From NCBI GenBank assembly GCA_950295325.1, contig OX485803.1, forward strand, positions 52,217,554 to 52,281,553: DNA of 64,000 nucleotides, read 5' to 3'. Made by a program: the position numbers and the translations under genes. The notes below the pieces were generated by a model. That model saw only the letters and a program-made list of their open reading frames with translations, did not search any database and was not told the DNA's origin. The DNA comes from Polytrichum commune (taxonomy: Eukaryota; Streptophyta; Polytrichopsida; Polytrichales; Polytrichaceae). Below, piece after piece: positions 1-64,000 of this stretch. Every line of letters starts with the position of its first letter. The stretch's first letter is position 1.

Positions 1-2035
1 TGAAAGTTTGACCTTAAAAAAATGTCACGTGTCATTGTGTGAGTGGTTGGAACAACTTGAAACATGACATGGGGTATTACTTTAAGCAGGGACGAGCCCA
101 ACCAAATTTGGCATTTATGGTTATTACTGGCTTGGGTTTCATGGCATCTATGTAAACTCATCCATTATGGATGAAGGCGTATTAATAAATAACAAGTCTC
201 ATACAAGGTGGGGGACGATTTGTTCACTAATATGTGCAGTTAGGTTGCCTTTGGGTTAACAATTAGTGTTGGTGACACTATATCGTGGTTAACAATTAGT
301 ATTGAGCAAGTCAATTAGAATGGCACCTAATCTTAGGTTCTTGGTGCAGAAAGGGTTTGACAAGTGAGTTTCATAGAGCAAGGTACAATAAACCCTCACT
401 TCTTTGTGGAATTTGTTTCACATCTGCACCTACTAAGTTGGAATAGTCAAAATCCAACCCCTATGGCTTTTCAGCCAATTCATCCCAATAAAACTCACTG
501 CACTAATTTGGGTTATTTGACATCGATTTTGAGATTTCTTTCACTACCAATAGAAAGTCCCCATATTCCACAACGATAATCAACGCTTTCATCCATCCCT
601 TTCCCCGGTTCACCTTCCCCCTCGACATGTGTTGTGAACATTCACCTTTGTTTTGTGTTCTTTGGGTTGAGCAGGAATCTGACAAGACATTCCATTCTTA
701 GCCTACTAATCAATCAAAATCACACTGAACAACTAACATAAACAAACTGCCTAGGAACACAACAAACTCCCGAGCATCGAGTCGTCATCGCATCTAGCGC
801 TACACTCGAGACAAAATGTCAACACCGGACTTGAAACCCCTATATGTAACCCCTTGTGAATCGAAAAACAACCTTCAGTTTCATTGATCATATCTTAATC
901 TCATGCTGTCAAAATTCTCTAATTCCTCAAAAGGTTCCGTGAATCTTGCCAAGCACGTGTTTACAATGTCGGTTATGAGTGCTAGCTGCTGCCTTATTTT
1001 ACATGACGAGCCTGCAAATTGCACGAATGTAGCCCAACAATTTTTGGGTTTCGTCACCCCCCCCCCCCCAACCTCTTGAAAAAGCGGCAAAAACACACCA
1101 TGTCCGCCCACTATTTACCCATTCTCGGTACCAGTGCAACATGTTCATCCACAATGGACATGGTCTCATCCCAATCCCATGACGTTTCTCATCTAGGTAG
1201 ACGGATGATGTGTGGTAACCAGCGTGAAATGGATGAATGGCCCACTTCATTCATTCGTCAGCCAAATTCCCTCCCCAGAGAGTTACCACGAGGGCGGAGT
1301 TTACCTCACAAGTGTCGGTGCGGAAAAGTGACAGCTGGCACCTTCGGCGTTGACCCGTGGAGCATTAAAGTTACTGTAATGGTTCTCAAGAATGGTCTGA
1401 AGAACGTCAGCCCCGAATTAGGTTAGCGCCATAAAAGGAGCTTGCGCACCGCATCTCCTCGTGTCGAGGGTGGGATTGCTAACTTACGTGGAGAGGGGAA
1501 AAGGTGAGGAGCGGTGGACATGCCAAGTGGATGCAAAAAATCCCTCCTTGCAAAGGGAAGGTGGCAGCATAGGAGGGCGTATACGGGGGGTTTTGCCACT
1601 CACGTTTTCACGGCAAGGTGATGCACCGACCGGGTATGATACCGTATGCGCTCAATTTCGTCTTTATTACATTCAGGATGGAGTTTCCACATGCGATTTG
1701 GAAGGTCTCAAGCAATGTTGGAGTAACACGTGGTAGAACCTGAGGGAAAAGTATGATGGGTTAGTCGGAATCGGTAGTGGAGAGCCCGAGTCTACGGCGG
1801 AATGTGTTGTAATAAGGAGTAAGCTACATTCTAGTAATTTTGCAATAAGTTGACGCTGGCCGCACCGGCACGTACCGATTGCAGAGGAATCCTGTTGGTG
1901 TTTAAGTAGCTGCAGGGTTAGACATTCTCATGCAATTCACAGTTGCTTCAATCAGTCACCGCAGCTCACTTTACGGAGGATCTAGTGTTGACCCGTGAAT
2001 CGGACGTGTTTCAGTTTGGAGTTTTGGTATTGACA
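1..2035. other. Intergenic stretch upstream of ERD7 gene 1
   Basis: I see no supported gene here. The short open frames have no recognisable protein motif and no paralogue in the window. The stretch contains a C13 homopolymer at 1057-1069 and a degenerate partial MITE near 240-335. The last few hundred bases before 2036 probably hold the promoter of the downstream gene, but I cannot place a TATA box or transcription start with confidence. Confidence 0.5.
240..335 (+). repeat. Degenerate end of the ~400-bp MITE family
   Basis: The block with AGTGTTGGTGACACTAT followed by a TATTGAGCAAGTCAATTAGA-type segment matches the terminal ~90 bases of the MITEs at 12262-12656 and, reverse complemented, 22336-22742. 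The opposite end is not recognisable here, so this is a partial or heavily diverged copy. Confidence 0.5.
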
Positions 2036-2075
2036 TCAGTTTTGCTGCGCGAGTGTCGGTGAGGTGAGGAGAGGT

Positions 2076-2710
2076 GCAGGGTTACAGTGCATCTGGTGAG
2101 TATTTATTCTTCGTCGTGAAATGCAGTTTTGGTTGATAATTTCTGCACGGTTGGGCATGTAGTGGGATATTAGCATTTTCCGTTTCAATCGTGGACCGCA
2201 AATTTTGCAGGGTTGTGCAGTTGGTGAATTAGTATTCATTGGATTGTTTGTGGTCGATTTCTGCACGGGTTGGGTTTTGGTGGGTTAGCACTCTGCGGTT
2301 CAAATTGTGGATGGTAAATTCTGTCGAGGTTGGGCTTCGGTGGGTGAGCATTCTGCAGAGGTTGAGTTTTGCTCGATAAAGTCTTCAGGGTTGGGCTACA
2401 TTTGGTCGGTTAGCATTCTTCGATTCAGTTTTGGTCGATTTCTGGAGGGTTGGGATTCGATGGGTTAGCATTCTTCACTTCAGTTTCGGTCGATAAATTT
2501 TGCAAAGTTGGGCGTCTGATGGGTTAGCATTTTTCGGTTAAGTTTTGGTCGATAAATTCTGTCAGGGTTGGGCTTATGGTCGGTGAGCATTCCGCGTGGG
2601 TCAAGATATGGTCGATAAATTTTGCAGGTTTGGGCTAAATCTGGTGGGTTAGCATTCTTCGGTTTAGTTTTGGCCAACAAAACTCTGCGGGGTTGGACCA
2701 CTTCGGACAC
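2076..2710 (+). repeat. ~10-unit diverged tandem repeat in the leader of ERD7 gene 1
   Basis: About ten copies of a unit of roughly 60-65 bases run up to the first coding exon. The recurring landmarks are GGTTGGGCTT, then GGTGGGTTAGCATTCTTCGG, then CAGTTTTGGTCGATAAATTT. Copies are diverged and vary in length. The array ends about 50 bases before the ATG, so it lies in the 5' leader or a leader intron. The + strand is GT-rich and C-poor. Confidence 0.8.
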
Positions 2711-2762
2711 AAACTAAGTGTTGCAGATTCAGTTTGAAACAGAATTCGGATCCGGTAACAAG

Positions 2763-5700
2763 ATGAACTGGTTGCGGAAGAACAACCCGTTCGATAGCGG
2801 CTCGGATGATCATTATCATCAACAGCAACAGCAACAGACAAGCCAATTCTACCCGAGCCAGTACGAGTACCAACCTCCGCAGTACGTGCCTAGCCGATCG
2901 ACATCCATGGCACCGCCCGCGAGATCCACGAGCTCCTCCGCCTTCGAGGCTCCACAGATCTTCCGCACATACTCGCAAAACTCCCGTCGGATGGAGGCAG
3001 CTCCACCCGCGTACGAGGGTGCGTACAGCTATCGATCCCCGAGCTCCTCACCCGAGGACTACCGTCAGCAGCAGCACCCGGACCACATGTTCCGCACCAC
3101 GTCCAACACCTACGACTTCAACCAGGTGACGTCCACGCACTTCGTGGAGCCGAGTGCGGGTGCCAACCAAGAGGTGGAGGCGTCGGAGGAGGTGTTGGTG
3201 AGGATCCCCGAGGCTATGGTGCACTTGATTGGCGACCAGGAGAGTCCGTTGCTGGCCAAGGGGGATTTCTCCGTGGTCAGGGTTGATCAGCAGGGGAATG
3301 GGATCGTGGTGTTTGTGCGAGTGGGTGAGCAGCTCCGTTGGCCCTTGACGAAGGATGAGCCGGCTGTGAAGTTGGATCGTACTCACTACTTCTTCACCAT
3401 CCGTGTACCGCGCCCGGTCGATGAGATGGACAGCGAGACGGCCAGACAGGTCAGTTTAGACAACATTCTCTACGTTATGAGTGTGTGGGTCTTTGTTTCG
3501 CCATAGGCCGTCTGATTATGAGATGAAAATCTCCTATGGTTTGTCAGGGCATTTGTTTCACATGAATTCAAGCGAAGCGCCACTTGGAGGTGAGCCCGTG
3601 CCCGCATGTGAGGTTGTGTGTTCAGCGAGCAGGAAAAATAACTCCCAAGTAGACTAGCCACCGCAGCATTTTAGATGCTTAAAATTGAACGCATCCGCCA
3701 AGTGGGTTAGTCGTCCCGACGCTTTTGAAAGGTGGTCCCAATGTGAGATGGATTTTTATATTTATTTGATTTAGTGGGGTTACTTGTAGCAGCGGAGGAA
3801 ATTGCTTCCTTAAGGTTGTGGAGCATGGGAGAATCAAGCCGGGCGAATCCGAAGTTATATGTTGGTAGTTGCATGTACACTGGGAATGAAAAATGTGTTC
3901 CAAGTAGATGTTGTCGCAACACTTATTTCTAAGATACTTGGGAATGGAGGGCACCAAGTACGCGAGGCATGACAGCATCTAGATGCTTCAGAAATAGAAG
4001 GTGGTCGTATGCACATGAATACGAAGGAGGATTTCTTTATGGAGGACTTCTCATTTGCGCTAGAGTGAAATCACGAGTTTGCGCTTGAGCCATGTGGCCG
4101 GGGAATACTTCACTTAAATTGCTTCTGTTCATCATATGGATCCCAAACGTCCTTTTCTCCATGTGCTAATTCTTTTTGGCATGGGAGAGGAGTGTTAGCG
4201 CTAATGGATCAATTGATGAATGGACCTCATTGATAATGCGGTGGGATGAAATTGGGAAGATTACTACTGACATGTTACGATTTTCGCGCATTGGTGTCAT
4301 GTACAGCCTGGTGGAGAGACAATGAGCTATGGAGTCACATTTCAAGTGTATGGGCACGAGAGGGAGCTGCAGGAGCTGGACAGAACGTTGGACACGTACG
4401 GGAATTTCTCGACGCCGACGGTGGTCCATGGCGACAGACAGAAAGATCAGCAATACAACGGCATGGGAGGTGGTCGCTCCGGCAAGATGGGTGGCATGAT
4501 TGTGCCTCAGGACGTGCTCTCCAGCGATGGGAAGCAGGTACCTCTCATAGCACCTACTTATAAATCTATTGACTAGCAGAGGGTTAGTTAGCCGATGGCT
4601 TTGGTCGTGGGATGTCTTAACATTGATTTTACTCAATCAAGCAATTAGGGATGACAAGATTTGGGCACTGACGCTATGGGCCTAATATTGTTTCTTGCAG
4701 GTGACGGAGGGAAATCAATCGGAGTTTTGGATGACAATGGCGCCGAATGTTGAAGACTACAACAGCTCCATAGCGAAGAGCATGGCAAAGGGCACTGGTC
4801 ACATCATCCGGGGAATATTCTGGGTGCGAGATTCAACCGTAGCTCGCCTTGAGAATGGCAGTCTGTACATGAAGGGCCGAATTAAGTCCAACTCTAAGCC
4901 CAGCCAGATCAGCCCAAGAACACTGCGCAATTTGAAGAGGTGAGTCCGGATGATCACGTTCATAGTGAACGGTATAATTGCATCATGTGACAGCAACCAA
5001 GAATGCGGGTAGATTAAGGGCACTATATGCGGGGATTGTGAATTTTGTGGTAGTTTTGGAATTTTTGAGAAAATTCAAATTATCTAATCAGTTGTTGGCT
5101 TTGCAGAGTGAGGAACATGTCTGTGGCGACAGAGAGTGTGGCGAAGAGTGTGCTTGAGGGTGTCGTGAAAACTGCAGGATTCTTCTCGGGCGCCATGATA
5201 AGATCGAAACCAGGGAAGAAGTTCTTCAAGCTCCTTCCTGGAGAAGTGGCTCTCGTCTCCCTCGATGCTTTTGGTATGTGCAATCCCAACACATTCTAGC
5301 AAACATCAATATAGGATGAAAATGCTGTAACAATGACAAGGATTGATATTCAGTAGTCGTTTGTTTAGCCTTCGGTGTTCATCACGATGTGGAATTTAAT
5401 TCTAGAGTTCTGCAAGAAACAAAGTGTAATGTTCCGACTGATCTTAAGCTTGAAATGCTAACATTGCAATTAATTTTTGCGAATTATTTGACAGCCAAGA
5501 TATTCGATGCGGTGGAGAAAGCGGGAACAGACATTATGCAGTCCACATCCATGTACACACAAGATGTTGTAACTCACAGGTGAAATTTTCTATTCATGTA
5601 ACAATTTGCTCTCTGTTCTATGTATGCTACCCCACAAAAATATTGATTTTTCTGGTCGACCGTACAAATTCGGTTGAATTTTCTCGTCAATTTCCTTGCT

Positions 5701-6038
5701 ATACCTAGCTGGAGTTGTCAAAATCTTGCAATTAGGTTGTATATTCTTTTTTACTATTGTGTCGTGGAATGCTTCACTGTGAGGTTATTTTGACAGTGAC
5801 AATTGTGATTAAATTAACAGCTATCTGAACTTGAAGCTTGCTCTTGGAATTTTGCAGATATGGGCAAGGAGCAGGTCAAGTAACAGAGGAGACGATGTCA
5901 ACTGCTGGCCATGTGTTTGCAACAGCGTGGACAGTGTCCAAGGTTCGTCGAGCTTTGAATCCGAGTAAGTTTAGAGTATCAAAAACAGGTATGCTGAAAG
6001 CAGCGGCCAAGGCAGCTGTGGGTGGACGGACAAAGTGA
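2763..6038 (+). CDS. ERD7-like senescence/dehydration-associated protein, tandem copy 1
   Basis: Six coding exons, 529 aa: 2763-3449, 4307-4537, 4701-4939, 5107-5273, 5495-5579, 5858-6038, all with GT-AG introns and consistent phases. An in-frame stop (TAA 2715-2717) lies upstream, and ATG 2763 is the first in-frame ATG. Residues 1 to about 130 are a low-complexity Gln/Ser/Tyr/Pro-rich extension missing from copies 2 and 3. A conserved block with EVLVRIPEAMVHLI and VGEQLRWPL follows at about 137-220. The C-terminal half (about 320-520) is the senescence domain (PF06911; also in animal spartin), with IRGIFWVRDSTVARL, SKPGKKFFKLLPGEVALVSL, GTAW-like ATAW and RRALNP. Arabidopsis ERD7 relatives are stress-induced and associate with membrane lipids and lipid droplets; that role is inferred here from family. 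Family call is firm; function in this species is not shown. Confidence 0.93.
3540..4160 (+). repeat. Dispersed repeat forming most of intron 1 of ERD7 copy 1
   Basis: This intron segment is closely similar to 9420-10085 in the matching intron of copy 2, and the part from about 3740 to 4110 recurs reverse-complemented in gene 3 at about 22750-23070. A block of about 60 bases with AGCGAGCAGGAAAAATAACT, CCAAGTAG and TTTTAGATGCTTA is repeated in diverged form inside the segment at a spacing of roughly 270 bases. It is most simply an old transposon-derived unit; no terminal repeats or target duplication were resolved. Confidence 0.6.
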
Positions 6039-8171
6039 GTTGTGCATTTGCAAGAGATCAATTCTAGGGAAGAAGCTCAGGTAGTCCACACAATTACATT
6101 TGTTAGCAAATGTTGTAAGGATAGGTAATTTCATCATTAGATACTTGTACATATATAGAGCGTAGACTCTGATTAGAGGTAAGGCAGCAGTCATCTTAGG
6201 ACCTTGACGATGATTCTTTTTCAACACCGTCGCTTTGCAAAAGCTGTAGAATGATTTGGCAGTTGCATACTACCGGAAAATACAACACATTTTTCCATCT
6301 CTCTGCATGTCTAGCAACACTCGCTGAAATTGTTGGTGTTGACCAGTTACAAAATGTGCGTCCGTAACATCATGTAACAATTGCAATAGACATTATTTGT
6401 AGTCAATGGAAAAATGGAGAGGAATTCTTTATACTTTGAGATCCTGGTAGCCTCTAATGCCCATTGCAAAATTAATCTGACTTACATCGGCATGCTTACA
6501 TCTGACTACAGTTCTCAAAACTTGGTGCTGTCAATGTTTTGCAAGAGCAGCATTTTGCAACATCGACTCAATATCTGGTATTTTGTAGTCGTCAGATTAA
6601 GCGATTTTGCGAACATGTCCAATCCAGATTGACTGTGAAGAGATGCATTATCACCTGGATCTGACAAATCTTACCATGTCCTGACCACTATGTTTAGTAA
6701 CGGACATAACTTATGTGACCTTGCCATCGGCTTTAGGAGGCATTGCACACTAAAAGCATTTCCTTATTGACAACTTTTCCTTTGCACTAGAGTGCAATCA
6801 GAATCTCTAGTGCAATATTCAACGGTGTATATAAAACAGGGTCCACACCAACCAGAGGTTCATGTCATCAAGCCAATGAGAAAGTTCCTTTCTTCTCAAC
6901 CTTTGTACATGTGGTTACTATTCACAACATTTCAGGTAAATGAGTGCACATTAATATCTTGGGAAGAAAACTCACACAAATAGATGGTGAAGGGCGTAGA
7001 GGTAACTCACAATTTTGGGAGGAGAAAAATTAGTCAAAAATATTTCTAAACTAACTCGGATAAGTAGCCCAATATATGGTGTACCTTGTGCACGAATAAA
7101 ATATGATATAATTTCTTATATATGGAAGAAAAGAAAGTAACATTATTCATCCATGTTTACTCGTGACAAAAGATGAATTTCGGGTTGTGGGCAAGTAAGT
7201 ATAATTTAAACCAAAAGGCTTTGGACCCTCCTAGTGTGAACTTCTTTCATAGTAAACCCTCCTATTAACCCCCTCTTGGATTGGGCACTTGGGCTTCCAT
7301 GGCTTGGGCGGTCCTTGGAAGACTTGGGCCGCAATAGTAAAAAGGTAAAAAATTGAACTTGATAGTAAAAATTTACGGCAAACACACATATTGGGTAAAA
7401 CACAAGCAATGTGCTTATTGTGTTGGGGTTAAATGCATGTTACATTTTTACTACAATATGTAGCTTGCGTGGTGGCTTGCCTTGGATGTAGCAACTTTAT
7501 GTTGTGTTGTAGAACCATTCGCCCAGTTGCCCTGCCTCCCCAATGGCTAAAAATTATTGTACGGTGGTAAAGTTGGGCCATGTACCCAACCCTTCTGCAT
7601 GACTCTAAAGTGCACCGGCTTCGAAGCAACTTTTCAAAAAAAAAAAACCAAGAACACTTTAGCACTCATTTGAAGGCATGAGTATAAACTCATAGTTAAT
7701 TTTAGACACACATGGAATAATCAAGGAATTTAAATGATTACACAAATTATTAACCATCATGAAACGCAATAAGGTAGCCCAACTTGTTCCCCAAATTTAT
7801 CTTCAAAGTGTGCATTAATTTTCATGAATTGTCCGTCTGCACTTTAAGATTGTAAGATTACTTAGCCTTGGGCATAAGTTCTTATGCTTAGAATAGGTTA
7901 TAATTATTAACCATGTAAGTCTCATTATACTTTCATCTATATATTCACATGACTAAATCTCATCACCTTGCACGGGGATCAACCATACAAACGCACATAT
8001 TGGGAGTTTGTCATTATTCCGCATGATATATGTGGAAAAAACTCAACATTGGAGATGAATAAAGTTATGTGTGGCAATGGCAATGGGACGGAAGATGATT
8101 GAAATGGAAGAAAATAAAATGGTAGCTAGGTTTGAAGGTGGACCTGAATCACCCAAAAAAAAAACACTCAA
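6039..8171. other. Intergenic between ERD7 copies 1 and 2
   Basis: This holds the 3' untranslated region of copy 1 followed by AT-rich DNA. Open frames are short, unconserved and without motifs. I see no RNA gene and no duplicated fragment of the flanking ERD7 genes. Confidence 0.5.
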
Positions 8172-8173
8172 GT

Positions 8174-8549
8174 AAGGGCTTGGTTCACATGGGTCCCAAG
8201 TCCTACATCCCCAGTCACTTGAGGTTAATCTCTGCAATCTTGGTTGTTGAGAGCACTAAAGTTGGGACTTGGCACTTCACACAGGTCCCAAGTCCTAAGT
8301 CCCAAGTATAACATGAATGCTTACATGGCAACACTCTTTAGAGCTGAAGTTGGGATTTTAGTGTTAGGAGTTGAGTTGAGCAAAAAAACTAGACCCAACT
8401 CTCAACACAAGTACCGTATTTGTTTTGCACAAAATAATCAAGATCCTACCTTATTGAATATAAACCATATTTTAATGGTGTCTTGACGCTCAAAAGTTAG
8501 GACTTTGCCTCCATGTTTGGGACTTGGGACCCCATGTGAACCAGCCCTT
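8174..8549. mobile_element. MITE-like element with ~30-bp terminal inverted repeats
   Basis: The left end reads AAGGGCTTGGTTCACATGGG followed by TCCCAAGTCC. The right end reads GGACTTGGGACCCCATGTGA then ACCAGCCCTT, its near-perfect reverse complement. The interior repeats the CCCAAGTCC motif several times and has no coding potential. The target duplication could not be resolved. It lies about 0.5 kb upstream of ERD7 copy 2. Confidence 0.7.
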
Positions 8550-9013
8550 ACAATCTGACGAATGAATATTATTATTATACCATATATTAGGGTGTGTAAA
8601 TTCGGCCTTCCCTTTGCAAAGAAAGGCTCCAGATATTCCCATTCAGGCAACGAGAAGGCGACATGTGGCAGCAGCTGGAGGGCTGCCACTTGGCCACGAA
8701 AATCTGGAAAATCAGAACCTGCACTGCCACCAGCACCAACCCATTCGAAGGAATCATCCTCTCGGTGCTTCAAGTAACCAAATCTGCTTCATTCCATCGG
8801 ACCCATACTCCTTATTCACTACCTTACTTCTTGCAAGAATCGACGTGCTCGGCTCTGAGATAGAACCGATTTTGGTCTGGACGTTTTTGAGATCAGGTTG
8901 AATTGGTAGAGTTCCGCTTTGGGTGGTTCTAAGTTCCGTTTCGGGAGTCTTTTCGAAGAGAGTTGGAGATTGGGTTACATTCAGAGTTTGGGAGCTGATC
9001 CTTTAGCTAATTC

Positions 9014-12000
9014 ATGGCTCCACGGAATCGACGAGCTGCCACTGAGCGCGGATCAGCAGCAGCGCCCATGGTGGGGGCGTCGGAGGAGGTGTTGGTGAGT
9101 ATCCCCGGGGCAATGGTACACTTGATTAACGACCAGGAATCGCCGTTTCTGTCGTCCGGGGATTTCTCCGTGGTCAGGGTACACCAGCAGGGGAATGGGA
9201 TCGTGGCGTTTGTGCGAGTGGGGGAGCAGCTCCGGTGGCCCTTGACGAAGGATGAGCCGGCGGTGAAGTTGGATAGTACTCACTACTTCTTCACCATCCG
9301 CGTCCCGTGCCAGGTCGATAGGATGGACAGCGAGACGGCCAGAGAGGTCATTTCAGACAACATTCTCTACGTTGTGAGTGTTTGGGTCTTGGTGTTAGCC
9401 ATAGGGCGTCCACATATAAGATGGCAGTCTCGTATGGTTTGTCAGTGCATTTGTTTCACGTGGAGGAAGCCAAGCGCCACTTGGAGGTGAGCCTGAACCC
9501 GCACATGGGTAGTCAAGTGTGTAGCGAGCAGGACCAAACATGTCTCCCAAGTAGGTTAGCAACTGCAGCACTTTAGCATTTTAGATGCTTAGAATGGCAG
9601 GCATCCGCCAAGTGGGTTAGTCCTCATAACACTTACCTATCTGTTGAGAGGTCCCAAAGTGAAAGATGTTACTAGAAGCGGTGAAAAGAACGTCGCTCTA
9701 TTAATTGTCGGTCCATTTAAGCATGTGAAACCCTGGGAGAAGCTGCCACTTGGTGAACTTGAACTGGCGTGTGGATAATTGCATGTATAGCGAGAAGGAA
9801 AAATAAACCTGTAGGTTAGCCATCGCAAACACTCCGATGCCTCGGCGGTTGGGAATTAATGGCAGGCAAGTATCCAGTAGGGTAGCAGTCACAACTTACT
9901 AGATGCTCGAGAAATGTTGGTCAGATGGGGGCACACATACATGAAAGGAGCCTCTTGCAGGCGGACTTCTCCTTCGTACTGAAGTGCAGTTCCAAGTTTG
10001 CACTTGAGCCATGTGAACGGGGAATACTTCACTTTGTCTTGTCATGATGTTCATCCTTTGCGTGTTTGCTAAATATTTTGCCATGGGAGAGGGTGACTAG
10101 TGCTAGGTTAGATAAACAGGTCCGTTTGATACTGTAGTGAAATAAGATTAGGAAAGTTGCTACTGTCATCTGACAATTCTTGCGCATTGTTTCATGTACA
10201 GCCTGGTGGCGAGACTTTGAGCTATGGAGTCACATTTCAAGTGTATGGGCACGAGAGCGAGCTGCGGAAGCTCGATGAACTGCTGCGTGGATACAGCGAC
10301 TTCTCAACGCCAGCCTTGATGCACGGGGACAAACAAAGAGAGCAATTCAATGGCATGCAGGGAGCTGGTGCTGGATCCAGCAAGATGCAAGGCGGCATGG
10401 CTGTTCCCCAGGAAATGGTTTCTAGTGATGGGAAACAGGTACCTATACTAATAATAATTACTTCCAGAATTCTGATGGATGTAGTCAGATTATTCTGTAG
10501 TTGCAATATCGGGACTGAGGTAGAAATTATGGGGTGCTACCTTGTCGCAGTGGTACAGTTTTGTATTTAGGGTTGCGACATATTCACTGGCAAAACTGTT
10601 CGAATGGATTTGGAAATGTGATGACAGGTATGATATTTTAACTTGCGATCTTGATGCATTTCAGGTGACGGAGGGAAACCAAGCGGAGTTCTGGAGGACA
10701 ATGGCGCCGAATGTTGATGACTACAACAGCTCCATAGCCAAGGGCATGGCAAAGGGTACTGGCCATGTCATCCGGGGGATTTTCTGGGTGAGGGATTCAA
10801 CTGTAGCACGCCTTGAGAATGGCAGCATCTACGTGAAGGGCCGGGTAAAGCGTAACCCCAAACCCAGTCAAATCAGCCCACGCACATTGCGAAATTTAAA
10901 GAGGTGAGCCCTGCTGACACTTCTATGATGCCTCGGCCGTTTCAATCTTGTCCTCCAGAAAATACTTGAAGCTCACAGATGAATGATTCTGTTTCATCGC
11001 TCAGTAGGGTTGAATTTCAGAGATGTCAAGTGCTGCAGAGGTAGCCACCCCATCCCATTCTGCCTGCCTGCCTGCCTGCCGTTGGATTGCCGCCTCTTGC
11101 AACCTTCTAATATCCTAACCTCCCTACTCATTAGTTGCTATAGAAAAACCCAAACAGGTAGGTCGGTCAAACGTTAAGATTCCTTGGAAGAACTTCGAAA
11201 CCTAATGGCCTGTATGACTTGGCGTTTGCTTGGCCTTTGAAAACCCTACTCGCACTCTACCTGAATAGTGATCGTCATGTGCACCAGCACATGTATCAAG
11301 TGAAGGAGTTAATTGGAGACAAATACAACATGATTGCTAACGAATCGCGGCTTATTGGTTGCACAGGGTGAGGAACATGTCCATGGCCACAGAGAATTTG
11401 GCAAAGAGTGTACTTGCAGGTGTCGTGAAGACGGCTGACCTTGTTTCGGGTTCCATAATGAAATCAAAACCTGGCAAGAAGTTCTTCAGCATTGTGCCAG
11501 GAGAAGTAGCTCTCGTCTCCCTAGATGCTTTTGGTATGTTTTCTCAGCACTTTGTGCATGGTGAACTAGTACAGAGGATGACAATCAAGAGGATGCTACA
11601 GAAAGTTTGTCTTTGTAATATGTCACGGGTTTTTTTTGAATCCACGAACTTTTCTAACTTTCAATACCAAATTTTTGTGCTGCACTGCCTATGTAAAATT
11701 GACCTTCCCAATTCCTCTGAATTTTGTGACAGCCAAAGTCATGGATGCAGTGGAGAGAGCAGGAACAGATGTACTGCAGTCCACATCCAACTGCACACAA
11801 GATTTCGTTACCCATAGGTACGAGTTTCCATTTTCCAGTGTTACTAGAACTTCTCACTTTGCTCTTTGCTGGATGAGAAAGAAAAAAGAAAAAACAAGGT
11901 ACATGGACATGTGATGTCTGTTCACCACCTACCCCATGCCCGTATGGACACTCTTTGTTGCATGTGATATGCCAAGTGCAGTTGCGGTAACACTTGCAAC

Positions 12001-13058
12001 AGCACCCCTTTAAGACAGTTTTTCATACATTGCTTCTTATCCTTCTAATGACTTGTTGCTTTGTTATTTCACAAAGGAGTAACATGTTTGGAAAGAGGGC
12101 ATTTAGAGAGATCCATTGATGCCATTTCTGTCTGAATTAGAAAAAGAATGCATTTTTATATGTTATCATTTTTAGAACTAATTAGAAGCAATATATTGAA
12201 AGGAAGGAGTCAACATCTAGACCCTCTCTAACGTCAGGTCTTTATTTCCACCTCTAAGATATTACACCAAATGTGATATTTAGTGTCATACGGTGTTTTA
12301 TGGTAACTTTTCAGATGACATCTCTTATGAATAAGTGATCAAATGTTGTCATGGATGATGGTTGATGGACAATGGACAATGGATGATGTTCATCCATTGG
12401 CCAAAAACCTACCTTCTCTTAATCAGCAACTTAGTGATGAAATACTGTCACGGATGATTGAAATTTGGATGGAAAATCACGTGGTAAGTGACAGTGATTG
12501 CAACACTGTAAAACTATAATCCCCCCAAAACTTTATAAGGGAATGATAAATAATGTTGGGTCAACATTTAGTGTTGGTGATACTACACTGTGGTTTGCAC
12601 GTAGTAGTGAGCAAGACAATTAGAATTGGTGACACTAAGTATGATACTTAGTGTAGATAGTTGCCACTCACGGGCCGGGTCAAACTCAATAAACAAGTAT
12701 CGAATAGTTACGATGATGAATATCTCCAACTCTCTAATCCTTGTAACGTCAATTCGCATGATCAGTTTGCTGGGCAGTGCGACGTTGATAGAGGAAAAAG
12801 GTTCTAATTGCATCGAAAGCACTACATAATAGGCACTCTCTCTTTTTTTGACTGGCCTTTGGAAACATTTGCAGATACGGACAACAGGCAGGCCAAGTAA
12901 CTGAGGAGACAATGTCAACTGCCGGCCATATGTTTGGAACAGCATGGACAGCGACCAAGCTTCGCAGAGCTTTGAATCCGAGCAAGTTCAAGCCTTCGAA
13001 ACGAGGGGTGTTGAAATCTGCGGCGAAAGCAGCTCTGGGTGGGGGTACGAGAAAGTGA
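9014..13058 (+). CDS. ERD7-like senescence/dehydration-associated protein, tandem copy 2
   Basis: Six coding exons, 414 aa: 9014-9346, 10202-10438, 10665-10903, 11367-11533, 11733-11817, 12875-13058. Exons 3, 4 and 5 have the same lengths as in copy 1 (239, 167, 85). An in-frame TAA lies one codon upstream of the ATG spacer, fixing the start. Only about 22 residues precede the conserved EVLVSIPGAMVHLI block, so the long Gln/Ser-rich extension of copy 1 is absent. The linker in exon 2 is slightly longer than in copy 1. The senescence domain (PF06911) spans roughly residues 205-405 with IRGIFWVRDSTVARL, PGKKFFSIVPGEVALVSL, GTAWTATKLRRALNP. No frame is broken, so the copy looks functional. Similarity across intron 1 marks it as the recent duplicate of copy 1. 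Lipid or membrane association under stress is inferred from ERD7 relatives. Confidence 0.92.
9420..10085 (+). repeat. Dispersed repeat forming most of intron 1 of ERD7 copy 2
   Basis: This is the counterpart of the repeat at 3540-4160. Both share AGCGCCACTTGGAGGTGAGC, the CCAAGTAGGTTAGCAAC-type block, GCATCCGCCAAGTGGGTTAG and, near the end, GAGCCATGTG followed by GGGGAATACTTCACTT. An internal second unit with GCCACTTGG and AGCGAGAAGGAAAAATAA begins near 9740. The conservation includes intron edges, so the repeat was in place before copies 1 and 2 split. Confidence 0.6.
12262..12656 (+). mobile_element. ~400-bp MITE in intron 5 of ERD7 copy 2
   Basis: The ends are inverted: TTACACCAAATGTGATATTT with AGTGTCA on the left and GACACTAAGTATGATACTTA with GTGTA on the right. 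The interior aligns along its length with the reverse complement of 22336-22742; shared stretches include GATTGAAATTTGGATG, GTAAGTGAC and AGTGTTGGTGA. There is no coding potential. The insertion enlarges this intron to 1057 bases compared with 278 in copy 1. Confidence 0.82.
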
Positions 13059-13722
13059 GCTCCCAACTTGTAGAAATAGACACAAAGTTAATTAGAGATC
13101 AATAGGTGGTGTAGATAGTAGTAATCTTTCTTTAGACACTTGATGTTGAATAGCCAGATACACCCTAAACTCTGTAGTATCACACCTGTGTCAATCAAAG
13201 TGCACTTGATATTACGGAGTTTTGTAGTGTTAATGTGGATGTATGATACTAAAGAATTAGTGTAGCATGTGACACTATGGAATTACACAAAGGAGATGTG
13301 AGGACAATTTGGATTTGTTCTCCCGTCACCTACGCTAGTGTGGTTCACTCCACTTGGCCTTCCCTAGCAATGTGATGGATGCATGCACCAACATTCAACA
13401 AGTGGAAGAAGAAGAAGAAGAAGAAGGTGACACTCCACATGTTGACACATGGCACAATGCGAGGGTGTGGCTTGACTTCTTTGGTGGTTTGCATTAATGA
13501 CAAATTTTGTGATATAAGGGGGAGAAATGTGACAATAAGGAGTGAGATTTGAACTACGAACATCTGGTCCCTAGGGTTTTGGGATATTAGAGAGTGCGAC
13601 ATTATGGACGTTGATATTACAGAGTTTAGGGTGTAGAAGGTACAACAGGTTAGACAGTATAACCATTTTAAGGCCCGAACGGACGGTCTAATGAAATTTT
13701 TTCCACAAAAGGTGCTGATGAG
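13059..13722. other. 3' region downstream of ERD7 copy 2
   Basis: This is non-coding AT-rich DNA. It contains a short GAA microsatellite near 13406-13425 and two related phrases, GATATTACGGAGTTTTGTAG near 13211 and GATATTACAGAGTTTAGGG near 13613, in the same orientation. These suggest a degenerate duplicated element, but I could not define boundaries. Confidence 0.4.
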
Positions 13723-13948
13723 TACTACACTAAATATGATATTTAGTGACTTACTATTTGGAATCATGCAATGTTGTATCTCTTTACTATACATCTCATA
13801 TTTTACCAACAAATGTTAAATTGGTAGTTTGGACATTATAGAACGTTGACAACTTTACTTAGTAAAAAAATAATCTCAATAGTAAAAAGATATAGCGCCG
13901 CGTAAATCCAAATAGTACGTCACACTAAATATCATAGTCGGTGTAGTG
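13723..13948. mobile_element. Short MITE sharing terminal repeats with the ~400-bp family
   Basis: The left end TACTACACTAAATATGATAT with TTAGTGAC and the right end GTCACACTAAATATCATAGT followed by CGGTGTAGTG are inverted copies and match the termini of the ERD7-intron MITEs. The ~170-base interior differs from those copies, so this is a second subfamily using the same ends. A related interior with ACTAACAAATGTTCAAT is found near 54372-54560. Confidence 0.7.
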
Positions 13949-14942
13949 GTGGTTGGTTGCCCATCCTCCATCTTTGTTCACATCGAGCAGCACCGATTGA
14001 AATCGTCCCAAAATGATTCTACACATCAGCTTGTGAAGAATAACTCAATGTGACATTTGACAACCAAATCACTCGCATATGTGGTTAAAAAGGTACCTAA
14101 TGTCATCAACCATTGGAGGTGTTCTTGGAAGGTTTTTTGGGTACATGAATGCTCATAAGGGCATTACAAGGTGGAAATGGAACATTGATGTCATCAAGAA
14201 TTGATGGCTGTGGGTGGTTTATCCCACCCTTCCTTCTACCTTGTGATGGTATTGGGAATAATATGGAAAACTTGAAATTCCACTTATAAATGGCATAAAA
14301 ATTGACTACCTACTTGGAGAAGGTGGTATATATCAAGGTGACATAAGCATTACATTTTTCTCCCACATTAACATTTGCAGGTCAGCCTTGTCAGTCTACT
14401 TGCATCAAAGACATGGTACATGTATTCATCTATGCATAGATATATACAGTAGCTCTCTAGCAGCTTGGGCAGAAAAGGATTAAATTTTTAGGAACCTAAT
14501 TAATTTTGTTGAGTGTCCGAAAAAAAAAGAAATAACATTCAAAGAGTGCCTAAAATCACAAAACTGCCATACATGAAATTAGGAAAACCATTCATAAATT
14601 ATAGAAATGATTTGGATGAATATTTAACTTATTTCAAATTACTTTTTTAGTGTGCCCAATTTGAGAATATTATTTTTTGGGTTGCCTAACTTGCTTTCAC
14701 ACTTTAATTATTAGGCATAAAGGTGCCCAAGCTGCTAGAGAGTTGTAGCATTCATTTGTATTCAATGTATTTGGAATATGTCCAAACATAAGCTTCAGTA
14801 TGCTTGAATACATGTATCATGTATTCATTTGTCAATCACAAGTATTGCAACCAGAGGACAAAGCTACACTTGGCCATTATGTTTGTGTGCAAGTCCTTGC
14901 TCTCACTTTGGGTTAAGCACCACAAAACATGCCTCCAAAGGG
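13949..14942. other. Intergenic, no gene seen
   Basis: AT-rich DNA without an open frame of interest. I see no conserved motif, RNA gene or clear repeat boundary here. Confidence 0.5.
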
Positions 14943-16283
14943 GTTTGAAAAGGCGGACGCTAAAGCTCCCCCTACGAACTTTTCGGGGAGGTGGAAAGGG
15001 GTTGGGGCCTGCGATCCGGCACATCCAGGTAGCCCCCACAAAAAAAATCTATTTTTTTTGAGATCCTACCCGAAAATTGCGGCCCATCCGTTCGACTTCG
15101 AAAAATAAGATTGCCCTTGCATTCTTGAAGGTTGCTTGTCCATATAATCCATATTGAGTGCACTTCATCTTCAAGGTCCAAAATCCAATATATATGTCCA
15201 CTTCCATTGAGTAAATAAGCAATTGATTGGGATTTCATTTTCGAAGTGAAACCGTCAAAAAAACATGTAATTGACTTGGAAGTCAAAAATATTACAAAAC
15301 CCTCATTAGCTGAGGTTATAATTTTTGTGACTTACCATTGAAAGGGTCTTTGTCATTCTAAAATGGAACTAAAATTAGTGTTTTATTTTAGTATGTTTAT
15401 TTTATAATATTTTAGTTGATACCTTCTATCTTCACAAGAGTATTCATACACATTCAAACTAATTCAGTGTGATTGAATGTAATTAAGTGTGAATAACCAT
15501 ATTAGAAGGTGATTGAGCGCATTGATTCATACACATTCAGACTAATTAAGCCCAATTAAGTGCAAGTAAGTGCATTTAGCCTAATTAACCGTAATGAAGC
15601 CTAAACAAGTGAATTTTAGCACATCATCCTCATATCTGAATTAAATCATGATTAATTCCAGTAAGTTCATTTTATAATTAATTAGGCTTAAGTAATTTGG
15701 TAAGCATACTTTTTGATTTAATTGGGATTAAATAAATTAAATTAAAATAAATTACATTCAATCACACTTTGTTAGCTTGAGTTTGTATTAGTACTTGTGG
15801 AAATAGAAGGCATTAACTAAAATATTAATAAAACACTAATTTTAGTTCCATTTTAGAATGACAAAGACCCTTTCAATGGTAAGTCACAAAATTATAACCT
15901 CATTGCTAATGAGGGTTTTGTAATGTTTTTGACTTTCAAGTTAATTACATGCTTTATTGACGGTTTCACTTCGAAAATGAAATCCCAATCAATTGCTTAT
16001 ATTTTCAATGAAAGTGAACATATATATATATATATATTTTGGATTTTGGACCTTGAAGACAAAGTGCACTCAGTATGGGTTATATGGACAAGCAACCTTC
16101 AAGAATGCAAGGGCAATGTTTTTTTCCCAAAGTCAGGTGGAGCAAGCAATAGTTTTCGGTCGGGATCTGAAAATTTTAAATTTGTTTTGTGGGGCAACTT
16201 GGAGGTGCCTGATCGCGGGCCTTGGCCCTTATCTACCTTCCCCTGAAGTTCCTAGGGGGAGATTTAGCGTCTGTCGTTTGAAA
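14943..16283. mobile_element. ~1.34-kb foldback element with ~0.45-kb inverted arms
   Basis: The left arm (about 14943-15430) and right arm (about 15800-16283) are reverse complements over most of their length. Paired phrases are GACGCTAAAGCTCCCCCTA against GGGGGAGATTTAGCGTCTG; CTTGAAGGTTGCTTGTCCAT against ATGGACAAGCAACCTTCAAG; and TGAAAGGGTCTTTGTCATTC against GAATGACAAAGACCCTTTCA. The ~370-base centre is AT-rich with many AATTAAG/CACATTCA-type motifs. No transposase is present. A shortened relative lies at 47575-48090. Long arms are typical of foldback or Mutator-like non-autonomous elements; the superfamily was not determined because no target duplication was found. Confidence 0.82.
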
Positions 16284-17546
16284 ATCCTTAAAATACAGCC
16301 AAGAAAGACTAGATTTATGATAAAAGGCCAATAGGCATCCAAGTCAATGCTCGTGAATTGGGCATGACCAATTGTTATTGTCCAACGTAATTTTCATTGG
16401 GAAGAGACTATGCACATCAAACATGAGAGGGGTGAACTCTACGAGGGGGTTAACAATAAAAATGAGAGGGGTTATAATTATTTAGCCTAACTAGAAGGGG
16501 TCTTAGTCAATTTAGAAGTTCCTTGGGTTTCAAGCTACAACCACCACCTTGGTAGTTAGGGGTTGATAATTATTTCCATGTCATGTGGTGGGCACATAAA
16601 TGAAAGGAAAATGAGAGTTTGAAGATGTGGGTTATTTAAACAATCTTGAGACATCAAAAGTAGGTTGACCTATTGGCCCATGAGCCTCAAATGGCTGTTC
16701 TATTTCAAATTCGTGTTGCCCAACACAAATTTTGGAATGTTCCGAGTTTTAAATGGTGGGAAAGGAGTTATTTCATTTTAGCATACCTCTCATTCATCCA
16801 ACATAAAAGGCCTTCAAATAGTATGCAGCTTGGATGACACTTATGTGAGTTGATGTGACATAGAAATTAGCTTTACAAACCCAAATTAGTCTAGTCCATT
16901 TGAGATAAAACATTTGTAAAAATGTAGGGTGTCAAGTTTTTATGTTGGATAGATGAGAGGAACACTTATATGCAATGATTTTCTGTTGTCGGTTGAAATA
17001 TCCATACTAATTTGAAGCCAACTTCACAATTGATATTAGGATAATCAATGTGTTCGAATGTCCATCCAACATGATCAATGTCAATGGAATTTTAAACTAA
17101 GGCGCATGTGGCCACATTGTTCATTTTGAAAACCTACTCGGTGATAATATTTTGTTGATAGACAAGCATTGGTGGCACAAGGAGAATGTCAATTACATGC
17201 ACAGGTGACTAGTTGTGAGTGGTGAGCCGGTCATGATAACTTTGTTTAGTGACAAGTGGGTGGATGGCGTGGTCCATGCCAATTCCAAGCTATTGCCCAA
17301 TTAATGTGACCTCCGCTCTAACTATTATGCACTCCATTAATGAAATGTGAACCCTGATTGATATAAATTACGTAACCTTTCTAACTGGAAAGACTTTGTA
17401 TCCTATATGGCGTCCTTCAACCTTTCCAAATTGTAGGCCCTCAATTTTTCTATCATTCATATATAATTATTGTGTTGTTGAGTTGGTTAACTAAATGAGC
17501 AACTCAATGTATGTCAAATACAAAGAACAAGTTGTGAGTTCTTTGT
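16284..17546. other. Intergenic containing one small MITE
   Basis: Apart from the MITE at 16783-16965 I see no gene or structured element. Frames are interrupted throughout. Confidence 0.5.
16783..16965. mobile_element. ~185-bp MITE, family with CCTCTCATTCATCCAACATA ends
   Basis: The left end CCTCTCATTCATCCAACATA and the right end TATGTTGGATAGATGAGAGG are inverted. A second copy with the same ends is at 50337-50525. Interiors are non-coding and only weakly alike. Target duplication unresolved. Confidence 0.75.
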
Positions 17547-17554
17547 AATCTCCC

Positions 17555-18052
17555 CACGGGTAGGTCACTCTGAGGCATTTTTGTGCACCACGGGCGGCTA
17601 GGGGTTTTTTGTTTTGGGGCTATTTACCTTCAAGGGCTGAATTAAAGCCTCCCTATAATTACTTAAATTTAAAAAATGGCCCATTTGTTTGCACCCTTTC
17701 ATTACTTATATTGTCCAAGTCACTGCAATTTTTTGTACTCTATATTCCTTTTAAGCCATTTTTGGACATACGGAAATCCCAATTATCATCCATCCCCGTG
17801 AGTCCTAAACCCATTTACATATCATACTAAACATACCTTCTAGGATCCTTATCTTTAGCCCCTATATTAATTTTACAAAAAAATAATGGCCCACATTTTA
17901 TGTCCATCTAACTTATTTATAATGGGATTGTCTACATTTAATGGCCCCTTCATTATTTGGAATTCCTTTAGAATTTTTATTTCAAATGATTTTAATCCTC
18001 TCTATATTATGCCGCACGTCGTTTTTAATATGCACTAAGTGATCTACCCGTG
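17555..18052. mobile_element. 498-bp non-autonomous TIR element with exact 8-bp target duplication
   Basis: The element begins CACGGGTAGGTCACTCTGAG and ends with the inverted form TGCACTAAGTGATCTACCCG plus TG. Inside each end is a GGGCGGC or GCCGCACGTCG block that extends the inverted similarity to over 40 bases. It is flanked on both sides by AATCTCCC (17547-17554 and 18053-18060), an exact 8-bp target duplication. Its left ~300 and right ~250 bases align with the two ends of the larger copy at 43660-45158, but the internal ORF is missing, so it is an internal-deletion derivative. An 8-bp duplication is typical of hAT elements; other superfamilies are possible. Confidence 0.9.
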
Positions 18053-18060
18053 AATCTCCC

Positions 18061-19900
18061 ATAGGAAATGTTCTCCTACCCACCAAGGCCAATCGGGTGC
18101 CAATGGGTCACAAAACATGCTAGACCAGTTTGTTGGAATCGACCGAATTGCACCCAACTTGTTCTTCACGGTGAAGACCCCTTAAATTGATACAGTTTTG
18201 AAGGTACATATGATGTGTGGGTACTAGACAAACAGGCGGAAGACAACATGATTAGGTAATTGGAGACAATTCTTCAAAGACCAAGCACTTGGGCAAGGTG
18301 AGATACTTTGTGGCACCATGGTCTTTGGATACACCGTGGACAAGTACCATCTTATTCTCCCAAATATTTCTTTTGAATACCATGCTATAAGTAATTGTGA
18401 CTAAATTGATAAAGTTAATGCAAGGTCATAGTTGTACTGTATTACCATAATCAAACACGTGTTCAATCATACGAATACATGAATAGTGAGTACATGTATC
18501 CCATATTGGATGATTTTTGGTGACAAGGTTCAGAATCTCCACACACAATCACCACATAACCACTTCCTAGGTACATTACACATCTGATGAGCATATGATT
18601 TAGTGTGGCATCAAAATTGGTGTGCACCAATGATGTTGAAGAGAGTGGCAAGTCTTTGTGATTTGTTATGCAACACTAAGGATCATGTGACAATCTCTCT
18701 AGTTGCCACGTAGTGATTACAAGGCAATTAATGTGGATCGATGAACTAATGAATATATGGTGAGCCACACTAGATCCGTTGTTTAGTGTACTAGTCTCCA
18801 AAACCGAGGTGGTTAGGCCACCAGTTGTGCCTGGCTTGTGTGGGATACATATACCCCGTATCGGGGGGGACCTAATGTGGCACGATTAAGAAATCTCCAA
18901 CACATCCACTTCCCTACATAAGTCTCCGAATTCAAGGAGTTTAGGGCACCAGTTGTCCCTAGCTAGTTTGCGCAACATCTATCGCCAATTGCTTGCCATG
19001 TCAACATTTTCATGACTAGCCACATAGATTTGTGAACCCCAAAAGTGTGTTAAGTGAGTATGACTTTGGTCATGCCCGAGTCCCCTAAGTTTCTCCTTTC
19101 GTGTGGAAGACACTTGCATGCAAATTGACCGAAACTGAAGAAAATTCTTTCTATGCCAACATCTACATAAGAAAACTTCCACTCATGTGAAAAGGCCCTA
19201 CCAATCAGGGAACCAGGGAGTGACACGTGTCATTCACAGATGGCGTGCCAGTTGGGATTGGCGCCGCTAACTTAGCTGCAGGCCTGCTGCTTCAAGGCTC
19301 CTAAGTTGGCTGGCCGAGAAACCATGTCATTGGCACCAATTGCCACCAGCACCATCGGCTTTCAAGCAAATCCCTTGTAACATATCTAATCTCCCTGCAG
19401 TATGTAGTGTTTTTTGTTTATCAATCACTTGCACTCTCCAGCTATTCATGACTTGTAGAGCTATATTGGGCTGTGGACACATCTAAGTGGTTGTGAATCG
19501 GTCTGGCAGAGTGGCAGTACTCAAGGACTTAACCATCGTGGGTGTTCTAGCAGGGCTATTTCTAAGTTTCCGCTTTGATTGAAAGATTTTCGGAAAGAAA
19601 CGGTTTGGTTTTTGTTTCATTGTGTGGCTATGAATCGGTTTGAAGCTGAGTGCACTCAATAATGTTGGGTGCTTTGTAGAGTTGAGCTTTGGATGGTTAA
19701 TGAGTGTGGCAGATGCAGGAGAATCTGAAGTTTGGGAGGTGAGGTGAGGTGCCGTGCGCGAAGACCGGATTCATTAATAGCGCCATTGCCATTGCCACTG
19801 CCACGAGGAGATCCAACTTGGAGTTCTCTTGATGCTTAAACTAGTATCTCATCAGCAATCCGTAGTAAGTGGTTTGATCGTTCGCTGGGCCCTCTGGTCA
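18061..19900. other. Intergenic upstream of ERD7 copy 3
   Basis: I see no gene. Around 18790-18990 a phrase CCAAAACCGAGGTGGTTAGG followed by CACCAGTTGTGCCTGGCT recurs about 125 bases later as GGGCACCAGTTGTCCCTAGC, suggesting a short diverged duplication. The final part, from about 19440, is GT-rich and may already be transcribed leader of copy 3. Confidence 0.4.
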
Positions 19901-19920
19901 CTTGACTCTGAAATAGCAAC

Positions 19921-20675
19921 GGATTTTGAATTGGCCTACAGAGTTTAATTGTGAAGAGTGTGATCAGTTCAGAAGGTAGGTTGAGTTTGGTGGCTATTGA
20001 TGTTTGTGTGGAGTTGAGAACTTTTGGATGGTTACTAGGTTTGGAGTTTAATTTGTTGTGGACTGCGTGTGACCAGTGACGGTAGCTTGAGGTAATTGCT
20101 GGTTGTTGGATTTATTTTTGGTGGAGTGGGTCAACTTTGGTAATTAGGCTTCAAGTCGTTTTCTTCAAATTCAAGAGTGGGAGTGATATTGAGATTTTGG
20201 GATCAGCTGAGGTGCAATTGTGTCATCAGGAGGAACAAGTATTTCACAGAGCTTAAATTGTTTTACAGAGTATGGTTCTGAAGAGTGTGATCAGTGATGG
20301 CAGGTTGAGTTTGGTGGTTTTTGGATGTTTTCGCTGAGTTGTTGAGCTTTAGAGGGTTAGGTTAGGAGCATTTTGTTGTGGACAGCGTGTTTCAGTGACG
20401 TTAGGATATATTCGTGGTTTTGATCTTTTTGTGGATTTCAGAGTTTGTGGATAGTTAGGTTTGGAGTTCAATCGGTTGTGTAGAGTGGGTCAATAAGTGA
20501 CGGTAGCCTGTCGAGGTCAATGGATGTTTTTGTGTCCAAGTTACATAATTCTGGATGGTAATTACGTTGGGAGTCATTTTCTTCGAGTTCATCAAGAGTC
20601 GAATTGAGATTTCTCGCTCGGGATCATCAGCAGAGGTGCAGCCGCTGTGACACAAGAAGGATCTCGGAGGACCAG
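19921..20675 (+). repeat. Diverged two-copy tandem duplication in the leader of ERD7 copy 3
   Basis: The unit at about 19921-20230 recurs at about 20245-20660. Shared phrases in the same order are GAAGAGTGTGATCAG, GGTTGAGTTTGGTGG, GTTGTGGAC-GCGTGT, AGTGACGGTAGC, GTCATTTTCTTC or GTCGTTTTCTTC, and TTGAGATTT. The second unit is longer because of an internal repeat. The sequence is GT-rich on the + strand, like the unrelated array before copy 1. It lies just upstream of a strong CACCATGG start context. Confidence 0.7.
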
Positions 20676-20775
20676 GTAAACAAATTCGTTTCGAGACAAA
20701 GCGGCTCAGATCATCAACATCAGCAGATCAACTACTTAGCACAAAATCCAGTGATTATCACCTGCATCCACCACC

Positions 20776-23700
20776 ATGGCGACCCGCTCCATGTCCATGC
20801 AGCCCCGAACATCGGTCACCCTGCGCGAGGGGGCCCAGTCCCTCTTCCGCTCGTACTCGGAGAGGGGCGCACGGATGATGGACCTGGCTGAAGGAGCGCA
20901 GCAGCAGCAGACGACCCCCCGTGGGGGTGCGGGTGCGGGTTCGAGCCTGCAAAACGACCTCCCGAGGCTGGAGGTGGAGGCGCACGAGGAGGTGTTGATC
21001 AAGATCCCGGGGGCCATGGTGCACTCGATCGATGACCACGACACCCCAATGCTGGCGACCGGCGAGTTCGCACTCGTGCGAGTGGACCACCCTCACTACG
21101 GGAGGGGTGGCGGAGGGATGTCCGCATACATCCGAGTCGGGGAGCAGCTTCGGTGGCCGTTGAGCAGGGTGGAGCCCGTCGTGAAGTTGGACTCCACGTA
21201 CTACGTATTCACAGTTCACGACCCGTACGCGATCCTTGGACGCGATCGTCCTCCTCGCGATCCACAGGACGAGCAGGTAACTCACTGTTTTGGAGTACGG
21301 AATCCGGAAGCTTGTTCAGAGATACCCTTGTATTGATAAAGGTATAGGAGAAGGGTAATTGAAGAGGGCGGTCGTGGATTAGAGATCCCGGGAACTCAAT
21401 TTCCGCCCTCATTCCTGGCCCGAGAATCTCAAGGCGCTCAAGGCAGCTACGTTCAGACTCTTGTCCCCCATACCGTATTCCTTGCTTCCGAACCCTTCCG
21501 TAATAATTCTCACTATGGATGTTCCTACTACGTTTTTAATATTCTATTCGTCACATGTTCATATCAGTAAATTATAACCAAAAAATTTAGTAGCAACAAG
21601 TTTCTTAAGAACCGATCATATGTCAATTGATGCCATCCAGTCTTATTGAAGTCTGTCCATTTTGCTCGACTCAAGCTTGGTTTGAAATAGCGTTTCATAA
21701 ACTGACGAATATGGGATAGCCTAAGGGCAGGTTATTGGGTGGAATGTGGCACCGTAGGAGTTCCTTACCCATTTCCTAGGGTAAGGATGAAGCCATTCAC
21801 TGTGACGCCACACATCTAAACTATCCATCCTTAAAGGACACAGGCAACCAATTTCTTTCATGTTTACGCCAGGGAACTCCATGAGCAGGAGGACTCCCCC
21901 TATGCTTTCATGTTTCTCGTTGCAGCCCAACTTCGACAAGTCTACTCCAGAGAGAATAATTTGTCTCACATTTTTTCACATTGTGTATAGGATGAAGAAG
22001 AGCTTCTGAATTGCGGAGTCACCTTGCCAGCGCACGGGCACGACAGTGAGCTGCGGGAGCTTGACCAGTTGCTGCACAATTACAGCAATTTCTCAACTGA
22101 GGTGTGGAGAACAATGTCTCCGAATCCCGAGGATTACGATCACCATTTGGCGAAGGGTTTGGCGAGTGGCACTGGCGCTGTCATTCGCGGGCTGTTCTCT
22201 TTGAAAGATTTGGCCGTGGCTCGCCTTCAGAACGGCACTCTATTCATCAAGTACATTATCGGGCCTAACCCTCATCCCAGCCAAATCAACCCTGCCACAT
22301 TGAACACTCTGAAAAGGTGAGTCCTGAGGAAACTTAGCACTACGCTAAATATTGCATTTAGTGCCACCAATTCAATTTGTCTTGCTCAATATGAATTGCA
22401 AACCGCCCGCATAGTGTCACCAACACTAAATGTAAACGGAGTATTCTTTGTCATTCCTTGTAAAAAAATTTGGGCATGTGTAGATTTACAATATTGCAAT
22501 TACGGTCACTTACTAAGTGATTCTTCATCCAAATTCCAATCACCCATGACAATCTTTGATACAGAATTATGTTAGAATGCAGAATATTCCAACCTTTGTT
22601 TTGATAATGGGCATGTATTTCATCATATTGCAATCATCTATGGCAGTACTTGAAAACCTATTCATAAGAAGTGTCGTCAGAATAGTTACCACAGTGACAC
22701 AAACTAACATATGACACTAAATGCAATATTAAGTGTAGTACCTTATGATCTCAAGCCAAAAGTGAAGCATTCCCCAGTCACATAGCTCAAGTACAAACTT
22801 GTGATTGAAAATTTAGTGCAGAGGGGAAATCCTCTTGGAGATAATTACTCTCTTATGTGTGTATAACTGCTTTATCATTTCTTTAGTATCTAAGTGTTGC
22901 AATGATTATCCTACTTGCTAAGGACTACTATTTACATGTCGGTTAAAGTCCACATGCAACTGCCAAGGTTGAATGAACCGATGACCAATATGAGATTGTT
23001 TGTTTCACTGCCTCTAGTGCTCCCCACATATAAAGTAAAACATACCTTCCATCTCACGTTGGCACCCCTATGACGTGGGCAACATTTTCTCATACATCAT
23101 CCAAGGTAGTGAATGAATTTTGTTAAATTATATCTTTGTTGTACTTACCTCTCGAGGAAAAAAACATGTAATAGTCATGCTGGAATCTGTTATGTCCTAG
23201 GGTGAGTAGATTAGTGGCGATATATAATATAAACTTTTATGAGCTAATTAGCGGTCATTGGCTGCACAGTGTGAGGAACATGTCCATGGCAACCGAGGAT
23301 GCAGCGAAGAGAGTACTTGACATTGTCATGAGGTTTGCTAGTTTTATTTCGAATCCGATAATGAGATCCAGACCTGGCCAACAGTTTTTCAAGCTCCCAG
23401 TTGGGGAAGTCGCCCTCGTCACACTGGATTCCATATGTACGTGCACAATTTTTGGACAATACTCCTGAGTGACAAGAGGATGATAAATAGTATATAATTA
23501 CGTTTCAGTTTCAATATTGAAGGGAATTAACATCGATGGTGAGTGCCTAGTTTGTTGGGCTTTGTTGAGAGATTTTGTTTCTAGTGGTTGTTTCTAGTTC
23601 CAACTCACCCAGAGAGTTTGTACATGGGCAGAGATCTTTATTCATTGAAGAGTGTGATTTTGGGATTGACATTTTCAAGTGACCTGAATTTGTGACAGCT

Positions 23701-24282
23701 AAAATCATGGATGCCATGGAGAATGTGGGAACAGATTTACTACAGACTACATCCAGCTGCACGCAGGAATTAGTAGCATACAGGTATTACGATTTCACAT
23801 GGTTTTTGGAGCATACTAACACGATATGAATAAATACTAAGTAGAGATACAAAGTCCAATGCCCAAAAGAAATCTGAAAGCGTTCCTCACATTGTCTAAA
23901 CTGCTCCAAGCAGGGCCTAACCCTAGAAGCGACATAGGAGTAATATGACAAATAATTGCACAATGCCATTGCACAATGCCATTGCAGCTTTGGAGATCTT
24001 GCAACATTGATGATTTGTAAAAATATATATCTGCGGTTTGAATGTTTTATGTTTTAATGGAAAGGAAAATGACCTTCCACCATTGTTTTTTGGGAATGCA
24101 GATTTGGACCAGGGGCAGGTGAAGCCACAGAGGAGGTCATGTCGACAATCGGCTTTGTTTTTGCAACTGTGTGGACAGCCACCAAGCTCCGCAAAGTTGT
24201 GACTCCGAGTAAGTTAAAACCAACAAAAAAGGGGATGTTGAAAGCTGCAGCCAAGGCAAGTTTGGATCGGCCCAATGAATGA
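20776..24282 (+). CDS. ERD7-like senescence/dehydration-associated protein, tandem copy 3
   Basis: Five coding exons, 419 aa: 20776-21276, 21991-22316, 23270-23436, 23699-23783, 24102-24282. The start sits in CACCATGG. Residues 1-75 are a basic, Ser/Gly-rich leader unlike copy 1; the conserved EVLIKIPGAMVHSI and VGEQLRWPL blocks follow. Exon 2 corresponds to exons 2 and 3 of copies 1 and 2 joined without an intron, and the linker between them (DGKQ...VTEGNQ in the others) is absent. The senescence domain (PF06911) covers about 210-410 with VIRGLFSLKDLAVARLQNG, PGQQFFKLPVGEVALVTL, ATVWTATKLRKVVTP. It is the most diverged copy: the RRALNP signature is RKVVTP. The junction codon after VTLDSI is TCT where the others have Ala. 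The frame is intact. Function is inferred from the family as for the other copies. Confidence 0.9.
22336..22742 (-). mobile_element. ~400-bp MITE in an intron of ERD7 copy 3
   Basis: The ends are inverted: CACTACGCTAAATATTGCAT with TTAGTGCCACC on the left and TGACACTAAATGCAATATTA with AGTGTAGTA on the right. Reverse complemented, the whole element aligns with the MITE in intron 5 of copy 2. It begins about 20 bases after the splice donor at 22317 and leaves the splice site intact. Confidence 0.85.
22750..23070 (-). repeat. Inverted fragment of the ERD7 intron-1 repeat
   Basis: AAGTGAAGCATTCCCCAGTC with ACATAGCTCAAGTACAAACT, and further on CACATGCAACTGCCAAGG and CCATCTCACGTTGGCAC, match the reverse complement of the repeat in intron 1 of copies 1 and 2. 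It lies directly after the MITE at 22336-22742, in a different intron of gene 3. Confidence 0.6.
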
Positions 24283-26829
24283 GCTCCAATTCCACTACTA
24301 CTTGAAGTGATCAATTCCAAGGAAGATTTTTTAGGTCACAGGTGCTGAGATTAGGTTTCGATGTTATTGAAAGGGTAAGGTACTCATGTCAAGTTGGTTT
24401 CAACAAATTCATCATGCATAGATAATAGAAATTTTAATGAAAGGTATCAATGGTAGTATATTTCATGTCATCTCTAGGAGTTGACAAATCTCTCAACTCA
24501 ATGTACTACTGTTGCAAATTTAGCTGTAGAAAATCCACAGACCAGTTCAGTACTACCAGTATTCGGTAGAAGAAAACACTCCCATCACAGTCCACATCTA
24601 GCAGCACTTATTTTATAAAAATGTTCAAAGGTATGTTAATGACCAGTGGAATGTAAGCTTGTTTCTAAGTCCACATTGCTGAATATGTGTGCCAATTAAA
24701 GAAAAAACTTGTCAGATTGTTGTATTCATCAGCAGGCTGCCTTTTGATGAATTCAAAGTTGTATTTCTCAGCGGTTCTGCTGAATCTGCAATACGTGTGC
24801 ATAATGTATACGATTTCAATGTATGTGACATTGATCAACTTCGAAAGTTGTTGAGGTTAAAATGATTGATAGATCAACTTGTCTAATACATGATACACAG
24901 TGTATCTTGTACCTCATTCATCAGGCGCAGTGTTTGTATATTTGGGTTGATTGTTGGATCTCTATACTTATACCAACACTACTGGAATAACCCCCCACAA
25001 ATGGCATGTAGACTGTCAAAGATTACAAAGGATTTTCATTCAAAAGCATCTTTTTAAATGACATGTCTGCCTCATTTACTGCTGTCAAATAGGATTTGTC
25101 ATTTAGCTGTAGAAAAACCAACACTTTTTCTTGTCAATTGCGTGCCCTATATGTGCAGGTTAAACAGGAAGCACAAATGTAGACTTACCTTTTTCACCCC
25201 CTCCCCTCAGCGTTTACATTTTTTATTCCCGCATTGGATAAGTAGAAAACTCTGTTATCTCTCTGGATTTCTCTGTCCACCCCTTCCAGGTTACCTTTTG
25301 CCATCCATTGCTTTGAGGATCAATACACGTGTCCCGCCTATCTTTCCTAAATTACCACACTCCGTTTTCCTTCTCATCGGCCCTCATCAACACTACCATA
25401 TTTCCTTACCAATACACTCAAATATGGCCGTTCATCACCATGTATATCTGCACTTACCTCTCCTCGACATATGCCCATTCATCATCTAATGCAAATCTGG
25501 CACTCATTGATGTCACGCCCTGCAATTAGATTGTAATATGGTCGTTCGTTCATCTTCAATTCTAGCCTTCTATTAACATTCATATATGCCCATTCATAGG
25601 TCAAGCAATCTCGCCTCCATTTTCATTACAATTTGGCCATTAATTTTCTTGCACAAATCAGGTCATCCATTTCCATGCAGATTTGGCTATTAATTTCTTG
25701 CACACTTTGAGTCGTCCATTTCTATGCAGATCTGGCCCTCTGTGTCAATGCAACCATATTGAAATCTCAACGGCCACTCATAAAATATTGGACACCATGC
25801 AATCTGCACTCAAAATCACACATAGTATACTCGCGATCAACATCTAAATCATTATGTATGATGCCCATTACATCATTATCCCCATACATGCATGGAGTTC
25901 ATTCAACATCATACAACCAATTTATTATGCTTGCATGCACCATAACTGTGTGTTTGTGTTCCACAACCTTGTACCAAAAAAGAAAAAAAGAAAAGAAAAA
26001 GGTTATGCACATACATCATACCAATGCAACACACTCGTTATGAATCTCTCAAGTGCCACTTGACACCGACATTGATGTTTTGGCTACACTCTAACCAATA
26101 TTATGTCCTCTCTTATAAAAAAAAAATTTAAAAAAAAATCTTTACGTATATTCTACAAATCATTGTGCCTCGTTAGCATCATCGTCTCTAGCTCATCTCC
26201 TCACTTTCACCATCACTGCTACTCCCTTTGGAATCATCAATTCCCCTACTAGAATCTTGCATGTCCTCCACATTGTATCCGTCGAGCCTCTCAACAACAC
26301 ACCCTCTTCATTCACGTCCTACCATTTCACCCTCATGCTCTCCATGAGACCTTTCCACCCCTTGTCTCGGCACATCTCCGGCTCACTTGACGTCGACCTC
26401 TTCCCAAATATGTTATTTTGCACACCACAATTTCCAAAAGATTAAATACAATCCTCTCACAATTCCCTCCTATGTATTTCTCACCCGTTTCTCACTATCC
26501 TCACCCGTCGAAGTTGATTTCCACACTATATATTGGTTACCTAAGTTGTGTTTTTGTCGACACTCTCTTCCTAAAGTTCCCTCTCCTACATTCATGCTTG
26601 CCAAGGAGCAACTTGCTCAATTGCACACATGTCCTTTGATATTACCAATGGGGGCCATTATCTATGTTGCAAACCTCTTGTTCATCCAAAAGTTGCCCAC
26701 CTTACCCAAAATGGTGCACACGCATACCCCAAATTGCATGTTGCTTGCAAATGGTGGGTTCATATTCCTCACTAAATGCACATTCACATGCCAATTTAAC
26801 CTCTCCTATGCTAACTCCATTGAAACCTC
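24283..26829. other. Intergenic between the ERD7 array and the helicase
   Basis: I see no supported gene. The stretch from about 25180 is pyrimidine-rich on the + strand, which produces long but unstructured open frames without motifs. A diverged tandem array lies at 25480-25790. Confidence 0.45.
25480..25790 (+). repeat. Diverged tandem repeat, period about 55 bases
   Basis: Units share CATTTCCATGCAGATTTGGC or CATTTCTATGCAGATCTGGC and TTAATTTTCTTGCACA or TTAATTTCTTGCACAC. At least three units are clear between 25640 and 25745; flanking units are weaker. Confidence 0.6.
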
Positions 26830-27480
26830 ATGCCTAGGGCGTGGACTCTCATACCATGTACGAACTAATGTGGGTGTTAAAAGGGGTATAATTTGAGGCA
26901 TTGGTGTACTTAATATATATAAGGGAGGTATTATTTTTCTCTAGTGTGCTCATTTAAAAAGGATATTTCTAAAGGTAAAGGTAGATGTACAAAAAGGGGG
27001 CCTAAGGTGTAGAGCGGGGGGTGTAGAGTGGGGGGTGTAGAGAATATATGTATCACATAGGTAATTTTATGATGTTATGTCATTGACAAAATTAATGTTA
27101 TATTACATGTAATGATGTTTCACATACCTAGAGCACCTATACATTATGTAATTATCTTTCAAACTTTACTGAAAATCAATATATTAGACCCTATACTTTA
27201 CCACATGTAGTTCCTACATTTTTCACTAGTGCCCCCAAGTTTAATCGATCATATGATGGTGGGTTTAGATGCAATCATTGCCTTAGCTTTAGCAATGACA
27301 TGTGTTTTAGGGTTAAATTATCATGAGTTTAAAACAATGAATGAAAAATCTTCAATAACTTTCATGTTCACTGGAAAGTGAACTTTGATTGTATGTATAA
27401 TAAAGGCCTCTTTTCCATTACTTAATATTTTGTTATGTAGTGGAGGCACTTATCACATACACAACGCATTGAAAAGCTAA
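26830..27480 (+). repeat. Dispersed repeat, copy A
   Basis: Phrases in order: GTACGAACTAATGTG, GAGGCATTGG, CTCTAGTGTG, GTACAAAAAGGGG, TCGATCATATGATGGTG, AATGACATGTGTTTTAG and AATATTTTGTTATGTAGTGGAGGC. The reverse complement of 52640-53260 shows the same order with moderate divergence. Short tandem GGGGTGTAGAG units lie at about 27006-27050 inside it. It is non-coding; terminal repeats were not found. Confidence 0.75.
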
Positions 27481-28840
27481 ATCCATCATTGGCCATCACG
27501 AAACAACATAATCAAACTCATAGCTAAAGCACTAATCGAAACTCACCACACATTTTGACCTGGCACATCTGAGCACCGTAAGTTCATCCAAAGTCGGAAA
27601 GAATTGGATCCTCCAACAAACAAAACGATGACGCACATGTAGTGACTCAAATGCATCATCCGAAGCACACTCAACGTTTCAAATTTGTGAGGGTTTTGGG
27701 TTTTGGCAATGGCAGGGCCCGGCAAGTTGGTAGCTTATGGTATACATTAAGGTGCTAAATCCAACACCCCACCCAAAAGATACACATGCAAATGCCTCCT
27801 AATCCCGTACCTGGAACAAACCTTGAACCATTTGAATGTCTCCGACACATAGCGAAGGTGGATTCGGGTGAAAAGCGGGCGCGGGGGGGGGGGGGTGTAG
27901 GAACATGTGGGGTGGGTTTCTGGTAAAGGTGGGATTGGATTTGAGGAAGCATGGGAACGTAGCTAGGGGTGGCTCACTAATATGTACTTATTAAGATCCT
28001 ACATGCAAAAGTTATAAGAGTTGATTTTAAAATTTTATTTCTAAATAATTTGGGTGGAAAGTAGGTTTAAGTGCAGGGGGTGTTTTGGGTGAAAAGTGGG
28101 AGTGTTTTGGGTGAGTGCGGGGATAGTTTTGGGAGCCATTTGCGATGGGAAAAGTGGGAGTCTAGACACAGATTTAGGAAGCTAGGGGTAAGCAACTTCA
28201 ATAATTTGTAGTATATTCACATGACATGAAATTTATTTTATTTATTTTTTACTAAGGTCAAGGCATCCATAGTTGATCAATTCTATTAAATTGTTCACTA
28301 GGGTCATGTAATGCCAGTATGGATGAGATTTGTATTTTGGAGGTGAACGGAGTTAAGGTTTATGTGGCGGTGGCTTGTGGTCAATTACCCTCATAAGAGT
28401 TTTGACAACTGTCATAGCAAAGCATTAGCATTTAGATGAGCGGTTATAGTAAATCGACTATGTGTTACCCTAACTATACTGCTTTGAAACTTGTAACAAT
28501 TTCCATATTCATGAATTTTTTTAATTTTTTTTCATCCTCCTTAAAATTTGTTTCTCTTCACAAGAGAAATATTTCCCCGTTATTACTCCTCTTAAAGCAA
28601 ATACAAACTCTCGTATTTCATTGATTATAGATGCCTCAACCTTATGTCTAAGCCAATCATGCATACCACTAATCCAAACGGGTTCCAAAAAAATAGGCTA
28701 AATCACTTAAAGTGTTGGTTTGAGCACCCTCTACGTGCCTTTATGTTACTTATTATTAGAGCAAGCCTTTCAAGAGCGGTTGCGCTTTGCCTTCGCTCCC
28801 TTGAAACCGAAGTGGCGCCAACTTCGTCACTTTCCATCCT
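27481..28840. other. Intergenic upstream of the helicase gene
   Basis: I see no gene. It contains a G13 run at 27883-27895 and several GGGTGAAAAGTGGGAGT-like phrases near 28080-28160. Confidence 0.4.
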
Positions 28841-28905
28841 CTCCTCGGCTTCTCTCTCTCCTCCCCACCTCCCTTTGCTCTCTCTCCTTTGACTCTCCAA
28901 TTTTG
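28841..28905 (+). promoter_or_regulatory. Pyrimidine patch, probable core promoter of the helicase gene
   Basis: A ~65-base tract is almost entirely C/T with repeated CTCTCTC and CCTCCC motifs. Such pyrimidine patches mark plant transcription starts. It lies about 1.2 kb before the proposed ATG at 30078, leaving room for a leader and leader intron. No TATA box was identified; this is an inference. Confidence 0.35.
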
Positions 28906-29211
28906 GGAAGTTTCCACAACCTGAATGCAGTACTGTGTGGAATTGGTGACTGCACATCCATTCTGTAGCAGCATTGCTCACAATCGGAACAACAGTACTT
29001 GAGGAAGAGCGCTGGGTGGTAATCTATCAATGTGATTCTCTAAGAGGTGTGTGGAATCATAACTTGTGCATCGGAGTGTTATGTGAATAGGACAGCATGT
29101 GGGTGGGTTTTGGTTCTGGGGTCGTTCCACAGCGAATTGCACGTGTTTCTAGTGCGTGCTGTTGTTGGGACTGCTTATTTAATCTCCTGAGCTTCGGGAT
29201 AGCATGAAACT

Positions 29212-29832
29212 GAGACCTAAAAGGATAGGGGGACAGACATTGGGACGAATTCTTTGTTAGTTGTAGTCGCACTTGACGCTATAGACGAAAGAGCACAAGA
29301 AATGATAGAGATGTCTGCTATTGATCTAGAGCACAGCAGACGCATGCACTCATTCACTTATAGAATGTATGTAGGCGGATAATGTTCTTGAGGGGACATT
29401 CATTGAGGACATGGCCATATGCAATTGCGCGATTCTTACCTATGTCCAATTTCCTGTGGATCAGGAAGCTAAAGCTTAACAATCTAATGACATTGGCTAC
29501 TCTGTATTGTGCTGTCAATTGAGGTCTACAGAGTGAGACCTGAAGGGCAAGCAACAGAAATTGGGATGAATCCTTTGTTGTCATACTTGCCAGTACAGCA
29601 GAAAGAGCAAGGAAATGATAGAGATGTGTATCATCAATCTACTGCATAGCAAACGCATTCACTCATAGAATGTATGTGGAGAATGTTCTTGATTTTGATG
29701 TTCCTATGGGACATGGCCATATGCAATTTCGTGATTCATACCTATGTCCAATCTACTTGGATCAGGAAATAGCTAAAGCCTAACGATCTCGTAATGCTAT
29801 CGACTGCTCTGTATTGTGCTGTCAATCGAGCG
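29212..29832 (+). repeat. Two-copy tandem duplication, ~323 bases per unit
   Basis: Unit 1 (29212-29534) and unit 2 (29535-29832) share GAGACCT-AA start, AATGATAGAGATGT, CATAGAATGTATGT, GACATGGCCATATGCAATT, TACCTATGTCCAAT and CTCTGTATTGTGCTGTCAAT in the same order. They lie in the leader or leader intron of the helicase gene and are non-coding. Confidence 0.75.
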
Positions 29833-30077
29833 CTAAAGAGAGCGCCTCAGTATTGTCCAATTGGCTTGGATCTGTCCCAAATTGTTGTATCTCCGGAGAC
29901 CAAGTTAAGTACACTAGGGTGACCGAACTCTAGATGATTATCATGTAGAGATTTATGGGCTAATATTTATTGATCGATTGATTGACCGTGGTGAATGTCA
30001 TTACGGAGTGGTAGAGATGGTTCACATGAGTCTCACATCCTTACTTGTTCCTGTGTTGTTCTAGGTGTTTCAACTCG

Positions 30078-33000
30078 ATGGGCTGGTCCGAATGTAAAAA
30101 TGTAGTCAGTGGTGATATATGTGGGTGTCAGCAGTTTGAAGCTTTATCGAGGAATCCATTTGCCTGTGGATCTTGTGACTGCCACAAGCATTTCCATGTT
30201 AGGCCTGAAGACGACGAGTTTACACAGAATGGCAGTTGTTCAAAGATCCGGAATGTTAGCAAGTGTGGATGTCAAAAGTTTCTGGCCTCTTCAAAAGATC
30301 CCGCACAATGCTCTTGCTGTTCACATCCCCGATTTCTTCATTTGAAAGACCAACTGGAGGAAGAGAGAGCCCGAGCCCTGAAGAGGGTGAAACTTGATAT
30401 CACAGTGCAGTCCATTTCAAATGCAGAAGATGAGCAATCCTGTATCACGAAAACTAGGTGCGTGATAAGTCAGGCTTTCAGCTCTTCTATACATTTCTTT
30501 CACGAGAATTTTATATGAAGTTTGCAAACATCAGGATTGGCTGAAATTGATCTAAATCTTTTTATGGAGTTTTGATTATGTGTTGTTGGTTCTAAGCAGA
30601 TCATCAAAGCCTCCTAACCTGGAAATTGTTGCAGCAAAGGCTTTCACTGGCACCAAGGCGGAGAGCTACAAATGCAAAATTAGAGATCATTTGAACACCA
30701 CCATGACTAGATTTCAACTCAATGAAGATCAGGTGAGATTTAGCTTGCAAATTCTCTATACCTCATAGATGGCTGTCTAATAAGAAGTTGAAAAGGTACT
30801 GCAAATGGACATCTCGTAGCGGCCCAGATGGCCAAGATTCAATGGCTTACCTAGACTAAATATCTGATTCAGCGTAGCCCACAGTATTCATTATCGACCC
30901 AAATGAATTGTCTTGCACTAACTAGGTGGCAACTAAAGAGGGTGTCATACGACACTAGCTGTTACATGACGAATCATGCAGACCACTCTAATCAAGGTGA
31001 CACACCAATTTTAATGCCACATTCAGGTGTTTAGAGTAGTGTTGCTGAGGTTTTTATGGCAGTCCATTGCATAGGCTTCAGTCACTGATAAACACATTGC
31101 TGTGATGTCCTCAGGCCTGTGTTCTCCTTAATGTAGAAAGGTGGTTTTCAAGTTATGGAATGATGCCGGTACATCTGATGCCGGTACATCTGATGCCGGA
31201 ACTGTGCCTTGTTCATGGAACATTTGGCAGTGGTAAAAGTAAGTCCTGAAATTTTATGTGGTTAATAAAGGAACCATGTCAGGGCTGTACAGAGTTTGAT
31301 CATTTATTAGTACATTACTTCCTTCATGGTTCCCTTTTCCCTGATCCCTTAAAAGTTCAAGAATTCTCATGAGTCTTTTCAGTTTCTCATGTAGTGGACC
31401 GGTGATTCCTTTCATGTTTCCTTGAACCATGAACAATATAATGAAAGTTCTGGGTGCATTACCAAGTATATCACATTCCACCCTCCTCTGGCCTTCACAG
31501 TTTATCATAATGTTAATGTTTTTCAAATGAATCTTATTCAAGTGCAATCTGTTGACACAAGTGTAATGGTGCCATAATGTGGGTCTTCATGTTTGATTTG
31601 TTAGGATCTTCACATTTCTTGACCTTTATGTAAAATGTTACTTATAACAGTCTACCTTCTTCGACGTTCAAAACTCCACTTAAAACAGAAGATTTCTTGG
31701 ACCCCTATGGAACTAACATGACTATGTTGTACTGGCAGGTTACCTCCTAGTCATCTTGGTTATATTTGTAGTAGACATTCTGCAGGTTGGCTAGGCTGAC
31801 TCAACTTGTTCATTATACTCTTAAATTAGTCACCCTTTAATTTAATGGGACTTTTGCTCGGGAGTTGGTTGTTTTGGATGCAACACTTTCCATTTTTGGT
31901 AAGTTTGTGGTGCATGCTTGGAGACGGTGCGGAGGTTTGAATGAAGGACATTCTATATCAATTCATTGAGGGCCAAACTCATTTTGGCATGCCAAGAGAT
32001 GCTAAAATGTGTTTGGCCCTCAATGAACCAATATAAATGTTCTTCGTTCAAACCTCCACACCATCTCCAAGCATGCACCAAAAACTTTCTGAACATGGAA
32101 AGTGTTATATGCAAAACAACTAACTCCCGACCAAAAGTCTAGTTGAATTAACAGATAACTCTTTTGTGTTCTAATCTTCAGCACCTGCATATTCTCATTC
32201 ACATCTCCTGGGTATCTAATGTGGTTCGAATGCCTTTTGTAGATCCTCAATGATACAACAACAAGGATTCTTATTTCCGCAGCAACGGACAGTGGAGTTG
32301 ACAGGTTTGCAAGTTAACAAAACTTGACCCCTGCCTATGTTTCCCTGCTGATGAGGCTTGACATTTCTTTTGTTGTTGTTAGTGAGGATATTTTGTGTCG
32401 AGTCATTCTTGGAAATGAATTGGTACTTGTGGTGGTACTCTTCTCAATCTGATTCTATACAATTGCATCAATGAGAATCAGAAGTTCATTTTTCTGGCTC
32501 AAAGCAGGATTCTGAAAGATCTGTTAGCACATGGGTTTTATGAATTCATGCGTGTAGGGAGCTATGAGAAGATTGCTGAGCAAGTACTACGGTAAGCTAT
32601 ATACCTGGGAAATTGCTTAATGTCAAAGCCTGTTGTTGTTGTTGAAATTCTATGTATACCAGCTTCTGGACACATTGGTGTTGTGGAACAATTATGTAAT
32701 GTATATTTGAAACGAATTTGTGTGAGGAGGGAATTCCTCTCTGCTCACTATCCTAAGAGGTTTCTGCAGAGGATTTCATCAGGTTCATGAAAACCTTGCA
32801 TCAATGTCGTCTGTCACAAATGACTACGTCAATGTAGTCACTGTAGTGAAAAGGTGGACCTCCCACTGTGCCGAATTCCATCTATAATCTGCCAGTCTGG
32901 CCCATGAAAAGGTGATGGTTGAGTTTCTTTAGTCATAAATGGTTCAAATAGCTTAGAAGTTTTTGAGTAGAACCCACAAGGACTTGATTTTTGTCTGTAG

Positions 33001-36000
33001 GTACTCTGTGCATCTCACAAGGCACAATGATTATAATTATAGTGAGACAATTCAGGAGCTTGAGCAACTCATAAAAACTGCAGGCTGTAGTAGAAGACTG
33101 GTATGCATTATCAGCTGACCCATCAAAGTTGGATCGCAAAATATTTTCTGGTATGATTCTGTCTTTTCTTTGATTTGTTACAGCCTCTTTGCTTCACCAT
33201 GTTTTTGACCTGAAATAGTTTATATTTTATGTGCAGCAACTAGAAGAGGAGCTCAAAAGCATTAGAGACGGGGGAATGAAAAAACGTCAAGAAAAGCTGA
33301 ATAGTGTGCGTGTGGTTGGAGTGACTTGTCACTCTTGCACCAAGCCTGTCCTTGAAGGGCAAAATTTTAAGGTATGAAGACTAACTGTCATGGATGCTCC
33401 AAATCTTTGAAGATCAACGTCAAGCCATGTTTTTGATTTCCTTTGTGAGATATGTGGTAGTTAAATTGTCTCATCAACATGAATATCTATCTGCCATATT
33501 CAACTAGGGCTCAAGCATATAAATTTCTGCAAAAGTGAAGATGTCCTTTAACTTTCCTAATGTTTGCTGTGGGGTTGCAGATATGCTTTGTTGATGAGTG
33601 TTCACAAATTCCTGAGCCCTTGGCTTTGTTACCAGTCAAAAATTGTACAAAGTAAGTCATTTCTTCTATATTGTTATTGGTGAAAGTTTACACAAAATTA
33701 AAATTTGTAGGTGCTTGATGTTCTCTTACATGAAGGTGTGCCACAGGCTTGTTGCTGTAGGTGATCTAGCGCAGCTTCCATCTTTCCTTTCTTGTGTGGG
33801 TCCTCCACGTCATGAAGAGCTCATCAAGGTTGCAGGACAATCTCCTCTTTACAACCTTGGCCTAAGACGCTCAATATCTGAATACAAGGAAAGTGAAGAA
33901 GAAAATATGTTGGTGGGGTCAAAAAGGTGTGTTTTTGACTCTGCACTTTTTAGGCATTTGGATGTAGCAGAGGTGGTATGACATAGTCCTCTGGGTGTTA
34001 TTCTTGGCGAGTGGAATGACTAAACCTCTTACTTCACGCAGGATCTTTTCATGCTTGATTGCGGAAGGACATAAGCCAATCATACTGAACAAACAATATC
34101 GATGTCATCCAAGGTACACAGTGTTATGTGTTTCTTTGCATCACTTACAGGTAATAAGGACTTATAAGGACATGTTGTCTGTTGTAACTTAGCGTTAACA
34201 GATGTGTGGTTGAAGTTCTCAGAGTGTTACTACACAACAGTTTTTACACTGAACTAAATTCTCCTATTAGTTGGGGTGCAAATAATGTAGGCCCGAGGCC
34301 CCAGGTCTTCCCTTAAATCTTCTTGTAGACTTCCAACCAACACCTTGAGTATTAGTTCAAGGACAAAAGTAGCAAAAATATCAAATTTTCAGTCACATCA
34401 ACTTCATCCAAAAATTATTGATGTGGCCCGCACAAATTTAAGGTAGAGATCTGTCGTGTATTCCACATTATTTCTCATTATGATAATTAATGAGGGTTCT
34501 AGAGAATTCTGTGGTCCACACTAATAGGAGAATTTAGTGCAGTTATCATTTGAGGAATATAGTACCTGGACATCAATGCCAAAACTGACATCCTGTACTG
34601 ATTCAAGAGGAAAGGACAATCTGCAAGAATATGCAATGCCCGCCCACACGGACTGGAGGGTCAAATAGATATGAATGGGAGTAGGATATACATTTATGGT
34701 AATATAATACTACTCTTATGCCAAATGTCTGTAATGTATTGATCGTCCCATTAGCCTTTCAGTCCGATTAGCCTTTTTGCCTTCCCGGACTTTAAAATCA
34801 AATTCATTTCATTGTTATCTTGAACAGGCTTACTACACTTCCAAGCCTTCTCTTTTACCAAGGGGAAGTCGAGAATGGTTGCAGGTGAGTGCTTAAAATA
34901 CTGGCTCAAGTCCTTGACATATGCTTACTACATTTTCAGGTTGTAGAATGTGAACACAGTGCAAGTACCAAATTGGGCAGTTCTTAGCAAGTTCAGCCGC
35001 TGCTAAACCAAACTTCTTGGAGATGTTCTTCTTGAAGTGCATTATTTTGTGTTTGCAGTCAAATTGTGTTCAGTGTTCCTGAAATTCCTAATTGATGTGA
35101 AATTGGATATATGATGACTGGTGTTACTTAGGGATGGTGATCGGGAACCCCTTTTACAGGGACTTCCACCTCTTCTGTTCTGCGAGACTGGTAGCAACGG
35201 TGTGGAAGAGAAAGATGGTTCATTTGGCTTCATGAATAAGCATGAGGCGCAGTTGGTTTCAGAGATTATCAAGTCACTAATTGCACATGGGATTTCCTGC
35301 TCACGTGTTGGTGTCATTACTTTTTACAAAGCTCAGGTGAGGTGCGGTATCCTAATCTTTATCTATCTGCATAAAAACCATCTAACCATGAGACAGGTTG
35401 ATGAAGTTTTGGTTTATGATACAATTACATGAGATTTACAAGAGGTCTTTAGTCATGATGGTCAGCATTTCATGCAAGACGGATGAGGTTGATTCTGAGG
35501 ATGAGGTATGCAAGCAGATGATGAGGTCAACATATATTTTTGTTTATTTGGAAGTGAAAGTATGCAACACTTATTTTGTGTTAATTATCCATCTAATAAT
35601 GTGTCGCAGGCATCACTGGTGAAGCAGACGCTGGTGGCTGATAGTGCTCTTGCAGATCTACAAGTAGCAACTGTGGATGCTTATGAAGGGACAGAAAAGG
35701 ACATCATCATTCTGTGAGTAAGAAAAGTTGGAGATTTTACCCTTTGTGCGACTTCTATAAACCTGGCAATTACAGTAGAGTTATCCTCGAACTCAATATG
35801 ACTTTTGGTCAAAAGTTGATTGTTTTGCATACAATGCCTTCCATATGCAGTAAGTTTGCGGTGCATGCTTGGAGGTGATGTGTAAGTTGGAACCAAGAAC
35901 ATTCTATATCGGTTCACTTGAGGGTCCAACTCATTTTGGCATGCCAGGAGGTGCTAAAATGAGTTTGGCCCTTGATGAATCGAAGTAGGTTGCTCTTCAT

Positions 36001-39000
36001 TCAAATCCAAACTACCTCCAAGTATGTACCACAACTGGAAAGAAAATTATTGACATTGTATGCAAAAAACCAATGGAAAATTAGAGGGGACCAACTTCCA
36101 ATGAAAATTCTCATTTGAGGTAAATGATAACTCTACGAAACGCAGCAAAAGAATCATAGAAGGTTTGAACTTTTGACCTTAGTCACGGGATGTTGATAGG
36201 ATGTGATCTCATTGATCTTCATACAAGATCAAGGGGGAGTGACTTACAATGCGTGGGTTTTCCAGATGATGTGTCATAAAAGTTTGCCCTTTTCCAAGAC
36301 ACCCCAAGTTTACCATGTATGCTCATTTCTGAAGTGATAAATGGGGCTCAGGTCTTGCTGCCGTACAAATGGGGTTGGCTCTGTAGCATCTCCAAAGCAA
36401 TTGAATGTGGCACTTACAAGAGCACGTCATCATCTCATCATTGTTGGAATGGGAAGGAATCTACAGAAGAATGAGCTTTGGAAAAAAATAATGGCCAGTA
36501 TAAGGAGGTACAAACTTCAAAGAAAGCCCTTTAGAACAGGAATTCCTCTTAACACTATTGCATGCAGATTCTTAATAGTATGCCCTGTTTTTGATAGCTT
36601 CTGTTAGTATTCTTCGTACGTGCCAATAATCATGAGCCGTAGCATGCTGTAACCTTTGATTGTCAATCTTTAAGATTTGACACATGTTACTAGCACTGAT
36701 CCTAAGCTTTAGCGGGTAGTTTTTCTTCTTCCAGATCACATGTCCTGATGATATTGGCATTGTGGTGACGTAGTTGCTAACTTTCTGCATGGTATCTTGA
36801 AAGAGTAGTACTCCAGGTTCATTCAAGCCAGCAGGAATATTCATGACTGAAATCAGGGTGAGTCCTGTTGGGGAGACAAACTTTACTGCGCCTCAATCAG
36901 AAGTTAGCTCAGGTAAGTCCAGGTCATTTCAAAGAACCTAAAATAGTTGTACTGTAAATTGTTCTTATGAATTACTCTTCAATTTAAACTCATTCTCTTT
37001 TCCTGGGTCCTTACTAGGGCTAAGTGTTGCTATGCACAACCATCAAGATGAACTGTGTCAGATTTTCTAACAATCACCAGTTGTATAGACTAAGTTCAGG
37101 TATAATAGTAGATTTAGATTGAAAACCAACATTTGAAAGGCTTACCAAATCTTGAGTAGTACTAAAAGTGACTTGCCAGAAAGAAAATGATTTAAAATCT
37201 TATTTTAGTGACAATCATCTGATTATTCATGAACTTCTATCCCATAGAAAGCTCAGTGTTAAGTATTGCGTTTTCAGTTGATCAGAATGCCCTGAAATTG
37301 CTATTGTTCAACAAACTTACAGACAACAAACTTATATCAACAAACAGACCTCTTGAAACAGACCTCTAGGGCTCTGAGGTCCAGGACAGCTCAACAAACT
37401 TATATATCAACAAACAAATCAAGCATCAAATTAATTTTATAACAACTGTAATTACCGGACATTATTTAGAAATAGAGCTCAGAGACTCACCATCCCTATT
37501 TTCTTTTCCTTTTCCCCTATCTACAGAACCACCCTGAGTTATAAATAAATTTTTGATGGAATTAGAAACCCCCTACTAATACTCGCGTAATTTGTTGCAG
37601 GTGGCAAGTCTAGTTCAGACTTTAGAAGTTCTGATGAAAGAGATGATTATTCCGACGAGGAAGCTCTTAACAAGAAAGCTCTGAAAAGCAGCAATAATCA
37701 ACTGGACATGGGTCGCTTGATTGAAGATCATCTCTGCACTAAGGGATTGGAGAGTGCTTTTGGAGCAGTTGATTTCAGGTAAACTTGCAATGAGTTGTAA
37801 TCTGCAATTAAACCTGCAAGTTGTCAGCACAGAGGCATGTGATTTGCAATTTTGGTTGCACGTGCTCAATGACAGCAAATCCATTCAATAGTAATTGGCG
37901 ATTATTGAACATTAAGATCTTCAAAAAGCTCAAAAACCTCTGCTTTTAAAACAAATGTTTGAACAAACTGTCAATGATGAAATCTATGTGGTTGAAATTT
38001 GCATTCACCAACATGAAGTGGGGAAATCAAAACTACGAGTGATGAAGAGAAAGTATTGTTCATCCAGTCATTAGTGTTGAAAATCAATTGGAGAATCTAG
38101 ACCGTTATAACTAAAGGGTTTCCTGGTTGATTTCCAAAATCAAGTGATAATGAGAAACTAAATGGCGTTGAGGACCAAGACTATTTTTAGCAAGAAATTT
38201 GCTTTGTCACAATATCTTTATCCAATTAAATCCCACTTAATGTGGGTCATTATATTGCGTCAGTGTGCAGGATTTTTGGGAAGGCTATAAATTCTACTGC
38301 TTTGGTTATTACTCCCATTCAGAAAAGTACAAGAAACAATTTCTGGCAAGCAAAATGGGTGAGAAATTCACTTCTTTCCTTGTGCATGTAAATGGCTTGT
38401 CAAAATTTCACTGAGCTCCATTATCATTCACGTCAAGCAGAATAAAAGTAATCTGTATATCATTGTGGTTTCATGTACGTTTGTGTTAAGATGGTGAATT
38501 GCTCTAATATTTCTTGACCAAACTTATAGTTTATTCTTGCCATGAATGTTTTTGCTCTAATACGTTTCGTGGAATGCAGGTTCTCTAATTAGTCATGTGC
38601 ATAAAGAGAGATCTGCACTGGCAGGAGCCAAATTTGATGAGACAGTCAGGCTAGTTTGGTCCATGATGGAGGACTACTTGAAAATTCGACATGGCAAGGA
38701 CTGCACAAACCTTAGGTACACTTCTAGACCAGTTTGAATCTTCCGACCTAGATCAAGTTTCATATTACAAAACTTGGTAGAACAATTAATGATATGTGCA
38801 TTCAAGAATAATTGTGAAGTCATGTTTTATCTATCTTTGACTAGTGTTTAAACTCAATTTCTCATGTACCTCTTGGCTTAGCCATTTACCAGGTTTTCAC
38901 TCAATCAAGTCATTTGTGAAGGACCCACAAATGACCGTCTTAGAAAACCTCTTCAGCTCACCTATTTTAAAGGACTTGTTTTTCACTTTCATGAACTAAA

Positions 39001-40029
39001 ATGCAATCCTCTCAGCTGATCATGGGAGGTTTGTTTATGATCAAGGATTAGTCCTCCACAAACTGTGAAAAGGAGAATTTCATCAAAAAGTTGCAATTTG
39101 CATGCAGGGCATTGGTTGGAGAGTTCGAGGACATTGACAAACTTTCTGCCACTGAAAATGGCCTTTCACTGCTACAACTGATAAAGGTATGCCACCTTAC
39201 CTTCTTTCTTCAATATGCAGCATCATCTACCGAGTCCTATTCTCATGTGTCACACTTTTCATTTGCACAAGACATATACAACTACAGCCCAAAGTGGGTT
39301 CTCTTGAATCCACTCTTTAAATCCTTACATTTTAAAATTTGACTGCTATATTTGAGTGGTGTTAAATCAAGATCGGACACCAAAAAGACATATGTTTAAT
39401 AGAGATTGGACTACCTGCTCAAACTTATTAGCCATTCCCCCAATAGTCAACATAATCCGGGGGGACCTATATGACCATTTACTGAGGTTGAGAATTTGCA
39501 CTTTTATGTTTCAAAATATGAGCTCCAAAATGTAAGAGGCAAATGGCTAAGGACAAGATCTGGAATTGGCAATTTTTGCACTAAGTTTTGAAAAGCTTAA
39601 CATTTTTGTCTGTTAGGCATTTATTGACACATTTATGATGCATTGTGCTATTTGTTTCTTCATTTGCAGGATGATGAATATTCTACTGAACGCCTGTACA
39701 AGAACAAACATGTTCGTTTGGACTCCACGAATATCTTTGAACAACTCCGTCAGAGGCTTAATCAGGTAGACACAAACCTGGAGGATTTGAAAAAGACTTC
39801 TGGATTGCAGAACGAGTCTGCAATGTCTCACATCCCAGATCCCACAGACAGGAGGCAGGGTGAAATTGCGAGGAGCAAAAGAGGTCGTCCACCCCCAGAA
39901 ATGAAAAAAAAATTCCTAAAGCAAAGCATTCGCAGTGGAAGTTCAAGTAGGCCAACAACAGGAAGTCGTGCCATCACATATTCAGAATCAGAGGGAAGTA
40001 GTCAACCCTCGTTTAGCTTGAGATTTTGA
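30078..40029 (+). CDS. ZGRF1/UPF1-like SF1 helicase with twin N-terminal Cys/His modules
   Basis: Predicted 21 coding exons, 949 aa: 30078-30457, 30600-30732, 31115-31238, 31739-31785, 32243-32304, 32508-32591, 33001-33100, 33237-33371, 33581-33651, 33711-33926, 34042-34113, 34828-34884, 35132-35336, 35610-35713, 36352-36507, 36857-36912, 37601-37778, 38264-38358, 38580-38715, 39108-39186, 39670-40029. Residues 15-40 and 63-88 are two modules of pattern CxC-x12-CxxCx(C/H)x4H, probably zinc-binding. The helicase core follows: Walker A HGTFGSGKS (205-213), DECSQ (360-364), GDLAQLPS (396-403, unusual for GDPxQLPP), QYRCHP (469-474), VDAYEG (584-589), LNVALTRAR (614-622). The core resembles ZGRF1 helicases, nuclear enzymes of DNA repair, but no GRF zinc finger is visible. 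Residues ~650-949 are unrecognised, with an AT-hook-like RGRPP at 901-905. The start may instead lie in an upstream exon; exons 10, 16 and 18 are the least certain. Confidence 0.85.
31837..32163. mobile_element. Hairpin MITE in helicase intron 4
   Basis: Two arms of about 157 bases meet with almost no spacer near 31994. Paired phrases are GTGCATGCTTGGAGACGGTG against CATCTCCAAGCATGCACC, and CATTGAGGGCCAAACTCATT against TGTTTGGCCCTCAATG. The right end reads GATAACTCT, the terminus seen in the second copy at 35775-36136. Confidence 0.82.
34248..34543. mobile_element. ~296-bp MITE in helicase intron 11
   Basis: The ends ACTGAACTAAATTCTCCTAT with TAGT on the left and ACTAATAGGAGAATTTAGTG with CAGT on the right are inverted over about 25 bases. 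The interior is non-coding. Target duplication unresolved. Confidence 0.78.
35775..36136. mobile_element. Hairpin MITE in helicase intron 14, second copy
   Basis: The ends are GTAGAGTTATC and GATAACTCTAC, a perfect 11-base inverted pair. The arms share GCATGCTTGGAGGTGATG, GGTCCAACTCATTTTGGCAT and CATACAATG-type blocks with the copy in intron 4. A hairpin of about 360 bases is expected in the transcript. Confidence 0.83.
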
Positions 40030-43000
40030 CACTAAACCTTAAACCCTAAACCCTCATTGAGCATCAATGATCGTGCAGTCAATGGGCTTTTTCAAATGCC
40101 TTATACAGAGGTAAGTTTGAAAGCGATGATTAAATCATGACAGCACAAGATCAACTCAGGAATCATCTTATGAAATCTTGTAAAACTAGAGTCAACAGTT
40201 CCCATGTACACAAGTTTGACAAAAGGATAGCCCAAGTACGTAACTGTATAGTAGCTAGACCCCCGAACTTGAGGTTGTCCACATTTTTCTGGAAGTGTAT
40301 GAGATTGCGACCGGTGTTAAACTGCCCACCTCATGTATAAAATGTGGATGTTATGATACATGGCAGAAAGAGCATGCAACAGTCGTTACAAAGGACTGGC
40401 TGGATTTGAAGGTGATAAGTGCAGGCTTGTGAAGATTACTTATTTGTTACAACCTTTGAAGCTTACAGGAAATGGTCAGATATTACAGTAAATGTGTTGT
40501 AAATGGTTAGTTTTTGTTGTTTACCATGATTCTCAACTTAGATGACAGAGTGAGGATTTTTCTTCAATCTGTGAAAGTGTGATGGGGTTCTGAATCCTCT
40601 GATATTTCAGACCTAGAGCAACTCTCTACATGTCACCTAAAACTCGAGAAGGCAATTAATCAACACAAAGGTGACACAGCTAAGCTAAAATGCTACAAAT
40701 TGAAATCAAGGCAGAACCCACAGCATACGCAGAAACAATGAACAGGGAGAATTGACTACTATATGGGCCATAGTAGTTTTCTACAGCCTGTGTTAATTCT
40801 CAAAATGAGAATCAGTGTGGGCCACATTAGTTTTCAACCCACACTAAAATTCCAGTAGGAATTGGCATGGTCCATAGGAATTGTTCTCCTAGAAATTAGT
40901 GTGGGTGGTTACTTTATTTTGTGCTACTTTGTCCTACAAGTAATACTCAATGTGTTGGCCGAAAGTTTTTATGCAGACTAAGGAGAAGATCCAGGGTCTT
41001 GGACCCACACAAATTCCAATTTGACTAGAAAACTAGTGTGGCCCATGCTAATTTTCCCACCCACACTAGTAGGACTATGCAGTGTAGTTACATGAGTATG
41101 TACCAGTTGCATTTGATATATAACTGGATGAAGTCAAGACTTCAGGAAAATCTCCAATCATTTCTGAGGAATCTATGGAATATACCCCACATAAATAAAA
41201 GGAAACTGAACGATCTCCACGTGTAACTGCTTGGACTTGGGTGCACATGGACTTTGACCAATTATGTCCAAAAATGTCCCGGGACGCTGGGCAGAAAGAA
41301 AGGGGCCACAAAACTAAATCACTTGAAAGATTTGACAATCTAACACAAAGACAAAGAAATCCTGACTCTTCTCAACTCCTCAACCATTGGCATGCTTGAG
41401 GGTCCCAACAGTCAGCTCACCACACCCTAAAGAAAGAAAGAAAATCAAAGCATGCTTCAATTGTTTAGGTATTTACTGGGAAAGGATGCGGAATTTGTGT
41501 CCACAGACATCAAACTCCTAAATTAAGTAAATAGCAAACGCAGGGCTGGTCGAGAAGATGATGAGATTCTTCGCACTCAATCAGGTTATAACTCTACACA
41601 TAAAAATTATATTATGGTTGCACGCTGAATGGCAATCAATCTACTCGGGTCGATACATTGCAAAAACACATTACTTATTCAGCTACTTATCTTAATCAGA
41701 CGCCCATATATTAATGGTGTGTGGATTCAAGAATGGACACCAAATAGTTGTGTTTGAGAGAGAATGAACTGTGTGCTCAAAGTTTGTTGATTATTTTAGG
41801 TTCAATAGTCAACATAAATTGGGGTGGGGGTCGTATACGAGTTATTAAATTTTAAAGAATATTCTCTTATTCAGTGATTCCCATGACAAGGTCATATTAA
41901 ACAAAGCAAACCAAAATTTCCTTTGCTAAGGTGTGCGGACCTTTCAAGGTCATTTTTTAACTCGGACGACCATATTTGAGTGGTGTATGCTTAGGTGTGG
42001 ATCTAAGAACGGACACCAAAAAGATATGTGTGTAAAAGAAAACGGACTATGTGTTCAAATTGCATTAACCAATATATGTTTCATAGTCAATATAATGACT
42101 TACGAGATCATATAATGATTTTGAGAGTCTTCACTTTGATACTGAATCAGATATTCATATGAGTTCCAAAACATTATGATGTAAATGGCTACGACACAGT
42201 TTGGAGTTGACATCTTGCGCTAAGTGCGTGTGTTTGCATCCTAGGAGAAGTGGGTGCAAACTAAAAGTGACCATTTAAGGTATGCTTACCTTACTTCATC
42301 CACAAATAGAGTTTACAATTTACCAAATGCTATGTCACATGTGTGCCATCTACAATTTTTTGTATAAAGATTATGAGAACTAATCAACATTATAAAGTTC
42401 TCGTTTAAAGGGTCGAGATAGGGAGTGTAACATAAGAAAGAATCATGAGGTCCATAGCATTTCAATGGTTTTAAAGCTTGCCTCTCTTGTGTAAGTACCT
42501 ATAAATGCACATGGTCAAAGTGGTTTTCTTCCTATTCTCAGTCTCACTAGAGTTAAGTCCCAAGTTTGATCGTTCGTGAACATGTAAATTGAGCTTGGAA
42601 ACTTCTTGGGACTTGTGGTCCACGAGGTTGATGGACCTAGCATGTCAATATCCAAAGTATTTGTCAAAACCAGAGAGTTTTTGGCTAACACATTAAAGAC
42701 AATATGCACCTCCAAAGACCAAATGGTTGTTGCCGACCTTTTAAGAATATATTAGACTAACCGTTTTCTCTTAATCTAATAGTTAGACATGTATTAATCA
42801 TGACATATACAATTTTCTACCTAGTAGATTTGAACACTTGTTTTGGGATGAAACTAAATGATAAACCTAATCACAAGTTTTTTGAAGGGTATATAACACC
42901 CTCTAGCAACTCCTTTTGTCACTCCTAGGGGGTGCACTATACTAAACACATACATGAGTGCACAAAAGGAGTAACCTTTGCAGTACCACGTATACATATG

Positions 43001-43651
43001 CTATCCACATTATAACTCATAGTTATGTACATGTATTGAGGACCTTTTTAATAATATACAACATTTGTACTTATATGGTAGTGTCACTTTTTTAGGTATT
43101 GGTTGTGCTTGTGGTGTGTTTTTTTAACACGCTTGAAGCTAAAATTGTATTAAACTAAAAAATAAAAGTAAAACAAAAAAAAACTCCAATTAGGGTTTAA
43201 TTTGCTAGGAGGGTTTATAGGATGCGTAGAAAGTTTAGAATCGTTGGTTGGAGTATAGGGATCCGGTTGAATTAATGTACCATCTATCAAATATGGAGAT
43301 TTGCTTATGTTGGTATCAAAAAGGAACCAACAAGAAGTCAATATACAATCTTATTAATCATTTGATGGTAGACTTAGAAACAATAATTGCATTAGCTTGT
43401 ATAATATATATTACATTCTTAGATGCTTATGAATTACATCCAGGGGACGCAAAAGTCTTCAACAACTTTATTAATGAATCCTAAGGTTTTGCATTATACA
43501 TATGATAGGGGTTGATTGCTATTCAAAAGTATATTTCCATAGATATGTACTAATTATATATGAAAGTTTTTATTTTTTATTTGTAATGTATACATGTTGT
43601 CACTTGTATTTTTTTCCATTGAAATTGTACATGTATTGCTTTATTTTACAA
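40030..43651. other. Downstream of the helicase: no gene seen
   Basis: A telomere-like AAACCCTAAACCCT tract lies at about 40037-40053, just after the stop codon. The segment 40740-41090 holds repeated and inverted AGTGTGGG/CCCACACT motifs and is described separately. The rest is AT-rich with no motif-bearing frame. Confidence 0.45.
40740..41090. repeat. Repeat with multiple inverted GTGTGGGC motifs
   Basis: CAGTGTGGGCCACATTAGTT followed closely by CAACCCACACTAAAATTCC, then TTAGTGTGGGTGGTTAC, then CTAGTGTGGCCCATGC and CCCACCCACACTAGTAGGA. These can pair in several ways, as in a nested or rearranged MITE. Boundaries not established. Confidence 0.4.
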
Positions 43652-43659
43652 CAAAACTT

Positions 43660-45158
43660 CACGGGGAGGTCACTCAGTAGGATTTTTGTATACCACGTGC
43701 GGCGGAGGGGTATTTGTTTAGGGGCTATTTACCTCCAAGGCACGAATTAAAAGCTCCCTATAATTACATAATATTCTAAAATGGCCTATTTTTTTGTACC
43801 CTACCATTACTTATAATGCCCATGTCATTGAAATTTTTGTAGTCTATATTCCTTTTAATTTAAAAAACTGAATTTAAGAATGTATGCAATGCAAAAGTGA
43901 TGGGAAAAGCATGGCAACAAAAAAATATAAAAATTACGTACCATTGCAAAAACCAAGTACAAAAACTTAAAGTGAAAATACAAAAAGAAGACTTAGGATG
44001 GAACACAACATGATTGAGTGTGTGTTTACAAACACAACAAGATTGTGTGTGTGTTCACAAACACAACACCCGCTCCATAAAAATCCTTTATTCAAAATCA
44101 CTTTACATGCTAGTGAAGACCAAAACCATATAGTGTGAAACACTTTAAGCTTGGTCATGAATCTTATATAGTTCGTTCTGTCACAAACTTGGACAGTTGC
44201 TCTGAATCATTCCTATCAAGAGTGTACACCTCATTTGTAGAATTGTAGCTCATGGTTACCGTAGATATAATGCAATCTACATCAATCCATTTGCTATCCG
44301 TGTGATCATACTTAAATTTGTTACGGCCTAGATATTTTCTATAATATTGCAACATTACTTCGATGTGGGGATTATTAGGATTACTCCTCCATGATTCCTC
44401 CGTTCGAGCAAGGAGGTCAACCGCTTGCCTAAGTACTCCAAATTGTTTCCCATTGCGCCGCCGCATAGCCTGCACCCTACCCACCCACCATGAACTAGAA
44501 TCTACTCCGTTCAATATGTTAGTAGCATTTCCAGCTTTAACATCAGTCATTGAACGTCCCCTTTTTCGTTTGGCAGCGGATTTTACAGTTGACAATAGCA
44601 TTGTTGTGCTCCGTTGGACAAAATGCACCCCACAATCAGATCCTATAGATAACAAACTTGATCCACATGAAGATCTTGCTTGGAGACAATTATCATGGTT
44701 GTTGAAATGAATACTATGTTTAATTCTTGCTAATCTATCTTTGGATAGAAAAACATTATCATTGAGTTGCGAGACAAACATTGACTTGTAAATGGAATGC
44801 CCATCAACTTCTACGGTTGGCAAAAAATTTCCGGTTCTCTATACTGAGGCTTCCAATTTCATCCATTTTTGGGTGAATGATGAGTAATTTTTCATCCATC
44901 CCTCGTGAGGCATGTGTACGAAATTGATTCTACTAAACATACATCCTAAGATCCTTATTTTCAGCCCCTATATTATTTTTACTAAAAGGGAATGGCCCAT
45001 ATTTTATACCTATCTATTTTACTTGTAATGGGCTTATGTACTTTTAATGGACCCTTCATTATTTGGAATTCTTTTATAATTTTTATGTCAAATGATTTTA
45101 ATCCTCCCTATATTATGCCGCACGTCGTTTTTAAAATGCACTAAGTGACCTCCCCGTG
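43660..45158. mobile_element. 1499-bp TIR element with 8-bp target duplication and internal ORF
   Basis: It begins CACGGGGAGGTCACTCAGTA and ends CACTAAGTGACCTCCCCGTG, inverted similarity continuing inward to the GTGCGGC/GCCGCACG blocks. CAAAACTT flanks both sides exactly (43652-43659 and 45159-45166). The outer ~205 and ~280 bases align with the 498-bp copy at 17555-18052, so both belong to one family. Between them lies about 1 kb that the short copy lacks, carrying an ORF on the minus strand. The 8-bp duplication suggests a hAT-like transposition mechanism. No transposase catalytic domain is recognisable, so this copy is non-autonomous or carries a different kind of protein. Confidence 0.9.
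44164..44850 (-). pseudogene. Element-borne ORF with WWVGRVQ motif, probably frameshifted at its 5' end
   Basis: An open frame of about 219 residues (44164-44823) starts without an ATG; an in-frame stop lies six codons further upstream. Its N-terminal part reads PTVEVDGHSIYKS and FLSKDRLARIKHSIHFNN. The centre has a Lys/Arg-rich stretch (KSAAKRKRGRS) that could be a nuclear signal, then SSWWVGRVQAMRRRNGKQ. The C-terminal part has HIEVMLQYYRKYLGRNKFKY and WIDVDCIISTVTMSYN. An ATG-led frame (ATG about 44871-44873) enters the same point one base out of phase across a T6 run, so a single-base indel may have broken the gene. I do not recognise a named domain. I have an impression, not verified, that similar proteins occur in other eukaryotic transposons. 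Confidence 0.6.
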
Positions 45159-45166
45159 CAAAACTT

Positions 45167-47574
45167 TTATATAGAGGGTTTTTTGAGTACATTATGAACA
45201 CATGTGATTCTTGGTTTTAATGGAAGGTACATCCCTCAGGTGGTCGTCGAAAGATGATAATTTCCTTTTGATTTCGTATTGGTTGTGTACATATCGTAAG
45301 AGAGGCAAAAACATCTTAATCCTTAAACATCAAATTCTTACCCTCAAGAATTGAGAGTCAATGGATTTTAGAGAGTTTTCTCTTTATTAATAAGTGGTGA
45401 GCAATGAGGATTATATATATATATATATATATATGGACTTTGTTGGTGAGATGACCATTCCTATTAGCACCAACAAAATTTAAAAGTCAAAATTTGAGAT
45501 AGTACTTTAACTGAATATAGGAGTTGCTCTAAAAGGACAAGGGTTTGACATTCTCATGACAATTATAAAAAAAGAAAGGGAACTTGGGTATTGCAAGTGA
45601 CATTCTTCATATGTACTTCAAAGAATACTCCCCAAGACTTTGGGTTGACAATGGACATAGCTAGTCCTCGAACATCTTTAGTGCAATGCCACAACCTTGC
45701 CAAAGCAACCCATAATACCCTTCAAAGGAATGGAACCCAACAATCACCTTGGGTGAATTGACCTAATAATAACCATACTCAATGTTTTGCATTAATGTTC
45801 TTGTGTCCAATGTTTAGTGTTTAAATGTTTTAGAGTCAAGTAGAAGACCAAGGGATACAATTATTTTCTTTTGTGAAGAATTGGGGATGCTTGGAAATGT
45901 GAAGATATATATGTGTACATGGTAATTTAGTATTTCATGTATGCATGTGTAGGATGGGGGAGGGGGGTATAAATCCTCATCCTTCTTATACCAACCACAT
46001 ATTCTTGAAGGAGTGACATGCACCATTATATAATTTAAATAAAATAAAATAAGTAGTGTGTTTGGAGTGTGAATGGCAGTAAATGCCAGAGTGGCTTTCC
46101 TTATGGGAAGAATTACTCCATTGGCCAAAAGGGGGGGGGGCGTGGAAATCTTCTGTTTGTCTTTGGTGGCTAGCAACATGTGTCCATGTTAGGCATACAT
46201 GTGCAAGGAGGAGGACGTTTCCTAGTTGAGAAGGTTGATGTGCATAATGTGAGAAATTTACATATGTGGGGGAGGTAGGGGGAAAGACATTGCTACTAGT
46301 TTGAGGTCTCCATTGTTGACTGCGCATGGTGCTATTTATTACCATCCATTTATGTGAGATAGAGGCGCTTAATTTATATAGAGTGGTGTCAGTTGCCAAT
46401 AATTAGTTGCGGCGAACTATTTATTGTGGTAACTTGGGTTTGTGTCACTTGGGTTTTTGAAAACATAGTACTTATTTCTGTGAGGAAAAAATTGAGAGAC
46501 AATACTTAAAAGGTGGTGGTTATATTAGTGTTTGGTGCTTCAAAAATGCCTTAGAGGATGAGAGTTGCAGCTTGGGCCCAAGGGCATGAGCGTGCACATG
46601 GCGCATTATAATATCCTGAGGCTTCGGTTATCATTGCGGTTGGGGGTGTTGACATTGATATCACGTTGTTGGTCAATTTGAGGAGGTTCATTAAGGGCCA
46701 TTGCATTGCAGGATTGTGTGCCGTTGAGAGGAATGGTGCATTGACCCATAAGCATTTCCAAAATGGTGCTCAAGGGTAACTTTAGCAGTTTGCGTATGTT
46801 AAACAAGAAGATCAAGGTAGCTTTGGAATGGCATGTTGATCCGCCAACGGGTCATGTTGTTCTTGCAAGAAGTTGAGAGACGAGGGCCTCCACACTTTGG
46901 GGGGGATGGTTGGGTATTGCACACTGGTAACATGCAAGATCATTTTGATTTGCAAATTACAACGTGTCCATGGATGATACGAATGAGGGAAAGATGGAGT
47001 ACGCAAAGTTTGGCAAGGTGGGTTTGAAAAATTATGTTAGCTTGTTTCACAACAACGTTTTGCAACGTGCTCATCAGCGGGCATGATTCCGCGTGAAGAA
47101 GCATTTGGGTGTTAGTCTTCCTGGGACCCTTTTTCCACATGTGCAAGAGCGGGTAGTTCTAGTTAAATCCTACTTGGGTCATTCCGTTGCATCAATCCGT
47201 GGGCATGGAAGGCATCTTCGATTCGGAAGATGATGATGTGTCCACATGACATCAAGATGGAGGATATTTCTAATGTTTTTTTTCGGTACTATCATAGAAA
47301 TGTCAAACATGTGTTACTTTAATGCGCAACCATAGGTTGCATTAGACCATAGGATGGAGCAAAGCGACCTCAACATGGCACTCCATGACGATATCGAAGT
47401 GGCTATGGAGGGGCCGGGGATGCCAGAGATGGCCCTTAATTAGAGGCCTCCAAGAAACAATGGTTTGCTGAAGATGCATGTGGGCGTTGGCTTTGCAAAG
47501 GACGATGTACGTACCCGTTCATGGTGTTGGAGTGCGTTGGATTGCGGTTGTGGCCGGCACTTATAGTAGCTTAG
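45167..47574. other. Intergenic, no gene seen
   Basis: It contains an AT dinucleotide run near 45413-45434 and a G10 run at 46131-46140. The part at 46550-47480 is GT-rich with several open frames on both strands, but no motif was recognised; it may be eroded transposon DNA. Confidence 0.4.
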
Positions 47575-48090
47575 GTAATGCCTTCTACTTTCATAGGTAC
47601 TCATACGCATTCAAACCAATTAAGCATGATTAAATGTAATCAAGCCTAGTTATATAATATGTGTGCTCACTTGAATTGATTATGAACAAAGCAATATAAT
47701 ATGAACTAATTGTAATGTTTTTTACTTCTAAATTGTTCACATGCTTTATGGACAGTTTCACTTCCAAAATGAAATCCCAGTCAATCGCTTCTTTACTAAG
47801 TGAAAGTGCACACACACACACACACACACACACTTCTTTTTCTTTTTCTTTTATTTATTTATATTGGATTTTGGACCTTGAAGGTGAAGTGCACTCAATA
47901 TGGGATTTGTGGATAAGTCGGCTCCAAAAATGCAATGGCAATGGGTTTTTTTTTGAAGTTGGGCAAGGCGGGTAGAAGTTTTTAGTCGGGTCCAAAAAAA
48001 TCCCAATTTCTTTTTGGGAGCTGCCCCTGCTCGTATCTACCTCCCCAAAAAAGCTTGTAGGGGGAGGTTTAACTTCCCCCATGTATGAGG
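47575..48090 (+). mobile_element. Shortened copy of the foldback element (one arm)
   Basis: GGACAGTTTCACTTCCAAAA with TGAAATCCCAGTCAATCGCT, then ATTGGATTTTGGACCTTGAA, then CTACCTCCCC and GGGGGAGGTTTAACTTC match the right arm of the element at 14943-16283. The preceding ~120 bases match part of its centre. The left arm is missing. A CA microsatellite (about 47808-47832) replaces the TA repeat at the same position in the longer copy. Confidence 0.75.
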
Positions 48091-50336
48091 CCTTAGGGAG
48101 GACAACGTGAAGGAGGCTTTTTTAAAGCTTTCTCCATGTTTCCTTTTTACTTTAAGTAAAGATACCCCCTTCACCGGCTCTTTTTTTTTGCGGCCAGTTT
48201 TTGGAAAATGAGAGGAAGGAGGCCACTAATTACTGAAACAACCATTCAGTAGACATTAAGAAGCAAGATGGGATTAGACTTTGATGTTACACATGATGTC
48301 CCCTTATGGGCACACCTTGGGGGATATCAAATTCCACCCTTCATTGTTCTTTATTATTGTGAGCCTCTAGGGAACAAATAATACACAAAACACCACTACA
48401 ATATAACACTTCAACAATGAAGCCCTGCCAAAGTTATAATTACTAAGGGGATGAAGATTTGGATTTCCACATATGAACAATGGGCATCATTTGTTGACAT
48501 GAGGCCACATGATTGGGCATGTGTTGACGGACGTATTTATAATTTTTAAACTAGGTGCATTGAAACCACTATGGTAAAGTATACTTGATGACATATGCGA
48601 TGACATACATACCCACAAAGAGTTTAAAGTGCATCCAAATGGCTTCCTCTTGTACGTTTGATCAATGTATGCACAAAACGAGACTCAATATGGTCCCAAA
48701 TCAATTTTGGCACTAGATAATTGATATGTTGAAGGAAAATGTTGTGTGTCACACAATGGTTAATTGAAACCTCTAGAAATTATGATGTGGCATGAAAACA
48801 AACTCAATTTCAGCAAGCAAAGTGCCTAAATTGATATGCCATACAACATACTATATGTATTCTTTACCATACACACAATTCCCATGAAAAAATGGCAATG
48901 AACTTCTCACACATTATTTTTAGTTTATTGACCTTGTTTGAGAATCAAAGAGTTTGATATGCACCAAAGTTGGGGTAAGCTTTTGTAACATTTGAAATTG
49001 GGGGGGGGGGAGTGAAAACATTAGGAAAACATTGAATACCCCAAGGATTTCTATTTTCATCAAATTTGACTCCTAAATCATGGTTAGAGACTCTAATTTG
49101 GTCATGGGGTATTGTACCAAAATAATTTAACAACAAACATGAGAGGGGCGGGCATTCACTACACTCGAAGTGGTGAGGTAGAAGTGGCTATCAATTACCC
49201 TAATTTTGACAAGGTAATAAGGGTAACAATGTAATAGAGTAACAATGCACAACTACATACTTCAACAAAACACTAATTGTATTACTCGAAGAACTAAAAA
49301 TTCAGCTCATAAATTGAAGGAAACATAATGTCAAGGATCAAAACTCTCCATTTTGAGAGGGGACTGGATTTGTGACTAGGATGGATCAAATGAGGTTTGT
49401 GATTTTGAGCATTTATGTAAAGATTAGACATGTTATGATTCATGTAATTTTGATATAGTTGTACTCATAATACATATTCTAATCCAAATACAACATAGAA
49501 TAATTGTTTGGGTTAGACAAGGGACCGTAATCCTCAAAGTGTCCATAATAGGTGCTCCTACCTTATAAAATGTCGTGAACCAAAGTCATCGAAGTTTTTG
49601 TTCTAAACTAGCGAGTTGATGAGGATGCTCTAGCTAACCTATCCAAAAAGTTGACTAAAAGTTGTCACTGGATATTAGAGTTATTCATAAAGTAAAGCAG
49701 ATGAATCGTGGCATTAGTCCAACACCCTAAGTTTATCAAAACTAACACAAAATCATCCAAGTTTTCTCAATGCTTAAATTACCATACACAAGAGTGATGT
49801 CGGGCTATTAAAAACTGATTTTTTAGCTTGTCCGATTAGAAAACATGGACCAAGCTAGCGTTCTGTAGGCCAATTTGAGATTTAGGACAACGGATCCTAT
49901 TCAAATACCCTACTTTAAATCTTAAAGTTTTGTTAAAAGTTTGAGAGTTGGAAAAGAAATAATACGAAATAAATATAATCCTAAAAATTTCACTCAACTT
50001 TTTGAATAGGCTCCGATGCATGATGAGTTCTTAATGGAAAGTTCTCTCGAAGAAGGATCAAACCCACGGTTTTGTTCCTTTTTGAGGGACTTTACGGAAA
50101 ACTCTGATACCTCAAGAATATTGTGGAAAGCGTCTCCTAGAGGAGTGGCTTTAGGGTTTCAAAGAGATACGTGTGGGGTCCTTGGAAGCTCAAAAGTAGG
50201 TAGTGTTGTGGTTTCTTTTTTGCAAACGTGAAGAAGTCAAATATATAAATACATACACATGTGAAACGGATGGGATGTTATGCGTACAAATTGAGAGCAT
50301 ATGGGGGGGGGGGGGTGATAGGGAATCATCGCATAT
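48091..50336. other. Intergenic, no gene seen
   Basis: AT-rich DNA with a G11 run at 49000-49010 and a G13 run at 50303-50315. No motif-bearing frame or clear element boundary. Confidence 0.45.
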
Positions 50337-50525
50337 GAGCGAACCTCTCATTTATCCAACATAAGCCTTGAAATAGTATGCAATCTTGAGGTTTATTTTT
50401 TTAGTTTATTAACACCGGATTTATGGTAGTTTCTAAGATTTTGAATTAGGTTAGTCCACGTTATTCGAGAAAATCAACCATAAATTAATAACAGGTTGAG
50501 TTTTTATGTTGGAAGAATGAGAGGT
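50337..50525. mobile_element. ~190-bp MITE, second copy of the CCTCTCAT family
   Basis: The left end CCTCTCATTTATCCAACATA and the right end TATGTTGGAAGAATGAGAGG are inverted and match the MITE at 16783-16965. Confidence 0.73.
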
Positions 50526-51149
50526 ATGCTTGTGTGTGACAATTTCCTTTTGGCCATTATGGAATCCCAATGTTAGTTTTTCAAAAGTGGGGGCACTACA
50601 ATTATATATGATTTAGCATGGCATTCTATTTGATGTGCCATGTTTATTAGAGTGTGGTCCTTATGACTTGTCTTGTAGCAAAAAGGGACTAGTCATTGCA
50701 AGATCAGTTACATGGGTCAATAATGATTAGTGTGGGCTAGACTGAATCGAATGTATAGTGCAATAGATGTGGAAAAGAACATGAGTAAATATTGTGAAAT
50801 TTGTCAAAGAGGCAATCATCTATTGATATTTTTTGGGCTAATAATTGATCAAATCACTATACATTTTTGTCATGGGAAATATTCGACTATGTGTTCCATC
50901 TGTTTGGGCACATGATAATGTTGAAATCTTCCCATATGGCATTGAAATATGTAGAGGTGACTTGAAAAACTCTCATTGGAAGGTTTTTGACAAGGGCATG
51001 AAGATACATATGATGTCTCACGTCAAAATATGTTCTTCAACAACCTATCATTTGGAGCACTTCCCATAGAATTATAAGGTTTTGAGCTAACTATAAGCTT
51101 TCAACAACGGCTTGCCCATCTACCCTCCTTTGGGTCAGTCAATCAAGCA

Positions 51150-51660
51150 ACATCACTATGCCAACTCCTTGCCTAACAAGGGGCTTACACTTGGCACGAA
51201 TCGATAATTATGTAAAAGGCATCATGGGGTCTATCTCATTGGGAAACCATGCCAACCCAACATTAAAAATCACATTTGATGATATCAAAGAGGTTGTTCT
51301 TGCTAAAGAGTGGAACTCTTTCCATCTCACAGGGAAGAAACTAAATTACCTTCACCTCAAGGATTTCTCAAATACAAATGTGAATTGTACTTGAAGCAAC
51401 AATTGAGACCACCACAACACAAGATCATTGTTCTTACCACACCTAGAGTCATAGACTTGCCATTGACACTAGATGGTGGTCAACTCTCCCTTTCTCTAGA
51501 GATAATAGACTATGCCACTTTTGCTCTTATAATGTAGTGAAAAATGAGGCACACTTTGTGTTGGAGTGTCCCTTATGTAACTTCATTAAAGATAGGTTTC
51601 ACTCACTATTTGAGAAGGTAGTATCAAGGAGTTTCAAGCCTTTCATTCAATTGAACCTTG
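51150..51660 (+). pseudogene. Non-LTR retrotransposon 3' relic with RT zinc-binding motif
   Basis: With frame changes, the + strand encodes LAIDTRWWSTLPF followed by DNRLCHFCSYNVVKNEAHFV and LECPLCNFIKDRF (about 51463-51597). The pattern LCxxC...E.HF.LECP is the zinc-binding segment at the C terminus of reverse transcriptases of many plant LINE-type elements. Upstream, ISLGNHANPTLKITFDDIKE gives a plausible continuation without a match I recognise. At least one frameshift and several stops are present, and no RT catalytic core is visible. Confidence 0.6.
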
Positions 51661-52639
51661 AAATTAGCCTCTAGCTCACGGAGGCTACCACACTACGCCA
51701 CTCTAAGGAATTAGCTAATTTGACACCATCTTGATGTACTTTCAGTCCCATAAGCCTTTCGGCTTCATCTAGAACAACATGGCGGCTTGCATCCCACAGA
51801 AAATTCCACTACCCAATAAATCTAAGGTACAAGTACCTAAAGCAGCGAATGACCACTAGCGATGCAATAGACTAGGGGTATAATGATTCTTGTGCAGACC
51901 CAAAATGGCTAATTGGAAAAGTGGTGGCCCGAAAAGGATGCACTGCTAGATGGGATGCAATGATTGACTGCATAGGTGTTGTTTAAATCACTTATGGGTG
52001 CCATTAAGTTAACTGTTTTGCGTGTCTTTGTATGCGGAGTGGAATATTTTGATGTTTAGATTAGGGAGACTCTATTATACAAGTAGGGGGTTTGACTTAC
52101 TTGCATCTTTGAAAAAAATGTAACTAATTACTTATATGAAATAAAATTACGAAACAACTTGCATTCCTCATCATTTCCTCTTCTCCATCTCTGGGAAAAA
52201 TATTGCACAAATTTTCAAACCACTCGTTCTAGCCGAATCAACTTATTTTCAACGCTTTAGGTATTTCTATCTTATTAAGCCAAGGAATGATGCTACAAAA
52301 TATGTGAAGGACCTAAAGCCATGAAGCCATGAACCTTCTGTGACTTACCCTATGGGAGATTTGCTTCTTCCAAAAGACCCTTAAACCTTAATGTTTAAAG
52401 TTGTATATATGCAGTTCCAAGCCAGTCACCTGGAAACCCTAATTTTTTTCATCAATTCCCTTAAACTAATGGAAAGTCCATTATTTACCACCCATTACTC
52501 TAAACTGTTAAATTTACTCTAGAATCCTACTCGGGGGTGGACTCTTCATTGGAAACCTACATGACATGTGTGGGGGGCTATGAAATAAAATCTCTTAATG
52601 TGAGAGGTCCATAGAGAACAACAAATGAATACGTACTGA
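51661..52639. other. Intergenic, no gene seen
   Basis: Non-coding AT-rich DNA following the retrotransposon relic. It may include the relic's untranslated tail, but no poly-A end or target duplication was identified. Confidence 0.4.
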
Positions 52640-53260
52640 TGGTAGGCTAGATAATGGATTATGTAGTTGCACCAAACTTTTAAGTTGAATGTGATATATG
52701 CCTCTACTAAATACACAAAATATTAAAATGAATCATGAATTACAAAGGCCTTCATTAAAAAATACAATCGACTTTCACTTTTCCAATGAGAAAGTTATTG
52801 AATACATATTTTCATCGATAGGGTGTAACTCAAAATAATCTAACTCTAAAACACATGTCATTGCCAAAGTTAAGGCAATAGTAGCATATGAATTCACCAT
52901 CATATGATCGATTCAATCGTAAGTCCACTTTGACCCAACTTGAAAATACCTAGAACCCAAATGAAAACCCTAACAAGAATGGAAATGGTAGTCATTGGGG
53001 ATGATTACCATATGACATCAATGAATGAAAATGTAAATTGGATGAAACTAGCACATATGATCAAAAACAATTTTGAAACTTAGGGCCCCTTTTTGTACAC
53101 CTACCTTCATTTGAAAGCAATTGATAGCCTTCTTAAATGTACACACTAGAGGAAGACAACACCTCTCCCATATGTACATTGTATATGCTAATGCCTCAAC
53201 TAATATCCCTTTCTACACTCACATTAGTTCATACACAACATGAATAGTCCACCCCTAGGG
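52640..53260 (-). repeat. Dispersed repeat, copy B (inverted relative to copy A)
   Basis: Reverse complemented, this stretch matches 26830-27480 in order, with TCGATCATATGATGGTGAAT, GCAATGACATGTGTTTTAGA, CTCTAGTGTGTACATTTAAG and GGTGTACAAAAAGGGGCC. It has no coding content. Confidence 0.75.
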
Positions 53261-54960
53261 AATCCTGGAAACGAACCCTATTTGTTTCCTACCCTAAAAC
53301 CAAAATACTTGTCTTATATGAACCTCTCTATTCCTTCTGCCTCATAAAATGTAATTCACAATCCCTATCTTCCATCCAAAACAAATCAAATTTCTCTTCA
53401 ATTCAAAAATATTTAACCCTATAGTTGGCCACATGTGGTTTTCAAAAAAAAATCTAGTGTCCTACCCAAGGATCATGGGGATTCATGGCTTATATCGAGG
53501 GTGGAGGATGATAAAAAAATTTAAAAAGAAAAAGAAAAAAGAAAAAAGGAAGCTATGCTATAGGGGAAGTTTGCATGTTCTTCCCCAATCTTGGAATGCC
53601 ACCTCAAACACCAAATGGTTATGATATTTGGTTTCATATACACTATTTGTGAAAGGTTACACAAAATTGCCTAGAGGTCTAGAAATGTCACATCCACTAA
53701 TTGTCAACGTGACAATATAAGTTATGTTTTATGAAATGACATTTTTAGAGCACATTGGAATACTTAAAATGATCGTCTTATGTTGAAGTGTGCAAGTGGA
53801 AAATATTATTGAGCATACTAATGCCAAACTTCATGGGTTTACACAGATGATAAACTTGTTGATTGGTTTATAGCTATGCGTAGGCCTCAAAATATTATTG
53901 AACATACTACCGTGAATTGTTATGTGGTTTTCACCAATGATCAATTTATTGACCATTAGTGCAACCTAGACATAAGCCCCATTACAGGGTAAGTCACGTT
54001 TTTAGGTTGGTGACACTAAATACCCTAAAAGTATGCAGTGCAATCATAAGCTTGCATGCCAACCATGTGGTTGAGGAATACTTTGCCTTTGTCACGATGT
54101 CGATCTCTTATGGTTATTATTTCTTTTCCTCTCTTCTTACTCCCATAAATGCTACATCTTAAAAGCTCTCTTTTTTTCGGGGGGGGGGGGGGTTACTAAG
54201 GAAACTCCCAAACTACGTCAATGATTCAGTTCTCACACATTTTTTGGCCCAAAAAGCCCCAAAAAAGTGTGAGAATGAATGCACTTCACAATGAATGTTG
54301 TATTTTCATCTAGTAAGTTAGTTCATGACTTACCATTTCCTTGACTTGCATACTACATTGATCATCCCAAATAGTGTGTGTTACTATTTGAATTTACGCA
54401 ATGCAATAACAACTTACTCACTAATTCATTTTTTACTAACAAATGTTCAATACAGTGTTCAAAAAAATATAGAACATAAGTGACTTCGCTTGGTAAATTA
54501 CTACAATACTGCACGACTCCGAATAGGAACATGCACTAATTGGGGTTCTTAGTGTAGTTATTAGTTGTTATCTGTGTAGAAAAAATCTTAGTCTCAAGTG
54601 AAATTCCATACCAACACATAACTCCAAATGGTAACCCACATCTATAGCTATTTGACGTAGTTAAATTACAAATATACCTTGACTTTTATTGAACATATCT
54701 AAATGACACAATGTCCAAGTTTCGTGCACTCAACTACATTGACCTCCTTATCGATTGCTAGATTCCTCTAAAAAAAATCTCTATAAATCTTGTCAAGTAT
54801 GTACGTACCTCGCTCACAAATGCAAGGGTCTCAACTTTCAAAGTGCTCAAATAAATTGTCCCTCATAGCTAGCGAGGTGCTTCTAGGTAGGTTTCATGAG
54901 CACAGGGCCAGCGTTAGTGAATTAAGTGGCTTTATATATGGAGAGCCAATAAGTAAGTTA
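53261..54960. other. Intergenic with a weak MITE relative
   Basis: A G14 run lies at 54179-54192. At about 54372-54560 the interior of the short MITE at 13723-13948 recurs (ACTAACAAATGTTCAAT, TATAGAAC, GTGAC...TTGGTAAA), ending in TTCTTAGTGTAGTTA. An isolated GGTGACACTAAATACCCT near 54005 resembles the same terminus. No gene is seen. Confidence 0.4.
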
Positions 54961-55463
54961 AGGGCCACTTCACACATGAGACTGAGAGCCCATGACCGTT
55001 ACACTTCAAGCACTCTCATTGGTGGAAAAGGCGGAGCTGGTCCGAGTTTGCCGCTTCACACTACGCTTGAGGGACCAACGAAGTAGGTTAATGCAAGGTG
55101 GATGTAGAGTCTACATGGATTCCTACATGGCATCTAATGGATCATGCTTCATGGTCACTTGGACTATTTTCAAAAACCACCTCTTGGAGGTAGGTCTAAC
55201 ACAAAACCAGGAGACCATGACACTCCGAATGCTCACGACCGTTGATTTGTTCTATTTTATCATGTTAGAAGACCTGCATGAATAGAAATTCATAAAAATA
55301 GCATTTGGTTGAGGATCCGGTACATATGACTTCACACTACACTTGAGGGTCCGTGACTACACTACATGATGGTAGAGGTGTGTTGGGACGGACTTTGGAC
55401 ACTTTCTTTTGGGCTCTCACAATTTCATGGTCACGGCTCTTGGGTCATGTGTGAAGTGGCCCT
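54961..55463. mobile_element. ~500-bp MITE with ~36-bp terminal inverted repeats
   Basis: The left end AGGGCCACTTCACACATGAG continues to GAGAGCCCATGACC; the right end GGTCACGGCTCTTGGG runs to CATGTGTGAAGTGGCCCT. Inside, CTTCACACTACGCTTGAGGG and CTTCACACTACACTTGAGGG form a direct repeat about 275 bases apart. No coding potential was recognised. Confidence 0.8.
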
Positions 55464-56389
55464 AGCTAAGATGCATTTCAATCGGGACCCAAATCGAAAT
55501 GGGAGTTTGGCCCATCGGGATTTGGGCATCATTAATTGCGAGAAACGTGGGAAATAATTGAACCAGGGACCGGTGCTTAATGGTGGAGGTCAATGTAGAC
55601 AACAGTATCTGTCTGCTTGCTTCCTTGCTTGCATGCATGCTACAGTCGCACCTCTTTAATAAGATGCGTTTGGGCTACGAGAAAACCGTCGTATTATCGA
55701 GGTGTCGCATATATAATAATAGTCAGTAACATGACAAATTGGACCTCTTTGTCGTAATACCAAAGGCACTTCATGAAAACACACATTAGATATTTTTTTC
55801 ATATGTCTTTATGAATGTGCGGATTTTTCTCATGCAATCCATGTGGACTTTGGAAGAAGGTATCAATAAGCCTGATGTTGCTACTTCAAATTAACAAACA
55901 TCTTCTTGAGCTTCTCCGATATGGTCTGTAGTTTCGTTACGCTTACAAGAGTACATTTTAATGCGTTGTCCATCCAAATGTAGCTAACGATTGAGTATGA
56001 TGTTGCGCATGTACTAGTTTCACTATAGGTGGAGTTCACTCATCAATATCTAAAGGGTTCGAGAGTTGTGCATGAAGGGCATCACCACCCATGATGGCGC
56101 CTTGAACTGATGCTCTGATGCTATTCATTAGTTTTTAGTTCAGTTCAAGTCGTAGATTGTTCAGGTGCCCCACCCATCGCTGCATTTTCAGGGTAATCTT
56201 CTTCGGGGTAATTTTATGATATCTGAGGAGCTTCTCAAACTCAACCATTTCATCTGTAAGGGCAAAACCAGTGACCCCATTTTTTTCTCCGAGTAAATTG
56301 ATTCACTTGTCTTATTCTCCCATCACTGCAGTTCGGGGCAACTCGTCCACTGCAAAACAACTAAGTTTTGCATGACATTCACTAAAAAT

Positions 56390-56478
56390 TGGATGTAGAG
56401 TAGTTTAGTTCATCCGTTTTGCAAATGGGTGGGGCAATTCCAAACTGAACTGAACTACTCTACATCTGATTTTCAGTG
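56390..56478. repeat. Imperfect palindrome inside the pogo-like relic
   Basis: Arms of about 33 bases (CACTAAAAATTGGATGTAGA against TCTACATCTGATTTTCAGTG, continuing with AGTAGTTTAGTTCA against TGAACTGAACTACT) flank a loop of about 20-25 bases. It follows the transposase-like frame ending in PPIPDFTENQ on the minus strand and may be a small secondary insertion or its remnant. Confidence 0.6.
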
Positions 56479-56895
56479 AAGTCTGGGATGGGTGGCAATG
56501 CTCTAAGGTTAAAACCAAGTGGCTTTATTCTATGTCCCAAGGCCATATCAACCAGCCTTGACATCCAATATTCAACTTCAATGATGTCTTTGCCTTCCAT
56601 TATCATATAATCTTCAAATGGCATTTCATCTTATGCAAGCTACAATGTTGATATGAGGACTGCCAAATCTTCTGACTCCTTGGTTAGCCTCAATTTTTCT
56701 CGTTGAACCTCAATAGCAAAGTTTGCACTCCATTCAAGTGACAAAACTCTTGAATTTCTCCAACAATTTTGGATAGTTTGAGGATCCATATATGTCCAAA
56801 CCTTATAGCTCCAAAGAATTGTTTGTTTAATATTGGATACAACCTTTTTCAAATCCACGTGTTGATTTGAATCAAAACGCGATGAAGATTGAGAG
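56479..56895 (-). pseudogene. Relic of a pogo/Tigger-type transposase C terminus
   Basis: The minus strand encodes HVDLKKVVSNIKQTILW, then YMDPQTIQNCWRNSRVLS and an acidic tail EKLRLTKESEDLAVL. The phrase TIxNCWRxS/T is a signature of the end of the DDE domain region in pogo/Tigger/CENP-B-like transposases. After a stop, another frame continues with EVEYWMSRLVDMALGHRIK and LPPIPDFTENQM. No CENP-B DNA-binding domain or catalytic DDE core was found, so this is a fragment. Confidence 0.6.
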
Positions 56896-57365
56896 GGGTT
56901 TGTGTGAGTAGGATGTTTGTGATGATTGGGGAAGAGGCTAATTAATGTTAAGAATATGAGTATTTGTTTTAGATGGGTGTAGAAGTGGGGGCTTCTTGAA
57001 ATGTTTGCCTCACGTGTATTCTTTTAGGAAATTTCACATTTGCGTGTATAAGGTGTTGTGTTCAAGGGTGTTTTGGTTCGTGGAGATATCATATGCCGTT
57101 GTGGTATTCGATTGGGTAAGGTTTGGAAGATGTGTGGTTTGAAAGGATACATTTTGGGAGAATGATGCAAATCCACGAGAGAAGTTTGGACTCTTTGTTG
57201 ATATATAGATAGATGATACACAAGAAGAGTAGCACGATGAATTGATGTGATATTAAGACAAAGCTATTCATGATATTTGTTATAGCCTTGGTGTGGATTG
57301 TTGGGGAAGCCCGCAAGGGGGGGGGGGGAGCTTGGAGATGAAGTTGTGCTCTTCCAATATGCATT

Positions 57366-58900
57366 GTGGTAGGATTGTTTGGTGCCGGGTGGCCCTGGGG
57401 TGGTCAAAGTTTGGCTATGGCTTGTAAGCGTTGGCATGAGAGTTGGAATTCAATGACCATGGATCCAATGGCTGATGCTTGCGGTTTGTACTTTGAGTGT
57501 GTCCATGGCCTCTTCAACTCACTTGTCCGTGTTAAGGTCGATGGGAGAGACCATTGTGGCAATCTTTTCATTTATTTTCTCTTCCCAAACTTGCATAGTT
57601 TGGTTGAGGAGTTTCTCAATGATAAGTGGGTTGGTGAGTGTGGAGTTGTGCATTGCTTGCATCTTTTGTGTTATCGCCTCTCATGTTGGGGCTTGAGCTA
57701 GCTGGATGGCGGTTTGGTTTAGCTTTGATATGTCAATGCTACCCCATTCTGGTATGAAGTCGACGTGCCTCCCAAGTATGTATGCAAACTTGTTCAACCA
57801 TTTGGTGTAGACCACGGCTTTGAGACATTGCATGTGGCACCACTTGGGTTGTCGATTGACTTTGTGCTTGGGGGCGCATATGAAGCTCACTCCTATGATG
57901 TTGTTTTCTCCAAAAGACTTCTTGATGGTCTTCACTATGGCGGGTTGCGATTCTTTTTGAGGGAGATTGTTAACTACTAGTGTCATGCTAATACAAAATT
58001 TGGATGGGTTTCCGACATCCCAGTCATGGGTTACGCTAACCTTAAGCATATCATAATTGTAGACAAGTCCCGTGCTTTAAGATCAAGTCTTTTGCTTCTT
58101 TAGAGGTGAGTGTGAGAAGCGCATGATGTTTGTTCGCATCCGGTTTGGTCAAAGTGAGGAATTTGTGTTGCTTCCCATCGTAGTAGCTCTCTCATACTAG
58201 TGTGTTGAAGGTGTTATGTGTGGAGTGATCCTGGAGTGCAGTCCCCTTGAGGTGAAGTCAACGATTCCTTGCTTTTGTAACTAATTCAAATATTTTTTAT
58301 GCCTTACCTATATCCCTCTCTCCTTTTAACTCCATCACAAATGCATGTTCTCCTCTCAAAAGTGCCAAGCCGTCCTAGAGCGGGTAATTGAGGGGGGTTT
58401 GAGAAAACATGTCCAGTTCTTGGTCACTTGGTTCAATCCAATATTTATTGGACTTGAGTACTCTGAACCGAGTGGTATGTTCATATTGTGTAGGCGGTTG
58501 AAGCAAGCTCTTCATGCTTCTCCCTTGCTCATGTTCTTGAATCCGGTGTCATATCGAATGGTGATGCAGAAGCCATTGGAGAGCCTTGTCTCATGATTCA
58601 TTTTCTCATGTATTGGAAAATGTGTAAGTGTAAATGGTGCCCCAGAACTATATCCAACCTTTCATTTGGGTGCCGTCAATGCACTTTTGGGAATGCTCAC
58701 TAGAGTGTCCTTAATTCATCTACTTCGGAGGTGTGCCCGCAGTCAAAAATTCCTCATCCATGCGGGTCTCCATAAAAATTGGTTTGCCTCTTTGGGTAAC
58801 AACGGCCTCATGAATTTGATATCTAGACCACATTTGAGCCACAATTTAATGTTAGGAATTGCTACCTTTTGACATGAGCGGTTTTGTATACCTTTCTAAT
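57366..58900 (-). pseudogene. Degenerate transposon-borne ORF of unrecognised family
   Basis: On the minus strand coding-like sequence runs from about 58900 to 57400 with many stops and shifts. The longest clean piece (57681-58049) has VSVTHDWDVGNPSKFCISMT, WCHMQCLKAVVYTKWLNKFA and ILGRHVDFIPEWGSID. Upstream, in order, come NIPLGSEYSSPINIGLNQVT, HSTHNTFNTLV, ESYYDGKQHKFLTLTKPDAN and LTSKEAKDLILKHGTCL. Downstream is a Gln/Lys-rich stretch suggesting coiled coil. The frame-by-frame continuity shows a former protein of at least 400 residues. I do not recognise a named domain; it looks transposon-associated. Confidence 0.6.
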
Positions 58901-60700
58901 ATTGTTTTGTTTTGGATATTGCAGTATCTTCAACGACGGACATCTTCCTTTTCATACTATGGGTAATGCATGTGTCTTCTTTCCTTGGGCTCTTGTAAGG
59001 TAGTGTAGGCAGGGTGTTATCCGCCAAGTGGATGACATTTCTTTCTTTGGTTGCTACTTGTGCTTGAGTCCCAACCGAGTACACATGAAAGGTGGACAAT
59101 TAGTGGGAGCTTCCATCCCATTCAGGTGAGACATCCTCCAACTGTATGTTGATGTCGATGTCGATGTCATGTAGTGGTGTGTGGTTTTTTTCCATGAGCA
59201 AACCTTGTTGTATGTTGGTTGCTAGGGTTTTGTTGGATTGTTCCACCTCCTTTGTAAGCCTACGGATCCTCTTCCTCTCGTATGACTTGTTAATGGTGCC
59301 TCTAATGGCCATGTCGTGTTGTAAAGCTTGGGTTGGTTTTTGATGTGCAAATGGTGTTGTTGATGGCGTATGTCGGGAAGGGCCCAACTCGGTGTTTTAT
59401 TCAACTTGTAAGTGTCTGTTGAATGAAGCCAAGGTGTTCAATGGCACAATCTCCTCATTTTTGCTTGTGTTTTTGTGTATTGAATGGTGTCTCCTCTTGT
59501 TGTTGCTCTTCTTGGGCAATCTCTTTGTGCGTTGCTAGCGTTTGATGGTGTCTTGGGCAGTGTTTTGTAGATGTTTTGTTGTTCTCCTTGGGTACATGGT
59601 TGCGGTGCTCTTTGGTTCCAGAGTTGCGGTAGACCTCTTCATCACCTCCAAGTATTAGGACAATGCAACAACTTGTAGGTGCGGTATTATCTTTTGTGTG
59701 ATTGTATTGGTGTTCTCTGTGTTGTTGAGTCCGTGTTCTCATAGATGGAGTTATGGCGGGCATCCTCTACACCGTCAACATGTACCGGAGCAAGGTGGCA
59801 GCATGCATGTGCAACTTGCTTCATGTTGTAGGGGAGGTTGGTTTTTTGAAAGCAATACTCTTGCGGTGGATCGACTGAGAGCAAGTGTGTAAGCTCACTT
59901 CCCTCTCTATGTGTGTAGGATGTGTCTATGAGTGGAGGTGATTTGAGTGTGTTGGGGATGGCATTTTGTAATGTGTATCCTGTGGGTTTGTGTGGGTAAA
60001 GGGAAAAACATTGAGAGGTGATTGTTAGTGTACTAAGGTGGCGTTCATCAATTATAACGCGTGGTGCTTATTGTTGAATGTATTTGGAAAGATTGAGGGA
60101 AGTACATTGATGGGTGAGTAGGATCCACTTACAAATGTGGGGACCTGCCTTGATGTTAGGATGTGCTTGTAAGTGGTTCTCTTGTTGAAAGTTAAGGTAG
60201 TGATATTGTTGGATCTTGTTGTTCAATGCTGATAGCACTATTGGAATAAAACATACTATGAGGAACACAATTGTGTTGGGGTTTTGTAGCTCCACATGTT
60301 GGTGTTGCATCTGTTGTGTGGACATGCTCTTCCACTTATCTCTTTGTTGTGGGTGGAGCCTTGATAGTAACTTCTTTGGCTTGCATTTGAGATATTCTTC
60401 TCTTAGTTGGGTTTGTGTGGATGTTTGACCTCTGCATTCATTCGACTATCTTGGCAATTTGGAACCTTGTTTCTTCTTGGGTGTTGGGTAACTATTTTTC
60501 GGGTTTGTAGTTGAATCACTACAACCTCTTGCAATCTATCCATCTTTTGTTTTGTTACGAGGTTTGTTGGGTGTTGAGTTGTTGAGGTGTTGTGGTGTTG
60601 TGGGTTGTGGCTCCAATCTTGTTCGAGATTGTTTGAGGTTGTTGGATTTGTTGGTGCAGGGCTTCACTTTGCAATGCCTCTCCTCATTCTAATGACTCTC
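58901..60700 (-). other. GT-rich segment, possibly eroded N-terminal coding of the same element
   Basis: The + strand is strongly GT-rich and the minus strand gives several Gln/His/Thr-rich frames, including one at 59100-59387 with YERKRIRRLTKEVEQSNKTL that could form a coiled coil. None has a recognisable domain. The strand bias matches the pseudogene at 57366-58900, so this may be its upstream part; that is an inference. Confidence 0.35.
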
Positions 60701-60976
60701 CCCATTTGACATTAAAATTCTTTTTTTCCACATTTCATATGTGAAAGTTACATAAATTTAATATTAAGTAAGTACTTACACATGTGTGGAACCTACCATA
60801 CATGTATTTATTACATCTATAATAAAACATTTAAAAAGTCTAAGAATGTCATATTAACAATGTCACAATCACATTATAGAGGTAGGTTTTAACTAGAAAG
60901 TTTAATTTACAAGATTTGTGTCATTATATTGAGGTTGTCGTATTATCAAGTGTTGTATTAAAGAGGTAGGACTATA

Positions 60977-63900
60977 TGAAAATGATGAGATTTTGTGGAT
61001 CCGTCACTTTGACTTTCTTTTGACTTATGTTATGGCGTGATTTGCAAGTTCTCGAAGTAGAAGTGACTCTTTGTGTATGATGTTTTAATCAGCAATTTCA
61101 TAGGCTCACAAATTTAACTTCTCGCGCCACTTGTACACACAGAAGATGTTGGTAGTCATAACATTATTCAAATTCATAACATTGTTATGTGGGATTGACA
61201 ATATTCTACAAAATATTCCTCACATTCAGTCTGAATAATGTTATGGTCGTGCCACCCACATATTATATCATGACTATATCAATAACCCTCATTCGTCAAG
61301 GTGTATTGGTTTTTTTTATAAATATAACAACATTCATAACATTTTCAATGTGGTGTATTAATACTAGTAGCTTTTTTTCTTTTAATACTAAATTATATAT
61401 ATGATGTCATAGTTGGTCTCAGTGTCTGGGGAGGATTTTGGGCAGAATCAGTTGAGATCCTAGTGTTTGCAAGTCCGACTAGTTACATGTTGGCATCTTT
61501 TAATTTTACTTTACTAATTTGAGGTATATTCTATAAATTCCTCTAAATTGATGGGTAATTTTCCTAGAGTTTTGAACTTGAACCAGTTATTTCTCAAACT
61601 CATCTAGTTCATCTGTAACTAGTGGTCGGTTCTCCCCATTCACGAGTTGGTCTTCAAGAATAAAGGACACATAAATCCATTGTAATCTTTACAAGGAGTG
61701 GAACGTCCATACTAAGTGTGCTCACTATAAGTGCAATGCCATTGATATCTCTACTATAGACAACAAAAATCTTGTGTGGACTTGGAAGTGCCCATAACAA
61801 CGCCATCTACTTTAAATTAAGTTCACCCTTTGTTGCCACTAAAAGTTCCATGGGTTTTCTCTGAAAAAGAGAAGTCATTGTGGAGCCATGTCATGTCTTC
61901 ATCCTCTTCCCCCCAGTGCCCCCACCCCCCACCACTTAGCATGAAATCTTTTCTATGTTCTAAGAATAAATATGTTTGGATTTTTTTCAATATTAAGTAG
62001 AACAATGCTCTAAAGTGATTTTAAAGCTCGAAGAAGGTTACTCATATTGGAATAGGGAAAAAAGAAAAGAAAAGAGTCTTGCTCACTAGTGTGGCCCATT
62101 GTAAGGATCAACCACCTTTAGTGGTGTAGGCAACACCCTAAAACCAACACATGCTTCAAAAATGGCATTCAAATTCGTTGTGAAGGACACTCATCATCCA
62201 GTCAACGGCTTTAATAACCTCTACAATAGTCATATGAACTCCAACATTGAATTCAAATCCTCACATATATGTATTCTAAATGTATGTATGATTGTTTCCA
62301 TTTTTAGTGAGATCCCTCATTCATCCTGTCATATCCAAATTAGATAATACACAATATTTACTAGCTACCCAAACTTAAGAACTACAACTTTTTGACTGTT
62401 GGACCTTCTCAAATTTTGTTGAAACGAAGAGAATCTTGACAACGGAGTTGGTTTCCATATAAAAGTGGTTGATTTCCACATACAAGTGGTTGATCATAAA
62501 ATATGTTGGTGATAGTGGGATGAATTGACCTCAACTTCAAGGATGGAAAGAAAGTTCCTAGTTCATTGGAATACACTTGGTGGCCGTAAAGGGTTAATAA
62601 CTTCATAAATCAACATCCAAAAATGCAAAGTGTGGTATATTCTAATAACTCTTAACTCTTATAAATTTTGCATTATAACTCCAATTAGGCAATCTTAGTG
62701 GTTTGAGTTTTTTTTATCTAGGTGAGGCATTTCCCAATCTGGTTCAACGACCAAAATTGTACTCCGTATGTAAAATTGGCAGTGCCCATGATAGGGCCAC
62801 ATACCTGAAGTTAAGCTAACAACTTCAGTGAAACCAACGTGTGGTAGATCCTTATGACCTTTGACCTCATGTAGCTCTTGCAACGCAACTTCCATCCTCA
62901 AACTTGAAATGACAATCTTTGTGATTCATGATTTCTAACAGGGATGAGACTATTCTTGATCCTACCCAACACCCAAAATTCTTTGTGGAGTTGGAAGTGC
63001 CTACAATAGGACCACATACTTTAAGTTAGATTAACAACTTTCAAATATCAACCTTAGGTGAAATGAAAATGTGGCAAATACTTCTTATGTTGCAATAAAA
63101 TAAAATGAAATTGATTTTAAAGTCTGTGAAACCAAAAGGTGATGTACAACTAACTACTTAAGGTAGACATGTCTTATTCAAACACCTACTCTTGGGTGCA
63201 AAATGGTTAAATCTTCTCCTAAAACAAACAGCTCTTGTATTCTTCCAAGAAAGACTACTATGGCTCATTGCTCAAGCCAAAAATCGACGCGCAATACCTG
63301 CTCATTGCTCAACGTTAACCACCAAAGAAGTTCGCATATGCTCTTTGAACATTTATCACAAATTGAGGTTCAGTCCCTTTAATATCATTCTTCTGGCATT
63401 GAAAATGTACAAAATATGCTAATTGATTGAATTTGGTCCTTGGATCAATTGCACATCAAAAGAGGCGAAACCTCCTGGAAGTAATAACCATACTGGGCTC
63501 GTCTACCTTAATTATTTGACTTTGCTTGCACTGCTCCCCGGATTTCCAAAGTCAGAGATGTTGATCAAGGACATGCATCAACAGTGCTGCCTGCACATCG
63601 TCGGGTTATAAGTTGCTTCAACTGTAAGTAATTACTGCTGGATAGATTCGGTTTCAGGAGAAAACAAGCAGACATGCAAACTACTAGAGTCACTACCGAC
63701 CTACTTGTGGAAAGAGGAGGATGACGCGATAATCGTAGGCCTGATAATGGGGATCAGGTTGACAGTTGACCACCTGAGTGACTTGAGTGCTGAAGGAACT
63801 ACATACTAATAAGAAAAGATTCACTCCACATTCATTGTTCGGGATTCACAGAATTCATGTGTGGCCAATCGAAGCTAAAGTTACCTTTCAACTTGTTAAC

Positions 63901-64000
63901 CTTCAAGAATCAAAGGAGTGAGTGATCTCTGCTGCTTCTGACTTTTGTATCTGACACTGCCACATCGCATCCTGGATCGATCAATCGGTGGCGATGCATG
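60977..64000. other. Right end of the window: no gene seen
   Basis: Mostly AT-rich DNA with one diverged repeat (61760-63090). From about 63200 base composition becomes more balanced and short open frames appear, which could herald a gene beyond the window, but I recognise no motif. Confidence 0.4.
61760..63090. repeat. Three diverged copies of a ~70-bp phrase
   Basis: Copies near 61768-61830, 62749-62825 and 62968-63035 share CAAAATT or AAAAATC, GGA-TTGGAAGTGCCCATAA, CCACATACTTTAAGTTA and a run into TTAACAACTT. The last two are about 217 bases apart and their upstream flanks also match (GGTGAGGCATTTCC against GGGATGAGACTATTC), suggesting a tandem duplication. Confidence 0.5.

Follow-up and report, generated by a model that had tools for sequence, protein, structure and literature searches.

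The window, by which we mean the whole stretch of 64,000 nucleotides analysed here (Polytrichum commune, contig OX485803.1, positions 52,217,554 to 52,281,553 of the forward strand), contains a 1499-bp element at 43660-45158 that is flanked on both sides by exact copies of the 8-bp sequence CAAAACTT (left copy at 43652-43659, right copy at 45159-45166). The two termini are inverted repeats of each other over about 44 bp (79.5% identity), starting CACGGGGAGGTCACT. In the orientation of the transposase-like protein discussed below, the 3' terminal repeat occupies 43660-43703 (element positions 1456-1499, pairing with positions 42-1), while the pairing of the inverted ends places the 5' terminal repeat at 45117-45158. 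The 3' non-coding part includes a tandem pair of a 29-bp unit (44002-44059). A short sister element of 498 bp is found on the minus strand at 17555-18052, between two copies of AATCTCCC (17547-17554 and 18053-18060). The preliminary description of this DNA had reported two copies of one family of terminal inverted repeats (TIRs) with perfect 8-bp target duplications; this is confirmed here, and the coordinates of the window element proved exact.

The window element carries an open frame on the minus strand (44164-44838) that spans 224 codons from stop to stop, or 219 amino acids counted from a TTG. The ~220-residue protein attributed earlier to the longer copy is thereby borne out. The frame contains, in this order, PTVEVDGHSIYKS, SSWWVGRVQAMRRR and WIDVDCII, and corresponds to the C-terminal ~220 residues of a much longer transposase-like protein. 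It is separated from an upstream in-frame ATG by a TAG at 44839-44841 on the minus strand (MKLEASV*RTGNF, the asterisk being the TAG). Many sibling short copies are open at this position; in the window copy, the next in-frame ATG after the TAG falls inside the C-terminal domain. No Pfam match was obtained with the window frame, and structure prediction of the frame alone gave a pLDDT of 35.5.

The surroundings of the insertion preserve the site as it was before the element arrived. Sequence alignment identified a relic of a related element on the plus strand at 43082-43656, which is 76% identical to the 3' end of another related element, L047, and alignment of the joined flanks traced this relic further at 45167-45241 on the same strand. 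When the flanks were joined with a single copy of the duplication, the alignment ran unbroken through the junction to L047 positions 7133-7557, and the window element has thus landed in an older related element. Within the relic, at 43284-43472, lies a further, decayed C-terminal domain that belongs to the relic itself.

Parent element and internal deletion

The closest full copy in the same genome (L013, C5:40490851-40499346) is 8496 bp long, has the same ends and is flanked by the 8-bp duplication AAAGGTGC. The window element consists of two blocks of this element, both in minus-strand orientation: parent positions 1-312 (98.4% identical) at 44847-45158, and parent positions 7306-8496 (97.5% identical) at 43660-44849. 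Counted along the window element, the blocks cover positions 1-312 and 310-1499 and have about 3 bp in common at the junction (44847-44849). Being made up of these two parent blocks, the window element is internally deleted by about 7 kb. The short sister matches positions 1-307 (94.8%) and 9503-9703 (92.5%) of a second long element, L014, which measures 9703 bp.

The search of the genome for longer copies holding a transposase, which had been proposed earlier, was carried out on the 408-Mb assembly, nearly all of which is contained in seven contigs of 42-78 Mb, and it settled where the short protein comes from. WRKY genes, with 34 matches in this genome, mark the host as a plant. The window frame gave at least 153 matches, a lower bound since only the best candidates were scored. 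Nine among the matches listed sit in open frames of at least 1490 codons; seven complete frames read from the first ATG encode 1490-1509 amino acids, whose final ~220 residues are the part to which the window frame aligns. L013 itself has a frame change near residue 320, so that its own frame is not intact; unbroken frames are found in other lineages. The suggestion that the short protein is not a transposase catalytic domain is supported by this arrangement, as the frame sits at the end of ~1500-residue frames that contain a DDE-like core. The companion suggestion of a cargo or accessory protein is not, since what the frame encodes is the C-terminal domain of the long protein that belongs to the element itself.

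A further 14 among the matches listed have 78-83% identity, begin at about query residue 41 and lie in 199-codon open frames, forming a second class of short copies. Their common start near residue 41 suggests either an independent deletion derivative or an exon boundary.

In our reading, the parent is an 8.5-kb element with one gene for a transposase-like protein of about 1500 residues. About 7 kb was lost between positions 312 and 7306, with some 3 bp common to both sides of the joint; what remained was both ends together with the final ~220 codons and the 3' non-coding part. The resulting 1.5-kb product multiplied, presumably because a parent enzyme recognises its ends and works on them in trans. 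We are highly confident that the window feature is non-autonomous and derives by internal deletion from a cut-and-paste transposon, with an 8.5-kb parent that carries the ~1500-residue transposase-like gene. Like plant MITEs and other internally deleted DNA transposons, the window class is short and numerous, has intact ends and lacks a complete transposase, and it is probably mobilised in trans as MITEs are. In contrast to MITEs, which are given as typically 50-800 bp long (PMC12550479), its members measure 1.5 kb, and the deletion happens to leave a readable piece of the gene.

Copies, ends and target sites across the genome

Exact 8-bp duplications were present at all 24 of the short-copy loci that had both ends in reach, out of 28 examined; at the remaining loci (L006, L027, L031 and L033) no partner end could be found. 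When flanks from different loci were paired as a control, 7 of 8 matching positions were reached in none of 552 left-right pairings; at loci with several end pairs the pair with the best flank match was taken, a choice that does not enter the control. The 8-bp duplications and shared ends of the window family are beyond chance, and the earlier view of a TIR transposon with certain limits is well supported. The 24 paired copies of the 1.5-kb class range from 1471 to 1779 bp, making this a numerous and homogeneous class.

Seven of the 12 long-frame loci were resolved at both ends (L013, L014, L015, L016, L020, L045 and L046). All seven have exact 8-bp duplications, with total lengths of 5.8-9.7 kb. 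For L012, L017, L018, L019 and L047, both ends were not found within the stretches examined. The ends of L016 are only moderately alike and were caught by the pattern but missed by a stricter scan. The motif CACGGGKAGRTCACTYAG, which is the strict form of the ends in the window's lineage and its sister, was counted 1348 times in the genome (682 + 666 occurrences), compared with 0 + 0 for the reversed control. The sequence C-N-C-G-G-G is common to the ends across lineages. Target preference is slight over 32 duplications, with 0.25 and 0.20 bits at positions 2 and 8.

Two of the long elements, L045 and L046, lie on two contigs and share 99.1% identity in two blocks of 4.2 and 1.5 kb. Their near-identity, combined with different target duplications, points to recent movement. 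L019 and L020, also on different contigs, are 99.5% identical across 7.6 kb, a sign of recent spread. Another short repeat family occurs within these elements: a repeat of about 200 bp at 61419-61637 of the window is found with 80-81% identity in the 5' non-coding parts of L013 (element positions 2307-2505) and L020 (1914-2132), and also near L017.

Sequence change in short and long copies

Substitutions were compared over codons 5-224 in 27 short copies that had been selected mainly for open frames. Private changes gave a dN/dS ratio of 0.82 and pooled pairs one of 1.14, and the ratio reached 1.77 for changes present in at least two copies. Selecting copies for open frames biases dN/dS downward and not upward, so the near-neutral result stands. 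In-frame stops occur in 4 of the 27 copies and, among the matches listed, in 18 of 42 near-full-length matches with at least 91% identity. Among the long elements, selection was measurable in the L013/L014 pair only, as synonymous sites are mostly saturated in other pairs. Here, dN/dS was 0.07 for the core, 0.18 for the C-terminal part, 0.16 for the middle and 0.18 for the linker, and 0.49 for the partly covered finger region. Judged by these ratios, the domain is retained in the full protein, whereas the short frame resembles a passenger.

These results bear on two readings in which the short frame would have a role of its own. If the ~220-residue protein were an independent gene carried by the element, its presence as a lone C-terminal piece with an open frame in many 1.5-kb copies would be expected, and stops are indeed absent across codons 5-224 in 23 of the 27 copies, a set chosen mainly for open frames. 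However, in the long copies the piece is continuous with the ~1500-residue frame and keeps its place even at about 28% identity, change in the short copies is near neutral, and in the window copy a TAG precedes the frame, with no in-frame ATG until inside the domain. Given the continuity with the long frame, the near-neutral drift and the deletion structure, we rejected the cargo gene, which we regard as extremely improbable. The truncated tail might instead act as a regulator that titrates the ends or forms inactive oligomers with the full enzyme. Internally deleted P elements make repressors, and by analogy the in-frame ATG and open frame of many sibling copies, together with the large and homogeneous 1.5-kb class, would fit such a role. 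Yet none of the three dN/dS values (private, pooled and shared) shows constraint, the upstream reading frame differs between copies, and the window copy is cut off by its TAG, which makes a regulatory short form very unlikely in our judgement.

Affiliation of the long protein

Eight sequences of the core, a part of about 635 residues in the ~1500-residue protein, show a fixed spacing of D, 118 residues, D and then DxxH, with 241 residues from the second D to the E. Across 10 core sequences, with identity to the first falling to 32% in the most distant, D, D, DxxH and DxxE do not vary, and this includes the D three residues before the E. The signature D, D, C/DxxH, E is described for the group of hAT, P, MuDR, Kolobok and Dada (PMC3706591, PMC9587614). 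We read the core as that of a P-like DDE transposase because of its motif order and the element structure, and not because of detected homology. Searches of Pfam-A (E up to 10), NCBIfam and PDB sequences with single sequences and three alignments gave no meaningful match to the core, and neither Pfam-A at that threshold nor the PDB-chain sequence searches revealed homology to P/THAP9 or RNase H transposases. Named matches of the long proteins were at chance level, for instance Thioredoxin_4 in two of nine members (best E 0.038). The P-type RNase H model PF21787 found nothing in the genome in a scan that was run without a responding positive control. Scans of viral contigs and prokaryote genomes, where plants are not expected, with the alignments A1 and A2 returned no relatives. 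The view of a little-described family is supported; Pfam-A, NCBIfam and PDB searches give it no name. A match of the open frame to a known transposase domain had been set out beforehand as the result that would speak against the original reading; the frame does match a transposase-like protein, but one that is unnamed in the libraries searched.

The N-terminal segments of the long proteins show, by eye, Cys/His patterns of zinc-finger type. No THAP model matched in the scanned proteins, which have Cys/His-rich segments there instead; THAP is said to be animal-only (PMC7776569). The diverged L045 differs in its N-terminal frame, which is Cys-rich with repeated CGCQxF, but retains the C-terminal domain; this domain stays in position across elements that share no more than about 28% identity. 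For this C-terminal domain, with its WWVGRVQ and WIDxxxVI motifs, no known match was found in the libraries searched. The Cys/His-rich segments would probably read the element ends; that the WWVGRVQ domain may serve the transposase, by contacting end DNA, target DNA or chromatin, is our guess. The window also contains, at 30030-30518 on the plus strand, a Cys-rich open frame with repeated CGCQxF and CHKHxH. By eye this frame resembles the L045 N-terminal frame (1813-3054), and it gave a weak match to the ZF-HD dimerisation model with an E of 0.006, below the model's cut-off.

The P superfamily (Drosophila P and THAP9-type elements) offers the closest set of likenesses. P elements make 8-bp duplications and have many internally deleted copies (PMC8230255, PMC7776569), and both features, with the duplications exact and the deleted copies abundant, recur here. 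The corresponding residues of the fly element are reported as D230, D303, D339 and E531, with D528 three residues before E531 (PMC8230255, PMC7776569); the moss proteins show the same succession of D, D, D(2)H and E, a long insertion separating the second D from the E (227 residues between them in the fly, 241 here) and an acidic residue three before the E (D528 in the fly, the invariant D here). In contrast, 118 residues separate the two Ds here and 72 in the fly, the elements measure 5.8-9.7 kb with a ~1500-residue protein compared with 2.9 kb for the P element, their ends begin CNCGGG, and the ~220-residue C-terminal domain with WWVGRVQ and WIDxxxVI sets them apart. From these motifs we infer that the long protein is probably a DDE transposase with an RNase H fold, P-like in its D, D, DxxH, DxxE signature. 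Members of the P superfamily combine this fold with a GTP-binding insertion domain.

An element of the hAT superfamily with atypical ends would also account for 8-bp duplications and a C/DxxH motif, which hAT elements have in common with ours (PMC3706591, PMC9587614). Structure-only plant pipelines would probably call hAT from the duplications, and hAT is among the five main classes used by a plant MITE survey (PMC12550479). However, no hAT model was found by Pfam-A scan in nine aligned members of the family or in the diverged L045 and L047, whereas at least 150 places in this genome match the Pfam model of the hAT dimerisation domain (the best 150 of 1060 candidates were scored). As hAT elements are so readily found in the same genome by the Pfam model, plain hAT membership is unlikely. 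The CNCGGG ends, which we take to misfit the end rule of hAT elements, were also counted against it. The KDZ elements are another group to be considered. They have a Cys-rich N-terminal part, as does L045. Zisupton and Dileera, which belong to KDZ together with Kyakuja, make 8-bp duplications (PMC12730594), as the moss elements do. No match to the KDZ model PF18758 was obtained in the scanned proteins, and the model was found nowhere in the genome, where its positive control was equally silent; we consider a KDZ affiliation very unlikely.

Kolobok was rejected because of its TTAA duplications and 5'-RR ends (PMC9587614), compared with varied 8-bp duplications and ends starting with C here, and Dada because of its 6-7-bp duplications in small RNA genes (PMC3706591), compared with varied 8-bp duplications here. 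The literature was also searched for the element itself. Novosib elements have 8-bp duplications. They are listed among the DDD/E superfamilies (PMC9587614). A description of our element was not found among open-licence papers on moss or plant P elements, Zisupton, Novosib, end sequences and novel superfamilies; a name for the family may exist in Repbase. Uncharacterised animal proteins presumably share similar core motifs, so that the family may extend beyond plants.

As a deletion derivative, the window feature is ordinary; the more interesting finding is its parent family, apparently an unnamed P-like lineage in a plant. In a recent plant survey, short TIR elements were sorted into five main classes by duplications and ends (PMC12550479). 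A P-like lineage with 8-bp duplications and without a domain model would therefore probably be filed as hAT or left unnamed. A wider reading, which we put forward tentatively and do not favour over narrower ones, is that these elements represent an as yet unnamed land-plant transposase superfamily. Such a superfamily would combine P-like chemistry and an 8-bp duplication with interchangeable zinc-finger or Cys-rich N-terminal modules replacing THAP, conserved CNCGGG ends and a unique WWVGRVQ C-terminal domain that remains joined to the core when identity has dropped to about 28%. If confirmed, this lineage would show that a land plant carries a P-related transposase lacking THAP. It would also supply, in L045 and L046, a pair of nearly identical copies whose target duplications differ, which points to recent movement.
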